A stretch of 64,000 nt of DNA from Spirochaetes bacterium GWB1_60_80 (GTDB lineage: Bacteria; Spirochaetota; Spirochaetia; Treponematales; UBA12059), in contig MIAR01000003.1 of assembly GCA_001829185.1 (NCBI GenBank), forward strand, positions 1-64,000, in the 5' to 3' direction. Below the pieces are notes generated by a model. That model was not told the DNA's origin, searched no databases, and saw only the letters and a program-made list of their open reading frames with translations. The stretch's first letter is position 1. Each line of letters begins with the position of its first letter. Shown here in pieces: positions 1 through 64,000 of the stretch. Both the position numbers and the translations under genes were made by a program.

Positions 1-37
1 CTCCATAAATCACCCCATGGTAGAGTCTACTCACAGG

Positions 38-94
38 GCTAGATTTTACTTATGAGTCAACCACTTTTTTTCGGCTAGATTAATTATGAGTCAA
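38..94. repeat. Imperfect tandem motif upstream of the first gene
   Basis: Two near-identical motifs, GCTAGATTTTACTTATGAGT followed by CAA (38-60) and GCTAGATTAATTATGAGTCA followed by A (74-94), lie just before the first gene. The second copy ends at the gene's ATG. Each contains the palindrome TGAGTCA. On the minus strand each copy begins TTGACTCATAA, so they resemble outward-facing -35 boxes or a paired operator. The window starts only 37 bases away, so the left context is unknown. They could equally be the edge of an insertion sequence. Confidence 0.4.
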
Positions 95-1569
95 TGCGCT
101 CTCTTGTCATAAAGCTGGATCGTCGCTACTATACCGGCATGACCAGCTCGCACAACCCGGCCAACGGCCTGCCCGGCTCGCATTTAGTCAGCGCCGCCCG
201 CAAATTCATGGAAATCATCATACCGGATCTGGATCTACTCTTACCAGAGGCCTGGGCGTTGGCCGCCGCTTGCTACGAGCAGGCAGACCTCAAGCATACC
301 GACCGGGCGGCCTTCGTCGCCTTGAGCTTCCTGCCCTTCATCAACGAGGAAGGCCCCGGACCGACCGGCATGAAGCCCTTCTTCCGGCTGGACTACCTGA
401 ACGACTCCGACAAGCTGCAGTTGGCGCGCTACCTGCCGCTGGTCCAGAAACGGATCGAGGCCAAGCGCACCACCTTCCTGGGCGAGGGCCTGTTCAAGCT
501 CAAGCAGCGCGAGGAACGGGTCGACACCCAGGGCACCAAGTTCCACCGCGTGGCCAGCGCCTTCATTCAATGGGCCGACGTCTACGTCACCACCGGCGGC
601 CTGCCCTCAGGCGGCGCCGACTTCCTGAAAGGCCTCAACAAGCGCATCCTGAGCCCGACCGGCCCCGGCGGCGTCACACTAGAGGGCGCCAGCGGCAACG
701 CCAACCGCTTCGCCGAGCAGGCCAGCGCCACGCCGCAGCAGCAAGCCGACCGCGAAAAAGCCCTCAAGGAGGCGCTCGATAAGCTGGAAGCCCTGACTGG
801 CATGAATCCGATCAAGGAACAGGTCCGTACCTTGTCCAACTTGATGAAGGTGCACCAGAAGCGGGCCACCTTGGGCATGAAGATTCCGCCCATCGCCCTG
901 CACTCGGTCTTCACCGGCGGCCCCGGCACCGGCAAAACCACCGTCGCCCGCCTCCTGGGTCAGATTTTCGCCGCTCAAGGCTTTTTACGCAAGGGCCATC
1001 TGGTGGAAACCGACCGCGCCCACCTGGTGGCCGGCTTCGTCGGCCAGACCGCCGGCCGGGTAGACGAGGCCATCTCCAGCGCCCTGGACGGCGTCCTGTT
1101 CATCGACGAGGCCTATACCCTGATCCCCGAGAACGCCGGCAACGACTTCGGCCGCGAGGCCGTCGATACCCTGCTTAAGCGCATGGAGGACTACCGCGAC
1201 CGCTTGATCGTGGTGGTGGCCGGTTACCCCGGCGAGATGACCCGCTTCCTGGATTCCAACCCCGGCCTGGCCAGCCGCTTCTCGCGCCGCTTCCACTTCG
1301 ACGACTTCTCGCCGGAGGAACTGGAAGCCATCTTCCAGCGCTTCGTGGCCGAAACCGGCATGACCATCACCGATTGCGCCATCGCCAAGCTGCGCGTCTA
1401 CCTCAAAGTGCTCTGGCAGAAGCGCGACAAGTATTTCGGCAACGGCCGCATGGTGCGCAATCTGTTCGAGCGTTGCCTGGAAAGCCAGGCCAACCGCCTG
1501 GCCAGCTGCCAGGAACTGACCCAGGAACTGCTGTCCTCGATCGAGGAAGAAGACCTGCCCAACGAGTAA
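94..1569 (+). CDS. CbxX/CfqX-type AAA ATPase (SpoVK-like)
   Basis: This 491-residue protein has a non-catalytic N-terminal half (about residues 1-220, rich in charged helices) followed by one AAA domain of the CbxX/CfqX/SpoVK class. Visible motifs are Walker A GGPGTGKT at 275-282, Walker B LFIDEA at 335-340, and the arginine-rich segment SRFSRRF that fits sensor or arginine-finger positions. Such ATPases remodel protein complexes in the cytoplasm, and the partner here is unknown. No good ribosome site precedes the ATG at 94. A second ATG at 139 (MTSSHN) is an equally possible start. It is followed by a separate gene with its own extended -10 promoter. Confidence 0.85.
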
Positions 1570-1584
1570 ATCGGTGGGCAGCCT

Positions 1585-1593
1585 TGGTATAAT
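1585..1593 (+). promoter_or_regulatory. Extended -10 promoter element
   Basis: TGGTATAAT is a perfect extended -10 box (TGnTATAAT) directly downstream of the AAA ATPase stop codon and about 20 bases before the ATG at 1613. There is no clear -35 box, as expected for extended -10 promoters. It would transcribe the interrupted membrane-protein gene, with AGGGAAG as ribosome site. Confidence 0.6.
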
Positions 1594-1612
1594 GGTAGTG
1601 GAATAGGGAAGA

Positions 1613-2363
1613 ATGAAATACATCCGCATTTTGCTGGCCTTGCTCTTTGGCGCGGCCGTGTCTGGAATAGGATTGCTGGCTTTCAAATTGTTCGGCATCG
1701 CCATTTTCGACGCGACGACCATCCTAACCGTACCATTCATATTCTTGGTAGGCGGAGCGGCCACGCCCTGCCTGAATATAGCCGTACTATCCTGGAAATC
1801 ACCTCTCATCCAGATCGAAGGCGCCAAGGAAAATGCCCTATTGCTGACCTGCACTTACACGAAGACACTGCCCTTGTCCGTCACCGACAGCAATAAAAGA
1901 ATCCAGGAAATAGCCAATTCCATACTATTTAATAATAACAAGGATTTATATCTGACCATCGAAGCGGACGACTATCTGTGCTTCTATGTGGATGATAAGG
2001 CTCCTGGCGGTTTGGAAAAGGAAAAAAAAGTTAATCAAAATTTTAACAACAGCAAAATCGAGACACACATTAACAGGTTGTTGAAAAAGCCGGTTGCTTT
2101 CTCAACAACCTTAACAATTCCTCGCATAGCTTGCGCTATGCTGCGTAATTGTACCGGCTTTTGAAGTGTTGAAAAGCCGCATCCGCGTTTTTCAACACCC
2201 TGTTAAAGACCTGAAAAACGGCTTTTCCGAAGTAGCGCTGACGGCTTCATCCCTGCCGCTATCGATCTATTCCAACAGCCAGAACCGGGAACTAATGAAT
2301 ATTTTCATCAAGAATTTGAATCCAGCGGCGGACACGGGCGACGCAGTTCAAACCACCAACTAA
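1613..2363 (+). pseudogene. Membrane-anchored hypothetical protein split by a 129-bp mobile element
   Basis: The gene starts MKYIRILLALLFGAAVSG and has two N-terminal hydrophobic segments (about residues 5-27 and 35-60) followed by a soluble domain. No family is recognised. After codon 153 the reading frame enters the mobile element at 2074-2202 and ends inside it at 2164 with element-encoded residues. The original C-terminus (DLKNGFSEVALTASS to the TAA at 2363) continues in another frame after the element. Removing the element plus one copy of the TTAA duplication (133 bp) joins the two frames exactly, giving 205 residues. The upstream part could still make a truncated protein with a foreign tail. 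Interruption is seen directly; loss of function is inferred. Confidence 0.85.
2074..2202 (+). mobile_element. 129-bp MITE-like element, copy 1
   Basis: The element starts CAGGTTGTTGAAAAAG and ends CTTTTTCAACAACCTG-like on the other strand (right end CAGGGTGTTGAAAAAC read inward), so it has imperfect terminal inverted repeats. It is flanked by TTAA at 2070-2073 and 2203-2206. It has three hairpins: 2076-2084 with 2102-2110, 2124-2130 with 2135-2141 (GCATAGC/GCTATGC), and 2166-2175 with 2189-2198. It encodes no transposase, so it must have been moved in trans. The 4-bp YTAR duplication is what the IS5 subgroup of the IS5 family makes, but the parent element is not in this window. Confidence 0.88.
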
Positions 2364-2382
2364 GCCGCCGTCACGCCGGCCG

Positions 2383-2610
2383 TCAGTAGTGCGGCGGCCG
2401 CTCCTGCGGCAGGCTGGCGCCCGGCTTGGTATCGTCCAGCTCCTTGAGCCGGCCGGCCAGCTGGCGCAGCAGTTCCTCGAGACGGGCCAGCCGGCGCTCG
2501 TGGCCGAAGATCTGGCCGCCCAGGTCGGCGATAGTCCGCTCCTGCCAGGCAAAGCGGCTTTCCAGTTCGGTCAGGCGCGTCGCCTGGGCATCGGGCTTCC
2601 GTTCTACCAT
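2383..2610 (-). CDS. slyX: SlyX-like small coiled-coil protein
   Basis: A 75-residue protein of the size and pattern of SlyX: a heptad-repeat coiled coil (TRLTELESRFAWQERTIADL to about residue 55) with a Pro/His-rich tail ending PPHY, typical of the family. Its molecular role is not established. The start was set at the ATG at 2610 because GGGGGAGG lies just upstream and the codon follows the uup stop by two bases. A longer reading to 2652 would overlap uup. It is almost certainly co-transcribed with uup. Confidence 0.8.
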   Translation of the reverse strand: MVERKPDAQATRLTELESRFAWQERTIADLGGQIFGHERRLARLEELLRQLAGRLKELDDTKPGASLPQERPPHY

Positions 2611-2612
2611 GG

Positions 2613-4547
2613 TCAGCCTCCCCCTTCTATCAAATCGGCCAGCTCGGCCCAACGCTCGGTTTTACTGTCTATCAAGTGACCCAGGGCCTGGTAGCGGGCG
2701 GTGGCCTGCTCGAGGGCGGTGACCCCGGACACGAAGACGGCCTCCAGCGCCGCTTTCTCGGCTTCCAGGGCGTCGATCTCGGCCAGAATGCCGTCGTATT
2801 CCTTTTTTTCGGCAAAACTGGGCTTGCGCGCCCGCTGGCGGCCGGCAGCACTGGCCTCGCTGCCAGTTTTATCAAGGCCACCGGACTTGTCGGCGCTGGC
2901 CGACTTGTCAGCCAAGCGGGCGGCCGCCGCCAGGTTGGTCGCCACGGCTGCCGCCTCCGCCGCCTCGTCGGCCAGGGCCTGGCGGTACTCGCCGTAGTTG
3001 CCGGGGAACAAGTTAACGTGGCCGTCGGCGCCAAAGGCCAGGGTGGTCTTGCAGACGCTGTCCAGGAAGGCCCTGTCGTGCGAGACGATAACCACCACGC
3101 CGGCGAAGTCGTCGACATAGTCCTCCAAGAGCTCGATGGTATCGATATCGAGGTCGTTGGTCGGCTCGTCCAGGATCAAGAGGTTCGGCGCACCGACCAG
3201 CAGGGCCACCAGTTGCAGCCGCCGCTTCTCGCCGCCGGACAGGGTGTACAATTTTTGCTGCTGCATGGTGCCGTCGAACAAGAAGCGCTCCAGCAGGCGG
3301 GCCGGATCCAGTACCAGGTCGTCGCCCAGCTTGATCTGCTCGGCCTGGTGGCGGATGTAGTCCAGCATGCGCAGGTCGCCGGGCAGCTCGTCGGCAGTCT
3401 GGCCGTAATAGGCGATGCGGGTGTTGACGCCGGCCACGATGCTGCCAGCGTCGGGGTCCAGCTGCTGGCAGAGCAGGCGCAGCAGGGTGGTCTTGCCGCA
3501 GCCGTTGGGGCCGACCACGGCGATGCGGTCGTCCTTACAGAACTCGAACGAAAAGGGGTCGAACAGCCGACGGCCACCGAAGCTCTTGGTGATGCCCTTG
3601 ACCTCCAGGATTTTCTTGCCCAGGCGGGTGGTGGCCGAGCCAAAATCGCCCATCGCTTCCGGCCGCTCCAGGGCCGCGCCTTGCATGTCGCGGATGATCT
3701 GCTTGCGCCGTTCGCTCTTGGTGGCGCGGGCCCGGGCGCCGCGGCCCAGCCACTTGAGCTCGATCTTCAAGATAGCTTCGCGGCGGGCGTCGGCCTTCTC
3801 CAGCGAGTTCCAGCGCTCGGCGCGCATCTCCAGGAAGCTCGAATAGTTCCCCGGGTAGCTGAAAATGGCCGAGCGGTCGATTTCCAGGATGCGCCGGCAG
3901 ACCGACTCCAAGAAGACGCGGTCGTGCGTCACCAAGAGGAAGGCGAAATTCGCGCCCAAGAGCTTGCGCTCCAGCAGCTCGACCGACTCGATGTCCAGAT
4001 GGTTGGTCGGCTCATCGAGCAAAACCAGCTCCGGCTGGCCGGCCAGCGCCCGGCAGATGGCGGCCTTCTTGACCATGCCGCCGGAAAAGCCGTCCATGGT
4101 CGTCTCCGGCGGCGGCAGGCCAAACTCGTTGCACAGCGAGGCAAACGACTGCTCAAGCTGGAAGCCGCCTAGCTGCTCCATCTGCCGGCTGACGGCGTCC
4201 AGCTGGCGGTGGTCGGCCTGGTCGGCCCGGTGCAGCAAGGCCTGGTACTTGGCCACCAGGCTAACCAACGGCGATTCGCCGGCTAGCAGAAAATCCAGCA
4301 GGCTCCAGCCGGGTTGCACCAGCGGCGTCTGGGGCAGGTTGTGGACGCGCAGATCGCGCCGCCGCGCCAGGCTACCTTCGTCGACCTCCAGGCTGCCGGC
4401 CAGCAGGCGCAGGAAGGTCGATTTGCCGGCGCCGTTGCGGCCAACCAGGCCGATACGGTCACTGTCCTCTATGCCGAGCGACACCGCCTGGAAGAGCGGC
4501 GTGCCGATCAGGGTCTTGGATACATTGGTCAGGGAAACGATATTCAT
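2613..4547 (-). CDS. uup: ABC-F ATPase, Uup type
   Basis: A 644-residue protein with two ABC ATPase domains and no membrane segments, the layout of ABC-F translation factors. Walker A motifs are GRNGAGKST (36-44) and GPNGCGKTT (about 346). Signature and Walker B motifs are FSGGMVKKAAI with LVLLDEPTNHLD, and LSGGEKRRLQL with LLILDEPTNDLD. After an Ala/Lys-rich linker (about 540-575) there is a C-terminal coiled coil (KKEYDGILAEIDALEAEKAA), which is the hallmark of Uup. Uup binds DNA or ribosomes and lowers precise excision of transposons in E. coli. slyX follows two bases downstream. It diverges from the histidine kinase gene. Confidence 0.92.
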   Translation of the reverse strand: MNIVSLTNVSKTLIGTPLFQAVSLGIEDSDRIGLVGRNGAGKSTFLRLLAGSLEVDEGSLARRRDLRVHNLPQTPLVQPGWSLLDFLLAGESPLVSLVAKYQALLHRADQADHRQLDAVSRQMEQLGGFQLEQSFASLCNEFGLPPPETTMDGFSGGMVKKAAICRALAGQPELVLLDEPTNHLDIESVELLERKLLGANFAFLLVTHDRVFLESVCRRILEIDRSAIFSYPGNYSSFLEMRAERWNSLEKADARREAILKIELKWLGRGARARATKSERRKQIIRDMQGAALERPEAMGDFGSATTRLGKKILEVKGITKSFGGRRLFDPFSFEFCKDDRIAVVGPNGCGKTTLLRLLCQQLDPDAGSIVAGVNTRIAYYGQTADELPGDLRMLDYIRHQAEQIKLGDDLVLDPARLLERFLFDGTMQQQKLYTLSGGEKRRLQLVALLVGAPNLLILDEPTNDLDIDTIELLEDYVDDFAGVVVIVSHDRAFLDSVCKTTLAFGADGHVNLFPGNYGEYRQALADEAAEAAAVATNLAAAARLADKSASADKSGGLDKTGSEASAAGRQRARKPSFAEKKEYDGILAEIDALEAEKAALEAVFVSGVTALEQATARYQALGHLIDSKTERWAELADLIEGGG

Positions 4548-4716
4548 GGCGCCGATTGTGCCCGTAAAAGCGGAAAATTACAATCGGTTGAGGTCGGCGG
4601 CTTGCGCGCAGCCTATATTCGGCTATACTGGGAAGGTGAACCGCCTGCCCGGATCGCGATCGATGCGGGCCCGGCCGGTCGCCGCATCCCCATCGATGGC
4701 GCAAGGAAGCCGTAGC

Positions 4717-7551
4717 ATGTTGATTCTGGACATGGTATTCAGCCTGGCTCACCTGATAGCCGTAGCCAGCCTGGCTGGCGCCATCGACGTCACGTGGCCG
4801 CAGAAGCCCTTCCGGATCTGGCTCCAGGGCCTGGCCTTCGGGCTGGCCGCCATCATCGTCATGCTCAAACCCTTCCACTTCGCGTCTGGTATCTTTTTTG
4901 ACAGTCGCTCCATCATGCTCAGCCTGTGCGGGCTATTCTACGGCCCGCTGGCTACCGCCCTGGCCACGGCTCTCAGTCTGGCCGCCCGCCTGCTAATCGG
5001 CGGCGCCGGCCGGCTCTTCGGCAGTCTATTCATCGTCTGGGCCAGCCTGATGGGCCTAGCTTTCCGCGCCTGGCTGGCCAGGCGGCAGCGCGAGCCGGGA
5101 ATGGCCAACCTCGTGCTCCTGAGCATTCTGGCGCACCTGCCGGTACCGCTCAGCGCCAGCCTGGCCGGCGACGTGATGTCGCCCGTCCAGCTGGTTCTGT
5201 CCATGAGCCTGGTCATCGGCCTGATCTTCCCGATCGGTACCGTCGCCGCCGGTTGGGTGCTCATCACCCTCAAGCGCAGCTGGCAGGTCCGGACGGCCGC
5301 CCAGCAAAGCCGTGATTTCTTGGAAAGCGTCTTCAACCATGCCAACGCGCCCATTTTAATCTGGGACACCGCCTTCAAGGTCATCCGCTGCAACCAGGCC
5401 GCCGAGCAGCTGGCCGGCCGCAGCCAAGCCGAAATCGTCGACCACCCGCTGGAAAACCTCTTCCCGTCCTATCAACGCGCCCTGATCATGCAGCTGATCC
5501 GCGATTCGCTGCACGGTCCGCGCCTGGAAAACATGGAACTGTCCATCGCCCGCAAAAACCAGGAGTTGCGCATCGTGCGCTGGAATTCAGCCACCGTCTA
5601 CGCCGAGGACGAGACGACGCCCCTGGCCGGCATGGCCCAGGGCATCGACATCACCGACTTCAAGAATGCCGAGCAGCAACTGCGCGCCAACGAGGCCAAA
5701 TGGCGCAGCTACATCAACCACGCCCCCATCGGCATCGTGGTTATCGACCGCTTCGGCCGGATCCGCGAGTCCAACCAGACCGTTACCCATATCACCGGCT
5801 GGAGCTCTGGCGAGCTGGCCGGCACCTCCATCATCCAGCTCTTGTCCGCCAACAGCCAAGAACAGCGGCACCGCCAGTTCGAGCAGCTGCTGCGCAGTAG
5901 CGAAAACCAGGCCGAGTTCGCCATCCGCCGACCGGACGGAGAGCGCCGCCACATCGCCGTCAACGCCGCCAGCTTGGTGGATCACCAGTTCATCCTGTTC
6001 ATCACCGACATCAGCCACAAGAAAACCATCGAGAACGTCATGCGGGCCATCGCCGCCAGCAACCTGACCGGCGACGGCGACATCTTCCGCTTCCTGGCCC
6101 AGCAGCTGGCGACAGCCTTGCGCAAACGCGGCGCCTTGATTGCCGAGATCGAAAGCCAGGGTAGCCTGCAGGCCAGGACACTGGCCGTCTGCGACCGGGG
6201 GCACCTGGTCGCCAACTTCGACTTTAACATCAACAATATCCTGCCATCGGTAATCCCGCAGGCCGTCAATCTGGCGGAGACTGCGGCCGATGACCACACC
6301 TTGCCCGACTTGGACCTGGCCTCGCAACTGCCAGGTTTGCACAGCTACCTGAGCCTGTCCTTGCACGACAGCACCGGCTCCATCAGCGGCCTGATCGCCA
6401 TCCTGGACGACCAGCCCATAGTCCACGACAGCAACGCCGACAGCATCCTGCAAATATTCGCGGCCCGCGCCGCCGCCGAGTTGGAGCGGCGTAAAACCGA
6501 GCAGAAGTACCAACTGCTATTCAACCGCATACTGGAAGGCTTCGCCATCCACGATATCATCTGCGACCAAGCCGGCCGGCCGATCGACTACCGCTTCCTG
6601 GCCGTCAACCCGGCCTTCGAGAAGCTAACCGGCCTCAAGGCAGTCGACATTCTCGGTAAAACCGTGCTGCAGGTCTTGCCGGAAACCGAAGCCTACTGGA
6701 TAGACGGCTACGGCCGGGTAGCCCTAGACGGCGAGCCACTCGAATTCGAAGCCTATTCCGAGGGCATCAACCGTTTTTACCATACCACGGCCTTCCAGAC
6801 CCAGTACAAGCAGTTTGCCTGCATCATCACCGACATCACCGACCGCCGCATCCACGAGGCCCAGATCAAGCAGAGCCTCCATGAAAAGGAGATATTGCTT
6901 AAAGAAGTGCACCACCGCGTCAAGAACAACCTGAATATAGTGGCCAGCCTGCTCAGCCTGCAAAGCGGGCACACCAACAGCCGCGAGGACGCCATCACCG
7001 CCTTCGCCAACAGCCGCGACCAGATCATGTCGATGGCCCTGGTGCACGAAGAGCTGTATCAGTCCAGCGACTACAGCAACGTCAACATGCCATCCTACAT
7101 CGCGCGCATCAAAACCAACCTGGTGCAACTCTACCATAGCGATAAACCCATCAGCATCGAAACCGACATCCACGATATCAAGCTGGACGTCAACACCGCC
7201 ATTCCCTGCAGCCTCATCCTGAACGAGATGATTACCAACAGCTTCAAGTATGCCTTCCAGGACCGCCCGGATGGTACTATCCGCATCAGCCTCAAGCACC
7301 TGGATAGCGCCTTGGTTCGACTCGACTACACCGACAACGGCCGGGGTCTGCCGCCCGACTTCGACATCGCCCAGAGCGCCAGCCTCGGCCTGACCCTTAT
7401 CCAGCTTCTGTCCGGCCAGATCGACGGCCGGCTACACATCGACAATGAAGACGGCCTGCACTACCAGCTGGACTTCCCGCTGGTCTTGACCAGGAATGGC
7501 GAGACGGCCCGGGCCGCCAGCCAGCAAGGAGACACCGACCATGGACAATGA
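4717..7551 (+). CDS. Membrane PAS/GAF sensor histidine kinase (HisKA_2 type)
   Basis: A 944-residue sensor kinase. The N-terminus has about six membrane helices (residues 1-190) resembling the 5TMR-LYT module. PAS-like domains follow (about 198-320, 327-440 and 597-715) with a GAF-like domain between (about 442-590). The HisKA_2 box is KEVHHRVKNNLNIVASLL with the phospho-acceptor at H732 or H733. The HATPase domain has the N box NEMITNSFKYAF and DNGRGLP. HisKA_2 kinases typically feed receiver proteins encoded elsewhere, and no response regulator is adjacent. The start at ATG 4717 follows AAGGAAG. The longer open frame back to 3865 is antisense to uup and is not coding. The 3' end overlaps the next gene by 11 bases. 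Confidence 0.9.
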   Translation: MLILDMVFSLAHLIAVASLAGAIDVTWPQKPFRIWLQGLAFGLAAIIVMLKPFHFASGIFFDSRSIMLSLCGLFYGPLATALATALSLAARLLIGGAGRLFGSLFIVWASLMGLAFRAWLARRQREPGMANLVLLSILAHLPVPLSASLAGDVMSPVQLVLSMSLVIGLIFPIGTVAAGWVLITLKRSWQVRTAAQQSRDFLESVFNHANAPILIWDTAFKVIRCNQAAEQLAGRSQAEIVDHPLENLFPSYQRALIMQLIRDSLHGPRLENMELSIARKNQELRIVRWNSATVYAEDETTPLAGMAQGIDITDFKNAEQQLRANEAKWRSYINHAPIGIVVIDRFGRIRESNQTVTHITGWSSGELAGTSIIQLLSANSQEQRHRQFEQLLRSSENQAEFAIRRPDGERRHIAVNAASLVDHQFILFITDISHKKTIENVMRAIAASNLTGDGDIFRFLAQQLATALRKRGALIAEIESQGSLQARTLAVCDRGHLVANFDFNINNILPSVIPQAVNLAETAADDHTLPDLDLASQLPGLHSYLSLSLHDSTGSISGLIAILDDQPIVHDSNADSILQIFAARAAAELERRKTEQKYQLLFNRILEGFAIHDIICDQAGRPIDYRFLAVNPAFEKLTGLKAVDILGKTVLQVLPETEAYWIDGYGRVALDGEPLEFEAYSEGINRFYHTTAFQTQYKQFACIITDITDRRIHEAQIKQSLHEKEILLKEVHHRVKNNLNIVASLLSLQSGHTNSREDAITAFANSRDQIMSMALVHEELYQSSDYSNVNMPSYIARIKTNLVQLYHSDKPISIETDIHDIKLDVNTAIPCSLILNEMITNSFKYAFQDRPDGTIRISLKHLDSALVRLDYTDNGRGLPPDFDIAQSASLGLTLIQLLSGQIDGRLHIDNEDGLHYQLDFPLVLTRNGETARAASQQGDTDHGQ

Positions 7552-8431
7552 GCGACTGGTCAAGCTCGGCAACAGCCTGATCGACAACCTGAACGCCGAC
7601 CGCATCATTCCGCAAAAGCTGCTGCTGGAAACCGCCTCCATCATTGCCGATGGCGACGAGGCGGCCAAGCAGCTCTTCATGCGGCTGTGGGAGCAACGCG
7701 GAGGCACGTCCGCCGCTAACCAGGCGAGTGGTAGCCCGGCCAACCCCGAAGCCCAGGCCGAGCTCATCCTGCGCGCCGCCGAGAAAGGCCTTGGCCTGGG
7801 GCCAGAAAACCTGGCTAAAATAAACGGCGGCCGCGCCCCGGATCACGAGACGATGCGCGCCGTCCTGGCCGACACCATCGTCAAGCGCAAGCTGCAGCCC
7901 CAGCTGCTGGAACACTTCCTGGGCAGGAAAACCGATAAATATATCGAGCTTTTGAAGGATTTCCTGCGCCAGACCGTGGCCTCCCGAGCGGAGGATCCGC
8001 AGGAGCTCATCCTGTATACCGGCATGTACCTCTTGTTCAACGGCGCCGAGCCGGACAATCTGGCCGCCCTCGGCCTGGCCGCGCCGCTGCTGGCCTACCT
8101 CACCGACCGCATCGGCCGGGTCCGTTCCATCTACTACGCCTCGATGCTGTTCATGCACAGCTACCTGTTCGTGCTCTTCGCCCAGGCCTTCGAGCTGTCC
8201 GGAAAGTTCCGCCAGGCTACGCCGGACCAGCAGCTGAAGCTGCGCAAACTCTATTCCGGCGAGGACCGCATCGCCGTGCTGGTGAACAACGCCGTCACCA
8301 TCGCCAGCCGCAAACTGGCGCCGTTCAAGGTGGACGCCCGCGAGGTGTTAACCAACTTCAAGAATTTCTGCGCCAGCCACAAGAACCACTACGGGCCGGC
8401 CGACCTATTCGATAGCGATTACCGCGGCTGA
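7541..8431 (+). CDS. Hypothetical protein coupled to the sensor kinase
   Basis: A 296-residue protein of unknown family. It overlaps the 3' end of the histidine kinase by 11 bases and has AGCAAGGAGAC before its ATG, so the two are translationally coupled. It is mostly helical. A moderately hydrophobic stretch (IYYASMLFMHSYLFVLFAQA, about residues 198-217) could contact the membrane, but there is no signal peptide. Two charged motifs are visible, DAREVLTNFKNFCASH near the end and LLEHFLGRKTDKYIELLKDF in the middle. The context suggests a partner or output of the kinase, or of the ion-transporter gene that follows 18 bases later. Confidence 0.75.
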   Translation: MDNERLVKLGNSLIDNLNADRIIPQKLLLETASIIADGDEAAKQLFMRLWEQRGGTSAANQASGSPANPEAQAELILRAAEKGLGLGPENLAKINGGRAPDHETMRAVLADTIVKRKLQPQLLEHFLGRKTDKYIELLKDFLRQTVASRAEDPQELILYTGMYLLFNGAEPDNLAALGLAAPLLAYLTDRIGRVRSIYYASMLFMHSYLFVLFAQAFELSGKFRQATPDQQLKLRKLYSGEDRIAVLVNNAVTIASRKLAPFKVDAREVLTNFKNFCASHKNHYGPADLFDSDYRG

Positions 8432-8449
8432 GCCGGGAAAGGGACACGC

Positions 8450-9730
8450 ATGATAGTACGACCCAAGAATGCCTTCGCCGGCCTGATGCGGATTCTGGAC
8501 GCCATTAACCCCGTCATCGTCCTCCTGTCCATCGTCGGCCTGTTTCTGGAATACACCCCGCTGCGCCGCTGGGTACTGCTGCCCAATGAAATCATCTCGC
8601 TGGCTTTCGTGGCCGACTTCATCCTGCGCCTGATCGCCTTCCCGGCTGGTAAATATTTCTTCAAGGGCTTTGGCTGGGTCGACTTCCTGGCCAGTCTGCC
8701 CGGCCTGCTCATCCTGGTGGCGCGCACCCCGATCTTCGCCGTCTTCAAGGTCTTGCGCATCGGCCGCTTTTTCCGCATCATCCGGGTGCTGCGCTTCCTG
8801 CGGGCCTTCGACTTCATGAAAAAGATGCGCGACGACTCGGCCTGGGTGCAGGAGCGTATCATGCAGATCGGCGTGTCTATCGTGCTGCTCTTCGTCAGCG
8901 GCATCGTGCTCCTGGACTTGAACCTAACCGGCCACTACGACAGCCTGAACCGCCAGGAACTGACGCTACTGCGCCAGCAAGCCGGCAACGACACGGCCCG
9001 CCTGGCAGCCGTTCATGCCGACACGGTCTACTGGTTCCGCGCCGGGCTTATCCTGCCGCCCGACGGTGGCGCGGTGGTCAGCCCGGCCGACTACCAGGCC
9101 CGATTGGTTGAACTGGACTCCGGTTATCAGCTGATTGCCTTTTCGGCCGCCACGCTCAGCCCGGACGGCCACACCAGCCTGCCGGCCGACGGCATCCTGG
9201 TGCTAACCCCAACGACCACCGCCTGGTACAACCAGATCATGCTGATCGTGCTCGGCACCCTGTTGGCCATCCTGACCACCATCATCTTCTACATGGGCTA
9301 CGTCTTCGCCAAGGACATGAGCGTGCTGCAGCTGATCATCGACTCCTTCGACGCCGGCGACTACAGCCTGCTGACTCACGCCGCCGAGGGCCTGCGCGGG
9401 CTTGATGGCGGCATCAGCCTGGACGACGACGACGACGAGATCAGCGGCTTACTGAAGATGGCGGCCAGCCTGGGCAGCAGCCTGCAGGCCGACGGCGCCG
9501 CCGTCCAGGCCGCCAGTTTCGGCTTCGGCCTGAGTGGCTTGGACAGCGCTCCCGACGCCGGCCAAGCCGCAAGCAGCCAAGCCCTGGCCCGGCTGGAGGA
9601 TCGCCTGGCCGCCCTGGAAGGCGCCGCCCGCGACGCCCACAAGACGGTCGCCCGCCAGACCCTCAAGCTGGCCTTGCCAATCATCGTCCGCTACGTCAAG
9701 GCCGAGCTGGGCCGGGATCCGTCCGCTTAA
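8450..9730 (+). CDS. Ion transporter with voltage-sensor-like S1-S4 and no canonical selectivity filter
   Basis: A 426-residue inner-membrane protein. S1 (about 18-36), S2 (about 48-68) and S3 (about 75-90) are followed by a clear S4 with repeating arginines (VLRIGRFFRIIRVLRFLRAF, about 101-120), as in voltage-gated cation channels. A helix at about 142-162 and another at about 258-280 would be S5 and S6. Between them lies a roughly 95-residue extracytoplasmic domain instead of a short pore loop, and no TVGYG-like filter is present. The C-terminus has a DDDDDE acidic run and a coiled coil. The stop codon TAA is part of the TTAA duplicated by mobile element copy 2. Confidence 0.8.
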   Translation: MIVRPKNAFAGLMRILDAINPVIVLLSIVGLFLEYTPLRRWVLLPNEIISLAFVADFILRLIAFPAGKYFFKGFGWVDFLASLPGLLILVARTPIFAVFKVLRIGRFFRIIRVLRFLRAFDFMKKMRDDSAWVQERIMQIGVSIVLLFVSGIVLLDLNLTGHYDSLNRQELTLLRQQAGNDTARLAAVHADTVYWFRAGLILPPDGGAVVSPADYQARLVELDSGYQLIAFSAATLSPDGHTSLPADGILVLTPTTTAWYNQIMLIVLGTLLAILTTIIFYMGYVFAKDMSVLQLIIDSFDAGDYSLLTHAAEGLRGLDGGISLDDDDDEISGLLKMAASLGSSLQADGAAVQAASFGFGLSGLDSAPDAGQAASSQALARLEDRLAALEGAARDAHKTVARQTLKLALPIIVRYVKAELGRDPSA

Positions 9731-9859
9731 CAGGTTGTTGAAAAAGCCGGTTGCTTTCTCAACAACCTTAACAATTCCTCGCATAGCTTGCGCTATGCTG
9801 CGTAATTGTACCGGCATTTGAAGTGTTGAAAAGCCGCATTCGCGTTTTTCAACACCCTG
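9731..9859 (+). mobile_element. 129-bp MITE-like element, copy 2
   Basis: Full-length copy in the same orientation as copy 1, flanked by TTAA at 9727-9730 and 9860-9863. It sits between two convergent genes. The left TTAA contains the TAA stop of the ion transporter and the right TTAA contains the TTA (minus-strand TAA) stop of the histidine phosphatase. Before insertion the two genes would have shared a single TTAA. Confidence 0.9.
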
Positions 9860-10585
9860 TTAAAAGACCGGCGGCACGGCCGGCCCGCCGTCGGCCGGCA
9901 GCTGGTTGAACTCCTGCCACTGCAGGCAGGCGGCCGGGGCGACATCGTCAGCGCTAGACTCGCTTCCGGAGGGCGGCCGGACCAACAGGCGGAACAGGCC
10001 GCAGTTGCCAGTGGTAATCAGCGGCATCCAGCTTGTACTGCCGAAGGTCAGGCGCACCAGCCACTGCAGCAGGCCGCCGTGCGTCACGGCCAGGACGTTG
10101 CCGCCCCCCTCCAGCGCGGCCTGGCGCAGCCGCCGCCAGACCTGGCCGGCCCTGGCCCGCAATTGGGCCACGCTCTCGGCGCCGGGCACCGCCGCCCAGC
10201 TGTGGCTGTCGAAGCGGGCATGGACGGCCGGGAAGCGTTCGGCCACCTCGGCCAGGGTCAGGCCGGTATAGCAGCCGGTATCCAGCTCCATCAAGTCCGG
10301 CAACTCGACCACCGGTGGCAGTCCGGCCAAATGGCCGATGATGTCGGCGCTCTGGCGGGCCCGCAGCTGCGGCGAACAGAAGAAGCTCTTGACGCCGGCG
10401 GCGCTAAACCAGGCGGCGGCGGCGGCGGCTTGGCGCCGGCCGTTTTCGGTCAGGCCGTGCTCGCTGCGGCCTTGGATGCGCCCCTCCAGGTTGGCGGTGG
10501 TCTCGCCGTGACGCAGGAGGAAGAAACTGGTGACAGCCGGCAGTCCGGCGAAGAAGGCGGGGTCGATGGCATTCTGGTGACTCAT
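9860..10585 (-). CDS. Histidine phosphatase (phosphoglycerate mutase-like)
   Basis: A 241-residue cytoplasmic protein of the histidine phosphatase superfamily, branch 1. The catalytic LLRHGET is at 23-29 with H26 as phospho-acceptor, followed by GRIQGRSEHGLTENG. The second histidine is in AVTHGGLLQWLV. Spacing fits cobalamin/RNase H-associated or general phosphatase members (CobC/GpmB-like). The substrate cannot be told. The stop codon lies in the mobile-element target duplication. It diverges from the SpiroCoCo gene. Confidence 0.88.
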   Translation of the reverse strand: MSHQNAIDPAFFAGLPAVTSFFLLRHGETTANLEGRIQGRSEHGLTENGRRQAAAAAAWFSAAGVKSFFCSPQLRARQSADIIGHLAGLPPVVELPDLMELDTGCYTGLTLAEVAERFPAVHARFDSHSWAAVPGAESVAQLRARAGQVWRRLRQAALEGGGNVLAVTHGGLLQWLVRLTFGSTSWMPLITTGNCGLFRLLVRPPSGSESSADDVAPAACLQWQEFNQLPADGGPAVPPVF

Positions 10586-10690
10586 ATTGTACTGCAGGCT
10601 AGCACGATTCGGCGACTCGCGGCCAGCGGCCGGCCGGCTGGCAAGCCTGGTCGCCAGGCGAAAAACCTTTATTATTTCCGGCGTTTGATA

Positions 10691-10696
10691 TATAAT
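10691..10696 (+). promoter_or_regulatory. -10 box for the SpiroCoCo gene
   Basis: TATAAT within TGATATATAATCC lies 58 bases before the ATG at 10754, in a locally AT-rich spot between divergent genes. A matching -35 box at the usual distance is weak (TTTATT at 10668-10673). Confidence 0.5.
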
Positions 10697-10753
10697 CCTT
10701 CCAGACCGGGCCTACTGTTGGCGCCCTGTATCCAAAATGGTGGAGATGCAACA

Positions 10754-13700
10754 ATGTTCGATGCCGGCAACCTGATAACCCTGGGCGTGGTACTGGTCGT
10801 CCTGATAGCCTTCCGGATACTCGACAAGGACAACCGCTCCCTGGAGAAAATCAAGAAGTACACCGACAAACTCAAGGAAGAGCTCGATGCCGTGGCCGCC
10901 GAACGGGCCGAAGCGCTTAAAAGCTACGCCGTCGAGGTGGACAGCCACAAAAAAGCCGCCAAGGAAGTACTGCGTCAGGTCCAGGAGGCCGAGACCAACC
11001 TGGCCGCCCGCGCCGAAGGCATCGCCTCGGTAGCCCAGCGCATCGCCGAATACGACAAGGCCCTGGCCGAGCTGAAGGCCATGAGCCAGCGCGTCGACCA
11101 GAACCTACATATCATCCACGAGGAAAGTGACTTCGTTGACGGCTTGGCCAAGGAAATCCGCAACACCCGCGCCGATATCGACCAGCTGAACCAAGAGATT
11201 CCGCTGCTACGTACCGCGGCCTATGAGGAATCGCTGGCCAGCGGCCAACAGCTGCAAGCCCGCTTCCAGGCCGACCTGACGGCCGCCACCGTCCAGGCCG
11301 AAGCGCAGAACGGCCGCATCAAACAGGAACTGGACGCCGCCTTCGTGCGCGCCCACGCCGAGGCCCAGAAACTGGAGGCCGCCAGCTTCCAGCAGCTGCG
11401 TGCCCAGATCGAGCAGCGCGTGGCCGCTCTGACTACCCTCCAGGCCGAAGGCAGCCGCCAGGCGCAGGACGCGATGGCCAAGCAGGAACAGGCCAGCCGC
11501 CAGCAAACCGAGGCGGCCGCGGCCAAACTGCGCCAGGAACTGAACGGGCGTATGGCCGAGATTATCCAGCTGGCCGACGGCAACGACGAAAAACTGACCG
11601 GCCTGGTGACCAAGCGCTTCGACGATATCCAAAAGTTTGCCGATAACCGCTCCACGGCGCTGGAAAGCCTGGTCAACCAGCGCCTTGACCAGATCGAGGA
11701 CCAGACCGGGTTGCGCGCCGATAAGTTGACCGCCGCCATCGGCGGCCGCCTGGACGCCCTGGACCAGCTGGCCGGCAGCCGCTCCGCCAAGCTGGAGGAG
11801 GCCATCGAGACGCGTTTCAGCAGCCTGCGCGAACAGGCCAAGGAAAAAGTGGCCGAGACCCAGGGCCTACTTAAGGGCTTCAAGCAGGACTGGCGCAAGG
11901 AGGCCGAGGAACTGCTCGAGCAGTCGCGACAGGCGGCCATGGCCTGCCAATCCCAGCTGGAACCGCTCCTCAAGGACACCCGGCAAGCCTTGGACAAGGC
12001 CGAAACCGGCTGGACGGAGCGCCTGCAGCAGCTGGAAACCAAAAGCACCGAAAGCGCCCAGGCCTTGCTGGTCAAGTTGAAGGACAATCTCAAAGAGCAC
12101 CAGGAAGAATTGACCAAGAAGCACCTGGATACCAAAACCGACCTACAGCTACTATTCAAGCAGCAGCGTGAGGCGGCTCAGGCCCTGGCTGACGAGACCA
12201 CGCGCAGCCTGGCCGAGGCCAACGCCCGCCTGAGCGCCGGCCGGCAAGCTCAGGACAGCCAACTGGCCGCCATCAGCGAACAGCTACAGACGGCCGAACG
12301 TCAGGCCCGGCAAACCATCGACGCCCTGAATGACAAATTCACCCAGCGCGGCGCCGACCTGGAAAACCGGGTGTTGGCCGGCTTCGAGCAGCGGGCCGAC
12401 AGCCTGCGCGCCTTGGTCGAGCAAGGCCTGGAACGACTCGAAGCCTCCCGCCTGGATATCAACCAGCTGGAAAAGGGCCTGCGCGGCAGCATGGCCGGCG
12501 TCGAAAAGCGAGTCGAGGCCGACTTCAGCCTGTTTGCCCAAGATGTCGTCGGCCGGCACGAAGCCTTTGAGGCCAAGATGGCCGCCGAGGCCGGCAAGTT
12601 ACACCACGCCATGAAGGCCCTAGACGAAGATTTGCAGACGCTCAAGGGCAACGCCTACGACAATGTTTCCGCCCAGCTCAAGATCTTCGAGGACGAATTC
12701 TTCGCCGACCTAAAAAAGCGGCGCGAAGACGCCGACCAGAAACTGCAAACCTGGCGCAGCAGCCTCGATGAACACCTGACCAACGCCCTGCACGGCGCCG
12801 ACAGCGAACGAGCCGAGGCCGAGCGCGCCTGGCTGGACGAGGCCCGGCAGCGCGCCGCCGCCATCCAGCAACAGGTCGGCGACGCCTTGGACAAGCTGGC
12901 TGGCCAAGTGGACCGGCACCGCCAGTCCATCACCGAGCGGGTCAGCGAGGCCGACACCGCCCTGGTGCAGCTCAAGGACGCCGTCCGCACCGACCTGGAA
13001 GAGGCCCGCGACGCGGCCAATGCCCTGCTCAAGGCCGAACTGGCCCGTTGGCAGCAGAGCGGCAACGAGCAGATCCAGCAGGCCGAACAGAAGGCCGCCC
13101 TGGAAACCAAGCGCCTAGCCGAGCTGCTCAAGGAGAGCAAAAGCCTGTTCGACAGCGGCCGCTCCGACCTCAACCAGCAGCTGCAGACCTTCAGCCACGA
13201 TTTCGCCCACAAGATGGAAGAGAGCCAGCAGATCAAGCAGGCCGCCATCGAGACCCTCGGCGCCAGCTTCAACAACTCGGTGCAGGCCCTGGACAAGGAG
13301 TGGAAGACCCAGCGCGAGAAACTGGTCGAGGGCAGCAAGGCGGAGCGCGAAACCATCGCCCGTGAGGTCCGCCGCCTGTCCGACGAGTTGGACCGGCTGC
13401 GGACCGACCTCGGGCAGCGCGGCGCCCAGGCCCTGGACGACTTCAAGCGCGAATGGGAAACCGCCCAGCAGGCGGCCAGCCGCAAGCTGCAGGAAACCGA
13501 GGGCGCCATCCAGGCCTCGGTGGAGGAGTACCGCCAGGAGGAAAAAAACCTGCAGTCCGTCTTCCTGAACAGCCGCGACAAACTGCAGAAGGGCCTGGAC
13601 GAGGAACGCCGCGAGCGCGAGAAAATCTTCGCCGAGATCGACAAGCAGGTGAAAGCCTTCCAGACCCAGACACGCCTGTTCGAGCGGGCCGACGAACTGA

Positions 13701-14548
13701 AGCAGCAGCTGGCCGACAGCGTCGAGAGCCTGAAGGCCGACATGGCCAGAGCCGACTCGCGCCGAGCCGAGATGGCCGAATTGGAGACCCAATACGGCCG
13801 CATCAAGCGCGCCGAGGACGAGGTCGGCCAGAAGGTGACCCGTTTCATGGCCGAGAAGCGGCGCATCGACAGCATGGAGGAGGACTTCAAGCGCTTGCTC
13901 GGGCTGTCCCAAGCCGTCGACCAGAAACTGGCGACCGTTACCGCCAACCATGACCAACTGACCCAGCTCCAGGCCGATATGCGCCGGCTGATGGACGCCG
14001 CCGGCGAGGCCAACGAGAAATACGAACGGGTGGAAAAGAAGTCGAGCATCCTGGACGCCACGGCCGACGCCATCGACAAGAACTTCCAGGCTATCAGCGA
14101 GCTGGAGCGCAACCTGCGCGGCCTGGACGCCGACATCAAGGACTTCCCAGACCGCGTCATTCAGTTGAAGCGCTCCATTCAGGAGGTCAGCGCCGTCCAG
14201 CCGCAGATCGACGCCAGCCTAGAGCGGCTGGAGAGCATGGGCCAGCTGATGGTTGACGCCGAGAAGCGGGCGGCCGAACTCCAAAAAGCCCGGGAGTGGC
14301 TGGCGCGGGCCGAGACCAGATTCGAGGAACTCAACAAGAAGACCAACGACCACCTGAAACTGCTCAACGACCTTTTGAAGGACGATCCCGGTCCGCGTAA
14401 AGACAAATCGGGCGCCCCGCCGCTGTCCGTCCAGGAATCGGTCCGCAAGCTGGCTCACCAGGGCTGGAAAACCGACGAGATCGCCCGGGCAGTCAAGCTG
14501 TCGCGCGGCGAAGTGGAACTGATACTGGAACTAAGCAACGACAAGTAG
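10754..14548 (+). CDS. SpiroCoCo family coiled-coil protein
   Basis: A 1264-residue protein with one N-terminal membrane helix (ITLGVVLVVLIAFRIL, about residues 7-22), then the DKDNRSLEKIKKYTDKLKEEL segment typical of spirochaete SpiroCoCo proteins. About 1150 residues of nearly unbroken Ala/Glu/Gln/Lys coiled coil follow. The last 35 residues (VRKLAHQGWKTDEIARAVKL then SRGEVELILEL) look like a small helix-turn-helix module also found at the end of DUF6115 proteins. It probably forms a long membrane-tethered rod. The exact role is unknown, and a cytoskeletal or envelope-spacing role is inferred. The start at 10754 has GGTGGAGATG upstream. The open frame back to 10079 is antisense to the phosphatase gene and was not used. 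Confidence 0.92.
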   Translation: MFDAGNLITLGVVLVVLIAFRILDKDNRSLEKIKKYTDKLKEELDAVAAERAEALKSYAVEVDSHKKAAKEVLRQVQEAETNLAARAEGIASVAQRIAEYDKALAELKAMSQRVDQNLHIIHEESDFVDGLAKEIRNTRADIDQLNQEIPLLRTAAYEESLASGQQLQARFQADLTAATVQAEAQNGRIKQELDAAFVRAHAEAQKLEAASFQQLRAQIEQRVAALTTLQAEGSRQAQDAMAKQEQASRQQTEAAAAKLRQELNGRMAEIIQLADGNDEKLTGLVTKRFDDIQKFADNRSTALESLVNQRLDQIEDQTGLRADKLTAAIGGRLDALDQLAGSRSAKLEEAIETRFSSLREQAKEKVAETQGLLKGFKQDWRKEAEELLEQSRQAAMACQSQLEPLLKDTRQALDKAETGWTERLQQLETKSTESAQALLVKLKDNLKEHQEELTKKHLDTKTDLQLLFKQQREAAQALADETTRSLAEANARLSAGRQAQDSQLAAISEQLQTAERQARQTIDALNDKFTQRGADLENRVLAGFEQRADSLRALVEQGLERLEASRLDINQLEKGLRGSMAGVEKRVEADFSLFAQDVVGRHEAFEAKMAAEAGKLHHAMKALDEDLQTLKGNAYDNVSAQLKIFEDEFFADLKKRREDADQKLQTWRSSLDEHLTNALHGADSERAEAERAWLDEARQRAAAIQQQVGDALDKLAGQVDRHRQSITERVSEADTALVQLKDAVRTDLEEARDAANALLKAELARWQQSGNEQIQQAEQKAALETKRLAELLKESKSLFDSGRSDLNQQLQTFSHDFAHKMEESQQIKQAAIETLGASFNNSVQALDKEWKTQREKLVEGSKAERETIAREVRRLSDELDRLRTDLGQRGAQALDDFKREWETAQQAASRKLQETEGAIQASVEEYRQEEKNLQSVFLNSRDKLQKGLDEERREREKIFAEIDKQVKAFQTQTRLFERADELKQQLADSVESLKADMARADSRRAEMAELETQYGRIKRAEDEVGQKVTRFMAEKRRIDSMEEDFKRLLGLSQAVDQKLATVTANHDQLTQLQADMRRLMDAAGEANEKYERVEKKSSILDATADAIDKNFQAISELERNLRGLDADIKDFPDRVIQLKRSIQEVSAVQPQIDASLERLESMGQLMVDAEKRAAELQKAREWLARAETRFEELNKKTNDHLKLLNDLLKDDPGPRKDKSGAPPLSVQESVRKLAHQGWKTDEIARAVKLSRGEVELILELSNDK

Positions 14549-14680
14549 CGGGTATAGGCTGGACGGCGCCGTCGGAATGGCTTAGAATTCGGGCCAGGGG
14601 CGCCGGCCGGCCAGCAATCGCTGGTCGAGCCGACCCGACCGACGCATCCATCCGTCTGGCAACCTGCAAGGAGTCCGGCC

Positions 14681-15142
14681 ATGAACGCAGCCATCATCAA
14701 TCCCTTCCTGACGTCCGCCGTGGATCTGTTCAGGGAAATGTTCAGCATCCAGGCCGACGCCGGCCAACCCTACGTCCTGACCGACCAAACCAGCCACAAC
14801 TGGGAGATTTCCGGCATCCTGGGCATTACCGGCGACTACCAGGGCATCCTGGCCTTCCGCCTGCCGCGCCCGCTGGCCGACAAACTACTGGAAAAATCCG
14901 GCGTCACCAGCGACAGCGAGGAAGAGCGCAAGGACACGGTCAACGGCATGGTCGGCGAACTGACCAACATCATTTCGGGCAACGCCTCCAGCAAATTCGA
15001 GAATGTGACTATCGACATCTCGCCGCCGGTAGTAGTCCTCGGCGAGAATCACCGCATCGCCTGGCCGAAGATCGGCCCGGTCATGGCCATTCCCTTCAGT
15101 ACCACGCACGGCAACTTTGAGGTTAACGTTTGTTTGAAATAG
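14681..15142 (+). CDS. cheX: CheX-type CheY-P phosphatase
   Basis: A 153-residue protein of the CheC/CheX/FliY family. The catalytic ExxN signature is E93 and N96 in MVGELTNIISGNA, present once as in CheX. CheX removes phosphate from CheY and is a major chemotaxis phosphatase in spirochaetes. CAAGGAG precedes the ATG. It stands alone here, with no cheA, cheY or cheW nearby, downstream of the SpiroCoCo gene. The mobile element copy 3 lies 15 bases after its stop. Confidence 0.9.
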   Translation: MNAAIINPFLTSAVDLFREMFSIQADAGQPYVLTDQTSHNWEISGILGITGDYQGILAFRLPRPLADKLLEKSGVTSDSEEERKDTVNGMVGELTNIISGNASSKFENVTIDISPPVVVLGENHRIAWPKIGPVMAIPFSTTHGNFEVNVCLK

Positions 15143-15157
15143 CGACGGCGGCCTTAG

Positions 15158-15286
15158 CAGGGTGTTGAAAAACGCGGATGCGGCTTTTCAACACTTCAAA
15201 AGCCGGTACAATTACGCAGCATAGCGCAAGCTATGCGAGGAATTGTTAAGGTTGTTGAGAAAGCAACCGGCTTTTTCAACAACCTG
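15158..15286 (-). mobile_element. 129-bp MITE-like element, copy 3 (reverse)
   Basis: Full-length copy in reverse orientation, flanked by TTAG at 15154-15157 and TTAG at 15287-15290. The target differs from the TTAA of copies 1, 2 and 4, which shows that the four flanking bases belong to the target and not to the element. It lies in the gap after cheX. Confidence 0.9.
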
Positions 15287-15291
15287 TTAGA

Positions 15292-15366
15292 GCTAGCCAG
15301 CTTGCGGTGGCCGGCTGGCTAGCCAGCTTGCGGTGGCCGGCTGGCTAGCCAGCTTGCGGTGGCCGG
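15292..15366. repeat. 26-bp tandem repeat, almost three units
   Basis: The unit GCTAGCCAGCTTGCGGTGGC plus CGGCTG is repeated at 15292-15317, 15318-15343 and 15344-15366 (last unit incomplete), with no mismatch seen in the complete units. Each contains the palindrome GCTAGC. It directly abuts mobile element copy 3 and fills the space before the 15419 gene. No coding or RNA function is apparent; a slippage-prone array or protein-binding sites are possible. Confidence 0.85.
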
Positions 15367-15418
15367 ATTCCGCCAAAACCCCTTGTTTTTATGGCCGCCA
15401 TCGACCAGACTTAAATCC

Positions 15419-16522
15419 ATGACCAGCGATCAGTCGTTGCCGCTCAATGATTCTCCCGGAAAAACCGATAGGTATAGGGGGTATCAGGCAGTGACAGTAA
15501 AGAGCGGATTTGCGCTCGTCGACAACGACCGGAAATTAATCCGGGAACATCTTCACCAAATCCGCGAAGCCTTGTTTGCCTGCACCACGCAGGAACAGGT
15601 CGAATGCGCGGTCGGCTTTGCCCGCTATCTGAACCGAGCCGGCCTGACGGCCGACAATTTCTGGTTGTTTCTGCGCCTGGTAATGACCAACAACCCTTGG
15701 GTCATCGACGAGCTGCTGCACGAACGCGAACCCAAGCTGCTGTTTTCGACCATCCAGCCGGATCAGGAATTGATTGAGGCCGCCTTTCAGACCCTGTTCG
15801 CGCGCCATCCAGAAGAAATCTACACGCCAGTGCTGGAGGCCATGCTCGGAATCATCCAGAATGCCTATTTTGACCCGGATGACGGCTACCGCCTCCGTAA
15901 AATCACGATCATGGATATCAATACCCTGGGCAAATTCCTGCTCAAGGCCGAACCCCAGGACCACCCCTTGAACCGCCTGGTGCTGGAAATCCTGGACCGG
16001 CTGGCGCATATTGGCGATTACTACGGCGAGCCTGATAAAAACGTCCTGTCCAAGCACGCCTTCAATGTCCGCTATGCCTATTTCGACCACACCCGCGATC
16101 TGATCGATGCCATTCCAGAACCCTTGCTGATACGCTTCCCCGATCGCCAGGGCGTGCACCCGGAGGACGATTTTGCCGAACTGGTTTCCCAGCGAAGGCT
16201 GCGCAAACGGGATCCTCATGGACGGTTTGTAAAAGAAAGCGAGCCGGTAGCCGCGCTTCAGTCAAGCGCTGATCCGGTTGTCAAGCCGCTTGCTGCGCCG
16301 CCGCCCGCCCAACCTAAGGTGGCCGCGACCAATCCGTCGGCCGGCCGCCTAAAGCCCGGGTCGGCCAGCGCCACTACGCTTGGCAAGTCAACCAAGTCAA
16401 CCAAGTCAGCCAAGTCAACCAAGGCAGCCAACACAACTGCCTCAAAAGGGTCTGCCGCCCAACCTAGAAGCAAGCCAACGCCAAGCGCTGGCCAACCCAA
16501 AGCGCCTAAAAAGCCGAGATAG
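15419..16522 (+). CDS. Paralogue 1 of an unrecognised helical family, with Lys/Pro-rich tail
   Basis: A 367-residue protein. Residues about 30-245 match the three shorter paralogues at 18544, 19264 and 20055. Shared blocks are NPWVIDELL, STIQPDQEL, DDGYRLRK, IMDINTLGKFL and LNRLVLEILDRL. The family is not one I recognise. The last 100 residues are a low-complexity Ala/Pro/Lys/Thr tail with TKSTKSAKSTK encoded by 9-bp AAGTCAACC repeats (16384-16422), probably disordered and basic. ATG 15419 was chosen, but it has no good ribosome site. The GTG at 15491, preceded by AGGGGG, is a credible alternative that still keeps the conserved domain. It is the first gene of a same-strand cluster with a phosphoesterase and a kinase-like gene. 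Confidence 0.75.
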   Translation: MTSDQSLPLNDSPGKTDRYRGYQAVTVKSGFALVDNDRKLIREHLHQIREALFACTTQEQVECAVGFARYLNRAGLTADNFWLFLRLVMTNNPWVIDELLHEREPKLLFSTIQPDQELIEAAFQTLFARHPEEIYTPVLEAMLGIIQNAYFDPDDGYRLRKITIMDINTLGKFLLKAEPQDHPLNRLVLEILDRLAHIGDYYGEPDKNVLSKHAFNVRYAYFDHTRDLIDAIPEPLLIRFPDRQGVHPEDDFAELVSQRRLRKRDPHGRFVKESEPVAALQSSADPVVKPLAAPPPAQPKVAATNPSAGRLKPGSASATTLGKSTKSTKSAKSTKAANTTASKGSAAQPRSKPTPSAGQPKAPKKPR

Positions 16523-16559
16523 CCTGGATATACAGTCTTCTGACCAAACAGGAGGGAAA

Positions 16560-17534
16560 GTGGCGCGGAGAATCGCACATGGCACTGGCGCAACAACTAG
16601 TCAACCGGCCAGTCAACCGGCTATCAAGCCCGGGTTGACCGGCGCACTCAAGATCCGCCAGGTAATCGAACTGGTTCAGTCTATGCCCGGCCGACTGAAA
16701 AACACCGCTGGCGAACCCGGCGGCTTGATCATGTTTCCGCCCGCCAAGCGGCCGATCATCATCGGCGACCTGCACGCCAACCGTAAAAACCTCCGGGATA
16801 TCCTGGTTCACGAGAATAACCAGGCTGACCTGGAAAGCGGCGCGGCGGCCTGCATCTTCCTGGGCGACATACTGCATGACGACCAGACCGGACACATGAA
16901 GGAAATGCAGAGTTCGGTAGAAATTTTTGACGACTTGCTGGACATTTTCCTGAAATATCCGGGCCAGATATACTATATCCGCGGCAATCATGATAGCTTT
17001 GACGAGCGATTGCGCAAAAGCGGCATTTCGCAGGGCGTGGAATGCAAAAACGCCATGCTGGCCGCCCATGGTCCCGCCTACGTCGAAGCCGTTAATGATT
17101 TTTTCCTCAGCCTGCCGGTGTTCGTCATCGGGCAGGGCTTCGTCATCACCCATGCCGGTCCGACTCGCGGCGGGCTATCGCGCGACGAACTAATCAACAT
17201 CAAGAACTACCCGGAAAAGCTGCACCAGCTAATGTGGAACCGCGTCAACGAATTCCATGGCAATCCCAGCCTGAAGGAATATGGCGAAAAGGACCTGCGT
17301 TTGGTGCTGGATCTGCTGGATCTGCCGGCCGACACCCATTTCATCGTGGGGCACAACCCGCTCTGGAACGACGGAAACAAAGTCGGCGTCTGGCAGAATG
17401 TCATCGGCATGAAGAATCACCATATCCTGTATTCGGGATCGGGTAGCCGAGCGCCTTATTTTACCATCGAAGACGGCGTGCTAGTCTGCAAGTTCGCCAT
17501 CTCCCAACAACCTGAGGTATATTATTATGGATGA
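16560..17534 (+). CDS. Calcineurin-like metallophosphoesterase (PPP-like)
   Basis: A 324-residue phosphoesterase with the complete metal-site set: GDLHA (D70, H72), GDILHDD (D103), GNHD (N143, H144), THAG (H198) and GHNP (H265). The order and spacing are like PPP-type protein phosphatases and ApaH/PrpE relatives, although the PPP motif GDxxDRG reads GDILHDD. The GTG start at 16560 is chosen because AGGAGG lies five bases upstream; no in-frame ATG fits. About 50 poorly conserved residues precede the domain. It overlaps the kinase-like gene by eight bases, so phosphatase and kinase are made together. The substrate may be the neighbouring paralogues, which is inference. Confidence 0.85.
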   Translation: MARRIAHGTGATTSQPASQPAIKPGLTGALKIRQVIELVQSMPGRLKNTAGEPGGLIMFPPAKRPIIIGDLHANRKNLRDILVHENNQADLESGAAACIFLGDILHDDQTGHMKEMQSSVEIFDDLLDIFLKYPGQIYYIRGNHDSFDERLRKSGISQGVECKNAMLAAHGPAYVEAVNDFFLSLPVFVIGQGFVITHAGPTRGGLSRDELINIKNYPEKLHQLMWNRVNEFHGNPSLKEYGEKDLRLVLDLLDLPADTHFIVGHNPLWNDGNKVGVWQNVIGMKNHHILYSGSGSRAPYFTIEDGVLVCKFAISQQPEVYYYG

Positions 17535-18447
17535 ACAGGCAAAATTGGCCCTTGATGTCGGCGATCAGGATTTAATCCGTTATTTCTATCTCAATATGAC
17601 GACGCCCGCCGTCCTTGAGTATATGGACAAACTGCGGCTGACCCTGTCCGGCAAGCAGGATGACGTCCCCTTCAACGCCCAGGTCAAGAGCTATTTTGGC
17701 GCCCGGGACCAAGATGGCGACCAATGGATCGTCAAGCCGGTAGTCGATGCCCAGGAAATGCTCTACCATCGGGCTTGCGAGCTAGCTTATTTATTGGATC
17801 ACCGCACCGGCACCTTCGCGGCGCCGACGACGGCGCTGTTGATCGACAAAAAGCGCTATCGGGCTACCAAAGTAGTACCCCATGCCGTACAGATCAGTTC
17901 CTACAACTATATGGAAGCGCCGTTTATCAACATCTTGCGCGCCGACCTGGTCAATCGCTGGATTTATTTCGACGAGGACCGCAATCCAAACAACTACCTG
18001 ATCATCAACAACCAGAAGAACCGGCAGTTTATCGTCGCTATTGACTACGACAAGGCCGACATGCTTTCCGAAACCATGAAAATCACCGGCATGCCCGACA
18101 AATTCGGCTGGCTGCGCGCCGAGAAGACCCGCTTCCTGACCTTGCTCCGCCCGGACAACTTCCAGAACATCTCGATCGACGAATTCGAAGCTCGACTCGG
18201 CGCTTTTAGCGCGGTTTCCAAGGAAGAGTTTACCAACCTCTGCCGAATGGTCTTTACGGGTTATTGCGACGATCCGGCGGCGCTAGGCGAGAAAACCGCC
18301 CGCAATATCCTGCAGCGCCGGGATTACGTTAATAATTATTTCCGTCAGATGTTCAAATCGGCCGACGAAACCCAGGCCAACAGCCAGGATTGCGACTATT
18401 CGGCCTTCGGGGAGAGCTTTATGGCCATGCACAATAAAAAAAAGTAG
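17527..18447 (+). CDS. Atypical kinase-like protein (HipA/PI3K-like catalytic motifs)
   Basis: A 306-residue protein that I read as a divergent kinase. WIVKPV (K70) could supply the ATP-binding lysine and E77 or E85 its partner. RWIYFDEDRNPNNYLI (D149-N156) resembles the D-x-x-N-N catalytic loop of HipA-like and PI3/4-kinase folds. FIVAIDYDKAD (D173, D175) fits the metal-binding aspartate that follows. No canonical HRD or DFG is present. It overlaps the phosphoesterase gene by eight bases, giving an apparent kinase/phosphatase pair. An alternative is an enzymatically dead member or a different nucleotide-binding fold. The gene call is certain; the kinase call is an inference from short motifs. 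Confidence 0.6.
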   Translation: MDEQAKLALDVGDQDLIRYFYLNMTTPAVLEYMDKLRLTLSGKQDDVPFNAQVKSYFGARDQDGDQWIVKPVVDAQEMLYHRACELAYLLDHRTGTFAAPTTALLIDKKRYRATKVVPHAVQISSYNYMEAPFINILRADLVNRWIYFDEDRNPNNYLIINNQKNRQFIVAIDYDKADMLSETMKITGMPDKFGWLRAEKTRFLTLLRPDNFQNISIDEFEARLGAFSAVSKEEFTNLCRMVFTGYCDDPAALGEKTARNILQRRDYVNNYFRQMFKSADETQANSQDCDYSAFGESFMAMHNKKK

Positions 18448-18465
18448 CTATTTTGGACTTCCGGC

Positions 18466-18493
18466 TTGACAAGTCCGCAAGTCGACCTAGAAT
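18466..18493 (+). promoter_or_regulatory. Sigma70-type promoter for paralogues 2-4
   Basis: TTGACA at 18466-18471, a 16-base spacer, and TAGAAT at 18488-18493 (five of six matches). It lies between the kinase-like gene and the second paralogue, so the cluster probably has two transcription units: paralogue 1-phosphatase-kinase, and paralogues 2, 3, 4 with the pseudokinase. Confidence 0.65.
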
Positions 18494-18543
18494 TATAGAT
18501 AGCAGGTCACAGGTTTTTGGTTCATCTTCACATGGAGGTTATG

Positions 18544-19242
18544 ATGGATAAGCAGACCGAACGGGTCATCGAAAGAACTTGGTCGAAAGAGACCATAGTG
18601 CAGGTTGAGCTTGGTATTGTTCAGAACATGCTTGGCTCAAGAACTGAGGAAGCGGTGGAAGGTTCGATCAGTTTCGCCCGTTTTCTCAGCCTTTCAGGCT
18701 TGAACAATGACAATTACCCATTGTTCCTCAAATTGCTGGAAGTTGAAAACCATTGGGTGATCGATACCATGGTCGGCAAGAAGGATCCCTTCCTGCTACT
18801 GAGCGCCATCCAACCGAACAGCTACGTCGCCTTCACGGCTTTCAAACTGCTGACCAACTGGCATCCGGGCGGCATCTATCCGGTTACCTTGTCGATCGTC
18901 CTGGGCATCCTGCAGGCCACCTATGCTTCGCCCAAGGATGGATACAAGATTTTCTCGGTCTCCATCAACGACGTCAACAATCTCGGCAAGCACCTCAACA
19001 AAGAACTGGGACAGGATGATCCGAACAACCGGTGTATCCTGGATATCCTGGACAGGATGGGAACTTTGGCAGGCACATCGAATAACGCCGACAAAGAGCA
19101 AATGGCGCGGCAAGCCAACAATATTCGTACCTTCTATTTTGACAAGCGCAAGAAAATGGAAGACGTCATTCCGCAAGTCTTGCTGGTCAAGTCAGACTAT
19201 GTTGCCAAAGAAACTGCTCCCAAGCAGCTGTTCGTCGACTGA
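18544..19242 (+). CDS. Paralogue 2 of the unrecognised helical family
   Basis: A 232-residue soluble protein. Family blocks are NHWVIDTMV, SAIQPNSY, IYPVTLSIVLGILQATY, SPKDGYKI, INDVNNLGKHLN, NNRCILDILDRM and NIRTFYFDKRKKMEDVIPQV. It lacks the basic tail of paralogue 1. ATG 18544 is preferred because GGAGG sits five bases before it; an ATG three bases earlier and a longer reading to 18517 are possible. There are no membrane segments and no recognised enzymatic motifs. It is followed 21 bases later by paralogue 3. Confidence 0.8.
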   Translation: MDKQTERVIERTWSKETIVQVELGIVQNMLGSRTEEAVEGSISFARFLSLSGLNNDNYPLFLKLLEVENHWVIDTMVGKKDPFLLLSAIQPNSYVAFTAFKLLTNWHPGGIYPVTLSIVLGILQATYASPKDGYKIFSVSINDVNNLGKHLNKELGQDDPNNRCILDILDRMGTLAGTSNNADKEQMARQANNIRTFYFDKRKKMEDVIPQVLLVKSDYVAKETAPKQLFVD

Positions 19243-19263
19243 AAATAAGGAAGGAGCACGGAT

Positions 19264-19980
19264 ATGAAAGAACTTTTTGAGAAGAAGCAGGACTGGGCGG
19301 AAAGCGAAGTCCAGCAGATAGAATACAGCATGCTCAAGGGTATATTGGGCTGCCGCAGCATTGAGGCGGTCGAGGCGGCTACCACCTATGCCAGTTACTT
19401 GAACTTCACCGGCATTACCAACGGCAACTATCCGGTTTTCCTAGGCATCCTGACGGTTCGCAACCATAACGTCATCGATGCCCTCCTGGGTACCCGCGAT
19501 CCCTTCCTGTTCATGAGTTCCATCCAGCCCAACTACTTCATCGTCTCGACCTGCTTCGCGATCCTGACCAAGTATCGCAAGGCCGAGATCTATCCCAAGA
19601 CCCTGGGCATCATCCTGGGCGTATTCCAGGCCACCTATAACTCGCCGCTCGACGGATACAAGATCTATCCGCCCTGCGTCGCCGACGTCAACGCCCTGGG
19701 CAAGCACCTGAACGAAGAAAAAGGCCAGGATGATTTATTAAATCGCAGCATTCTGGATATTCTGGACAAATTATCGTCCCTGGAAGGCCAAAACGTGGAC
19801 GAAGACATGGAAGACTTGGCGATCCATTCGCACAACATCCGGAATAACTTCTTCGACTCCAAAAAGCACCTGGTCGATGTCATTCCGGAAGTTCAGCTGC
19901 GCCTCGAGCAGAATCTCGACAAGGACGTCCAGCCGCGCAATCGCCTGCCTTTGGCCGAGGCTGAAAAGCAGCCGGCCTAA
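19264..19980 (+). CDS. Paralogue 3 of the unrecognised helical family
   Basis: A 238-residue protein with the same blocks as paralogue 2: NHNVIDALLG (Trp replaced by Asn), SSIQPNYF, IYPKTLGIILGVFQATY, SPLDGYKI, VADVNALGKHLN, LNRSILDILDKL and NIRNNFFDSKKHLVDVIPEV. AAGGAAGGAG precedes the ATG. It is closest to paralogue 2 by eye, so the two are probably a tandem duplication. Confidence 0.8.
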   Translation: MKELFEKKQDWAESEVQQIEYSMLKGILGCRSIEAVEAATTYASYLNFTGITNGNYPVFLGILTVRNHNVIDALLGTRDPFLFMSSIQPNYFIVSTCFAILTKYRKAEIYPKTLGIILGVFQATYNSPLDGYKIYPPCVADVNALGKHLNEEKGQDDLLNRSILDILDKLSSLEGQNVDEDMEDLAIHSHNIRNNFFDSKKHLVDVIPEVQLRLEQNLDKDVQPRNRLPLAEAEKQPA

Positions 19981-20054
19981 CACCGCAAGACCGTAACAGA
20001 ACTGGCTGGCCGCCGGATCCGTCCGGCGGCGTAGTCCAGAATCAGGAGGAATAG

Positions 20055-20756
20055 ATGCCCGGCGCCGAATGGCCTATGTGGTCTGAGAAGGAGATAGACG
20101 CGCTCTCGCTCAGTTATATCAAGGATGTGATGGCTTGCGCCGATGAATATGGCACGTTTGTGGCCATAGCGCTTTCACATTACCTTGTCAAGAAGGTCGG
20201 ATTACACCCGGATAACTACCCTATCTTTTTCCGGCTGATCGAATCCGGGAATCATTGGGTCATCGATACGCTGGTAGCCCAAAGCGATCCCACCAAGTTC
20301 CTGGGCACCATCCAGCCAAACACCTTCATGCTGAAAGAATGCTTCCGGATGTTGACCGTCTGGAAACCCGGCCAAGTCTATCCGACTGCCCTGGTCATCA
20401 TCTATGGCTTATTAACCCAATGCTACAAGATGCCCGAGGAAGGCTACCGGATGTACCCCTTGACGGTTAGTGACGTCAACAATCTCGGCAAGCACCTGGA
20501 CAAAAGCAAGGACCAGATGGATCCCCTCAATCGGGTCGTACTGTCGGTGCTGGACCGCTTGGCCAGCCTGATCGAGCCGCAGAAGCCGATGCCGTCCATC
20601 GAGATACAGGACGTGGCGCTGCAGGCCAACAATATCCGGGGCAAGTTCCTGGACATGACCAAGTCGCTGAATGAAAGCATTCCCGATGTCTTGCTCGAAC
20701 GAGGCGATTATACCCTCAGCCAGGTCAAGCCGAATGTCGCGCCCATCGTTCTGTAA
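20055..20756 (+). CDS. Paralogue 4 of the unrecognised helical family
   Basis: A 233-residue protein. Conserved blocks are NHWVIDTLVA, GTIQPNTF, VYPTALVIIYGLL, EEGYRMYP, VSDVNNLGKHLD, LNRVVLSVLDRL and NIRGKFLDMTKSLNESIPDV. It is more divergent in its first 40 residues than paralogues 2 and 3. AGGAGG precedes the ATG. A hairpin terminator-like structure follows its stop, before the pseudokinase gene. Confidence 0.8.
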   Translation: MPGAEWPMWSEKEIDALSLSYIKDVMACADEYGTFVAIALSHYLVKKVGLHPDNYPIFFRLIESGNHWVIDTLVAQSDPTKFLGTIQPNTFMLKECFRMLTVWKPGQVYPTALVIIYGLLTQCYKMPEEGYRMYPLTVSDVNNLGKHLDKSKDQMDPLNRVVLSVLDRLASLIEPQKPMPSIEIQDVALQANNIRGKFLDMTKSLNESIPDVLLERGDYTLSQVKPNVAPIVL

Positions 20757-20772
20757 GCTGCCTTGAACCCCA

Positions 20773-20825
20773 AGGGCCGCCGGCTTTGCATAATCCAACG
20801 ATGCAGGGCGGCGGTTTATTTTTAC
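20773..20825 (+). terminator. Hairpin with T-rich tail after paralogue 4
   Basis: GGCCGCCGGCTTTGCAT and its partner ATGCAGGGCGGCGG form an interrupted stem of about 11 pairs, followed by TTTATTTTT. It may end most transcription after paralogue 4 or set a lower level for the pseudokinase gene that starts 14 bases later. Confidence 0.55.
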
Positions 20826-20838
20826 CGGTGGATGTAAG

Positions 20839-22737
20839 ATGACCGCCTTAACCCCATTCCTGGAGATCAACCATTGCTACACGCTCCAGGAGCGAGTTGG
20901 GCATGACCAGTTTTCCGATCTCTGGCGGGCCTCAGCCCTCTATTCGCCTAATCAATTCCTGCTGCGCTTCCTACACGAATCGTATACCGACCCGGCGGCC
21001 ATCACGCTCTTCCGGCAAGAAGCCCGCCGTTATTTCGCCTTTGCCAATGACTCTTTCAACGGCTTCATCGAAGTCGACTTCGCGGACGGGCGGCTTTTCG
21101 TCTCGTCGGAATACGGCTCCCGGATACTGCTATCGCAGTGGATCGAGGCTGGCCACCGCCTAACGATCCAGGAGGCCTGCCTTAACGCCATCCACTTGGC
21201 CAGGCTAATAAACCAGATTCACGAAAAAGGTTTGGCTTTCGGCAGCCTGAATCCGGAGTGCATCACCGTTGGCCCCACTGCCGCGGCTGGCGCGCCGGGG
21301 CGATTCAGGATCGACATACCAAGCTATTCCGCGTTTTTGGCTAGTTGCAAGGCTCAAGGTCGATTACCTCCAAGTGTTCAGTTTTTCCTGGCGCCGGAAA
21401 TTGAGGCTGGTCTACCGCTCCGGGCGGCTAGCGATCTGTACTCACTCGGCGCCTTATTGCGCCTTTTTCTGGACGATCAGCCGCAGCGACTGGTAACTGC
21501 CGGCGGTTTGGCAAACCGGCGGCCAGACGCCGATAGACTCAACGAACTGGACGCGAGCGGCAGTCTGGCCTGCATCATCGACCGGGCGCGGGCCAGCGAT
21601 CCGGAGGAGCGCTTCCGGAATTGCGGCCAGTTTATAGAGGCGATCCAATGCTTTCTGGATGAGCGGAGCTGGACGGCGCAGCCCGAGCCAGGCGATCTGT
21701 CGGCCGAAGGCCTGGCTCAGCCAGCCGGCTCACTGACGGCCGCGCCAAGCGGCGCCGAATCGGGCGGCCGGCCGGAGATATCCCGTTATTTCCGGGAACT
21801 GGCGGCCGACTATTTGGGCTGGCAAGGCCAGCCAGCGGGCACGGCAGACAGCGGCAAAATTCCAGTCAGCCACGGCCAGACACCTCGGCCGCTGCCAGCC
21901 AAGGCAGCAGGCTACCCGACAACCGACCTGAAGCCGCTTGAAGCTGCAACCGTCAGGCCCATCACGCCAGCCTCGCTAATACCGCCGTCGACTGAGCTTG
22001 CCGCCAGCTCGTTGCTACAGCCGCCGATTCCGACGAAGGATCCCGTTCCGCAGAATGAAGCTCTCCAGCCAGTCCTGGGCCAGCCAGCCAGCCTGGCCGC
22101 ACCGCCCGACCTCAAATACAACTGGCACTATCGCCGCCTGTCGTTTGAACAGTTTACGGACGCCATCAGGGATACGATTCGCCGCTGTCGGCGGGGAACG
22201 GGCGATTTCCGCTATATCGGGGAGCCGGATTCGCTAGAAACCCTCGACCATCTCGATGCCTTCTTCGAGAGTATCGCCGACCAATGCCTGCTGGTGGATA
22301 TTGGGTCGATGTTGCGGTTTGGGAGAGCCGATGTGACTGATTTCCTGACGGCCTTCAGCCAGGCCCTGGCCCGCAAACTGCGCCAGGAAAGCCGCCGATC
22401 AATCGGCCGCTTTGCGAGCTTGATCGAACGGCTGGGAGCCCGAGCCTTTTTCTCGGCATACCCGCTGGGCGAAATGCTCTACGGCGCCAATCTGGACAAT
22501 GTCAGCCCGGGCAAGGATGACTATCGATCCATCATCCAGGCGATGGCCATTTTCGGCCGGCGTCGAAAGCCGCTACTATTCATCGTCCGTGGCGGCGAGT
22601 GCATTCAGCCCGAATTGGTAGGCTTCTTCAATGCCATCATTCCGCTTATAGCGCCCCACCCGGTTTGTTTCTTCATTCTCGGCGAAAATTTCCCGGAGAG
22701 CCTGCGCCCGACGGAAGGCAGAGACCAGGCCAGTTGA
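20839..22737 (+). CDS. Pseudokinase-like protein with unrecognised C-terminal domain
   Basis: A 632-residue protein. Residues about 10-275 follow the Ser/Thr protein kinase fold: a short N lobe, LARLINQIHEKGLAFGSLNP where HRDLKP should be, FLAPEIE for the APE motif, and ASDLYSLGALLRLFL for the helix after it. Catalytic residues are missing: no VAIK lysine (FLLRFL), no HRD aspartate (GLAFGSLNPE) and no DFG (RIDIPSYS). A proline-rich linker (about 280-425) leads to a C-terminal domain (about 430-625) with an alternating helix and strand pattern that I do not recognise. It most likely binds a partner as a scaffold or sensor for the cluster. This role is inferred. Confidence 0.7.
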   Translation: MTALTPFLEINHCYTLQERVGHDQFSDLWRASALYSPNQFLLRFLHESYTDPAAITLFRQEARRYFAFANDSFNGFIEVDFADGRLFVSSEYGSRILLSQWIEAGHRLTIQEACLNAIHLARLINQIHEKGLAFGSLNPECITVGPTAAAGAPGRFRIDIPSYSAFLASCKAQGRLPPSVQFFLAPEIEAGLPLRAASDLYSLGALLRLFLDDQPQRLVTAGGLANRRPDADRLNELDASGSLACIIDRARASDPEERFRNCGQFIEAIQCFLDERSWTAQPEPGDLSAEGLAQPAGSLTAAPSGAESGGRPEISRYFRELAADYLGWQGQPAGTADSGKIPVSHGQTPRPLPAKAAGYPTTDLKPLEAATVRPITPASLIPPSTELAASSLLQPPIPTKDPVPQNEALQPVLGQPASLAAPPDLKYNWHYRRLSFEQFTDAIRDTIRRCRRGTGDFRYIGEPDSLETLDHLDAFFESIADQCLLVDIGSMLRFGRADVTDFLTAFSQALARKLRQESRRSIGRFASLIERLGARAFFSAYPLGEMLYGANLDNVSPGKDDYRSIIQAMAIFGRRRKPLLFIVRGGECIQPELVGFFNAIIPLIAPHPVCFFILGENFPESLRPTEGRDQAS

Positions 22738-22749
22738 GCGGAACCGGCC

Positions 22750-23496
22750 CTATTTGCTTTCGTTCAAGCCATCGACCACGTAATGGCCCTTGCCAATTTT
22801 CTTGGCGCGCTTCAGGGCCTGCCTAGCCCGTTCTAAAATGGCAGGACCTTCCAGCGGCGAGCCGGTAGCCGCGCCGACCGAACCGCCGATCCAGACAATG
22901 CCTGAGGCCATCTCGATCGGCCGCTGCAGCATTTCAGCCATCTTGCCGGCCTGTTCGACCGCTACTTCCAGGGCATGATTCGGCACTACCGTGGCGATGG
23001 CCGCGAATTCGTCGCCTTCCGTCCGGGCGGCAATACCATCCTCGCCGATGAAGGAAGAAACGCGCTTAGCGGCCTCGCGCAGGATGGTGTTGGTCTGTTC
23101 CAAGCCGCGCGCCTGCAGCAGTTGGGCATAATTTGCCAAATCCGCGGCCAGGATGACGATGGATTTCTTGTCTTCCACCAAGCGTTGGCTTTTTTCCTGA
23201 AACCAAGCATTAAGCCCGTTCATGTTCGCCAACCCGGTCAATTCATCGATCCGGTCGGCGGCTATGACGGCGGGTCCGCTGGCCTGGCTAGCCTTGCCGG
23301 CGCGGCGCCGCAGTCCCGCTGCTCTGGAAACGGACAGCCAGACCACGCAGATGACCGGCGCTACTACCGCGCCGATGAGCAAGCCAGACCAGCCGGCCAA
23401 CAGCGTCGTCAGACCCGAGACCAAGGCGATAACCAGGGCCATGGCCAGAGCGCTGACGGCGGTGAGGCTTCCCGCCTTGAAAATAGTTGTATCCAT
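22750..23496 (-). CDS. Membrane GGDEF-domain protein
   Basis: A 248-residue protein with two N-terminal membrane helices (about 12-33 and 38-56) and a cytoplasmic GGDEF domain. The signature reads RTEGDEF (E160-F164), so the first glycine is glutamate; such variants can be active or not. DELTGLANMNGL and the later GGSVGAA block are intact. There is no RxxD inhibitory site five residues upstream. Possible products are cyclic di-GMP or a related dinucleotide. It faces the pseudokinase gene tail to tail, 12 bases apart. Confidence 0.82.
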   Translation of the reverse strand: MDTTIFKAGSLTAVSALAMALVIALVSGLTTLLAGWSGLLIGAVVAPVICVVWLSVSRAAGLRRRAGKASQASGPAVIAADRIDELTGLANMNGLNAWFQEKSQRLVEDKKSIVILAADLANYAQLLQARGLEQTNTILREAAKRVSSFIGEDGIAARTEGDEFAAIATVVPNHALEVAVEQAGKMAEMLQRPIEMASGIVWIGGSVGAATGSPLEGPAILERARQALKRAKKIGKGHYVVDGLNESK

Positions 23497-23621
23497 GGCA
23501 TCATTTTCGGCTAATCCCGCTGAAAGCTACACTACTGTCCAATTCGAAGCCCACTATCCGCTTTGCCAGCTGGTGTAGCCAAGGCTAGCCTGACCGCGCC
23601 TTAGTGAACGACAGCAGCCGG

Positions 23622-24680
23622 TCAGTCGCCGCCTGCATCGCCGCTGCCTTCGGTAGCCGACCCGTCGGTAGGCGTGGCGGGCGGAGTTCCGGCTGCGGCC
23701 GCGGCGGCGGCTTCGGCAGCTGCGGCGGCCGCTGTCACAGCCGCCGCCCGGGCTTCGGCTATCAAGGCGGCGACGGCCTCGGCTTCCAGCAGGTCGGGCC
23801 GCGCCAGTAAGGCGGTCAAGGCCGCTTCGTCCAGGAAACCGGCCGCCAGGGCCAGCGTCAGGTCGGCCAAGCCCTGCACGGCGTCCTCGATAACCGTCAG
23901 CCGCAGGCGGGCCAGGTCAAAGCGGGCCAGGGCGTTGTTCGGCGCCTTCTGGAGCATCGCTTCAAGCAGCTCGACGGCCCGGGCGTAATTGCCAGCGCCT
24001 TCGCAGGCCCGGAACAAGGCGACATGGGCCGGTATGGAGGCGGCCTTGGCGGCCAGATACGACTCCAGCCAGGTGACGGCCTCGTCGAACTCCCCGGCCT
24101 GAGTCAACAGCACGCCCAGGCGATACTGGCTGTCGGCGTGGTCGGCCTTGCGCTCCAATAAGGATCGGTACAGCGTGATGGCCTCCGTCGGCCGCTCGGC
24201 CGCTTCCAGCAATATCGCCAGATTAAAGCTGCTGTTGATGTCCTCGGCATTGCCGGCCACCACCCGTTCATACAGGACGATGGCTTCGGCCGCGGCGCCG
24301 GTCCGGTACAGGGCATAAGCCTTGGCGGCCAAAACCAGGCCGTTTTCCGGATCAATATCCAGCAGACGGTCGGCCTGGACGATGGCCTCGTCGTAGCGCT
24401 CGGCCTCGGTCAAGGCGCGGATCAGGTTGTAGGCGGCCACGTTCTGGGTGGGATCCAGCTCCAAGGCGCGCGACCAGGCGTCGCCGGCCTTGTCCCACTC
24501 GCCCTCGGCGGCGAAGACGGTACCCAGGTCGGTGTAGGCGTTGGCCAGGCGCAGGCGCTCGCCGACGCTCAGGCAGCCGGTCAGCAGCGCGACCGATAAG
24601 ACCAGCGCCGTCAGGCGGTGGGCTGGCACCAGGCTTGGGCTTGCTGCCGGAGGGCGGGCGTTTCGATTGACGTTGTTCAT
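23622..24680 (-). CDS. TPR-repeat lipoprotein
   Basis: A 352-residue predicted lipoprotein. The signal peptide has the lipobox LLTGC (about residue 34). Tandem tetratricopeptide repeats follow (for example [45 protein letters not shown]). The end is a long alanine-rich tract with an acidic tail. The start overlaps the upp stop as ATGA, so the two genes are coupled. The open frame running on to 25244 is antisense-like extension through upp and was cut. Its role is likely protein-protein contact in the envelope; no partner is evident. Confidence 0.85.
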
Positions 24681-25738
24681 CGGCGCAGGACGGTGTCCTC
24701 GATCACCCGGATCTGGGAACGGTACAGGTTGGCGATGTTCGATCCGTAGTCGGCGATCAGCTGGATCATGTCGCGCGGGGTGCTCTCCATGTCCAGGCCG
24801 TTGATGCGGTCGCCGGCGTCGCCCAGCCCCGGCATGATGTAGGCCAGCTCGTTGAGGACCGGGTCCATCCACAGGGTGTAGACTTCCATGTTCTCGATGG
24901 CCCGGGCCACGCGCAGGGCGCCTTTGAGGGCCGAGATGATGGTAAAGAACTTGATGGAGCGCGGCTTGACGCCCTGGTCCAGGATGTACTTGATGACGGT
25001 GACCAGGCTGCCGCCGGTGGCGTTCATCGGATCGGCGAAGATCAGGTCCTTGCCGTCCAGCTGCTCCGGCTTGAAGTAGCTGCGGTCCAGGTCCAGGATG
25101 TACTCCATGGTCTGCTCGTCGCGCCGGTCGTCGCGCTTGATCTTGAACAGCGCGAAGGGCGTAACGTAGGCGTGCGACGAAAACTCCTCGATTTCCTTGG
25201 ACATGATCATGGAGGGCAGCAGGGCGCCGCGCAGCATGACGCACATGACGCTGTTCTCGATAGCCTCGTCGATGTTGGGAATCTTGTGCACCGCGAAATT
25301 CTGAACCGGATTGGTGACCGGCGTGCGCACGATCAGGTAGTTTTTATTAGCGCTATAGACGCCGCCGAAGGCCAGGTTGAACAAAAGCTCGTAGGCGCGC
25401 TGGGTGTAGTAGACGAACTCGTTGCGCTGGGTGTTGACGTCGCGCAGCTTGGCGATCAGGCGGCTGGCCTCGCCGTGGTTCTCGGCCGGCGTCTTGAAGG
25501 AATAGACGCGGATGCGCGGCTCGGCGCTGCAGATTTCCTGCATGCGGGCGCCCATCTCGTTGTAGACGCTGATCAACTCCTCGGTGTGCTTACGCTGCGC
25601 GTCGCCGAGGCTGCCAGTCAGTACCTTGAAGCTCTGCATGGCCTTGCCGTAGAGCGTGTCCATGCCTTCCAGCAGCCGACGGTCGGTCTCGTTGAGGTAA
25701 CCGTCCAGGTCGCTGGCCTTCAGGATGATCTTATTCAC
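24677..25738 (-). CDS. upp: Uracil phosphoribosyltransferase-like protein with N-terminal extension
   Basis: A 353-residue protein. The C-terminal 210 residues match uracil phosphoribosyltransferase, which makes UMP from uracil and PRPP. The PRPP loop is [11 protein letters not shown], and [17 protein letters not shown] matches the uracil-binding end (family: [10 protein letters not shown]). About 140 N-terminal residues precede the usual start, are helical and contain no recognised domain. E. coli Upp has about 208 residues. Pyrimidine-nucleoside phosphorylase is encoded nearby, so uracil salvage is consistent. It is upstream of the TPR lipoprotein gene with a 4-base overlap. Confidence 0.85.
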
Positions 25739-25776
25739 GCGGAACCCCTTTCCCGGCGCCTGGCCGGCCGGCGTGG

Positions 25777-26364
25777 TCAGGAATGGCGGCGGATAACCTG
25801 GCCGAAGGCGCCGGAAGCGATGCCCACCGCGTTGCCCTCGTCGAAATCAAGGTGGCATTCCAGGGCAAAGCTAGGGTGCACTCGGCAAACGACGTTACTG
25901 AAGACCGCGCCGCGCTCGCCGTCGACGCGCAATTCGACTTGCTCCTGGTCGGCCACGCCGAAGGCCTCGGCGCTGGCGGGGTCAAAGTGGATATGGCGCT
26001 TGGCGATGATCAGCCCCTTGTCCTTCTTGACGGTGCCGTGCGGTCCTTCGATGGTGAGGGGGAAGGAGCCGTCCAGCTTGCCGGACTCGCGGGTCGGGCA
26101 GCCGGGCACGCCCAGCTTGAAGACATCGCTGGACAGGATCTCGCACTGGGTTTCCTTGCGCTCCGGGCCGAGGATGCGCACGTTGGCGATAGCGCCCTTG
26201 GGGCCGCGGATCGTAACACATTCATCACAGGCGAATTGCCCTGGCTGCATGAGATCCTTGGTGAGCGTCAGCTGGTGGCCGGGGCCGAACAAGGCGGCGA
26301 GGTCTTCTTTGGATACATGGATATGGCGATTTGACAGGTTGACGAGCACTTTAGTCTGGGGCAT
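25777..26364 (-). CDS. pduL: Phosphate propanoyltransferase / phosphotransacetylase PduL
   Basis: A 195-residue PduL. Two metal-binding repeats are visible, LSNRHIHVS near the start and AKRHIHFDP in the middle, with the CTVRGPK-like segment [19 protein letters not shown]. PduL converts acyl-CoA and phosphate to acyl phosphate. No bacterial microcompartment shell gene lies nearby and no encapsulation peptide precedes the domain, so this looks like a housekeeping acetyl-CoA to acetyl-phosphate enzyme replacing Pta. ATG 26364 has GGAG upstream; the reading on to 26607 overlaps recJ and was cut. Confidence 0.9.
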
Positions 26365-26521
26365 GGGGAACTCCTTTTTCGGGGCCTGTCCGGCGGCGGA
26401 AAGGACCGCTGGTGGCCTTTCGGCCGCCGGCCAGGATATCACGGCGCTATTTCCGTCTGCCGCCAGTATAGCAGCAAACTGCTGCCTTGTCACGCTCCGG
26501 CAGCCATCCGCCGGCCCAGCC

Positions 26522-28681
26522 TTAGCCGGGCGGCGGGGCCCAGGCGTCGACCAGCGGCGCCTGGCCAGCCGGGCAGGCGTCGAGCAGCACCAGCTGCGGA
26601 GTCTCAATGCCGTTCCAGACGTTCTTCTTGACCTGGAAGACCACGTCCAGCGCCATGTCGCGGCCGATGTCGCCCCTTAAGCGGTCGGCGGCGTTCCACC
26701 ACAGCGCCGGCCAGCGATGCGCCCCAAAATCCAGCGTGAACTTGAGATGGCTCTTCTCGGTACGGCCGACGATCTCGGCCTGCAGCACCGGCACCTTGCG
26801 GGCCAAAAAAACCAGCGGCTGGTGCGCTTCGCCGTAGGGTTCCAGCTTGGTTATCAGGTCGGCCAGCTCGGGCTTCAGATAGTCGTGCGGCAGTTCGGCG
26901 TCGATGTCGATGGTCTCGTCATAAGCCTCCAGCTGCACCTCGGACAGGAAGCGGCCGGCCAGCGCCACAAAACGCGGCCAATTGGCGGCCGGCATGGAGA
27001 AGCCAGCCGCGGCGTCATGGCCGCCGAAATCGATAAACAACTCGGCGCAGTGCTCGAGCAGGCTCTTGACATTGTAGTTGCGGGCCGAGCGGACGCTGGC
27101 GATGACCGTGCCGTCCGGCAGGCTGGCGGCGGCCACCGCCGGCGCCTTGAAGGTGTCGGCCAGGCGGCTGGCGATGATGCCGGTGATGCCGCGGTTCAGC
27201 GCCGGGCTGGAGACGATGACGTACTTGCCGCCGCTGGCCTCGGCCTGGCGGCAGGCGTCGGGGTAGATGGCGTCCCAGGCCTCTGCGCCGAGCTGCCGCC
27301 GCTGGCTGTTCAGGTCGACCAGCTGGTCGGCCAGCTGGCCGCGCCGCGCCGCGTCGCCCTCCAGCAAGAGCTGCACGGCCACGCCGGGTTGGCCCATGCG
27401 GCCGGCGGCGTTGATGACCGGCGACAGCTGCCAGGAAATCTCGCTGGCCGTCAGCTGGCGGCCGAGCAGGTTCTGGCGCTGCAGCAGTTCGAGCAGGCCG
27501 GGCCGCGGCTTGCGGCTCATGGCGGCCAGGCCCTGGCGCACCAGGATGCGGTTCTCGTCCAGGAGCGGCATGATATCGGCGATGGTGGACAGGGCCACCA
27601 GCTGGAGGGCCGACTGGTCCTCCTCGCCGAAGCACTTGGCCTTGCGCAGGGCAAAGGACGTAAACAGGCTGATGAAGGTGTCCAGCTCGCTGTGGTCGCG
27701 AGTCGAATAGCGGCCCACCCGGGACAGCTCGGTTAGGCGCAGCAGGCTGGCGCCGGCCGCCTGGCTGATAACCCGGGCCACTTCCGGCTGAACATCGTAG
27801 AAATTGACTTCGGCGCCGCGGCCCAGGGCCTTGGCCAGCAGCCGCTTCTGCACCTCGCCGTCCCAGACCATGATCTGGCGGTCGGCCAGGAAGGGCACCA
27901 ACCTAGTCTGGGCCAGGTCGACCATGCCCGGCACGATGGTTTCAACGAGGCGGCCGGTCTCCACCAGGTTGGACAGGCGCACCGCCTCGATCTGGTAGGC
28001 CTCGTTGAGCGGCCGGACGTTGAGCAGGGCGACCTGCTGCTTGTACAGGCCGCTGCCGGCGAAGCGCAGCGCCCAGGCCAGCTTGTAGACCACGCCGCAG
28101 CCGGACAGGTCGCGGAAAGGATAGCCGCAATCCGGCAGCTTGGGATTGATGACGGCCAGGGCGCTAGGTGGCGACTCGGCCTGCAGGACATGGTGGTCCA
28201 GGATGATGACGTCGATGCCCTTGGAGCGGGCGTACTCCACTTCCTTGTGGTTGGAAATACCGCAGTCGACGGTGATAATGAGCGACCCGAAGGCGGCGGC
28301 ATGCTCGTCGATGGCCTTGACCGACAGCCCATACTTCTCGTCGTCGGCCGGCAGCCGCCAACTGGCCTCGATGCCAAGAGCCTGCAGGGCCTCGCAGAGC
28401 AGGGTGGCGGCGGTGACGCCGTCGACGTCGCGGTCGCCGAAGACCATCACCTTTTCCTGCTCGTCGGCCGCCAGGAGCACCCGGTCGACGGCGTCTTCCA
28501 TGTCGTTAAACAGGAAAGGGTTGCGCAGGAAGCGCATGTCATCTTCGAGGAAATAGAGCAGCGACTCGGCGCCGCTGTGGCCGCGCCGGGCCAGGATGGC
28601 GGCTGTCAGCAGGTCCAATTTGTACTTGTCGGCCAGTTCCCGGATCCTAGCGGCGGACACATCGCGCTTGCGCCATCTCAT
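26522..28681 (-). CDS. recJ: Single-strand DNA exonuclease RecJ
   Basis: A 719-residue DHH-family exonuclease that degrades single-stranded DNA 5' to 3' in recombination and mismatch repair. Visible catalytic motifs are FGDRDVDGVTAA, ITVDCGISN and ILDHH. The DHHA1 region includes INAAGRMGQP and the GGHDAAAGF motif. An insertion of about 100 residues between DHH and DHHA1 (around 225-330, QTRLVPFLADRQ onward) makes it longer than E. coli RecJ (577). It overlaps pdp by four bases (ATGA), so the two are co-translated. Confidence 0.92.
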   Translation of the reverse strand: MRWRKRDVSAARIRELADKYKLDLLTAAILARRGHSGAESLLYFLEDDMRFLRNPFLFNDMEDAVDRVLLAADEQEKVMVFGDRDVDGVTAATLLCEALQALGIEASWRLPADDEKYGLSVKAIDEHAAAFGSLIITVDCGISNHKEVEYARSKGIDVIILDHHVLQAESPPSALAVINPKLPDCGYPFRDLSGCGVVYKLAWALRFAGSGLYKQQVALLNVRPLNEAYQIEAVRLSNLVETGRLVETIVPGMVDLAQTRLVPFLADRQIMVWDGEVQKRLLAKALGRGAEVNFYDVQPEVARVISQAAGASLLRLTELSRVGRYSTRDHSELDTFISLFTSFALRKAKCFGEEDQSALQLVALSTIADIMPLLDENRILVRQGLAAMSRKPRPGLLELLQRQNLLGRQLTASEISWQLSPVINAAGRMGQPGVAVQLLLEGDAARRGQLADQLVDLNSQRRQLGAEAWDAIYPDACRQAEASGGKYVIVSSPALNRGITGIIASRLADTFKAPAVAAASLPDGTVIASVRSARNYNVKSLLEHCAELFIDFGGHDAAAGFSMPAANWPRFVALAGRFLSEVQLEAYDETIDIDAELPHDYLKPELADLITKLEPYGEAHQPLVFLARKVPVLQAEIVGRTEKSHLKFTLDFGAHRWPALWWNAADRLRGDIGRDMALDVVFQVKKNVWNGIETPQLVLLDACPAGQAPLVDAWAPPPG

Positions 28682-29988
28682 AACGCGGTAATTTCCTTGA
28701 TGATTAGTGATTTGAAGGCCGGCTTGGTTGGCGCCACGGTCAGGGCGGCCGAAATCATCGGCCAGGCCGCGTCCAGGGCCGCCTCGGTGCGGGCGTAGAC
28801 CCGGGCCACCACGTCGCCACGGCGGACGGCGTCGCCCTTGACCTTTTCGAAGATGAAGCCGACGTCGGCGAAGACCGGGTCGCTGGTTTTATTGCGTCCC
28901 ACGCCCAGGTAAACGCCGGCCAGTCCGATCTGCCAGGCGTCGATACTGCCGACAAACCCGTCGGCCGGCGCCTTCAGCTCGCGTACGCAGGCGGCGCGGC
29001 AACTGTCCTTGAGCTTGTCCAGCTGGTCGACCTGGCCGCCTTGGCTGGCGACGTTGCGCAGGAAATAGCGCCAGGCGCTACCGTCGGCCAGCACCTTGGC
29101 GCACTGGGCCAGGGCCTCGTCCATGGTGGCGCAGCGGCCGGCCGCGATCAGCATCCAGGCCGCCAGGCGCTTGGTCACTTCCATGACATCTAGCGGCCCC
29201 TTGCCGTGCAGGCAGTCGATGGTTTCCTCGATCTCGAACCAGTTGCCGACCTTGCGGCCGAGCGGCTCGGTCATGTCGGTGATGACGGCCACCACCTTCT
29301 TGCCCATGACGTGTCCGGTCTTGACCAGGCTGTTGGCCAGGCGCTCGGCGTCCTCAAAGGTCTTCATGAAGGCGCCGGGGCCGCATTTGACGTCGAAGAC
29401 CAAGGCATCGGCGCCCTCGGCCACTTTTTTTGAAAGAATGCTGGCGGTAATCAGCGGCACCGATTCGACGGTGGCCGTGACGTCGCGCAGGGCGTACAGT
29501 TTCTTGTCGGCCGGCACGATCTGGGCGGTCTGGCCGGTCATAGCCATGTTGTCGGCCTCCAGGTAGGCGCGGAAACGGGCCTCGTCGAGCTGGACTTGAT
29601 AGCCAGGAATGCTTTCCAGCTTGTCCAGGGTGCCGCCAGTATGGCCCAGGGCCCGGCCGGACATCATCGGCACGCGCGCGCCGGAGGCAGCCACCATCGG
29701 CGCCAGGATCAGCGACAGCTTGTCGCCGACGCCGCCGGTGGAATGCTTGTCGACAAAGGGACCGGCGATGCCGCCCAGATTCATGACGGCGCCGGACTTG
29801 AGCATCAGCTCGGTCAGGGTAGCCGTCTCCTCGAAGCTCATGCCCTTGAAGAAAATGGCCATCAAGAGGGACGAAACCTGGTAATCGGGGATGTCGCCGG
29901 CCACATAACCGGTAATGATGAATGCCAGTTCCTCACGGCAGAGCTCGTGGCCGTCCCGTTTCTTCATGATAATGTCTACCGCTCTCAT
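28678..29988 (-). CDS. pdp: Pyrimidine-nucleoside (thymidine) phosphorylase
   Basis: A 436-residue phosphorylase of the DeoA/Pdp family. It splits thymidine or uridine with phosphate into base and sugar phosphate. The phosphate site DKHSTGGVGDKLSL, the signature SGRALGHTGGTLDKLESIPG, and lysine-containing VFDVKCGPGAFMKT are intact. Length and motifs fit pyrimidine-nucleoside phosphorylase. AGGAGG-like ribosome site (GGAAGGAGG on the minus strand) precedes the ATG. It leads the recJ pair. Confidence 0.92.
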   Translation of the reverse strand: MRAVDIIMKKRDGHELCREELAFIITGYVAGDIPDYQVSSLLMAIFFKGMSFEETATLTELMLKSGAVMNLGGIAGPFVDKHSTGGVGDKLSLILAPMVAASGARVPMMSGRALGHTGGTLDKLESIPGYQVQLDEARFRAYLEADNMAMTGQTAQIVPADKKLYALRDVTATVESVPLITASILSKKVAEGADALVFDVKCGPGAFMKTFEDAERLANSLVKTGHVMGKKVVAVITDMTEPLGRKVGNWFEIEETIDCLHGKGPLDVMEVTKRLAAWMLIAAGRCATMDEALAQCAKVLADGSAWRYFLRNVASQGGQVDQLDKLKDSCRAACVRELKAPADGFVGSIDAWQIGLAGVYLGVGRNKTSDPVFADVGFIFEKVKGDAVRRGDVVARVYARTEAALDAAWPMISAALTVAPTKPAFKSLIIKEITAL

Positions 29989-30080
29989 GCTTCCTCCTTC
30001 GACTCCGAACAGCGCCGGAGCCGCATTGTGCTTTTTATTGCGTGGCTTGTAAAGATGCCGCCAGACTATTGTAGGTCGAT

Positions 30081-30842
30081 TCAGGCCGGCACCAGCAGCC
30101 GCAAAGACTGCAACGGACCGCCGGTGGCCTTAGCCAGCCAGTCGACCAGGCAGGCCCGCATGGCCTGGGCCGATTCCCTGGCCAGGCCGAGGCCCAGCGC
30201 GCCGTCGAAATCATGTTCCAGGCTACGTTGCAGCCAGGCGATGGCGCCGGCCGGCAGCGCGATGGCCTCCCCTTCGGCGCAGCGGGCGCAGACGAACACG
30301 CCGTGTCGGCGGGAATAGTAATGTAAAGCATTTGCGCCACTTGCGCCAGAGCAACGCTCGCAGGCCGACGGGTCGGACAATAATCCCATCTGCTGCAATA
30401 CCCGCAGGCTGAACTGGAGCAGCACCGCTTCAACGGTTAGGGAACGAGACATAGCTCCCGCCGCCCGATCCAGGCCGCGCAGGCTGTGCAGGCAGAGCGA
30501 GAAAGCCGCCTGATGATCGCCGCCCAAGCCGGAGGTGGCCAGCAACACCTCGCTGACCAGGCTGGCCACCGCCATCGCCTCCAGGCTGGCGCGGATATGG
30601 GAAAACTCCTCCAGCGGGTCAAAGTCGCTCAGCTTGATAAAATCGCTGCGGTCGCGGTACAGCACGGCCCGGCCGGCGTGCCAGGGCGAGGCCAACGAGC
30701 GCAGCTTGCTCTTGCCGCCGCCGAACAGGAAGGTCTGCAGCAGACCTTGCGCGGGGGTGAGGAGCCAAATCAGGCGGCCGCCGGAGCTGCTTTCGCGGCT
30801 GTGCACCACCACGGCATCGATCGTTTCGCTACGTTGCGCCAT
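30081..30842 (-). CDS. recO: DNA repair protein RecO
   Basis: A 253-residue RecO. The N-terminal OB fold (TIDAVVVHSRESSSGGRLIWLLTPAQGLLQ) is followed by the helical domain with a zinc site: CERCSG and CARC. RecO loads RecA with RecR in the RecF pathway. It is monocistronic here, 93 bases from pdp. Together with recJ it places two RecF-pathway genes in the same stretch. Confidence 0.9.
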   Translation of the reverse strand: MAQRSETIDAVVVHSRESSSGGRLIWLLTPAQGLLQTFLFGGGKSKLRSLASPWHAGRAVLYRDRSDFIKLSDFDPLEEFSHIRASLEAMAVASLVSEVLLATSGLGGDHQAAFSLCLHSLRGLDRAAGAMSRSLTVEAVLLQFSLRVLQQMGLLSDPSACERCSGASGANALHYYSRRHGVFVCARCAEGEAIALPAGAIAWLQRSLEHDFDGALGLGLARESAQAMRACLVDWLAKATGGPLQSLRLLVPA

Positions 30843-30924
30843 ACCACTCCATCATCCCGCCTGACGGCGCTTTAGTCAATCCGCCAGGCCGGCCGGAAGG
30901 CCCCAGTCGGCTCCTTGGCTTTAA

Positions 30925-31053
30925 CAGGTTGTTGAAAAAGCCGGTTGCTTTCTCAACAACCTTAACAATTCCTCGCATAGCTTGCGCTATGCTGCGTAAT
31001 TGTACCGGCTTTTGAAGTGTTGAAAAGCCGCATCCGCGTTTTTCAACACCCTG
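30925..31053 (+). mobile_element. 129-bp MITE-like element, copy 4
   Basis: Full-length copy flanked by TTAA at 30921-30924 and 31054-31057. It lies upstream of the divergent recO and GIDE-like genes. It may carry or displace their promoters, as its right end is 140 bases before the 31194 start. Confidence 0.9.
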
Positions 31054-31193
31054 TTAAACGCTGCCTGGATTACGCTTTTTTACCGCCAGCTGTTTGCATT
31101 ATAGCCGGAAATGGTGGAAAATTGTCTCGGGGAGCAGCGACGGACCACCCAGCGGCGGCGCGGCGCGGCCCCAATTTCAGACCAGGAGGCATC

Positions 31194-31985
31194 ATGATTT
31201 TTATTCCGATCGGCTTGGCGGCGGTGGCAGTGATCCTGTTTCTCGTCGGCAAAAGCCAGGCCCAAAAGGCCTATGACATGCAGTCCATCGAAACCTCGAG
31301 CGCCGTTGAACTGACCCAGATGGCGGCCGACATAACCAAGGAAATCGGGCCTGGCTCCTTCACCCGCCAGGTGGAAGTGAAGGGCGTCGCCGAATGCTCG
31401 AGCCCGCTTAAATCCGAGCAGGCCAACGCCGAGTGCGTCTGGTACCGCGCCACCGTGACCCGCGAATACGAAGAAACCTACACCGAACGCGACAGCGAAG
31501 GCCGCAGCCAGACCCGGACCCGGCGCGGCTCCGAATCCGTTTCCAGCAACGAACGTGGCACGCCCTTCCAGCTACGCGATGCTACCGGCACCATCACCAT
31601 CGACCCGGCCGGCGCTACCCTCGAAGGCGACAAGCTCGCTTCCCGCTTCGAGCAGGGCGGCTCCAAGCCGGGCATGGCTATTAAATTCGGCGGCCTGTCC
31701 CTCAGCTTCGACATGGCTGGCGGTCGACGCACCCTGGGATATAAAATGGAAGAATACGCCATCACGGTCGGCAAACGCCTCTACGTGCTCGGCGAGGCGC
31801 GCGACGACGGCGGTCAGCTGCGCGTTACCAAGCCAACCGAAAAAGGCAAACGTTTCCTCATTACCGTCAAGAGCGAGGAAGACATGGTCAAGTCCGCCCT
31901 GAGTGCCAATAAGGCCCTCAAGATCGCTTCCCTTGTCCTGGTGGTGGCCGCGGCCGCCAGCGCCATCCTGATTATTATCTTCTGA
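31194..31985 (+). CDS. GIDE-domain membrane protein without RING
   Basis: A 263-residue protein with a membrane helix at each end (about 2-20 and 238-262). The soluble middle resembles the GIDE/MULAN domain of mitochondrial E3 ligases: VEVKGVAECSSPLKSEQANAECVWYRATVTREYEE, followed by DATGTITIDPAGA and YKMEEYAITVGKRLYVLGEA. No RING finger is present, as usual for bacterial relatives. It is likely a bitopic envelope protein of unknown role. AGGAGGC precedes ATG 31194; the frame back to 31017 runs through the mobile element and was cut. Confidence 0.8.
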   Translation: MIFIPIGLAAVAVILFLVGKSQAQKAYDMQSIETSSAVELTQMAADITKEIGPGSFTRQVEVKGVAECSSPLKSEQANAECVWYRATVTREYEETYTERDSEGRSQTRTRRGSESVSSNERGTPFQLRDATGTITIDPAGATLEGDKLASRFEQGGSKPGMAIKFGGLSLSFDMAGGRRTLGYKMEEYAITVGKRLYVLGEARDDGGQLRVTKPTEKGKRFLITVKSEEDMVKSALSANKALKIASLVLVVAAAASAILIIIF

Positions 31986-32084
31986 GTACACGGCCAGGGC
32001 TGGCGCTGCGCAGTTGCCAGTCCTGGCGCTTGCCCGACCAGCCAGCGGCTGACGCCAGCCCGCAATCTGGCTATACTGGTCGCC

Positions 32085-32933
32085 ATGAAATGCAATTTCC
32101 ACACCCACAGCGATTTTTGTGACGGTCACGCCTCAGTGGCGGCTATGGCCCAGGCAGCCTATCAGTTCGGCTTTGCCAGCCTGGGCTTCAGTAGCCACGC
32201 GCCGCTACCCTTTTTTGCCGAATGGAACATGACGACCCAGCGGCTGCCCGATTATCTGGCCAGCATCAAGCGCTTGGCCGACGACTACCGGGGGCGGATG
32301 GAAATCCTCTGCGGCCTGGAAATCGATTTCATCGAGCACTGCTGGGGCGTGGATCAGCCGCTGTTCCGCCAGTTGCAGCTCGATTACCGCCTGCTGGCCA
32401 TCCATTATATCTACCACCCCGACCTGCCGCCGGAGCAGTACGTGGCCGTCGACATGGCCGACGACCAACTGGACGCCTATATCGCCCGCTGCTACGGCGG
32501 CAAACCGCGCCGCCTGGTCGAGAAATACTACCAGGCGGTCACCGCCGGCGTGGAGGCCGGCGGCTTCGATATTCTGGCCCACCTCGACCTGATAAAAAAG
32601 AACAACCGCGGCGGCCGCCTGTTCGACGAGGGCAGCGCCTGGTACCGCCGGGCGGCAATGACGGCCGTGGAGGCGCTGGCCGGCTCGGGCATCATCGTCG
32701 AGATCAACACCGGCGGCCTGGCCCGCGGCAAAACCGACACGGTCTACCCGGCCCCCTGGATTCTAGCCGAACTCCAGCAACGCGACGTCCAGATCTGCAT
32801 TAACGCCGACGCCCACCGGCCGGAGCACCTGACCCTGCACCGCGCGGCCGGCTTGGAAGCGGCGGCGGCGGCCGGTTACCGGGAACTGGAGATTCCCGGC
32901 CCCAGCGGCCGGCGAAGCATTCCGCTGGCTTGA
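32085..32933 (+). CDS. PHP-family histidinol-phosphatase-like protein
   Basis: A 282-residue PHP metallophosphatase. The metal ligands are visible in NFHTHSDFCDGH, the GLEIDF motif, HLDLIKK and the end motif NADAHRPEH. Length and motifs fit HisK-type histidinol-phosphatase, which makes histidinol in histidine synthesis. Other his genes are not nearby, so another sugar- or nucleotide-phosphate substrate is possible. The ribosome site is weak. Confidence 0.82.
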   Translation: MKCNFHTHSDFCDGHASVAAMAQAAYQFGFASLGFSSHAPLPFFAEWNMTTQRLPDYLASIKRLADDYRGRMEILCGLEIDFIEHCWGVDQPLFRQLQLDYRLLAIHYIYHPDLPPEQYVAVDMADDQLDAYIARCYGGKPRRLVEKYYQAVTAGVEAGGFDILAHLDLIKKNNRGGRLFDEGSAWYRRAAMTAVEALAGSGIIVEINTGGLARGKTDTVYPAPWILAELQQRDVQICINADAHRPEHLTLHRAAGLEAAAAAGYRELEIPGPSGRRSIPLA

Positions 32934-33038
32934 GCCGCCAGCCGGCAAAGAACCGCCAGCCATCGAAGAGCCGGAACCCAATAAAACAGCCGGGCAGACT
33001 GGACTGCACCGGCTTATTTTAATGGAAAAGCGCTGGAA

Positions 33039-33395
33039 TCAGCGGTTGCGCCGCTCGTCGTCACGTTGGCAGTTAACGCACATCACCGCATACGGTAAGG
33101 CCTCCAGCCGCTCTGGTGGAATCTTGCAGGAACACTTCAGGCAGATACCGTAGCGGCCTTGCTGAATGCGCAGCAGGGCGGCCTCAATAGCCCTTAGCCG
33201 CTTGACATCCTGGGAACCAAGGGCTTCGAGCATCTTGCGGTCGACATCGTCCGACGCGACGTCGATACTGTCCTTCGGGTCCATTTCCTCGACGATGGCG
33301 CGAAAGTCGGCATTGGTGGCGATCAATTTTTGGTGGATCTCATCCCGCAAACTGTTGAGAAGATCGTGCATCTTCTGGGTAAATTCTTTGTCCAT
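33039..33395 (-). CDS. DksA/TraR-type zinc-finger protein
   Basis: A 118-residue protein with an N-terminal coiled coil and a C-terminal C4 zinc finger: CLKCSCKIPPERLEALPYAV then CVNC. This is the TraR/DksA layout. Such proteins insert into the RNA polymerase secondary channel and tune transcription, often with ppGpp. The coiled-coil tip has DPKDSIDVASDD, similar to the DxxDxA tip of DksA. GGGAGGG precedes the ATG. Confidence 0.88.
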   Translation of the reverse strand: MDKEFTQKMHDLLNSLRDEIHQKLIATNADFRAIVEEMDPKDSIDVASDDVDRKMLEALGSQDVKRLRAIEAALLRIQQGRYGICLKCSCKIPPERLEALPYAVMCVNCQRDDERRNR

Positions 33396-33574
33396 AAGAA
33401 TCCCTCCCTCAATGATTGGACGGCGCCGGCCAACCGACGCTGGCTAAAACCGGCGCGGGCGCGACACTGGAAGGCAACGCCGCAACAATACTCAGAGCGC
33501 ATCAATATCGCCAAAAGCCGCCGCAGTGTCAAGTCCCGCTAATAATCCAGCCTTTGGTTTCCCGACCGGCTGGT

Positions 33575-34204
33575 TCAGAGTTGGAACTCCAGACGGAAGG
33601 CGGTGATGGCGCCAGGCGGGCTATCGGCCAGCAGGCTGAACCCCAGGCCGGCCAGCGCTCCGGCGGCCTCGCGAACGGCGCCGGTAACCAGAATCTGGCC
33701 GGCGGCGGCGGTATCCTCGCCCAGTTTGGAGGCGGCGTTCACCTCGGTGCCGAAAACGTCCACGTCGCCGATGCGCAGCATCCGCCCGAAGCCCAGGCCG
33801 ACGCACAGCAGTACTCTGTCCTCCGCCGCCTTGTCGACATTGTAGCTGGCCAAGACGCGCTGCATGGCGATGGCGCATTCCAGGGCGCGCGGCGCCGTCC
33901 GGAAGATGACCATCATGCTGTCGCCTTCCATTTTTAGCAGGATCCCGTCATGGTCGTAGATGACCGGCACCAGCAAACGCTGTGATTCATGGATGACCTG
34001 CAGGAAATGGATGATGCCGAATTCGGCCACATGGCGGGAAAAGCCGGACAGATCGGTGAACATAACCGCCCAATCCTCGCCAAAGAGATCCCAGATGCGC
34101 TGGTCGAGCAGCGTCTTGTCGGAACCGGGCTGCAGGCGCTCCTCGATCAGGCGGTCCAGCCGGTCCTGCGACGCGCTGGTCCCAACCTGTATGATATACG
34201 ACAT
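33575..34204 (-). CDS. Class III nucleotide cyclase, single domain
   Basis: A 209-residue stand-alone cyclase domain. Metal-binding aspartates are in VMFTDLSGFS and KMEGDSMMVIF, and VNAASKLGED corresponds to the transition-state region (usual N-x-x-x-R is altered to N-x-x-S-K). It therefore may be active, inactive or bind a different nucleotide. No sensor domain or membrane helix is present. Two cNMP-binding proteins are encoded at 44789 and 45837. Confidence 0.8.
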   Translation of the reverse strand: MSYIIQVGTSASQDRLDRLIEERLQPGSDKTLLDQRIWDLFGEDWAVMFTDLSGFSRHVAEFGIIHFLQVIHESQRLLVPVIYDHDGILLKMEGDSMMVIFRTAPRALECAIAMQRVLASYNVDKAAEDRVLLCVGLGFGRMLRIGDVDVFGTEVNAASKLGEDTAAAGQILVTGAVREAAGALAGLGFSLLADSPPGAITAFRLEFQL

Positions 34205-34406
34205 AGGTTACCCTTTCTTCATGCCACGGCGACCCGGACGGCGGGCGGGCCCCCAAAGGCCTATGCCGCCTCCTAGTTGACACTCGGGTCGTCAACCCAT
34301 ACTATTATGGCGATTCAGGCAGCCTTTGCAAGAGTCGGTCTGCTTTTGGGCAAGCCGTCGCTCAGGTGGCAGAACCGCCGATGTCCCTAACAGCCCTGGA
34401 GGAAAT

Positions 34407-34625
34407 GTGGCAAAAGAAGAAGCCATCGAAGTCGAAGGAATTGTAAAAGAGTCACTGCCGAATACCATGTTCCGGGTAGAACTCAAGAATGGCCATGTCA
34501 TCCTGGCCCATCTGTCCGGCAAGATGCGCAAGCATTACATCCGTATCGTTCCGGGCGACAGCGTCCGGGTGGCCTTGTCTCCCTACGACCTGACCCGCGG
34601 CCGCATCATCTACCGCGAACGCTAA
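34407..34625 (+). CDS. infA: Translation initiation factor IF-1
   Basis: A 72-residue IF-1 with an S1-type OB fold: [40 protein letters not shown] and [21 protein letters not shown]. It helps place initiator tRNA in the ribosomal P site. The start is GTG 34407 with GGAGGAAAT upstream; there is no in-frame ATG nearby that fits. It stands alone between a cyclase gene and smr. Confidence 0.95.
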
Positions 34626-34673
34626 TCCCGCCTGCCGACCGCGCCGGCGTTCCTGACTGGCCTGCCCAGCGGG

Positions 34674-35279
34674 TCAACGCCTGCGTACCAGCACCCACGT
34701 AGCGCCAGAGCCTCCCGCCTGGCCGTCAGCCGGGCCAGAACGCCCGGCGAAGGGATGCCGCTCCAACCAGCGTCGCACCAGTTCGGCCAGCACCGGCCCG
34801 CTTCGGGAGTGGATGCCCTTACCGTGGATAATCAGGACTTTAGCCGACTGCCGCATTTCAGCCTGCAGGAAAAAGGCTTCCAGCGCTTCTTCCGCCGCCA
34901 GCGCGGTCAGGCCGTGCAGGTCGAGGGTGGCGTCGTAGGGCATGTCGTCAATTTCCTTGCGGCTGAGGTGACGCTGAATATGGTGCTGGCGGAATTCGGC
35001 CAGTTGGCTGTCTTTATCGGCCACGCCATGCTCCTCCAGCCAGCGCAACTGAGCCTGTCGCGCCAAGGACGGCCGGTCGGGTTCAGATGGAGTAGCAGCC
35101 GACTTTGAGCCGGTTCGGGTGGCCGTCGGCTGGCCGGTTGCCGGGCTACCCCCGGCCGACTTCGGCTTGGCTTGGCCGGCGCGCTCCGGCTGTTCGGGCA
35201 CGGCGTGCGGCTTTGGGCCGGAGCGCAGACTGCGGGCCCGGACTTCGTCCCATTGCTTGAGGATATCGCCAAAATCCAT
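34674..35279 (-). CDS. Smr-domain protein
   Basis: A 201-residue protein. The first 100 residues are basic and low complexity. The C-terminal Smr (MutS-related) domain has LDLHGLTALAAEEAL and LIIHGKGIHSRSGP. Smr domains are nicking or RNA-cleaving nucleases, linked to ribosome rescue in other bacteria. It is the last gene of the long moxR-bat operon: its ATG overlaps the batD stop as TGATG. The longer reading to 35348 was cut. Confidence 0.88.
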   Translation of the reverse strand: MDFGDILKQWDEVRARSLRSGPKPHAVPEQPERAGQAKPKSAGGSPATGQPTATRTGSKSAATPSEPDRPSLARQAQLRWLEEHGVADKDSQLAEFRQHHIQRHLSRKEIDDMPYDATLDLHGLTALAAEEALEAFFLQAEMRQSAKVLIIHGKGIHSRSGPVLAELVRRWLERHPFAGRSGPADGQAGGSGATWVLVRRR

Positions 35280-37270
35280 CACTGATTCCCGTCTAGCTCG
35301 CCTGAGGCCAACCAGCCACCGCTGCCATCGGCATACTCCACCAGGCACCAGCCAGCGGCCCGCCGGACTACGCGCCCCGACAGGCCGGGAGCGGCCGCGA
35401 ACAACAAGCGGCCGACGCGGTCGGGGATGCTGTACACCAGTTCGCCGTTGGCCGCAAACAGCTCCGGCCGCCGTTCCCGCGCCGCTAAGCCGGCCATGAT
35501 CAGCCAGACCAGCCCCAAGCCCGCCGCCGCCAATAGGCCGCCGCGCCAGCGGCGGCGACGGTCGTCGACCGGCCGCCTAGTCGACGGCCCCACCAGGCTT
35601 TCCGGCAGCGCCGTCTTAGCCTGGCGAGCGACGCGCAGACCGTCGGTCAGGCGCACCAAGCCGCCAACCAAAACCCCGATTACGCCCAAGCCGGCCAACA
35701 GCAGGCAGAGCCCCGGCGCCGGCAGGCTGGGCTTGAAGCGCCGCTTCTGGCCGAGGGCGGCGCTGGCGGTATCGGCCCAGCGCCGGGCGGCAGGCGACGG
35801 CCAATCGCTTTTTTCCAGCTGCAGTAACAAGTTGAGCGCCGGCTGTTTGCGGTCGTGCAGCAGCAACAAGAGCGCCAGGGCTAGCCGCTCTGAGGCGCTG
35901 ACCGTCGGCAGCGTTCCGGTCGGCCAGGGCGCCTGGGCGGCCAGGTTGGCCAGCTGCCGGACAGCAGCCGGCAAGGCGCCAAAGGCAGCGCCGACGTCGC
36001 CGACCGCCAGCCTGTCCGCCGCCGCTTGCCAAGCCGGCAGCCGCCGGGCCTGGGCGGCCAGCAGCTCGCTTACCGCCTGCCGCTGGCGGTCCGAGGCCTG
36101 CCAGACTGGCTCGCCGGCCGCCACGACCGTAAATTCATAGGGTCCGGCGTTCAGTACAAGCACCTGACCCAGCCGGGGATTATAGATGGTGAGCGGCGCC
36201 ACCACCAGGCGATACCGGCCGGTCCGTTCCGGCCGGACGGTATAGCGACTGGTCTGGGTGCCCCGCCAGCTACTGCGGCCGGCCAGAAAGGCCTCGTGCC
36301 GCGAAACGTCCGGCGCCGGCAACTCTTGCCAGCCGCTGACCGGGTCGCGGTGCCAGATGGCCAGGCGCGGCCAATCCAGAAACAAGGGGCTGCCCTGCCC
36401 GTCCAGCTCCAGCTGCACTGAAAGGCTGTCGCCGGGACGGGGCCGGTCAGCCTCGAAGCGGCTGGACAGCCGGTAGTCACCAATGGCCACGGCGGACAAG
36501 GCTTCCGGCGGCAGGGCTTGCAGGCCGAAGGCCTTGGCGGCCACCTGGACGGTACCGTTGGCGGTATCGATGGTCAGGGCTGGCAGCGTAAAATCGGCGC
36601 TGGCGCAGAGCATGAACTCCTGCCGGCCGGGCAATAATTCCATAACCACGCCGGCCACCGTGGGCAGCGCCGGCAGGCTGACGGGCTGGCCATTGGTCAG
36701 GGACAGGCGGCCGACCACCGTCTGATAGCGCGACAAGACCGGCGGCAACAGCCAGAAGGCGGCCAGGGGGCGTGGCTTCTGGACGGCCGGCGGCACCTTG
36801 ACGGCGATGCGCCAATTCCCCAGGTCGCGCCGCTGGCCATCCACGGCGATGGACAGGTTGACCGTGTCGAATAGCTGCTCGACTTCCGCCGACTCCAGCA
36901 CGCTGCGGAACAGATGCTCCATCAGGACGCCCCGCTCCCCGTTGTTGGCATAAGGCTGGATCTTGCTGCCCAGGTACTTGAACAAGGGACCGCAGAGCGG
37001 CTCGTCGAACTGCAGCTGGTCGACGCCAAGCCCCGGTAAGGTTATTATTACCGAAAAATCAGCGCCTAGCAGCGGTACGGCCGGCTCGATGCGGACGATC
37101 GGCGCGGTAGCTGAATTCTCAGGCGCGGCGGCGGTGGATTGCCCGCTGGCGGCTTGGGTCGGGATGAAGGCTAAACCGACCAGGCAGGCCAAGCCGGCCA
37201 AACAGCGCCGGCCGCCCCGCTGCCGGCCACCGGCCCGGGCCTCAGTGATCCGGCTGGCTGGCATTGGCAT
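35279..37270 (-). CDS. batD: BatD-like protein with C-terminal SH3-like segment
   Basis: A 663-residue protein: a signal peptide (CLAGLACLVGLAFIPTQAASG, about 23-43), tandem beta-rich domains as in BatD, a membrane helix near 540-560 (LCLLLAGLGVIGVLVGGLV) and a second at about 590, and a final SH3-like stretch (YSIPDRVGRLLFAAAPGLSG). BatD belongs to the Bacteroides/Leptospira aerotolerance operon. ATG 37270 has GGAGGG upstream. It overlaps the TPR gene by 29 bases. The reading on to 37618 was cut as it runs through that gene. Confidence 0.82.
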   Translation of the reverse strand: MPMPASRITEARAGGRQRGGRRCLAGLACLVGLAFIPTQAASGQSTAAAPENSATAPIVRIEPAVPLLGADFSVIITLPGLGVDQLQFDEPLCGPLFKYLGSKIQPYANNGERGVLMEHLFRSVLESAEVEQLFDTVNLSIAVDGQRRDLGNWRIAVKVPPAVQKPRPLAAFWLLPPVLSRYQTVVGRLSLTNGQPVSLPALPTVAGVVMELLPGRQEFMLCASADFTLPALTIDTANGTVQVAAKAFGLQALPPEALSAVAIGDYRLSSRFEADRPRPGDSLSVQLELDGQGSPLFLDWPRLAIWHRDPVSGWQELPAPDVSRHEAFLAGRSSWRGTQTSRYTVRPERTGRYRLVVAPLTIYNPRLGQVLVLNAGPYEFTVVAAGEPVWQASDRQRQAVSELLAAQARRLPAWQAAADRLAVGDVGAAFGALPAAVRQLANLAAQAPWPTGTLPTVSASERLALALLLLLHDRKQPALNLLLQLEKSDWPSPAARRWADTASAALGQKRRFKPSLPAPGLCLLLAGLGVIGVLVGGLVRLTDGLRVARQAKTALPESLVGPSTRRPVDDRRRRWRGGLLAAAGLGLVWLIMAGLAARERRPELFAANGELVYSIPDRVGRLLFAAAPGLSGRVVRRAAGWCLVEYADGSGGWLASGELDGNQ

Positions 37271-37868
37271 CGAGCCCTCCTGAAGTGAACAAGGCGCGCG
37301 CGGCGCTGGATGACACGGCAAACATGCCAAAATTCCCGCCAACGCCCGGCTGGTAGCCGGAACGCTCGCGATCCGCCCGGATATCGGCCTGAGTCTGCAG
37401 CAGGCGCCAGGCGGCCTCGTAGGCTCGCACAGTCTCGGGACGGCCAGGATGACGCTCCAGGGACGAGCGCCAGGCGGCCAGGGCTCCGGCGTAGTCGGCT
37501 TGGCCATACAGCAGGGTGCCCAGGTTGTGCAACGCCAGGCTGGCCAGCTCGGGATTCTGGCTGCGGGCCGCCTGTTCGAACAGGCCTTGGGCGGCCTGGT
37601 CTTCACCCAAGCGGGCATAGACGGTGGCGGTGTTGTACTGCAGCAGGCCCGGCCGCTCGGACGGCGGCAGGCTGGCCGCTTCCAGCCCCAGGTACAGGGC
37701 CAGCGCCTGGTTATAGTCGCTCGCGGCGACCTGCCGGTTGGCTTGCCAGACCGTCAGCCCGGCATCGAAGTGACCACAGGAGGCCAGCAGGCCGGCCCAG
37801 GCGGCAATCAGGCCGAGCGCGCCCCAGCGGTAGGCCGTTAAGCGGCCAGTCGAACAACAGGCGTCCAT
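37242..37868 (-). CDS. TPR lipoprotein of the bat operon (BatC-like)
   Basis: A 208-residue protein with a lipoprotein signal ending LLASC (about residue 31) and TPR motifs (LLQYNTATVYARLGEDQAAQ, ALHNLGTLLYGQADYAGALA). It takes the usual place of BatC/BatE between batB and batD. The start overlaps the batB stop as TGATG. Confidence 0.8.
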   Translation of the reverse strand: MDACCSTGRLTAYRWGALGLIAAWAGLLASCGHFDAGLTVWQANRQVAASDYNQALALYLGLEAASLPPSERPGLLQYNTATVYARLGEDQAAQGLFEQAARSQNPELASLALHNLGTLLYGQADYAGALAAWRSSLERHPGRPETVRAYEAAWRLLQTQADIRADRERSGYQPGVGGNFGMFAVSSSAARALFTSGGLDANASQPDH

Positions 37869-38890
37869 CAGTGGCCCTCCCCGATCTCCGGCCGGCGATA
37901 GGGCCGGCCGCACCAGATGACCGCCCAAAAGGCCAGTACCGTCAGCCACATGAATAGGCTAGCGCTGGAAACCGCTGCCGTCACGGGCCGGGTTTGGCCC
38001 GGCCGAGGCAGCCGGGCCTGCAGGTAGCCGATAACCTGCCCGGCGGCCGCGCCCAGGGCAGCTTCCCGGCCGGCGTCAACATACAAAGCCGCCGCTAACT
38101 CGGCCAAGTCGGCTAGCGCGCCGCGGTTCTGGGCCAACGCGATGATCCGCTGCCGGTCGTCGAGGACGGCTTGGCCATTGATGGTCTGCACCGGCCGGGC
38201 CTCGTCGCCCCCCAGGCCGACCAGCACGAAACCGGAGCTGCCCTGCCCGACGCGGACCGCCACATCCCGGACTTCGCCGCCGGTGAACTGACCATCGGTC
38301 AGGACGACTACCACTCTGGCCAATCCAGCCGCCGGCGGGACGGCCAGGCTGGCCAGGGCGGCGCTCAGATTGCTGCCGCGCATGCTCATCAGCGACGGCG
38401 TGGCCCAGGCCAGGTTTTCCATGAAGGCCGGCCGCGAGCTGGTCGCCGGCGTCAATAACAGGGCATCACCCTTGAAGACCGTCAGCGAGTGGCGGCAGTC
38501 CGGGCGGCTGTCGGCGATGCGGTCCACCAAGCGGCGGGCCAGTTCCAGGCGGGATAGCGTTTCGTCGACGCTCAGCATCGAATTGGACACATCGAGCACG
38601 AACGCCACCTCGGCATCGCGGACCGGCAGCATGACGGTGTGTCGGCGGAACGACGGGTCGGCCAGAGCCAGGCAGGCGCAGACCAGAAAGGCTGCCCCGG
38701 CCAGGCTGCCCAGGCGACGGCGCGACAAGTAGACTTGCCAAGCCCGGTCGGCCGGGCTGCCCGGATCATGCCCGCCGGCAAAGACCAGCGCCGCCAGACG
38801 CGGCAAACGCGCCAGGAACAGACGTGCCGCCAGGGCATAGGGCAGTAGCGCCAGCAGGCCGAGCAGCCACTGCGGTCGGGCGAAGATCAT
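37868..38890 (-). CDS. batB: BatB-type von Willebrand factor A protein
   Basis: A 340-residue membrane protein. Two N-terminal helices (about 8-30 and 55-78) come before a vWA domain with the MIDAS sequence LDVSNSMLS, threonine TDGQFTGG, and a C-terminal helix (SLFMWLTVLAFWAVIWC). Protein partner binding by metal is expected in the periplasm. The ATG at 38890 overlaps batA by four bases (ATGA). Confidence 0.85.
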   Translation of the reverse strand: MIFARPQWLLGLLALLPYALAARLFLARLPRLAALVFAGGHDPGSPADRAWQVYLSRRRLGSLAGAAFLVCACLALADPSFRRHTVMLPVRDAEVAFVLDVSNSMLSVDETLSRLELARRLVDRIADSRPDCRHSLTVFKGDALLLTPATSSRPAFMENLAWATPSLMSMRGSNLSAALASLAVPPAAGLARVVVVLTDGQFTGGEVRDVAVRVGQGSSGFVLVGLGGDEARPVQTINGQAVLDDRQRIIALAQNRGALADLAELAAALYVDAGREAALGAAAGQVIGYLQARLPRPGQTRPVTAAVSSASLFMWLTVLAFWAVIWCGRPYRRPEIGEGH

Positions 38891-39900
38891 ACCACGCCTC
38901 CAAACCAGACGGCTCGCGCCAGCCAGGCGGCGAGCGCCAACAGGCAGGCCAGCAGGAAAAAGCCGCTGGCCAGCGACTGGCGCAGCGTTACCTGTGAGAC
39001 GGCCGCGACGGCGGCCGGCTGACTGACGCGCAGCCAACGCTGCAGGCTAGCCAGGTTGCCGCTACTGTCGGCCAGGGCAAAATAACCGGCGCCGGCGCCG
39101 GCCACCGCCCGCAGCGCCGCCTCGTCGAAATCGGATTGGTAGTTGCCGCGCCGCCGTTCGCCGGTAAATGGATCGACATAGTCGACGCTTACCATACCCT
39201 TGGTGCCCAGGCCGAAGACCGCCAGGCTAACGCCGTTCTCGGCGGCCAGAGCCACCACGTCGGCCGGATGCACCCGCCCGACATTGTCCTCGCCATCCGA
39301 CAGCAGCACCAGCGCCTTGTGCCGTCCGGCCGAAACCTGCAGGTGGGCCAGGGCATTCGCCAGGGCGCCGCCGATGGCCGTGCCGTCGCCGAACTGGCCG
39401 GGTTTGAGTAGGTCGAGGCGCTGCAGAACGGCGGCATGGTCGGGCGTCGGCGGGCAGACCAGAGCCACGTCCGCGCCGAAGGCCGTCAGGCCGATAGCCA
39501 CGTCAGGCCGGCTGGCCACATAGTCGCGCACCAGCTCGAGGGCCGCCCCCAGGCGGGAAGGCCGCAAGTCCAGGGCGGCCATGCTGGGTGATATATCGAT
39601 AACGAACATGACGTCGGTATTGCGTCCCACCGCCTGGAGGCTGGTCTGGAGCCGGTAGGGGCCGGCCAGGGCGAGGCCTAACAGCGTCCAGGCCGCCAGG
39701 CTGGCCAGGATGCTGCCGTAATAGGCCAGCCTGGACGGCAGGGAGGCGTCCGGCATCTGGTTGCCGCGCCAGACATCGAGCGGCAGGGGCAGACCGGGCA
39801 GCTTGCGCCGCCGCCGGCCGGTGAGTAGCGTTTGCAGCACCGGCCAGAGCAGCGGCAACAGCACCAGCAGTAAAATGGAGGGCCGTTCCAGACCGTTCAT
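38887..39900 (-). CDS. batA: BatA-type von Willebrand factor A protein
   Basis: A 337-residue protein: N-terminal helices (about 6-26 and 58-80), vWA domain with MIDAS IDISPSMAAL and SDGEDNVG, GGALANALAHLQV, and a C-terminal helix (SGFFLLACLLALAAWLARAVW). It is the partner of BatB. It starts with a 4-base overlap with the gene upstream, and all stops and starts in this operon touch. Confidence 0.85.
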   Translation of the reverse strand: MNGLERPSILLLVLLPLLWPVLQTLLTGRRRRKLPGLPLPLDVWRGNQMPDASLPSRLAYYGSILASLAAWTLLGLALAGPYRLQTSLQAVGRNTDVMFVIDISPSMAALDLRPSRLGAALELVRDYVASRPDVAIGLTAFGADVALVCPPTPDHAAVLQRLDLLKPGQFGDGTAIGGALANALAHLQVSAGRHKALVLLSDGEDNVGRVHPADVVALAAENGVSLAVFGLGTKGMVSVDYVDPFTGERRRGNYQSDFDEAALRAVAGAGAGYFALADSSGNLASLQRWLRVSQPAAVAAVSQVTLRQSLASGFFLLACLLALAAWLARAVWFGGVV

Positions 39901-40994
39901 GCGTCGCCCTCCCCGCCAGCCTGGTCAACAGACGTAACTTGGCCAGCGGCTGTATCCTGACCGGGATGCCAGCCGGCCGGGATGGCCTTCAAGCCGGTCT
40001 CGAAACTGGCATGGAGCCGGCGCAGGCGGTCGACGATCGGCTGGATATTCGGCAGCCCGGCGCCGGCCCAGCAGACCGCTTCGATGCTGCGCAGCAGGTC
40101 GACGATTTCGCCAATCGCCGCGGCCGGCAGCAGTCCGTCCGGCAAAAGGGCCAGCTCGGCCGCGGTCAGCGCCGGCAAGTGCGGCAACTCGCTGCGGCGC
40201 AAGTAACGCCAGACAGCGGCATCGCCGAAGCGATCCAGCCAGACGCGGTATTCGGTAGACACCAGCCGCGCCTGAAAATAGCGCTTGATTCCGCCGGCCA
40301 GGGCAAACCAGGCCGCACGACTGGGGGCAGACTCTTGTTCCAGAGACCGCAACAGCTGGTCAAACTCGCGCCAGGCCTGGTAACGCCGCCAGCGTTGGCG
40401 CAGGCGGGTCAATCGTCCCGGCAGGAGGATGACCGTCGTCACCAGCAGGGCAACGACCAGAACCGCCGCTATCAGCGCCAGGTACAGTTGAAAGCGGAAC
40501 CCGGCCATCTCGGCCGGCGGCAACCAGGCCGGCGGCGGGCTTTCCGCGGGCAAAGAGGCGGCCGTCAATTCGATTAGCGGAAAGCGGTAGCCGCCAAAGG
40601 CCGGCAGCGACAGGCTCGACAGCCCGGGTTGCCAGACCATCAGCTCGAACACCAGGCAATCGGTGTCGCCAATCTGGCGCAATTCCATGCTGCGCACCGT
40701 TGGCGCCTGTCCCGCAGGCGGCGTCTCGGCCAGGCCGCTGCCGCGCTGGTTTTCCGGCAAGGCGCTGCCGGCTACCGAGAAATAGACCCGAACGATTACC
40801 GCTTGGCCGACGCCGAATTGCTCTGGCTCGATCTCCAGACGCTCCACCGTTACCGGCACCGCGGCGACAGCGGCGGCATCCGCCACGACCTGGCCGCCCG
40901 CTTCGGCCGGCAACCAGGCTGGCTGGCACAGGGCCAGCCACAGGCAGAATACGGCCGGAGCGGCGCGGCCCCGCCCAAGGTCAAGCCAAGCCAT
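39897..40994 (-). CDS. Bat-operon membrane protein of unknown family
   Basis: A 365-residue protein with a signal peptide (APAVFCLWLALCQPAWLPAEA), a beta-rich outer domain, a central membrane helix (about 160-185, LYLALIAAVLVVALLVTTVI) and a basic cytoplasmic tail. Its place between the DUF58 gene and batA is where similar operons carry a DUF4381-like gene. No catalytic motif was seen. It overlaps the DUF58 gene by 14 bases. Confidence 0.75.
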   Translation of the reverse strand: MAWLDLGRGRAAPAVFCLWLALCQPAWLPAEAGGQVVADAAAVAAVPVTVERLEIEPEQFGVGQAVIVRVYFSVAGSALPENQRGSGLAETPPAGQAPTVRSMELRQIGDTDCLVFELMVWQPGLSSLSLPAFGGYRFPLIELTAASLPAESPPPAWLPPAEMAGFRFQLYLALIAAVLVVALLVTTVILLPGRLTRLRQRWRRYQAWREFDQLLRSLEQESAPSRAAWFALAGGIKRYFQARLVSTEYRVWLDRFGDAAVWRYLRRSELPHLPALTAAELALLPDGLLPAAAIGEIVDLLRSIEAVCWAGAGLPNIQPIVDRLRRLHASFETGLKAIPAGWHPGQDTAAGQVTSVDQAGGEGDA

Positions 40995-42195
40995 AGCGGC
41001 CCCTCCGGCGTCGGTCAAAGAAACTGATCAGGCTGAGCGCCGGATCGCAGTTTCCATCCAGCTCCAGGCTGGCCACCCGGGCAGTCCGCACCGCTTCCAG
41101 CCAGTCCAGGCGCCGTTCGCGGGCCACGGCCGCCCACTGGTCTCGGTAGTCGGCCTCGGCGGGCACCAGCAAGGCCGGCCGGGCACTCTCGGCGTCGCGG
41201 ACGCGCCACAGCAGGCGGCCAGGCGGCGGCGCCTCGTCCAGGGCATCCTTGAGCAGGACGCAAACCACATCGTGGCGGCGCGCCAATAAGGCCAGTTCCC
41301 GGGCGTAACCCTTAACCAGGAAATCGCTAAAGACCAGCACTAGTGATTTTTTCTTCAAACGCAGGCCGGCAGCCTGCAAGGCTTCGGCTAATGGCGAACC
41401 AGATTGGTCGACGGGCGCGGAAGGGGCGGCGTCAGCCGCCAGGGGCGTACCGGGTTGGCGCCGGCCGCGCCGGTCGAAGGCGGCCGGGTTCAAGTTCCCC
41501 AGGCGGGCGGCGGGCGGCGGATGCCGGCGGCCGGCCACCAGGCCGGCCAGTCTGGCGGCCAATCCGGCCAGCACCTGGTAACCACTATGGCCAGGCCGGC
41601 GGGCGTGGACGGGATTTCCGCCGGCTAAAAGACCCTCAACCAGGCTGCGCACCTCGGCCGGCGCGGCCGACTGATTAAAAAAAGACAGGCCAGCCGCCAG
41701 CAGCGCGGCTTCCGGCCGGGAATTCATCCGCCGTTCCTTACTGCCGCGACCGGCCGCGGCGTCCCCGACCTGGCCAGAATGACTGGTCGATTGAAACGCC
41801 GACCCCGTCCCGCCCGGCACGCCAAACAGCAAGCCGCCCACCGGCAGATTGTTGAGCTGACAGGCGGTAACAAGTAAGGCGGCGCTGAGCGCGGCGGTAT
41901 CGTACTTGCTGCGGCCGCTGCCAAAGCCCATCGACAGCGAAGCGTCGACTACCAGATAGACCGACAGGCCGCGGTCGTCGATATAGGTTTTGACGAAAGG
42001 ATGTCCCTGCCGCACGGTGGCGTTCCAGTCGATACGCAGCGCGTCATCGGTGGCGTCATACTCGCGCAGGCCGTCGAAGTCGATGCCGCGCCCCTTGAAG
42101 GCCGACCGGAATTCACCGGTCAGCATGGCCCTGGCCACTTGAGGAGAATGAAACACCAAGCGGCGCATCAGCTGGCGCCGGGACTGGAAATCCAT
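40981..42195 (-). CDS. DUF58 domain protein (vWA-related)
   Basis: A 404-residue protein. The DUF58 signature is RIDWNATVRQGHPFVKTYID, followed by vWA-like YLVVDASLSMGFG with a MIDAS DxSxS. DUF58 proteins work next to MoxR ATPases. A low-complexity Arg/Gly/Pro-rich insert (about residues 125-265) is unusual and is encoded by very GC-rich DNA. It overlaps moxR as TAATG. Confidence 0.85.
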   Translation of the reverse strand: MDFQSRRQLMRRLVFHSPQVARAMLTGEFRSAFKGRGIDFDGLREYDATDDALRIDWNATVRQGHPFVKTYIDDRGLSVYLVVDASLSMGFGSGRSKYDTAALSAALLVTACQLNNLPVGGLLFGVPGGTGSAFQSTSHSGQVGDAAAGRGSKERRMNSRPEAALLAAGLSFFNQSAAPAEVRSLVEGLLAGGNPVHARRPGHSGYQVLAGLAARLAGLVAGRRHPPPAARLGNLNPAAFDRRGRRQPGTPLAADAAPSAPVDQSGSPLAEALQAAGLRLKKKSLVLVFSDFLVKGYARELALLARRHDVVCVLLKDALDEAPPPGRLLWRVRDAESARPALLVPAEADYRDQWAAVARERRLDWLEAVRTARVASLELDGNCDPALSLISFFDRRRRGRYGLA

Positions 42196-43262
42196 TAGGG
42201 CAGCGGTACCGCCGACAGCAGGGCCTTGACCAGGACATCGGTCTCTACCCGGTCGGCTTCGGCTTCGTAGGACAGGACCAGCCGGTGGCGCAGCACCGCC
42301 GGCGCGGCCTGCTTAATATCGTCCGGAAGCACGTAGCGCCGGTCGGACAGCAAGGCGACGGCCCGGGCCGCCCGGTACAGGCAGAGCGAAGCGCGCGGGC
42401 TGGGGCCGAATTCGATGTAACGGCTCAATTCGCGCAGCGCCGTCGAACCTTGGCTGGCGGCGGCCGGGTCGGTCGACGGCCGGGCGGAGCGCACCAGGCG
42501 CACCAAGTAGGCGATGGCCTCCGGCTCAAAGCGGATGGTATGCACCGCCTGCCGGACGGACTCCAAGTCGTCGGGACCCAACACCGCCGACGGCAGGGCC
42601 GCGTCAGCCGGCAAGGCCGAGCCGAGGGCCGGCCGGGCGCCGCCGGCCTGGAAACGGGCCGGACTGCCATAACGGCGCACGATATCGAGTTCTTCGGCCT
42701 CATCAGGGTAATCCACCAGCAGCTTGAGCATGAAACGGTCCAGTTGGGCTTCCGGCAAGCGGAAGGTGCCCTCGTGCTCCACCGGATTCTGGGTAGCCAG
42801 CACGAAAAACGGGTCGGGCAGCGGCAGCGTCCGGTCGCCCATGGTCACCTGGCGCTCTTCCATGGCCTCGAGCAGGGCCGACTGCACCTTGGCCGGCGCG
42901 CGGTTGATTTCGTCGGCCAGCACGATATTGCAGAAGACCGGCCCGGTACGGGGCACGAAGCGCCCGCTGGCGGCGTCGTAAAATAAAGTACCGGTGATAT
43001 CCCCAGGCAACAGGTCGGGGGTGAACTGGATGCGCTTGAAATCTAGCCCGGCGGCGGCGGCCAGGGAACGGACCGCCAGGGTCTTGGCCAGGCCGGGAAC
43101 GCCTTCCAGCAGGATATGGCCGTCGCAAAACAAGCCGGCCAGCAAGCCGTTGACCAGCTCCGGCTTGCCCACCAAGGACTGGCCGATGGCGGTCCGCAGC
43201 CGCCTGACAATGGTAAATACTTTCTGGAATTCGGTCTCGCTCAGACCGGATAATTCTTGCAC
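42195..43262 (-). CDS. moxR: MoxR-type AAA ATPase
   Basis: A 355-residue MoxR ATPase. Walker A is LEGVPGLAKTLA, Walker B is VLADEINRAPAK, and the MoxR block MEERQVTMGDRTLPLPDPFFVLATQNPVEHEGTF is present in short pieces. MoxR acts as a chaperone for vWA proteins, here DUF58 and BatA/B. The start is set at GTG 43262 with GGAG eight bases upstream. A TTG at 43319 in the same frame is the only longer option and has no ribosome site. This gene leads the eight-gene operon down to smr. Confidence 0.85.
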   Translation of the reverse strand: MQELSGLSETEFQKVFTIVRRLRTAIGQSLVGKPELVNGLLAGLFCDGHILLEGVPGLAKTLAVRSLAAAAGLDFKRIQFTPDLLPGDITGTLFYDAASGRFVPRTGPVFCNIVLADEINRAPAKVQSALLEAMEERQVTMGDRTLPLPDPFFVLATQNPVEHEGTFRLPEAQLDRFMLKLLVDYPDEAEELDIVRRYGSPARFQAGGARPALGSALPADAALPSAVLGPDDLESVRQAVHTIRFEPEAIAYLVRLVRSARPSTDPAAASQGSTALRELSRYIEFGPSPRASLCLYRAARAVALLSDRRYVLPDDIKQAAPAVLRHRLVLSYEAEADRVETDVLVKALLSAVPLP

Positions 43263-43515
43263 CGCGCTATCTCCATCATATCCGAATTGAATGCAAGGCC
43301 CGATTATATCATAAAACAACGGGCGACGCTATCGGCCCCAACGCCGGATTACCGGTCGCGGCCGCCGCCCGCCGGCTAAAACGCACAAGATATTCAACCT
43401 TTTAACGCAATGAGCCGAAAAATAAAGGAATACTTGTAGCAGGGCAACGGGAGCCCGCTTGGCGCCTCCCGGCCGACTGCCAGGTTTTCCGTATACAGCA
43501 AGGATGGTACGTATA

Positions 43516-44733
43516 ATGAACTATTCATTGAGTAAAGCGGATATTGTGTGCGGCGATACTATCCTCCCCAACGGCGCCATCAGCGTCGGCGGGAGCACTA
43601 TAAAAAACTTCAAGGCCGGCGGCAAGACCATCGACTTAAAGGGACAGTCCCTGGTCTACCCGGCGTTAATCAATGTCCACGACCACTTGCGCGGCAACTA
43701 CCTGCCGCGAGTCGGCCCTAAAGGCGACAATTTCTACGTTAACTGGCTACCCTGGGACAATGACCTTAAAGCCTCCACCACCTACGTCGAGCGCGCCAAT
43801 CTGAGCGTCGAGCACATGTATTTTCTGTCGGCCTACAAGAACCTATTCTCCGGCGTGGCCACCGTCAACGACCATTTCCCGCACGAGCTCAATGAACCCT
43901 TCATCCCGCACCTGCCCATCCGGGTAATCCGCGAATATAGCCTGGCCCACGAATGTTCCAGCTACGACCTGAAATGGGGCAAGGGTATCGAAATCGAGCA
44001 TCGCCAGGCAGTCAAGAACAATTGGCCGTTCATCACCCATCTGGAAGAAGGTTTCGACGAGGAAGCCCAGGATGGTATCGGCATCCTGGAACGCCTGAAG
44101 TGCCTGGACGACCACGGCCTCTTCGTCCATTGCATCGGCTTCTCCGACCAGGATATCGCCAAGACCGCCCAGGCCGGCGCCTCGGTGTCGTGGTGCCCGG
44201 CCTCCAACATCTTCATGTTCAACGTCACCTGCAAGATCCGCAAAATACTCCAAGCCGGCATTAATGTGGCTATTGGCACCGACTCGACCCACACCGGCTC
44301 GGAGAACCTGCTGTCCGAAATGAAATTCGCGCGCGAAACTTACCGCAGCCTGTATGGCGAAGACCTGCCGGCCAAAGCCATCTTTGACATGGTGACCCGA
44401 AATCCAGCCAAGGCCTTCCGCATGGACGGCCGCATTGGCAGCCTGGAAGCCGGCAAACAGGCCGACATCCTGGTACTCAAGGCCAACCATGCCGACCCCT
44501 ATGAAAACCTGGCCCTGGCGACTATGGACGATATCGAGTTCCTGTCCGTCGACGGCCGGCCGGTTTACTGCGACCACCGCTTCGAGGAATTGCTGCCCGA
44601 CAGCGAGTACGAGTCCATAAAAGTGGCCGGCCGGACCATGAAAGTACGCGGCCAACCCGATACTTTGTACAAAAGCGTCCGGATGGCGGTCGGTTTTGCC
44701 AAAAAACTGGCGTATATGCCTTTCGAATGTTGA
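43516..44733 (+). CDS. Amidohydrolase family protein (deaminase-like)
   Basis: A 405-residue metal-dependent hydrolase. Metal ligands are in INVHDHLRG, FITHLEEG, VHCIGFSDQD and IGTDSTHTG, in the order of the ATZ/TRZ, SsnA and guanine deaminase group. The end has the GSLEAGKQADILVL block usual in these enzymes. The substrate is unknown. The ATG at 43516 has AGGATGG upstream; an in-frame ATG at 43504 is also possible. It stands alone, divergent from moxR. Confidence 0.83.
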   Translation: MNYSLSKADIVCGDTILPNGAISVGGSTIKNFKAGGKTIDLKGQSLVYPALINVHDHLRGNYLPRVGPKGDNFYVNWLPWDNDLKASTTYVERANLSVEHMYFLSAYKNLFSGVATVNDHFPHELNEPFIPHLPIRVIREYSLAHECSSYDLKWGKGIEIEHRQAVKNNWPFITHLEEGFDEEAQDGIGILERLKCLDDHGLFVHCIGFSDQDIAKTAQAGASVSWCPASNIFMFNVTCKIRKILQAGINVAIGTDSTHTGSENLLSEMKFARETYRSLYGEDLPAKAIFDMVTRNPAKAFRMDGRIGSLEAGKQADILVLKANHADPYENLALATMDDIEFLSVDGRPVYCDHRFEELLPDSEYESIKVAGRTMKVRGQPDTLYKSVRMAVGFAKKLAYMPFEC

Positions 44734-44788
44734 CAATGTACTGTATAATTTATGATGAACGCCATCGCGCAGGGAGTTTAGCAGACTA

Positions 44789-45832
44789 ATGCCAAAAGCG
44801 GTTATATATCGGGCCAATTCGGTGATCTATTTTCAGGGAGACACCGCCGATAAAATTTTCGTCCTGCAGCAAGGGCGGATAGTCATGACTTCGGCAGATA
44901 TCGAAACCGGCAAGGAAATCCGCGAAATCATCCAGATGGGCGAGTTTTTTGGCGTCAAGAGCGCCTTGGGCCGCTACCCGCGCGAGGAAAGCGTCGCCGT
45001 CATCCAGGATGCCAGCGTCCTGGCCTTCAGCGTACCCGAGTTCGAGGCCTTCGCGGGCAGCAATACCCGCATCATCATCAAGATGCTCAAGGTTTTTTCC
45101 AACCAGCTGCGCCGCGTCCATAAGCAGGTCGAGAACTTGATGGAAAAGCCAATCGCCGGCGGATCGGAGAACGGCCTGTTCCACACCGGCGAGTATTACC
45201 TGCGCAACCGCATGTACAGCCAGGCGCGCTATATTTTCGGCCGCTACCTAACCTACTACCCCACCGGCAAGCTGGCCGACCAGGCCACCAAGTACCTGCA
45301 AGCCGCCGAAGCCGCCTTTGCCCGGCACGGCGACGGCAAGGGCCCTGCCCCCATCGCCGGCCCGGCCTTCAAGGACGACCCGGCCGGAGCCAGCGCGCCG
45401 CCACCGCCGCCCAATGCGGCCGTGCGTACGCCGGAGGCCCAACCGCTATCCGACGTAGCCAAGGAATACTACAACGGCGTCAGCCTGTTCAGCCAGGAAA
45501 AATTCGCCGATGCCCTCAACGCCTTTAAGCGCATCATCGTCAGCGACGACCCGGAATACACCGGCAAAGCCCAGTTCGACGCCGGCCGCTGCCTGTTCGC
45601 CCTCGGTCAATGGGATGGCAGTATCAAGCACTTCACCGGCATCGTCCAGACCACGCCCAAGCACCCGGACATGGCCGACATCCTGTTCATGATGGGCTCG
45701 GCCTGGGAAAAGAAGGGCGACGCCCAACGCGCCAAAGGCTTCTTCGGCAAGGTGCTCAGCATGTCGGCCGACGACGACTCCAGCGCCCGCATCAAGGCCA
45801 AAAAGGCCCTGAACGCCCTGGGAGGAGCCTGA
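44789..45832 (+). CDS. cNMP-binding domain fused to TPR repeats
   Basis: A 347-residue cytoplasmic protein with an N-terminal cyclic-nucleotide-binding beta roll (about 10-115; IYFQGDTADKIFVLQQGRIV, MGEFFGVKSAL). The typical phosphate-binding RxxS-containing loop is only partly matched (GRYPREESVAVI). A Pro/Ala linker (about 190-215) leads to YbgF-like TPRs (YYNGVSLFSQEKFADALNAF onward). A -10 box TATAAT at 44744-44749 lies upstream. It is in one operon with the Crp-type gene four bases downstream. Confidence 0.85.
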   Translation: MPKAVIYRANSVIYFQGDTADKIFVLQQGRIVMTSADIETGKEIREIIQMGEFFGVKSALGRYPREESVAVIQDASVLAFSVPEFEAFAGSNTRIIIKMLKVFSNQLRRVHKQVENLMEKPIAGGSENGLFHTGEYYLRNRMYSQARYIFGRYLTYYPTGKLADQATKYLQAAEAAFARHGDGKGPAPIAGPAFKDDPAGASAPPPPPNAAVRTPEAQPLSDVAKEYYNGVSLFSQEKFADALNAFKRIIVSDDPEYTGKAQFDAGRCLFALGQWDGSIKHFTGIVQTTPKHPDMADILFMMGSAWEKKGDAQRAKGFFGKVLSMSADDDSSARIKAKKALNALGGA

Positions 45833-45836
45833 AACC

Positions 45837-46484
45837 ATGTCCGACTTGTCCGCCTTCATGCGCTTCGCCCGCAGTTTTCAGCCCGGCGAAATGATTTTCT
45901 CCGAGTACGAACCCGGCGACAGCTTCTACCTCATCCAGTCCGGCCGGGTACGCATCACCAAGATCGTCGGCGACCTGGAAAAGAATATCGACATCCTACA
46001 GCCGCCGGAAATCTTCGGCGAGATGGCCATCCTGGAAGGCGCGCCGCGCTCGGCCACTGCCATCGCCGTCGACCTGGTCAAGGTGCTGGAATTCAACCGC
46101 GCCAATTTCGAGCTCTTGATGATGGGCAACCCGCAGATTGCCCTGCGCCTGCTCAAGCTGTTCGCCAAACGCATTTACGACCAGAAGCGCCGCTTCATGA
46201 TCCTCAAGCTGGAAGACCCCCAGGCCAAAATCGCCGACGTCTTCCTGATGCTGGACGAGACCCAGGCCTCAGGCGGCGGCGAGGCCAGCATTGGCGACGG
46301 CCGTGAATTTAAAGTCACGGTCGACGACGTGGCCCACTGGGCCGGCATGAGCATCGGCGAAGTCCAGACCATCCTGGGGCATTTTTCCAACCAGCGCCGG
46401 GTGGAACTGTACCAGGATCGCGTCATCGTCAAGAACATCATGGACTTCCAGCGCTTCGTCAATTCCAAGCGCAAGAAGACCTGA
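45837..46484 (+). CDS. Crp/Fnr-family transcription regulator
   Basis: A 215-residue regulator. The N-terminal cNMP domain has IFSEYEPGDSFYLIQSGRV and PPEIFGEMAILEGAPRSATA, which closely matches the FGE-RSA phosphate-binding cassette. The C-terminal winged helix is VDDVAHWAGMSIGEVQTILG. It fits a cAMP-responsive factor better than a heme or Fe-S sensor. GGGAGGAG precedes the ATG. Two nucleotide cyclases in the window could supply ligand. Confidence 0.88.
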   Translation: MSDLSAFMRFARSFQPGEMIFSEYEPGDSFYLIQSGRVRITKIVGDLEKNIDILQPPEIFGEMAILEGAPRSATAIAVDLVKVLEFNRANFELLMMGNPQIALRLLKLFAKRIYDQKRRFMILKLEDPQAKIADVFLMLDETQASGGGEASIGDGREFKVTVDDVAHWAGMSIGEVQTILGHFSNQRRVELYQDRVIVKNIMDFQRFVNSKRKKT

Positions 46485-46545
46485 ACCTCGGCCGCCTCTT
46501 TTCCCCTTGCCCTGCTGGCAGTTTTTTGCTATAGTGCCACGACAC

Positions 46546-46618
46546 GCCGATATAGCTCAGTTGGCAGAGCGACGCTCTCGTAAAGCGTAGGTCAACGGTC
46601 CGATTCCGTTTATCGGCT
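46546..46618 (+). tRNA. tRNA-Thr (anticodon CGT)
   Basis: A full cloverleaf is visible: acceptor GCCGATA/TATCGGC, D arm GCTC-GAGC, anticodon arm ACGCT-CTCGTAA-AGCGT with anticodon CGT (ACG codons), variable loop AGGTC and T arm AACGG/CCGTT. The T loop reads TCCGATT, so base 55 is C where nearly all tRNAs have T. No CCA is encoded. A terminator follows. Confidence 0.9.
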
Positions 46619-46620
46619 TT

Positions 46621-46656
46621 AAAAAGCCCGTCCCATCTTGGGGCGGGCTTTTTTAT
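46621..46656 (+). terminator. Rho-independent terminator after tRNA-Thr
   Basis: AAAAAGCCCGTCCC pairs with GGGGCGGGCTTTTTT around the loop ATCTT, with a T run. It is a strong intrinsic terminator three bases from the tRNA end. Confidence 0.9.
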
Positions 46657-46658
46657 TG

Positions 46659-46833
46659 GCCGATAAACGGAAGAGGACCGGAGCGAGCGCGCCGTCAGGC
46701 GAAAAGCGCGCACGAGGCGCGCGGCAGCCGCGCCAGCTGAAGCTGGCGGCGCAGGCGGCCCGGAAGCATGGCCGGCTGTTGCGCCGGCCCGAGACACGAC
46801 GTCGAGGGCTGGAGGGCGATTCCGTTTATCGGC
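46659..46833. repeat. Inverted and direct copies of the tRNA-Thr 3' end
   Basis: The 17 bases at 46817-46833 (CGATTCCGTTTATCGGC) repeat the tRNA 3' end at 46601-46617 exactly. The 22 bases at 46659-46680 are its reverse complement with two mismatches. The inverted pair bounds a 136-bp very GC-rich stretch with no credible gene. This looks like the att-site debris left by an integrase-borne element, or a small mobile element that carries tRNA ends. Confidence 0.75.
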
Positions 46834-46840
46834 CGCCGAC

Positions 46841-47095
46841 TCAGCGCTCGCCAAAGAGCGGCCGCAGTTTCTCGACTGCCGACCGTAGATCGTCGACGGC
46901 TGCCGACAGGGGAGCGGGCGGCTGGTCCGCTTGATCGATCTGTGACAAACACTGAGCGGCCGCCTTCCAGAGGGTGTTGAGCTCCTCGCGCCGGCCCAGG
47001 AGCAATAGGCCGGTATCCAGGCGCGGGCCGCCTCGTTTGGTCAGGCTGGGATCCAGCGCCAGTTTGGCGGCCAATTCGTCGTACAGGCTGTGCAT
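46841..47095 (-). CDS. Small hypothetical protein
   Basis: An 84-residue acidic helical protein (HSLYDELAAKLALDPSLTKR onward, ending LRPLFGER). No family is recognised. GGGGGAACC precedes the ATG at 47095. It lies 13 bases downstream of the polysaccharide-lyase-like gene on the same strand. Confidence 0.6.
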   Translation of the reverse strand: MHSLYDELAAKLALDPSLTKRGGPRLDTGLLLLGRREELNTLWKAAAQCLSQIDQADQPPAPLSAAVDDLRSAVEKLRPLFGER

Positions 47096-47108
47096 GTGGT
47101 TCCCCCGC

Positions 47109-47897
47109 TTATTGGACCGACGCCCAGCTTGGTCCAGACTTGATCCGGTCATAATAGACGGTGGCTTCGGTCAGGATCGAGGTCGAGCGATACAAGCCGA
47201 TTTTCAGGTAATTGCCGGCCTGGTTGAAACAATTGCGGGCCCTATACCTGGTTATGCCGTCTGGGCTGACGATCGGCACGTCGTCCAGCCAGGCTTCGAT
47301 AAAACCATCGTCGCCGGTCGACCACCGAACATGGGTCGTCAGTTCGTGCCAGACGCCCTTACTGAGCGGCGCCAGCGCGATATCCATGACGCCGGCCGTT
47401 TCCCAGGAATAGACTGCGACCACCAGTTGACCCTCGCGGTACTTGAAAGCCAGGGGCGGCGAGTTGGCCGGATAGCCGTTCCAACTTTCGCCCAGCGCCA
47501 GGTCGGGTTGGTCGTGGAATTGCCCGATCACCTGCCAGTCGGCGCTTTCCGCGTAGTCGGCGTCAATCTTGATGTGCCATGAATAATAGACCTCCGTTCC
47601 GGCCGGCGCGACGCCCATGACCTGGAGCTCGCTGCGGGCGGTAGTCGAGCCGTTATTGGGCGATAGCCAATAATCGCCGCCGGCTTTGATGGTAAAGCAG
47701 GCCGCCGCCGCCCCCTCGTAGGGCTGATCGGTGGTCAGCCTGAAATTCTCGACGCTGCTATATTGGCTTTCCCAGGACGGCAGGGCGGCCGACTCGAAAC
47801 CCTCGTCGATATAGGCGATCGGTCCGTAATCGAATGATGGATCGAAGGCACACGATAGTAACAGGCAACAGCACATCCCGGTCAGTCGCTTTTTCAT
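47109..47897 (-). CDS. Polysaccharide-lyase-like lipoprotein (heparin-lyase fold)
   Basis: A 262-residue protein with lipobox LLLSC (about residue 15). The rest has a concanavalin-like jelly-roll pattern as in polysaccharide lyase families (PF14099-like): YYSWHIKIDADYAES, WQVIGQFHDQPD, SPPLAFKYREGQLVV and WHELTTHVRWSTGDDGFIEAWLDD. It probably binds or degrades an acidic polysaccharide outside the cell. Catalytic residues cannot be assigned with certainty. Confidence 0.75.
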   Translation of the reverse strand: MKKRLTGMCCCLLLSCAFDPSFDYGPIAYIDEGFESAALPSWESQYSSVENFRLTTDQPYEGAAAACFTIKAGGDYWLSPNNGSTTARSELQVMGVAPAGTEVYYSWHIKIDADYAESADWQVIGQFHDQPDLALGESWNGYPANSPPLAFKYREGQLVVAVYSWETAGVMDIALAPLSKGVWHELTTHVRWSTGDDGFIEAWLDDVPIVSPDGITRYRARNCFNQAGNYLKIGLYRSTSILTEATVYYDRIKSGPSWASVQ

Positions 47898-48007
47898 GGT
47901 AAACCTTTCGGGCCACGGGAAGACACGCGGCAAACTTTGCTAGCCAAACTATTGCAGAATTTTTTCTTATTTCGCAGTATACGATACTACGATTGTGGAA
48001 GAAAACC

Positions 48008-48469
48008 ATGAAAGGTCGTCTCGCTTTTACCCTGGCTTGGGCTGCGATTTGTCTGGTCTTGGCCACCTGCTCCGCCCCGCTAGGCAAGTCTACGGCGCTG
48101 CTTCGCTTGGATCTCGCCCTGCCCACCGTCCTACCCGCCTTGTCGCGCAACACCGCCGGCCGCGCCATCCCGGCCGACCTGGACGGCATCTATGTCGAAT
48201 TGGTCGACAACGCCGGCATTGCCTTCCAGGAGCGGGTCACCGCCCAGCCCGGGTTGTTGCTCAGCCTGGAACTGAGCGTGCCGGCCGGTGAATTCGACCT
48301 TCACGTCTTTGCCCTGCGCGGCGACCTTATCGCCGGCATCGCCCTCCAAAACGGTCTAACCATTCTGGCCGGCGCCGCCGCGCTGGGTATCGGCCTGTCC
48401 TTAATCGGCCCGGGCTCAGCCTGGTGGGACGACGTGTCGCTCAGTTACCGGCCTAAACCGTCGAATTAA
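48008..48469 (+). CDS. Small predicted lipoprotein
   Basis: A 153-residue protein. The signal peptide ends VLATC (about residue 20). The mature part is beta-rich (IYVELVDNAGIAFQERVTAQ, LELSVPAGEFDLHVFAL), as in small secreted carbohydrate- or surface-binding domains. No family is recognised. It diverges from the polysaccharide-lyase-like gene across a 110-bp AT-richer gap. Confidence 0.65.
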   Translation: MKGRLAFTLAWAAICLVLATCSAPLGKSTALLRLDLALPTVLPALSRNTAGRAIPADLDGIYVELVDNAGIAFQERVTAQPGLLLSLELSVPAGEFDLHVFALRGDLIAGIALQNGLTILAGAAALGIGLSLIGPGSAWWDDVSLSYRPKPSN

Positions 48470-48482
48470 GGTTCCCACCCTT

Positions 48483-51308
48483 TCACTTCTCGTGGAATTC
48501 GGTGATGCCGCGCCAGCCCTGGGGCGCTCCCTGCCGGGAATAGTCGCCGCAGCGCTGCAGCAACAGGGCGGCCGGCCGGTCCGTCGGGCAAACCGCCAGG
48601 GCTGACTCAAAGCTCAGCGCGGCCTCGTCGAAGCGGCCGCCACGGTACAGCTCAAAACCGGCGATGTAGGACTTCGCGGCCGCCGTCTTGCTGCCGTAAT
48701 CGGCGTCATCCTTACGCAATACCTCGTACAGCCGCACCGCCTTGTGCTTGCCTTTGACCCTGACCAGGTCCAGGAAGCGCAGCTGGTGAGGCTGGCGCAT
48801 GCGCTGCTTGATCGCCCCGGAGGCCAGGATGCGCACCCCGTACAGCTTGGTCAGGCTCTCGATGCGCGATGCCAGGTTGACGGCGTCGGCGATGACGGTT
48901 CCGTCGAAGCGCTGGGCCTCGCCGATGACGCCGAGCATCAGCTGGCCGATATTCAGGCCGATGCCGGCGGATAGCTCCTTGCCGTCGATCAGGCCGACCG
49001 TGGCGCGGAATTCGTCCATCGCCCGGGACAGGCCGACCGCGCCGGCCAGGGCGTCGTCGGCGCCGCCGGGGAACAGGGCCATGACCGCGTCGCCGATATA
49101 TTTGTCGATGAAGCCGCCGGCCGCGCGGACCGCCGGGCCGACCACCGCCAGATAGGTGTTCAGGAAATCCATGGTGCCGGCCGGCCCGAGCGATTCGGTG
49201 ATGGTGGTGAAGTCGCGGATGTCGCTGAACAGCACGCCCATGTCGGTGAGCACCTGGTCGCCCAAGCCAACCTCGGTTATACTGGTATAACCGAGTTTTT
49301 GCAGGAACTCGCGCGGCACGAAACGCTCGTTGGCGCGGTTCAGCTTGTTCAGATTATCGACATGCCCTTTGATCTCGCTGGACATGGCGTTAAAAGCCGT
49401 GCCTAGTTCCTCGATCTCGTCGCGCGAGCGGATGTCGATCTGGACGTCGAAATCGCCTACCGCCACCCGGGCCGCCCCCTCCCGCAGCTTGCGCACCGAG
49501 CGCAGCAGGAAGGCGGTGAAGACGCTGAAGGCCAGCAGGAACAGGCCCAGGATGGCGGCCCCGCCCAGCACCGAATTGAGGATATAGCCACGGCGCGCCT
49601 CGTCGAGCGACTCGGCGCTCATCGAGGCCTCGAAGACCGCCACCACTTCTCCCGCCTCGTCCCGCACCGGCGCCAGGGCGGATAGCCAGCTGCCGTAGAC
49701 ATCGGAATAGCGGAAGTACTGCGCGCTCCCCTCGGCCAGCACGGCTTCGAATTCCGGCTTGAAATAGGGGTACAGCTCGGCGTAGTCGAAGGAGCCGGCT
49801 ATCCACCAGACTCCGTCCTGCTTTTTGTAGACATACGGGAATATCTGGGAATCCCAGGGGTCTTCGTTCCGGTTGACCACCGCGTCGGTCACGGCCACCG
49901 TGGCCAGGTAGGGTTCCGAGACCAGCAATTCCTGGAGGCCCAGCCCGACGTAATCCAGCGCCTCGACGTCGCCGGAGCCTAGCTTGGCCGCCCCGAGGTG
50001 GGCGATATGCAGCAGGCGGTCCTTGAGCTGGCTATCGAGGATGGTGTTCAGGCCGTTAAAAATATAGGCGCCGACCGCGAAAACCATCACCGCGATCAGG
50101 GGCAGGAACACCAGCAGCTGCTTGACCACCAGCGGGGTGCGGCTGGCCAACAGGCGCAGATAGGACAAAAACACCGCGCTGGCCAGGCACAACAGGGCGG
50201 CGTACACGGCCAGCCAAGCCGCCAGGTGCAAGCCCTGCAACCAGGGACTCAGTTCAGTGCTGGCGACGGCTATGGCGCTGCCGTCAGGCGCCAACCTGAC
50301 CAGCTCGTCGCCATACTGGTTGCCGACGATCAGGCCGCCGCCCGGTCGCGGCCCCAAGTCCTGGCAGGCCAGCGGCCCAGCCAAACCAGAGCCGGCCAGG
50401 CTATCCGGCGACAATACCACCATCGGGCTGGGTGGGTCATCGACCGGGTCAAAACGGTAGACGGTCCGCTTGCCATCCAGCACCAGCAGGCGTTGCCGGG
50501 CATCCACGGCCAATTGGTCGGGGAAGCGGATGCGGCTAGGCGAGTCGTTGCGATACCAATCGGCCAGGCCGGTAGCGGCTGTCCAGCGCTGGATGGAGCC
50601 GTCGTAGCCGAGGATGAACAACTCGCCAGCTGAGCGCACCGCGATATCGACGCAGTCGTAGGCGTCAAAATCGAGGGCGGTGCGCGTCGCCGCGCCCCCT
50701 CCGCTGTCAGCCTGGCCAGCCTGGTCAGGCTGGTCAGCCAAGGCCGGCGCCGACAAAAGCTCCCAAGCGCCGGCGGCGTTTTTCATGAACCAGTACAGGG
50801 TATCGCCCACTAACTGGGCATAGACCGGATGCGCTTCCCAGTCCGACATGGCGTCGCCCTCAAAATCGAAGCGCAGCACCGGCCCCAGGCTGCGGCCGGT
50901 ACGATCGAAGCGCAGGATCTGGCGGCGGGCCGTATTGCTGGAGTCGAGGTCGGTGACGGTATCGTCCAGGTAGAAGCGCCCCAGCGAGTCAAAGCCCAGC
51001 GGCCGGGCGCTGAAAAAATCCCCGTCACGGCCACCGCGGCGCATAAAACGCAGGCGGCCGGCGCTGTCGAGGCCGAGCAGGCGGCGCTCGCCGTCATCAA
51101 GCAGCACGATGTCGCCGTCGGCCGACTCCATGCCTAAGCGGATAGCGTTAAATTCGACCGCGCTGGCCTGCGGCGACTCGAAACGGTAGTCGTCAGTCAG
51201 CCAGGCCAACAAGGCACTCAGGGCAGCCAAAACCATGAGAAACAGGCGGAACTGGCCGGATACCAGTTTAGATACGAAAGGATGGACCGGTCGATGCGGT
51301 TTCTTCAT
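48483..51308 (-). CDS. Large sensor adenylate/guanylate cyclase (propeller-HAMP-cyclase)
   Basis: A 941-residue membrane protein. After an N-terminal helix (about 21-38) comes a long six-bladed beta-propeller-like sensor (about 50-365, with WTDDYRF, LLDDGERRLLGLDSAGRLRF and related repeats). A membrane helix (about 372-393) and another at about 400-425 lead to a second outer domain, then a helix near 590-615 and HAMP (about 620-670). The class III cyclase domain has LFSDIRDFTTITE, YIGDAVMALF and ADAVNLASRIESL. A C-terminal TPR-like piece ends the protein. Its output could be cAMP or cGMP for the cNMP-binding proteins at 44789-46484. Confidence 0.85.
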   Translation of the reverse strand: MKKPHRPVHPFVSKLVSGQFRLFLMVLAALSALLAWLTDDYRFESPQASAVEFNAIRLGMESADGDIVLLDDGERRLLGLDSAGRLRFMRRGGRDGDFFSARPLGFDSLGRFYLDDTVTDLDSSNTARRQILRFDRTGRSLGPVLRFDFEGDAMSDWEAHPVYAQLVGDTLYWFMKNAAGAWELLSAPALADQPDQAGQADSGGGAATRTALDFDAYDCVDIAVRSAGELFILGYDGSIQRWTAATGLADWYRNDSPSRIRFPDQLAVDARQRLLVLDGKRTVYRFDPVDDPPSPMVVLSPDSLAGSGLAGPLACQDLGPRPGGGLIVGNQYGDELVRLAPDGSAIAVASTELSPWLQGLHLAAWLAVYAALLCLASAVFLSYLRLLASRTPLVVKQLLVFLPLIAVMVFAVGAYIFNGLNTILDSQLKDRLLHIAHLGAAKLGSGDVEALDYVGLGLQELLVSEPYLATVAVTDAVVNRNEDPWDSQIFPYVYKKQDGVWWIAGSFDYAELYPYFKPEFEAVLAEGSAQYFRYSDVYGSWLSALAPVRDEAGEVVAVFEASMSAESLDEARRGYILNSVLGGAAILGLFLLAFSVFTAFLLRSVRKLREGAARVAVGDFDVQIDIRSRDEIEELGTAFNAMSSEIKGHVDNLNKLNRANERFVPREFLQKLGYTSITEVGLGDQVLTDMGVLFSDIRDFTTITESLGPAGTMDFLNTYLAVVGPAVRAAGGFIDKYIGDAVMALFPGGADDALAGAVGLSRAMDEFRATVGLIDGKELSAGIGLNIGQLMLGVIGEAQRFDGTVIADAVNLASRIESLTKLYGVRILASGAIKQRMRQPHQLRFLDLVRVKGKHKAVRLYEVLRKDDADYGSKTAAAKSYIAGFELYRGGRFDEAALSFESALAVCPTDRPAALLLQRCGDYSRQGAPQGWRGITEFHEK

Positions 51309-51356
51309 GGTGCCAGTATAGAGTAAAACCAAGCGCGGCGCAAACCGGCCGCTAGG

Positions 51357-51594
51357 CTAGCCTGAATGGCTTATGGTACGCCCAGGCATCGAAAACGACA
51401 TGTTTTCTTCTTATTATAATACAATACTACATTTCATCAGTTAAAACTCAGTATCATTTAATGAAATTAATTTCAACATATTGATAAAAATCCATTGACA
51501 AAATACCATGATATAGTCAAAGTGCAAACAGGCTGGTTAGCGTAATTCAGCTTCATAGATTCACTGAGACCGCACAACAACAACGCGCAGGAGG
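51357..51594 (+). promoter_or_regulatory. AT-rich upstream region of the symporter gene
   Basis: This gap is far richer in A and T than its surroundings. It has TTGACA at 51495-51500 and TTGATA at 51481-51486 with TACCAT 17 bases later, but no full consensus promoter. AATTAATTTCAACATATTG and related runs suggest curved DNA or binding sites. No gene was found. AGGAGG at 51589-51594 is the ribosome site of the symporter. Confidence 0.45.
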
Positions 51595-51603
51595 ATGGAT
51601 GCA

Positions 51604-53046
51604 ATGGCAGCAAAATTGGTAGTGCTTGGCGCATATTTCGCCATGATCGTCATCGTAGGTATTATACAAGGTCGAAAAACGAAGTCCTTTTCCGATTTCT
51701 TCCTTGGCAGCGGCACGGTCGGACCGTGGATGACCGCCTTTACCTATGGCGCCGCCTACTTCTCGGCGGTACTCTTCATTGGCTACGCCGGCAACCTAGG
51801 ATGGAACTTTGGCCTGTCGTCGTTGTGGATCGCCGTTTTCAACGCCTTGTTCGGCGTCCTTGGCGTCTGGCTGCTGCTGGGTTACCGCGTCAAGAAAGTA
51901 TCCACCGAAATGAAGATCAGCACCATGCCGGAGTATTTTGAGAAACGCTACAAAAGCCCATTCATGAAATTGTTCTCCACCGCGGCCATTTTCATTTTCT
52001 TCATTCCCTACTCTGCGGCCGTCTTCATTGGCCTGTCTTACCTGTTCCAGCTCAACCTGGGCATCCCCTACTGGGTAGCCCTGATGGCCATGGGTATCTT
52101 CACCGCCATCTACATCACCCTGGGCGGCTACAAGTCCATGACCATGCTGGATGTCATTTTCGGCATCTTCATGCTCATCGGCGGCGCCTTCATCATCGGC
52201 AGCGTGGTGGTCAAAGGCGGCGGCGTGGCCAAGCTGGTAGCCGACCTGGCCGCCATTGACCCGAAACTGGTGGCGCCAGTCGGTCCGCCCGGCATTTGGC
52301 CCCTCTTCTGCCTGGTCTTCCTGACCTCGGTGGCGCCCTTCGCCATGCCTCAGCTGATCCAGAAATTCTATGCCATCAAGGATAAAAAATCGGTCAAGAT
52401 CGGCATGTGGGTGTCTTCGGCCTTTGCCATCATCCTGTCCACCGTGGCTTATTTCTCCGGCTCGGTCATCCGCCTGTTCGTCAATGCCCAGAACTCGCCG
52501 GAGGCTTTCACGGCCGCCGGCAAGCCCATCTATGACGCCCTGATGCCCTTCATGATGCAACTGATGGTACCAGGCTTCTTTTCGGTCTTCATCCTGCTGC
52601 TCATCCTCTCGGCCTCCATGTCCACGCTGGCTGCCCTGGTACTGATTTCCAGCTCGGCCATCGCCAAGGATTTCTATCAAGGCTTCATCAAGAAGGATGC
52701 CTCGGACAAGCATATCACGGGGCTGATGCGCGTCTTGTCGGTCATCTTTGTCCTGCTGTCCGTCATCCTGGCCTACTTCAAGCCTGCCACCATCGTCTCC
52801 ATCCTGGGTATTTCCTGGGGCGCCATTGGCTCGGTCTTCCTGGGCCCCTTCATCTGGGGCATCCTCTTCAAGAAGACCAATGTAGTTGGCGCCATGGCAT
52901 CGTCCGTGCTCGGCCTGACCGTCTGCCTGGTACTCTACTTTGCCAAGCTACCCTCGCCGCAGGCCGGTACCATCGGCATGCTGGTCTCCTTGGCCGTCGC
53001 CCCGCTGGTCAGCTTGATCGTGCCGGTCAAGCAGTCCGCGGCCTGA
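51604..53046 (+). CDS. Sodium:solute symporter (SSS family)
   Basis: A 480-residue inner-membrane protein with about 13 helices. The N-terminal GAAYFSAVLFIGYAGNLGWNFG and TLGGYKSM are typical of the sodium:solute symporter family (PutP/PanF group). It probably takes up an amino acid, carboxylate or sugar with Na+, and the substrate is not readable. The ATG at 51604 is nine bases from AGGAGG, while the earlier ATG at 51595 is directly next to it. A strong terminator follows. Confidence 0.9.
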   Translation: MAAKLVVLGAYFAMIVIVGIIQGRKTKSFSDFFLGSGTVGPWMTAFTYGAAYFSAVLFIGYAGNLGWNFGLSSLWIAVFNALFGVLGVWLLLGYRVKKVSTEMKISTMPEYFEKRYKSPFMKLFSTAAIFIFFIPYSAAVFIGLSYLFQLNLGIPYWVALMAMGIFTAIYITLGGYKSMTMLDVIFGIFMLIGGAFIIGSVVVKGGGVAKLVADLAAIDPKLVAPVGPPGIWPLFCLVFLTSVAPFAMPQLIQKFYAIKDKKSVKIGMWVSSAFAIILSTVAYFSGSVIRLFVNAQNSPEAFTAAGKPIYDALMPFMMQLMVPGFFSVFILLLILSASMSTLAALVLISSSAIAKDFYQGFIKKDASDKHITGLMRVLSVIFVLLSVILAYFKPATIVSILGISWGAIGSVFLGPFIWGILFKKTNVVGAMASSVLGLTVCLVLYFAKLPSPQAGTIGMLVSLAVAPLVSLIVPVKQSAA

Positions 53047-53068
53047 ACCGTCGACTCGATCCGCCCTG

Positions 53069-53108
53069 AACGGGCCGCCCGCCGCGCTGGCCGGGCGGCC
53101 CGTTTTTT
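53069..53108 (+). terminator. Rho-independent terminator after the symporter
   Basis: AACGGGCCGCCCG pairs with CGGGCGGCCCGTT around a short loop and runs into TTTTTT. It separates the symporter from the carbamoyltransferase gene. Confidence 0.9.
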
Positions 53109-53284
53109 ATGACCACCGCCGTTAAGCCAGCCTTGTCGCCCGGTCACCTGGTCGCTCGGGACTGCATATTTATGCATGGCGACGCATAGCGCCGCGCTCT
53201 TGTCAAGCCGGAAGGGACATGCTATACCACAAGCGCGGCCGGACGAATGTCCCGCCCCCGACCCACACTAACAAGGAGCTTGAC

Positions 53285-54286
53285 ATGCCCGTGAACCTCA
53301 AAGGACGCAGTTTCCTGACCCTGAAAGACTTCAGCCCCGAAGAAATCCGCTACATGCTCGACCTGTCGCACAACCTGAAAGCCAAGAAGCGCGCCGGCAT
53401 CCGCGGCGACCTGTTGGAGCGCAAGAACATCGTCCTGATCTTCGACAAGGCCTCCACCCGCACCCGCTGCTCCTTCGAAGCCGCCTGCTGGGACGAGGGC
53501 GGCAACGCCACCTTCCTGACCAACAGCCAGATGGGCAAGAAGGAATCGGTCGAGGACACCGCCAAGGTGCTGGGCCGCATGTACGACGGCATCCAGTACC
53601 GCGGCTTCTCCCAGAAGCTGGTGGAAGACCTGGCCAAGCACTCAGGCGTGCCGGTCTGGAACGGCCTGACCGACGCCGACCACCCCACCCAGATCCTGGC
53701 CGACTTCATGACCATCGAAGAGTACTGCCACAAGCCGCTCAACCAGGTCAAACTGGTCTACTGCGGCGACGCCCGCAACAACATGGGCAACGCCCTGATG
53801 ATCGGCTCGGCCAAGATGGGCATGCACTTCGTGGCCCTGGCCCCCAAGGCCCTGTGGCCCAACGAGGAGCTGACCGCCGAAATGAAGAAAGTATCCGAGA
53901 CCACCGGCGCCAAGATCGAGTTCTATGACATCAGCCAGAAAGACGCCGCCCTCAAAGGCGCCGACGCCCTGTACACCGACGTCTGGGTGTCGATGGGCGA
54001 GGAAGCCATGTTCGCCGAGCGCATCGCCCAGCTCAAGGACTACGCCGTCACCATGGATTTCATGAAGCGCACCGCCAACCCGGACTGCCTCTTCCTGCAC
54101 TGCCTGCCGGCCTTCCACGACACCGAAACCGACGTCGGCAAGGACATCGAGAAGAAGCACGGCCTCAAGCACATGGAAGTGGCCGACGACGTCTTCCGCC
54201 TGCCCAATTCCAAGGTCTTCGACGAAGCCGAAAACCGCCTGCACACCATTAAGGCCATCATGGTGGCCACCATTGGCCGCCAGTAA
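53285..54286 (+). CDS. argF: Ornithine carbamoyltransferase
   Basis: A 333-residue transcarbamylase. Carbamoyl-phosphate binding is seen in STRTRCSFEAA and HPTQILADF, and ornithine binding in HCLPAFHD. Length and YRGFSQKLVEDLAKHS resemble E. coli ArgF and catabolic ArcB. Catabolic use (citrulline to carbamoyl phosphate for ATP) cannot be told from anabolic use here, as arcA and arcC are not next to it. AAGGAGC precedes the ATG. Confidence 0.92.
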   Translation: MPVNLKGRSFLTLKDFSPEEIRYMLDLSHNLKAKKRAGIRGDLLERKNIVLIFDKASTRTRCSFEAACWDEGGNATFLTNSQMGKKESVEDTAKVLGRMYDGIQYRGFSQKLVEDLAKHSGVPVWNGLTDADHPTQILADFMTIEEYCHKPLNQVKLVYCGDARNNMGNALMIGSAKMGMHFVALAPKALWPNEELTAEMKKVSETTGAKIEFYDISQKDAALKGADALYTDVWVSMGEEAMFAERIAQLKDYAVTMDFMKRTANPDCLFLHCLPAFHDTETDVGKDIEKKHGLKHMEVADDVFRLPNSKVFDEAENRLHTIKAIMVATIGRQ

Positions 54287-54317
54287 GTCTTTAGTCACAT
54301 TGTTTCCATAAAAGGGG

Positions 54318-54352
54318 GAGCGCCGGGCAGGCATGCCGGGCGCTCTTTTTTT
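54318..54352 (+). terminator. Rho-independent terminator after argF
   Basis: GAGCGCC and GGGCGCTC arms, with GGCA/TGCC inside, are followed by TTTTTTT. The next 190 bases (54353-54543) hold no gene or RNA that I can support. Confidence 0.85.
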
Positions 54353-54543
54353 GTACCAAGCCGGCGCGCTCATAGACGCTGCTCCCCCTGGCTGCGAAGT
54401 CCTCGCGCCGCTCTCTACGGCGCTGCGGGCTTCTGCGCCACCCCCACTTCTGTCATCGAGACTTGGAGCCCCCTCGAACGCGCTTCATGCGTTCTGCCCC
54501 CCTGCGATCCTGCGCACTGCTCGGATCGCACCGTGGCCTGATT

Positions 54544-54990
54544 TTATGCGGGCTGGACTACTGTGGCGCGGGGGCGCTTCCAAGCTAGAGCGTACAGAAT
54601 TATAGCCAGGTTGCCGGCGATCTCGACGACGCTGAAGAAAATGTAATGTAGCGAAGAGTCGCCAATAAAGAACGAACCCGCCTGGTAGACTATCATGAGC
54701 GACGCCGCGATTATGTTCGCCGCCTTGTTAGCCCTGAAGCCGAGCACCCTGGACAGGACTATCATCAGGAACGGTATCTCCAACGATATCCCGGCGAAAA
54801 GCAGGAAGGCCTGCGTCACCGCGACGCCATGTATGCTGCCCGCGAGATAGGCCGTGATGCTGGCCAATTCCATGCCGGAGAGTATGTCGCAAAACAGGTA
54901 GTTGACCGACAGGAAAACCCACAACGTCGAGAGCATAGCCATGCGCGAGCGATTCTTACCGTCGGCGATTGCGTCATTAGTATTGATCAT
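54544..54990 (-). CDS. DUF6326-like membrane protein
   Basis: A 148-residue protein with four predicted helices (about 22-40, 54-80, 90-106 and 118-138). The start STLWVFLSVNYLFCDILSGM resembles the DUF6326 family. It is the last gene of a four-gene minus-strand operon; ATGA overlaps the gene before it. Function is unknown. Confidence 0.75.
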   Translation of the reverse strand: MINTNDAIADGKNRSRMAMLSTLWVFLSVNYLFCDILSGMELASITAYLAGSIHGVAVTQAFLLFAGISLEIPFLMIVLSRVLGFRANKAANIIAASLMIVYQAGSFFIGDSSLHYIFFSVVEIAGNLAIILYALAWKRPRATVVQPA

Positions 54991-55679
54991 AGAGACACTC
55001 CTTCAATATCGTTTGTTGTGGCGATAGCGTTACGGCCGCGGAGCAGGTAGATGCCCAGGCCGATCCACCACGCGATGACGCCGACGCCAAAGGCGTAGCT
55101 TACCGCCGCTAGTGCGGGTACGGCCGACCCCGCCAGCCCCAAAGATCCAATAGCCATACCAAGTATGCTAAGGCTTTTGCACAGCGCTCCAGTCCTAAAC
55201 CCGGCCAGGCTCATAAGGCCCACCCACAGGCAGCCTAGAATCTTGTCTGAGCTATCAATGCCTGCCGTGACCGTATCCAGGGTTAAGCGCAGAGTCTCCG
55301 CCTGCGCTGGATTCGTCGCCGCTAGGCTAAGCAACGTATTGTTTCCGTTAATAGCGATAAACCCGCTCAGGAACACAAGCGTCACCCAGATAAACCCGAA
55401 GGTGGTCGCGACGGTAGCCAGCCGCGGCGCGGCCGCTTTCATCCGCTCATAGAGCGCGAGCGCGAGCAACGCTAGGCAGACGCCGTTAAGGATGTACGGA
55501 ATAAAATCCCAAGCGAAGGCAAACGTTTGGTGGACGGACAAAAAGGCGATGTACTCGGCAAAGCCAAGTGTTGAATCTTCCAACGGCGCCAAAACGGTCA
55601 CAAGCAAAACCATGGCAAACAGGTACGTGCCGGCCGCCACCAAGGCGGCAACCCCGCCGGCTTTTTGCAGATTCTTCAT
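54987..55679 (-). CDS. DUF4386-like membrane protein
   Basis: A 230-residue protein with six helices, resembling DUF4386 (GGVAALVAAGTYLFAMVLLV, AWDFIPYILNGVCLALLALA). ATG 55679 is chosen because GGAG lies ahead and it follows the HTH gene's TGA with no gap; ATG 55703 would overlap that gene. Likely a small envelope protein controlled by the HTH regulator. Confidence 0.75.
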   Translation of the reverse strand: MKNLQKAGGVAALVAAGTYLFAMVLLVTVLAPLEDSTLGFAEYIAFLSVHQTFAFAWDFIPYILNGVCLALLALALYERMKAAAPRLATVATTFGFIWVTLVFLSGFIAINGNNTLLSLAATNPAQAETLRLTLDTVTAGIDSSDKILGCLWVGLMSLAGFRTGALCKSLSILGMAIGSLGLAGSAVPALAAVSYAFGVGVIAWWIGLGIYLLRGRNAIATTNDIEGVSL

Positions 55680-55680
55680 A

Positions 55681-55908
55681 TCACTCTGCTCCTTTATTCC
55701 CATATTCGAATACTTCGCCTATTTGCACCCCAAAGGCATCCGCTATGCGAAAGGCCAACTCCAGCGAGGGCGAGTACTTGTTCCCCTCAATGGCGACGAT
55801 AGTCTGCCTGGATACGCCTGCCTTGTCCGCGAGTTGCTGTTGGGACATTTCCCCGGCGAAGAAGCGCCGTTCGCGAATCTTATTGCTAATAGTCTTTTTG
55901 TCAGCCAT
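55681..55908 (-). CDS. Xre-family HTH regulator
   Basis: A 75-residue single-domain Cro/C1-type regulator. The helix-turn-helix is MSQQQLADKAGVSRQTIVAIEGN. Such short regulators control the membrane-protein genes around them in many bacteria. It overlaps the upstream membrane-protein gene by eight bases. The inverted repeat at 56440-56479 is a candidate operator. Confidence 0.88.
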   Translation of the reverse strand: MADKKTISNKIRERRFFAGEMSQQQLADKAGVSRQTIVAIEGNKYSPSLELAFRIADAFGVQIGEVFEYGNKGAE

Positions 55909-56407
55909 TCTTCACGCCCCTCTTGTAGAGCAACAGCTGTACGCCGCCCTCCAGCAGGGAGCCCGCGCCTAGGGAAAGGAACAGCACGTTGAGCATCACC
56001 GCGACGGGAAATCCCAGCGCCAAAGCGGCAAGCGCCGCGACAAAGCCCCCGCCGGCGACCGCGAAGCCGACTTTCAGGGATTTCAACTCGATGAGCTTAC
56101 TCATCTCGTCCTCGGCCATCTCGGAAGCCACCTCGCGTTCGACAGCCTTGTCGGGGTAGCACTCATCGTGCATCTGGCGCTTTACCGGTATACTCACGGC
56201 TATCGAAATGGCCAAACCAATTTGACCGAGTATCGCCGCAACGACTCCTATACCCGTGAACAGCAGCATACCGATCGCCCAGGCCTTGCCGTCGTCCGGT
56301 CCGAGAAGACCTGCCTGGAAGCGTCCGTGCGCGTACAGGCAATAGGTTATCAGGACGGCGGCACCCGTACCCATGGCCACTATTGTTTTCTTTTCGTGAT
56401 AGGACAT
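55901..56407 (-). CDS. Hypothetical membrane protein of the Xre operon
   Basis: A 168-residue protein with four predicted helices (about 10-27, 45-75, 110-130 and 135-155), with a charged loop between the second and third (RQMHDECYPDKAVEREVASE). No family is recognised. GGAGG precedes the ATG at 56407. It leads the operon. Confidence 0.72.
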   Translation of the reverse strand: MSYHEKKTIVAMGTGAAVLITYCLYAHGRFQAGLLGPDDGKAWAIGMLLFTGIGVVAAILGQIGLAISIAVSIPVKRQMHDECYPDKAVEREVASEMAEDEMSKLIELKSLKVGFAVAGGGFVAALAALALGFPVAVMLNVLFLSLGAGSLLEGGVQLLLYKRGVKNG

Positions 56408-56439
56408 CTGTAAACCTCCATTGTCATACAGGATTCTAT

Positions 56440-56479
56440 ACTTGACATAATGTATTATTAGATTGTCTTAGTGTCAAGT
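56440..56479 (-). promoter_or_regulatory. Promoter with inverted-repeat operator of the Xre operon
   Basis: ACTTGACA at 56440-56447 and TGTCAAGT at 56472-56479 are perfect inverted repeats 24 bases apart. On the minus strand the second arm supplies TTGACA, and TACATT follows after 17 bases. The two arms could be bound by the Xre regulator made by this operon (auto-repression). Confidence 0.65.
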
Positions 56480-56490
56480 TAATTTGTCAT

Positions 56491-56751
56491 TTATTCATAG
56501 TGTTTTTTGGTAAAGCCGCGCGTCAGGAGCGCCCTGATCTTGCCAGCCATCAGGGAAGCTAGATCGTGGTGGCGGACGGCACTCAGGCAGTATCGATTTA
56601 CCAAGGTGCTTTCCAGAACCGCCCCAGCTGGCGGCTGGCTGTTTATTTCCAGTTTTATGGCCAATTTCTGGTCGGCCAGCGCCGCCTAGCCGCCGGCCTG
56701 TAAAAAGCCACTGACCTTGATCCTGACGGTGTGTACGGAGATATTCGCGGG
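56491..56751 (-). pseudogene. Decayed AbiEii-type nucleotidyltransferase toxin, C-terminal remnant
   Basis: The minus strand reads VRIKVSGFLQAGG, a TAG stop, then LAIKLEINSQPPAGAVLEST, and later RHHDLASLMAGKIRALLTRG followed by FTKKHYE and TAA. This fits the C-terminal half of AbiEii toxins (the DLASLxAGKxxALLxRxxxKGRDxYD block), but ends where GRDxYD should come. No start codon and no N-terminal nucleotidyltransferase motif remain. It follows the AbiEi remnant as in intact abiE operons. Confidence 0.6.
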
Positions 56752-56757
56752 CTAGGT

Positions 56758-57129
56758 TCAGACGAACGCCTGGCTCTGGCTGCCCGGCTCCAGATACTGA
56801 AGAACCAGCCAGGCTTTTTCTGGCGTGGCCAATACCACGTCTGCACCCAGTATGGGCACCGTTTTGAAACCCGTAAAAAGCGGCTACTGGATACAGCGAT
56901 AGCGGAAAGCGCCGAATTCGTTGCTATAATCGCAGGTACCGCGCGGCGTAACGCTGGTAAGCAGATTCACCTTCTCTGGGAGGAGGCCATACCAGGACAA
57001 GGCCCAGCGTTCGCTCAAATACGAAGGCTGGCACAGCCGGTTGGCAATCAACGGCCCGCTGGGCATGTGCCGGGCATACGGCGGCTTGAAGCAATACAGC
57101 CTCGGCAGAAGTGGTGCCTGACCCCAGCC
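56758..57129 (-). pseudogene. Decayed AbiEi-type antitoxin, interrupted by a stop codon
   Basis: The minus strand reads MPSGPLIANRLCQPSYLSER onward to VNLLTSVTPRG and NEFGAFRYRCIQ, then an amber codon at 56884-56886, then without shift PLFTGFKTVPILGADVVLAT, PEKAWLVLQYLEP and a TGA at 56758. The blocks IANRLxxPSYLSxxxALSxYGLIPE, SVTPRG, FGxFxYR and ATPEKA are AbiEi-type antitoxin motifs. The N-terminal winged helix is missing. Only one nonsense change splits the rest. Confidence 0.65.
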
Positions 57130-57153
57130 TGAAAAAATCAGGGGCCTGACCCC
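57116..57153. repeat. Paired GCCTGACCCC repeat with small hairpin
   Basis: GCCTGACCCC occurs at 57116-57125 and 57144-57153. Between them CCTGAAAAAATCAGG is a small palindrome. It marks the joint between the decayed abiE remnant and the dinB stop codon. It may be a REP-like or IS-end remnant. Confidence 0.5.
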
Positions 57154-57154
57154 G

Positions 57155-57640
57155 TCAGGCCGGCCGGAAGGCTGCCTGGTTGCGCTGGATATACTTCAGG
57201 TGGAAGTCAGCGTGGTCGCGGTATATGTCCAGGACAGCGGCCAAGGTCAGCTTGCCACGCTTCGGGTGCTGCGCGAACAGGCTATCCCAATCCTGGCCGA
57301 TCGCGCCTTGGGCCAGGGCCGCGGCTACCGCCCGGATGTGGCGGATCGCCTCGATGGTCTGGTCGGCGCTGATGGACTTCGGGTCGATAGACCGGTTCCA
57401 GGCCGCCTCGTCCCACACGAAAAGCGTGGCCCCCGGCTGGGCGATGCACAGGCCGATCCGGGTGCAAGCGAAGATGTCGGCATGCAGGAAGTGGGCCAGA
57501 TGCTCGCGGATGGTCCAGGCGTCCGCCAGCGGCGGCCGGAAGTCCAAGGCGGCGCCGGGCGTGGCCTGGACGGCCGCCAGCAGCGGCTCGATGGCGTCCT
57601 TGAAGGTCTTGATACAGTTGGTCTTCTCTGCGGTATCCAT
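57155..57640 (-). CDS. DinB-superfamily protein
   Basis: A 161-residue four-helix protein with possible metal ligands in IREHLAHFLHADIF and YRDHADFHLKYI. These fit DinB/YfiT-like metal-binding folds used by thiol S-transferases and stress-linked enzymes. The substrate is unknown. AGGAAAT precedes ATG 57640. The reading on to 57751 crosses mobile element copy 5 and was cut. Confidence 0.8.
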   Translation of the reverse strand: MDTAEKTNCIKTFKDAIEPLLAAVQATPGAALDFRPPLADAWTIREHLAHFLHADIFACTRIGLCIAQPGATLFVWDEAAWNRSIDPKSISADQTIEAIRHIRAVAAALAQGAIGQDWDSLFAQHPKRGKLTLAAVLDIYRDHADFHLKYIQRNQAAFRPA

Positions 57641-57714
57641 ATAATTTCCTTTCCGCTCGGGGGGCGAATTGCTGGCGTACAAAGTGACATCGGCTGACGC
57701 TGGCGCCAGCCTAA

Positions 57715-57843
57715 CAGGGTGTTGAAAAACGCGGATGCGGCTTTTCAACACTTCAAAAGCCGGTACAATTACGCAGCATAGCGCAAGCTATGCGAGGAAT
57801 TGTTAAGGTTGTTGAGAAAGCAACCGGCTTTTTCAACAACCTG
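57715..57843 (-). mobile_element. 129-bp MITE-like element, copy 5 (reverse)
   Basis: Full-length copy in reverse orientation, flanked by CTAA at 57711-57714 and 57844-57847. This is a third target variant that still fits YTAR. It lies between dinB and the PD40 lipoprotein gene, only about 610 bases from copy 6 in opposite orientation. Confidence 0.9.
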
Positions 57844-57876
57844 CTAAGCGCCATCAGACATCACAACTGGCCTCTT

Positions 57877-58881
57877 TTATCGGCCGAGCCCGCTAATATC
57901 ATTGATATCGGCCTGCCAGATATCCATGCCACCGAGTCCTTCTACCGTACAGGAACCGTAATAGAGGGTTGATCCATCGCTGGAGGCATACGGACGGCAA
58001 TCTTTATAAGCTGTGTTTATGCGTGCACCTGCATTGCGTGGCTGCCCCCACGGCGCGGTCACGCTTGTACGGCGGGACACCCAAATGTCAAAATCGCCAT
58101 AACCGCCGGCCCGGTTGGACGCAAAAAACAAAAGCAGGTCATTCGCGGCCAATGAAGGCGTAAAATCGGTAAACGCGGAGTTGACCGTGCTCAGGTTTTC
58201 GGGTTCCCCCCACGGATCAGACCAGCTTGAGCGACGGCTGACCCAGACATCGCCACCACCCGACCCGCCGGCGCGAAACGGCGGAATATCCAGTTCGGCG
58301 AAATACAGTTCCAATCCGTTCTTGGAAATGCGGGGATCGGATTCAACGCCGGGGCTGTTGACGCTGCGGCCGATGTTCTTCGGGAGACCCCACGCGCTGA
58401 TCCTTGTTTCCCTCGTCGAGTACCATATATCAAAATTTCCCTCACCGCCTAGCAGGTTGTTGAAAAAGCCGGTTGCTTTCTCAACAACCTTAACAATTCC
58501 TCGCATAGCTTGCGCTATGCTGCGTAATTGTACCGGCTTTTGAATGTTTGACGCGAAATAAATCGTCAGCTCGTCGTCGCTCATAGTCAAGCCGAATGAT
58601 TGAAAAAGATCGTTAACCATGTCGCTGATCGGTCGCGGTTCATTCCAGGCGGCGGTGGCGTCATTTCTGGTGGCAAACCAGATATCGTCACTATCGCTCC
58701 CTCCCCGGCCGGAATGAAAATAGAGTGTGGTTTGATCCGCGCTGAGAAACGGACCGTTTTCGTCAAACGTTGAGTTTATCGGCGCCCCGAGATTTTCCGG
58801 TCGGCCGAATTGCGGCTGAATACAGGCAGTAACCAGGCAGGCGAGAACAACCGCCAACCATGTAGCGTCTTTTCTGATCAT
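57877..58881 (-). CDS. PD40 beta-propeller lipoprotein with in-frame mobile-element insert
   Basis: A 334-residue predicted lipoprotein (lipobox LVTAC at about residue 20). The mature part is made of PD40 repeats such as TTLYFHSGRGG-DDIWFATR, TIYFASN, FDIWYSTR, GDVWVSRR, LFFASNRAGGYGDFDIWVSR and MDIWQAD. This is a TolB-like propeller probably exposed at the envelope. Residues 113-143 (IQKPVQLRSIAQAMRGIVKV onward to FFNNL) are not propeller sequence but the translation of a truncated mobile element, which interrupts a FASN-GGEG turn. The frame is kept over 93 bases, so the gene may still work. Confidence 0.85.
   Translation of the reverse strand: MIRKDATWLAVVLACLVTACIQPQFGRPENLGAPINSTFDENGPFLSADQTTLYFHSGRGGSDSDDIWFATRNDATAAWNEPRPISDMVNDLFQSFGLTMSDDELTIYFASNIQKPVQLRSIAQAMRGIVKVVEKATGFFNNLLGGEGNFDIWYSTRETRISAWGLPKNIGRSVNSPGVESDPRISKNGLELYFAELDIPPFRAGGSGGGDVWVSRRSSWSDPWGEPENLSTVNSAFTDFTPSLAANDLLLFFASNRAGGYGDFDIWVSRRTSVTAPWGQPRNAGARINTAYKDCRPYASSDGSTLYYGSCTVEGLGGMDIWQADINDISGLGR
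58453..58544 (+). mobile_element. Truncated MITE-like element, copy 6, inside a coding region
   Basis: The left 92 bases of the element are present, next to CTAG at 58449-58452 (a fourth YTAR variant). The right 37 bases and the second target copy are missing. TCAA is shared by the host and the element at the deletion joint, suggesting loss by microhomology. The remaining insertion is a multiple of three and is read through on the minus strand. Confidence 0.88.
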
Positions 58882-58962
58882 CCTATCCTCTTGGCTTATT
58901 CGATGCTAGCATTATAATTGTTAACAGGAAGAATGCAAGGCAAGCAAAACGGGGACTCCAGC

Positions 58963-59012
58963 TTGACAACTCCCTCTGTTAGCAGTATTTTAATCTAGCT
59001 TAGCTTAGCTAA
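58963..59012 (+). promoter_or_regulatory. Promoter and palindromic operator of the Phd-VapC-type pair
   Basis: TTGACA at 58963-58968, a 17-base spacer and TATTTT at 58986-58991. Just after it TTAGCTTAGCTAA (59000-59012) is a palindrome that would lie over the transcription start. Antitoxin binding there would auto-repress the operon. AGGAGACT precedes the antitoxin ATG. Confidence 0.65.
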
Positions 59013-59033
59013 ACATTTGTCAGGAGACTAATC

Positions 59034-59276
59034 ATGTATCAAGTCAATATCTTCCAGGCCAAAACCGAGCTATCAAAACTCATTGCCATGCTGGAGGACA
59101 AAAGCCAGGAAAGCATCGTCATCGCCCGCAATGGAAAGCCAGTGGCCAGGCTCATGCCCGCCAACCAGCCCGACATTCGTCAACGCATTGGCGTAGCAAG
59201 AGGACTATTCACCGCGCCAGACAATCTTGATGAGGATAACGAAACCATCGCCGCCCTCTTTGGTACCGCTCTGTGA
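59034..59276 (+). CDS. Phd/YefM-type antitoxin
   Basis: An 80-residue antitoxin. The start YQVNIFQAKTELSKLIAMLE and VIARNGKPVARLMP are the Phd/YefM DNA-binding fold, followed by an unstructured toxin-binding tail (about 48-80). It neutralises the PIN-domain toxin encoded next. The stop overlaps the toxin start as GTGA. Confidence 0.92.
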   Translation: MYQVNIFQAKTELSKLIAMLEDKSQESIVIARNGKPVARLMPANQPDIRQRIGVARGLFTAPDNLDEDNETIAALFGTAL

Positions 59277-59659
59277 ACCTGCTGCTGGATACGCATATCG
59301 CGCTTTGGGCCTTGGTTGATGATTCCCGACTATCTCCGGCGGCCCGCGCCTTGATCAGTGACCCGGCGCACGCCATTTTCTGGAGCGTAGCCTCGATGTG
59401 GGAAATTGCCATCAAGCATTCACTCAAACCGGACAAGATTCCGGTCTCGGCGGTGGAGTTCTTGCATTTCTGTGGCCAGGCCGGCTTCGAAGCGCTGGCC
59501 ATCCGCGAAAGCCACATCATCGCCCTGGAAGACTTACCAAGGCACCATAACGATCCGTTCGACCGCCTGCTGGCCGCCCAGTCCCAGGCTGAGGCCATGC
59601 TCCTCTTAACCCACGACGCCGCGCTGGCGCCGTATGGTCCGCAGATCAGACTGGTCTAG
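59273..59659 (+). CDS. PIN-domain toxin (VapC-like ribonuclease)
   Basis: A 128-residue PIN domain with metal ligands in LLLDTHIALW (D6), the glutamate in SMWEIAIK and aspartates in HNDPFDRLLAAQ and LTHDAAL. Such toxins cleave RNA when free of antitoxin. GTG start at 59273 overlaps the antitoxin stop by four bases. All catalytic acids are present, so the pair looks intact. Confidence 0.92.
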   Translation: MNLLLDTHIALWALVDDSRLSPAARALISDPAHAIFWSVASMWEIAIKHSLKPDKIPVSAVEFLHFCGQAGFEALAIRESHIIALEDLPRHHNDPFDRLLAAQSQAEAMLLLTHDAALAPYGPQIRLV

Positions 59660-59714
59660 CGGCCAGGCCAACCTGATCTTGACGCGCCTGAGCCAAAACC
59701 AGCACTATGCCAGC

Positions 59715-61016
59715 GTGAATAGCCTGAAACGCCCTCCCATCATCTTCCTCGGCTTGTCCACCTTCCAGGTTTTGGCCATGTTCCGGCGCGGTATCTTCTA
59801 TACCTTTCTCGGCGTCTACCTGCGCTCCTACCTGGGCCTAAGCGTTACCGAAACCACTCTGTTCGAAACCATCCCGATGGTCTTCAACATCCTCTTCCAG
59901 ACTCTGGTCTGGGGGCGGCTGACCGACCGCCTGCAACTCCGCCGGGGGTTGTTGATCATTGGCGAGTTGCTGGCCGGCGTCGGCCACCTGCTGATGTGGT
60001 TCCTGCACGCCGCGACGCCTGACCCACGCCTGGCCGGCTTCGTCATCATCGGCGGGCTCACCGTCATCGAGGTTTTCTGGTCGATGTCCAACATCGGCTG
60101 GAGCGCCTATATTTCTGACGTCTATAACGCCGGCGAGCGCAACGCCGTCCAGGGTAAGCTGGCCAGCCTCGGCGGCGTCGGCCGCATCATCGGCGCGCTG
60201 GCCGGCGGCGCCCTCTACGACCGCCTGGGCACGGCTTTCCCCGGCTGGGGCTTCAAGGCCGGCGGCATCTTCATCGTCTCGGCCGCGGTGATGATCGTCT
60301 CGGTGGTGCCCTTCTTCTTCATGCCCGAGGGGGGCATCAAAGCCCAGCCACCGTCCGCCAATAAACCGACTAGGCTGGCCACCGACGCCAGCCCTGCCGC
60401 GCGGGGTGACTTCCGGGTTTTCGCCGTCTTTCTGGTGGCCATGCTGCTAATCAATTCCGGCGTCAATTCCATGGCCGCGGTCAAGGGTCAGTTCCTGGAC
60501 CTGCGCGAGGGTTTTGCCGCCTCGGCCACTACCATCAGCCTGGTCAACAACATCGAGTCGCTGGCCTTAATCGTGGCCGGACTCTTTATTGGCCGGCTGG
60601 GCGGGCGCTTTGGCATCCGTACGCTGTTGGTGGCCGGCGCCGTTTGCGGCATCGGCTTTCTGGTGGCCTATTCGGTAGCGCCGGCGCTGGGTTTTATCTA
60701 CCCAGTATCCATCCTGAAAGGTCTGTCCGATGCCTTGCTGGCCGGGTCGGCCTACGCGCTTGCCTCGATACTGATTCCGCCGGAAAAACGCGGCCGCTAC
60801 TTTGCCGCCTACAACGCCAGCTTCATGCTCAGCTGGGGCGTCTCGGCCACCCTGATTACCGGGCCGCTGATCGATAGCCTAATCGGCCACGGCGTCGGAC
60901 CGGTCCTGGCTTACCGCGCCGGCCTGGCTTCCTCCGCCCTGGTGTCGGCCGCCGGCCTGGTCGTACTGCTGGGCTTGCTGCGCCAAACGCGTCAACGCGC
61001 CAGCAGCGAGGCGTAG
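59715..61016 (+). CDS. MFS transporter
   Basis: A 433-residue 12-helix transporter of the major facilitator superfamily. LVWGRLTDRLQLRRGLLIIG is the cytoplasmic MFS signature loop after helix 2. IGRLGGRFGIRTLL is its counterpart in the second half. The substrate is unknown. The start is uncertain: GTG 59715 leaves a short N-terminus before the first helix, but the frame is open back to 59634 and no ribosome site is clear. The end overlaps the next, convergent gene by 25 bases. Confidence 0.82.
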   Translation: MNSLKRPPIIFLGLSTFQVLAMFRRGIFYTFLGVYLRSYLGLSVTETTLFETIPMVFNILFQTLVWGRLTDRLQLRRGLLIIGELLAGVGHLLMWFLHAATPDPRLAGFVIIGGLTVIEVFWSMSNIGWSAYISDVYNAGERNAVQGKLASLGGVGRIIGALAGGALYDRLGTAFPGWGFKAGGIFIVSAAVMIVSVVPFFFMPEGGIKAQPPSANKPTRLATDASPAARGDFRVFAVFLVAMLLINSGVNSMAAVKGQFLDLREGFAASATTISLVNNIESLALIVAGLFIGRLGGRFGIRTLLVAGAVCGIGFLVAYSVAPALGFIYPVSILKGLSDALLAGSAYALASILIPPEKRGRYFAAYNASFMLSWGVSATLITGPLIDSLIGHGVGPVLAYRAGLASSALVSAAGLVVLLGLLRQTRQRASSEA

Positions 61017-61912
61017 CTGGTCATCAAGCCATTTATGGCCTCGGCGCTGACCGGTTTTACCAGGTAGGTGTCGGCACCGCACTGATAACAGGCCTTGATG
61101 TATTGCTCTGGATCGTCGAGCACGCTGGTGACGACGATAACCGCGTCGCGCTTGCTGAAGCCGTCGCGACAAGCGCCCTCGGCCCTGAGCCGGCGAATGC
61201 CGACCTCCACCTCCAGGCTGCGCATCCGCTTGGCCGCCTCGAAACCATCCAGTTTCGGCATCATGACATCCAGAAAAACAAGGTCGTACGGTTGGGTTTC
61301 CAGGTTGCCGCTAAAGGCCGCCAGCGCTTCCTGCCCATCGGCGGCGATATCGCACGAGCCAAACGGCCTTAAAAGCTCAACCAACTGGCGCCGCGGGATA
61401 TATTCATCATCAACTACCAAGATCGACCACCCGCCCCGGCGCGGCGGCTGGCCTGGATTGCCATCGCTGGTATCGGCCGCGAAAATCGTTATCCCAGGCG
61501 TTGGCGCCTGGGTAGGCTGGGTCGCGGCATTGGCGCCGGTGATGGCGTTGAGCTGGTCGATCAGATCTTCGACGTCGACTAGTTGGTGCGGGTTGTCCAT
61601 AAGCAGGCAGGTCATACTCTCCAGGGTGTCCAGCACCTTAAACAGCAGATCAATGAGGCTTTTATCGGCCGTTATCTGTTTATTGCGCAGTTTAGCCACT
61701 AAACTCTCGGCGGAGTGGGCAAACTTGCCCAGCTGATCATAACCCAGCATCAGGGCATTTCCCTTGATGGTATGGAGCATGCGGAACAGCCCGTTGATGG
61801 CTTCCTCGTCATCGCTCTTTTCCATGAGCATAAGGCACTCGTTGGCGCGCTGGATGTGTTCCGCCACCTCGAGAGCAAAACTTTCCTTTATCTCTTGTGA
61901 ATCGAATTCCAT
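60992..61912 (-). CDS. Hpt-receiver fusion protein
   Basis: A 306-residue phosphorelay protein. An N-terminal Hpt domain has H47 in LHTIKGNALMLG. A Pro/Thr-rich linker (about 128-160) leads to a receiver domain with DDE at the acid pocket, D215 in FLDVMMP, and the switch lysine in YLVKP. It lacks an output domain. It would pass phosphate between sensor kinases and regulators, and is a possible partner for the orphan kinase at 4717. Confidence 0.88.
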   Translation of the reverse strand: MEFDSQEIKESFALEVAEHIQRANECLMLMEKSDDEEAINGLFRMLHTIKGNALMLGYDQLGKFAHSAESLVAKLRNKQITADKSLIDLLFKVLDTLESMTCLLMDNPHQLVDVEDLIDQLNAITGANAATQPTQAPTPGITIFAADTSDGNPGQPPRRGGWSILVVDDEYIPRRQLVELLRPFGSCDIAADGQEALAAFSGNLETQPYDLVFLDVMMPKLDGFEAAKRMRSLEVEVGIRRLRAEGACRDGFSKRDAVIVVTSVLDDPEQYIKACYQCGADTYLVKPVSAEAINGLMTSYASLLAR

Positions 61913-62096
61913 GACTACTCCAGCGGAACATATCGGCTGCCGTGCGGAAACGCCTGGTTCAAACTATAACCTGCTTCCACCTAAAATGGAAGCGTCAGAA
62001 TTTCACGCGGCGCCGGCACCGCTAATCCGGCAACCTCAAAAAGCGCCTGGCCGCTGGCTTGCATTTCCTCCAGCCGGGCGCTATGCTGGCTTAATC

Positions 62097-63053
62097 ATGA
62101 GTCAAAATATTAACCGCTGCGAAGCCATCAGCCTGGCGGGAGTGGCTGCCCTGCGCCTGGCCGCTCCGGACGGGGCCAGCGCCATCATTGTGCCGGCCCT
62201 GGGCGGTATGGTGCACCAAGTGTCGCTGCCGGCTCCGGACGGGCGTCTGCATCGGCTATTGCGAACGGCCGAATCCGGCCAGCTGCCGGCCAACCCGGCC
62301 TACGCTGGCGCATTTATGCTGCCTTTCGCCGGCCGGGTGCGCGGCGGCCGCTACCCTTGGTCAGGCCGTCAGCATCAGCTCCCGGTAGACGGCACAGGCA
62401 ACGCCCTGCACGGTTGCCTGGCTGGCCAGCCTCTGGCCGAGCTGGGCCGGGAGCTGGCCGCCGACCAAGCCAGCCTGAGCCTCGGCTGGCAGCTGGAACC
62501 AGACCGCCTGCCTGGCTACCCCTTCAGTCTGGGTTGGCAGGCCGACTATCGGCTGGACAGGCAGGGCTTTTCGATTACCCTAACGGTGACCAATCGCGGG
62601 CCCAAGGCGGCGCCTATCAGTTGCGGCTGGCATCCCTATTTCCGGCTCGACGAGCCGCTGGACAGCTGGCGTCTGCACTACCCGGCCAGCCACTACATCC
62701 CGATCGCCCCGGACTTTTTCCCCAGCGCCGGGCCGACGCCGGTTAACGGCAGCGGCTGGGATTTCCGGGCGGCGCCAACCTTAGGCGGGCGGCAACTGGA
62801 CGGCCCGCTCTGCGCCGTAGATGGCCAGCCGGTCCGGCTGTCCGCTCCGGCGGCCGGCTACGCCATCGAGTTGCGCGCCGACCGACTCTTCGGCTTCATC
62901 CAGCTGTATACACCGCCGTTGCGCGACGCCATCGCCATCGAGCCAGTCAGCGCTCCCAGCGGCGCTTTCAACGGCGAAGCGCCTGGCCTGATCACCCTGG
63001 CGCCGGGCGAGAGCCGCGGCGGCGGCATCAGCTTACGCCTCAGCTCCGCCTAA
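62097..63053 (+). CDS. Aldose 1-epimerase-like protein
   Basis: A 318-residue galactose-mutarotase-like protein. ALGGMVHQVSL, the NALHG motif (catalytic His), GWHPYF (catalytic His) and the late glutamate region AIAIEPVSAPSGAF fit aldose 1-epimerases. It interconverts alpha and beta anomers of a sugar. The ATG at 62097 is used; the frame back to 61764 overlaps the Hpt-receiver gene antisense. Confidence 0.85.
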   Translation: MSQNINRCEAISLAGVAALRLAAPDGASAIIVPALGGMVHQVSLPAPDGRLHRLLRTAESGQLPANPAYAGAFMLPFAGRVRGGRYPWSGRQHQLPVDGTGNALHGCLAGQPLAELGRELAADQASLSLGWQLEPDRLPGYPFSLGWQADYRLDRQGFSITLTVTNRGPKAAPISCGWHPYFRLDEPLDSWRLHYPASHYIPIAPDFFPSAGPTPVNGSGWDFRAAPTLGGRQLDGPLCAVDGQPVRLSAPAAGYAIELRADRLFGFIQLYTPPLRDAIAIEPVSAPSGAFNGEAPGLITLAPGESRGGGISLRLSSA

Positions 63054-63162
63054 GCGGTCATATTTGCGCTGTACAAATCCTCCGGCGGACCGTATTATGG
63101 GCGATAGGCTCAACCGGCAATCGGCCGGCTGACGCCGCGACTAAGCGAACAAGGAGTTGGGC

Positions 63163-64000
63163 ATGGGCGAAAAGTCCGAGGATCACATACCCAAGGCCAC
63201 GGACGACCAAGCGCCGGTCGCCGCCGACTGCCTAGTGGAAACGCAGCGCCGCGGCACCATCGCCGGCCGGGAAGTCCGTTACACCGTCACCGCCGGCACC
63301 ATGGTGTTGCGCGAGGAAACAGAAAAAAAGGGCGACCAGGAAGGCGAATCCGAAGGCGCCAAGGCCCGGGCGTCGGTTTTCTTCGTGGCCTACACCCTCG
63401 ATGGCGTGGCTGACCAGGCCAGGCGGCCCATCACCTTCTCCTTCAACGGCGGCCCCGGCTCTTCGTCGGTTTGGCTGCACCTGGGCGTGCTCGGACCGCG
63501 CCGCGTGGTCATGGGCGACGCTGGCGGCCTGCTGCCGCCGCCCTATGGCCTGGCCGACAACGACTGCAGTATCCTGGACCTCTGCGACCTGGTGTTTATC
63601 GACCCGGTCAGCACCGGCTTCAGCCGGGCGGTGACCGGCGAAAAACCCAAGGATTTCCTCGGCTTCAAGAAGGATATCGAGTCGGTCGGCGATTTCATCC
63701 GGCTGTTCACGACGCGTTACCAGCGCTGGCTGTCGCCCAAGTTCCTGGCCGGCGAGAGTTACGGCACTACCCGCTCGGCGGGGTTAAGTTCCTATCTCCA
63801 GGAACGACACGGCCTGTACCTCAACGGCATCATGCTCATCTCCTCGATCCTCGACTTCGGCACCGTCCACGCCAACCCCGGCAACGACCTGCCCTACATC
63901 CTCTACCTGCCCACCTACGCCGCCACCGCCTGGTACCACCGCGCCCTGGGCAGCCTGCAGGAACGTGACCTGCGCTCCCTCCTGGACGAAGTGGAAGCCT
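63163..64000 (+). CDS. S10-family serine carboxypeptidase, partial at the window end
   Basis: The first 279 residues of a serine peptidase. SFNGGPGSSSVWLHLGVLGP is the S10 oxyanion and N-terminal block. LAGESYGTTR carries the nucleophile serine (GxSYG). IDPVSTGFSRA also matches. No signal peptide is seen, unlike many S10 enzymes. The aspartate and histidine of the triad lie beyond the window. AAGGAG precedes the ATG. Confidence 0.88.
   Translation, partial: MGEKSEDHIPKATDDQAPVAADCLVETQRRGTIAGREVRYTVTAGTMVLREETEKKGDQEGESEGAKARASVFFVAYTLDGVADQARRPITFSFNGGPGSSSVWLHLGVLGPRRVVMGDAGGLLPPPYGLADNDCSILDLCDLVFIDPVSTGFSRAVTGEKPKDFLGFKKDIESVGDFIRLFTTRYQRWLSPKFLAGESYGTTRSAGLSSYLQERHGLYLNGIMLISSILDFGTVHANPGNDLPYILYLPTYAATAWYHRALGSLQERDLRSLLDEVEA

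Follow-up and report, generated by a model that had tools for sequence, protein, structure and literature searches.

The window analyzed here, 64,000 nucleotides of contig MIAR01000003.1 of Spirochaetes bacterium GWB1_60_80, carries seven genes that are inherited as a unit and encode four paralogs (P1 to P4) of an unnamed protein family, a kinase, a metallophosphatase and a pseudokinase (Table 1). Our preferred reading, held tentatively and at a little under even confidence, is that these genes constitute a protein-phosphorylation module in which the kinase and phosphatase reversibly switch a P1-P4 hetero-oligomer, or a protein docked on it, with the pseudokinase as an adaptor and with a link to the membrane. 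The paralog family is without a Pfam or NCBIfam name and without a solved relative, and no fold in the searched libraries matches it; its three partners, the kinase, phosphatase and pseudokinase, each belong to a known superfamily. No named family, phage, plasmid or defense system matches the module, and the open-access literature yielded nothing on such a system. The module appears to be new: nothing in those libraries is related to its core family by sequence or fold, and no described system has the same parts. This is in line with the proposal of the preliminary description that it is an undescribed phosphorylation system.

Table 1. Features of the module locus and its immediate surroundings (window coordinates)
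Feature	Position	Strand	Remarks
SpiroCoCo-family coiled-coil protein	10748..14545	+	Directly upstream; NCBIfam NF047515, E 8.5e-93
CheX-type CheY-P phosphatase	14681..15139	+	Directly upstream
27-nt inverted repeat	15155..15289		Immediately 5' of P1; arms 15155-15181 and 15263-15289
Three 26-bp tandem repeats	15292..15369		Immediately 5' of P1
P1 paralog	15419..16522	+	367 aa; helical domain, then Lys/Ser/Thr/Pro/Ala-rich C-terminal tail
Metallophosphatase	16560..17534	+	GTG start behind AGGAGGG; calcineurin-like, all metal ligands present
HipA/CtkA/PI3K-type kinase	17527..18447	+	306 aa; K70, D151-N156 and D173 intact
Phosphatase-stop/kinase-start overlap	17527..17534	+	8 bases
Promoter-like site TTGACA-16-TAGAAT ahead of P2	18466..18493	+	Consensus match only, 11/12
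P2 paralog	18544..19242	+	232 aa
P3 paralog	19264..19980	+	238 aa
P4 paralog	20055..20756	+	233 aa
Pseudokinase	20839..22737	+	Degenerate Ser/Thr kinase domain (~residues 10-280), disordered linker, C-terminal domain
TM-anchored degenerate GGDEF protein (accessory)	22750..23496	-	Convergent with the pseudokinase gene, 13 bases away

All seven genes do lie on the plus strand of the window, as first described, in the order typical of what we call Treponema-type loci (P1, phosphatase, kinase, P2, P3, P4 and pseudokinase on a single strand). In Spirochaetales-type loci, P1, phosphatase, kinase and, where present, pseudokinase face P2-P3-P4 on the opposite strand, and a membrane protein with a terminal LysM-like domain is often included. 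The start of P2 is more likely the ATG at 18544 than the TTG at 18517, since GGAGG lies just upstream and orthologs begin with MDK. The overlap reported between the phosphatase and kinase genes proved exact, and it is again 8 bases long in 14 loci (the window included, a duplicate record of the L060 contig left out). It is likely a device of translational coupling, by which the kinase and the PPP-like phosphatase would be made in step. The SpiroCoCo and CheX genes were considered as module parts and rejected, as they do not recur beside other loci.

The sequence blocks by which the paralogs had been recognized as one family (WVID, IQPN, DVNxLGKHL and LNRxxLxILDRL) are common to all four in an alignment, and the 3.60-Mb source genome contains exactly four copies, all at this locus. 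Pfam and NCBIfam returned chance matches only (Pfam was also run on 80 paralogs), and a sequence-profile search of the PDB returned none. An AlphaFold model of P2 (single chain, the 233-aa version from 18541) is all-helical with a pLDDT of 93, and a fold search with it of the PDB and viral model libraries gave nothing significant; a weak likeness to ARM and TOG domains is apparent, the best PDB fold match having an E of 0.3 and Arm_3 reaching an E of 0.078 in one member. ARM/HEAT scaffold subunits such as that of PP2A are likewise all-helical; the paralogs differ from them in the lack of a significant fold or sequence match and in forming a set of four obligate paralogs in a bacterium. Six polar residues (N70, K150, Q158, N163, R196 and D201) are invariant in 80 family members. 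A tree of 155 paralogs resolves ortholog groups P1 to P4, a P5 group and one further divergent copy, the latter two representing a divergent clade and its SAR324 relatives, in which P1 is missing; complete loci in the Spirochaetia normally have one each of P1, P2, P3 and P4. Judged from this tree, the four ortholog groups are ancient. Away from the module, a further divergent paralog of ~190 aa is encoded at L064:7189-7755 and L120:7862-8425, with one or two in-frame stops in the matches. The C-terminal tail of P1 is missing from Spirochaetales-type orthologs, and the idea that it is an essential substrate was rejected on that ground.

The rates at which the proteins evolve single out two of the paralogs. 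Across 14 Treponema-type loci, mean identity is 89% for P2, 87% for P3, 72% for P4 and 60% for P1, compared with 59% for the phosphatase, 58% for the kinase and 31% for the pseudokinase, making P2 the slowest-evolving member of the module and the pseudokinase the fastest. The trees of the module genes agree closely in a mirror-tree comparison (r 0.89-0.97), which argues that the module is inherited as a unit. Furthermore, in genome G374 (L115:10055-11383) P2 and P3 form a single 442-aa frame, the junction having been lost in-frame, with a LysM membrane protein nearby. The slow evolution of P2 and P3, the strict ortholog groups and this natural fusion together point to a hetero-oligomer with a P2-P3 core. 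The possibility of such an assembly had been raised in the preliminary description, and ancient, distinct and obligately co-inherited paralogs, to which the fusion adds, would favor it. Under our model P2 and P3, as helical-repeat, ARM/HEAT-like subunits, would form the constrained core of the hetero-oligomer, and P4 and P1 would complete it.

The kinase matches no Pfam or NCBIfam family above chance (Pfam was also run on 37 kinases), nor any PDB entry in a sequence-profile search. Its AlphaFold model (pLDDT 91) has a bilobal kinase-type fold that matches CtkA, PI3K/PI4K, PI4KIIalpha, HipA and LicA; CtkA is the best match (probability 1.00, TM ~0.45-0.5; 3akl, E 1.9e-4), and HipA (3dnt) is matched with an E of 3.7e-3. 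W67, D151-RNPN-N156 and D173 are invariant in all 37 homologs and K70 in 36 of them, their active-site roles being assigned by analogy rather than by superposition. The fold, together with the presence of the Lys, Asp/Asn and metal Asp, places the protein in the HipA/CtkA/PI3K-like superfamily, as its motifs had suggested, with a predicted active site that appears intact. HipA has a catalytic D-x4-N and a later metal Asp, with a spacing that we take to be like that of the window kinase. In contrast to HipA and CtkA, the module kinase is without a Pfam or NCBIfam match and a HipB antitoxin, and it is paired with a phosphatase and paralogs. The phosphatase, for its part, is a Metallophos protein (PF00149, E=4.9e-11, above the cut-off) with the five-motif metal site of the calcineurin-like/PPP enzymes; D70, H72, D103, N143, H144, H198 and H265 are invariant in 13 homologs, which bears out the earlier observation of a full set of metal ligands. 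Its profile lies nearest to the PPP Ser/Thr phosphatases BSU1 and PP5, with which it shares a Metallophos domain with all ligands, but it is distant from them (profile E 1e-7), has conserved motifs of its own and is encoded by a gene coupled to that of the kinase. At L062:14924-16324, beside the module, another phosphatase of the module type is fused to two CBS domains.

That the module has a kinase and a phosphatase of its own, both with the active site intact, points to reversible phosphorylation of the assembly or of a protein bound to it. The main competing explanation, which has a real but minor chance of being correct, is that these enzymes act instead on a small molecule or lipid, in the manner of a PI4K and an Ap4A phosphatase, and that P1-P4 bind or process the compound, the many invariant Asn, Asp, Lys, Gln and Arg residues of the 80 family members being its ligand site. 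It draws on the similarity of the kinase model to PI3K, PI4KIIalpha and small-molecule kinases such as LicA, and on a weaker profile match of the phosphatase to diadenosine tetraphosphatase (2qjc, E 5.5e-4). However, the best profile matches of the phosphatase are protein phosphatases, the best fold match of the kinase, CtkA, is a protein kinase, and ligand binding alone hardly explains four separate conserved paralogs.

That these proteins work together is indicated above all by their distribution. When 85,000 species genomes were scanned for the kinase, at least 46 loci were located, an undercount because the scan depends on exact motifs; most are in uncultured Spirochaetota and the rest in SAR324, 'Deltaproteobacteria' and unnamed bacteria. 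Among 393 sampled Spirochaetota genomes the kinase is present in 16 and the paralogs in 19, and all 16 kinase genomes have paralogs (Fisher P 8.5e-26, with genomes treated as independent and relatedness ignored). The paralogs stand without the kinase in three genomes: G028, where they are on a 3.3-kb contig; G215, which is fragmented; and G374, where no kinase was found although P2-P3 (fused) and the LysM protein are present, suggesting that a P2-P3 core can be retained in its absence. Within SAR324, paralogs occur in 6 of 52 genomes, the same six as the kinase (its absence from the other 46 being judged by motif scan), and five of the six have the kinase unlinked to the paralogs. Far from occurring mostly on their own, the paralogs are thus accompanied by the kinase in 16 of 19 genomes in the Spirochaetota and in 6 of 6 in SAR324, which agrees with the conserved system proposed earlier. 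The strongest indication of a common function is that kinase and paralogs keep occurring together even where their genes are unlinked.

The SAR324 loci also bear on a second alternative, that the paralogs serve the phosphatase as helical-repeat subunits for regulation or targeting, like those of PP2A or PP6, each specifying one target on which the kinase opposes the phosphatase without acting on the paralogs themselves. A PPP-like phosphatase with all-helical partners would fit this arrangement, as would the phosphatase gene adjoining the paralog genes, with the kinase gene elsewhere, in the four kinase-unlinked SAR324 loci that were read. In PP2A-type systems, however, the phosphatase is expected to be better conserved than its partner subunits; here P2 and P3, not the phosphatase, are the most conserved, and we regard this alternative as decidedly unlikely. 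In SAR324-type loci L102 (8705-9643, 9959-10855), L103, L104, L106 and L108 the kinase gene follows an MtxA-like gene, whose L102 copy encodes three MtxA-type Pfam domains, and precedes a DHH-type gene, so the kinase may act on other targets in these genomes. MtxA has been described from magnetotactic bacteria (PMC4439547).

An anti-phage or abortive-infection system is highly improbable. The distribution is patchy, the module being missing from G357, of the same genus, and from six further genomes of the taxonomic family, and the pseudokinase has a weak similarity to PD-T4-6 kinases that reflects the shared kinase fold. Nevertheless, PADLOC run on the module genes matched nothing apart from the pseudokinase, few neighboring genes recur from locus to locus, none of the loci was found on a phage, plasmid or viral contig, and the very slow evolution of the core is unlike that of most defense genes. 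A HipBA-type toxin-antitoxin locus with passengers is scarcely credible despite the HipA/CtkA-like kinase fold, because in Spirochaetota loci the kinase neighbors the phosphatase and paralogs or pseudokinase and no small DNA-binding protein, and the seven window proteins (ORFs of at least 70 aa) include no match to a HipB/HTH family beside the kinase.

In the phosphorylation model that we prefer, the remaining member, the product of the 20839 gene, would serve as an adaptor. Profile comparison gives it a protein-kinase fold, with PknB-type kinases matched at E=3e-34, and the HRD and DFG motifs are lost in 17 of 17 aligned rows, in agreement with the initial view of a kinase fold with its catalytic residues replaced. 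Such loss across orthologs is characteristic of bacterial Ser/Thr pseudokinases, families of which have been reviewed (PMC12599244); as far as the available portions of that review describe them, they share the degenerate PknB-type domain, while the C-terminal domain and gene context of the module protein differ, the comparison being one of descriptions. In Treponema-type loci the C-terminus looks, by eye, like a degenerate P-loop (STAND/AAA_16-like) domain, and most Spirochaetales-type pseudokinases end in a basic amphipathic helix. Being the fastest-evolving member, the pseudokinase is likely a lineage-specific adaptor. It was not found in some divergent loci or in the SAR324 neighborhoods, which counts against the model.

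Two accessory genes went unremarked in the preliminary description: that for the TM-anchored degenerate GGDEF protein, in part of the clade, and that for the LysM membrane protein, in other spirochetes. GGDEF orthologs, most of them with a degenerate signature, adjoin the module in five genomes besides the window; none was found in seven module-less relatives, nor in two of five module-bearing relatives. The LysM protein was found only in genomes with paralogs, and was rejected as a universal module part because none of the Treponema-type genomes tested has it; the idea that its N-terminus is a distant paralog was likewise rejected (hhalign probability 0.8%). That some accessory genes encode membrane proteins suggests a membrane location, and the P1-P4 assembly probably sits near the membrane. 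Beside a SAR324 paralog-phosphatase locus, L111:3345-7404 encodes an HD-domain protein without an HD-GYP motif and a fructose-1,6-bisphosphatase. A c-di-GMP link through such neighbors (the GGDEF protein and the SAR324 HD-domain gene, which has no HD-GYP motif) is suggestive only.

We propose that the kinase would add, and the phosphatase remove, phosphate on the assembly or a docked protein, switching it between two states, and that the pseudokinase would dock the kinase or phosphatase and link the assembly with a membrane partner that differs between lineages. This partner may be the degenerate GGDEF protein in Treponema-type loci, and the LysM membrane protein together with the basic amphipathic tail of the pseudokinase in Spirochaetales-type loci. 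It is unlikely, but would accord with such a scheme, that P2 and P3, with P1 and P4, polymerize or tile into an undescribed membrane-linked structure switched by the kinase and phosphatase, with the pseudokinase and pseudo-GGDEF protein as non-catalytic adaptors. In bacteria, to our knowledge, dedicated kinase-phosphatase pairs with known targets are few. Small and complete, the module lends itself to testing reversible phosphorylation by a bacterial kinase of the HipA/PI3K type and a phosphatase of the PPP type, and its unnamed core family is the best-conserved part of a gene set kept in divergent spirochetes and SAR324.
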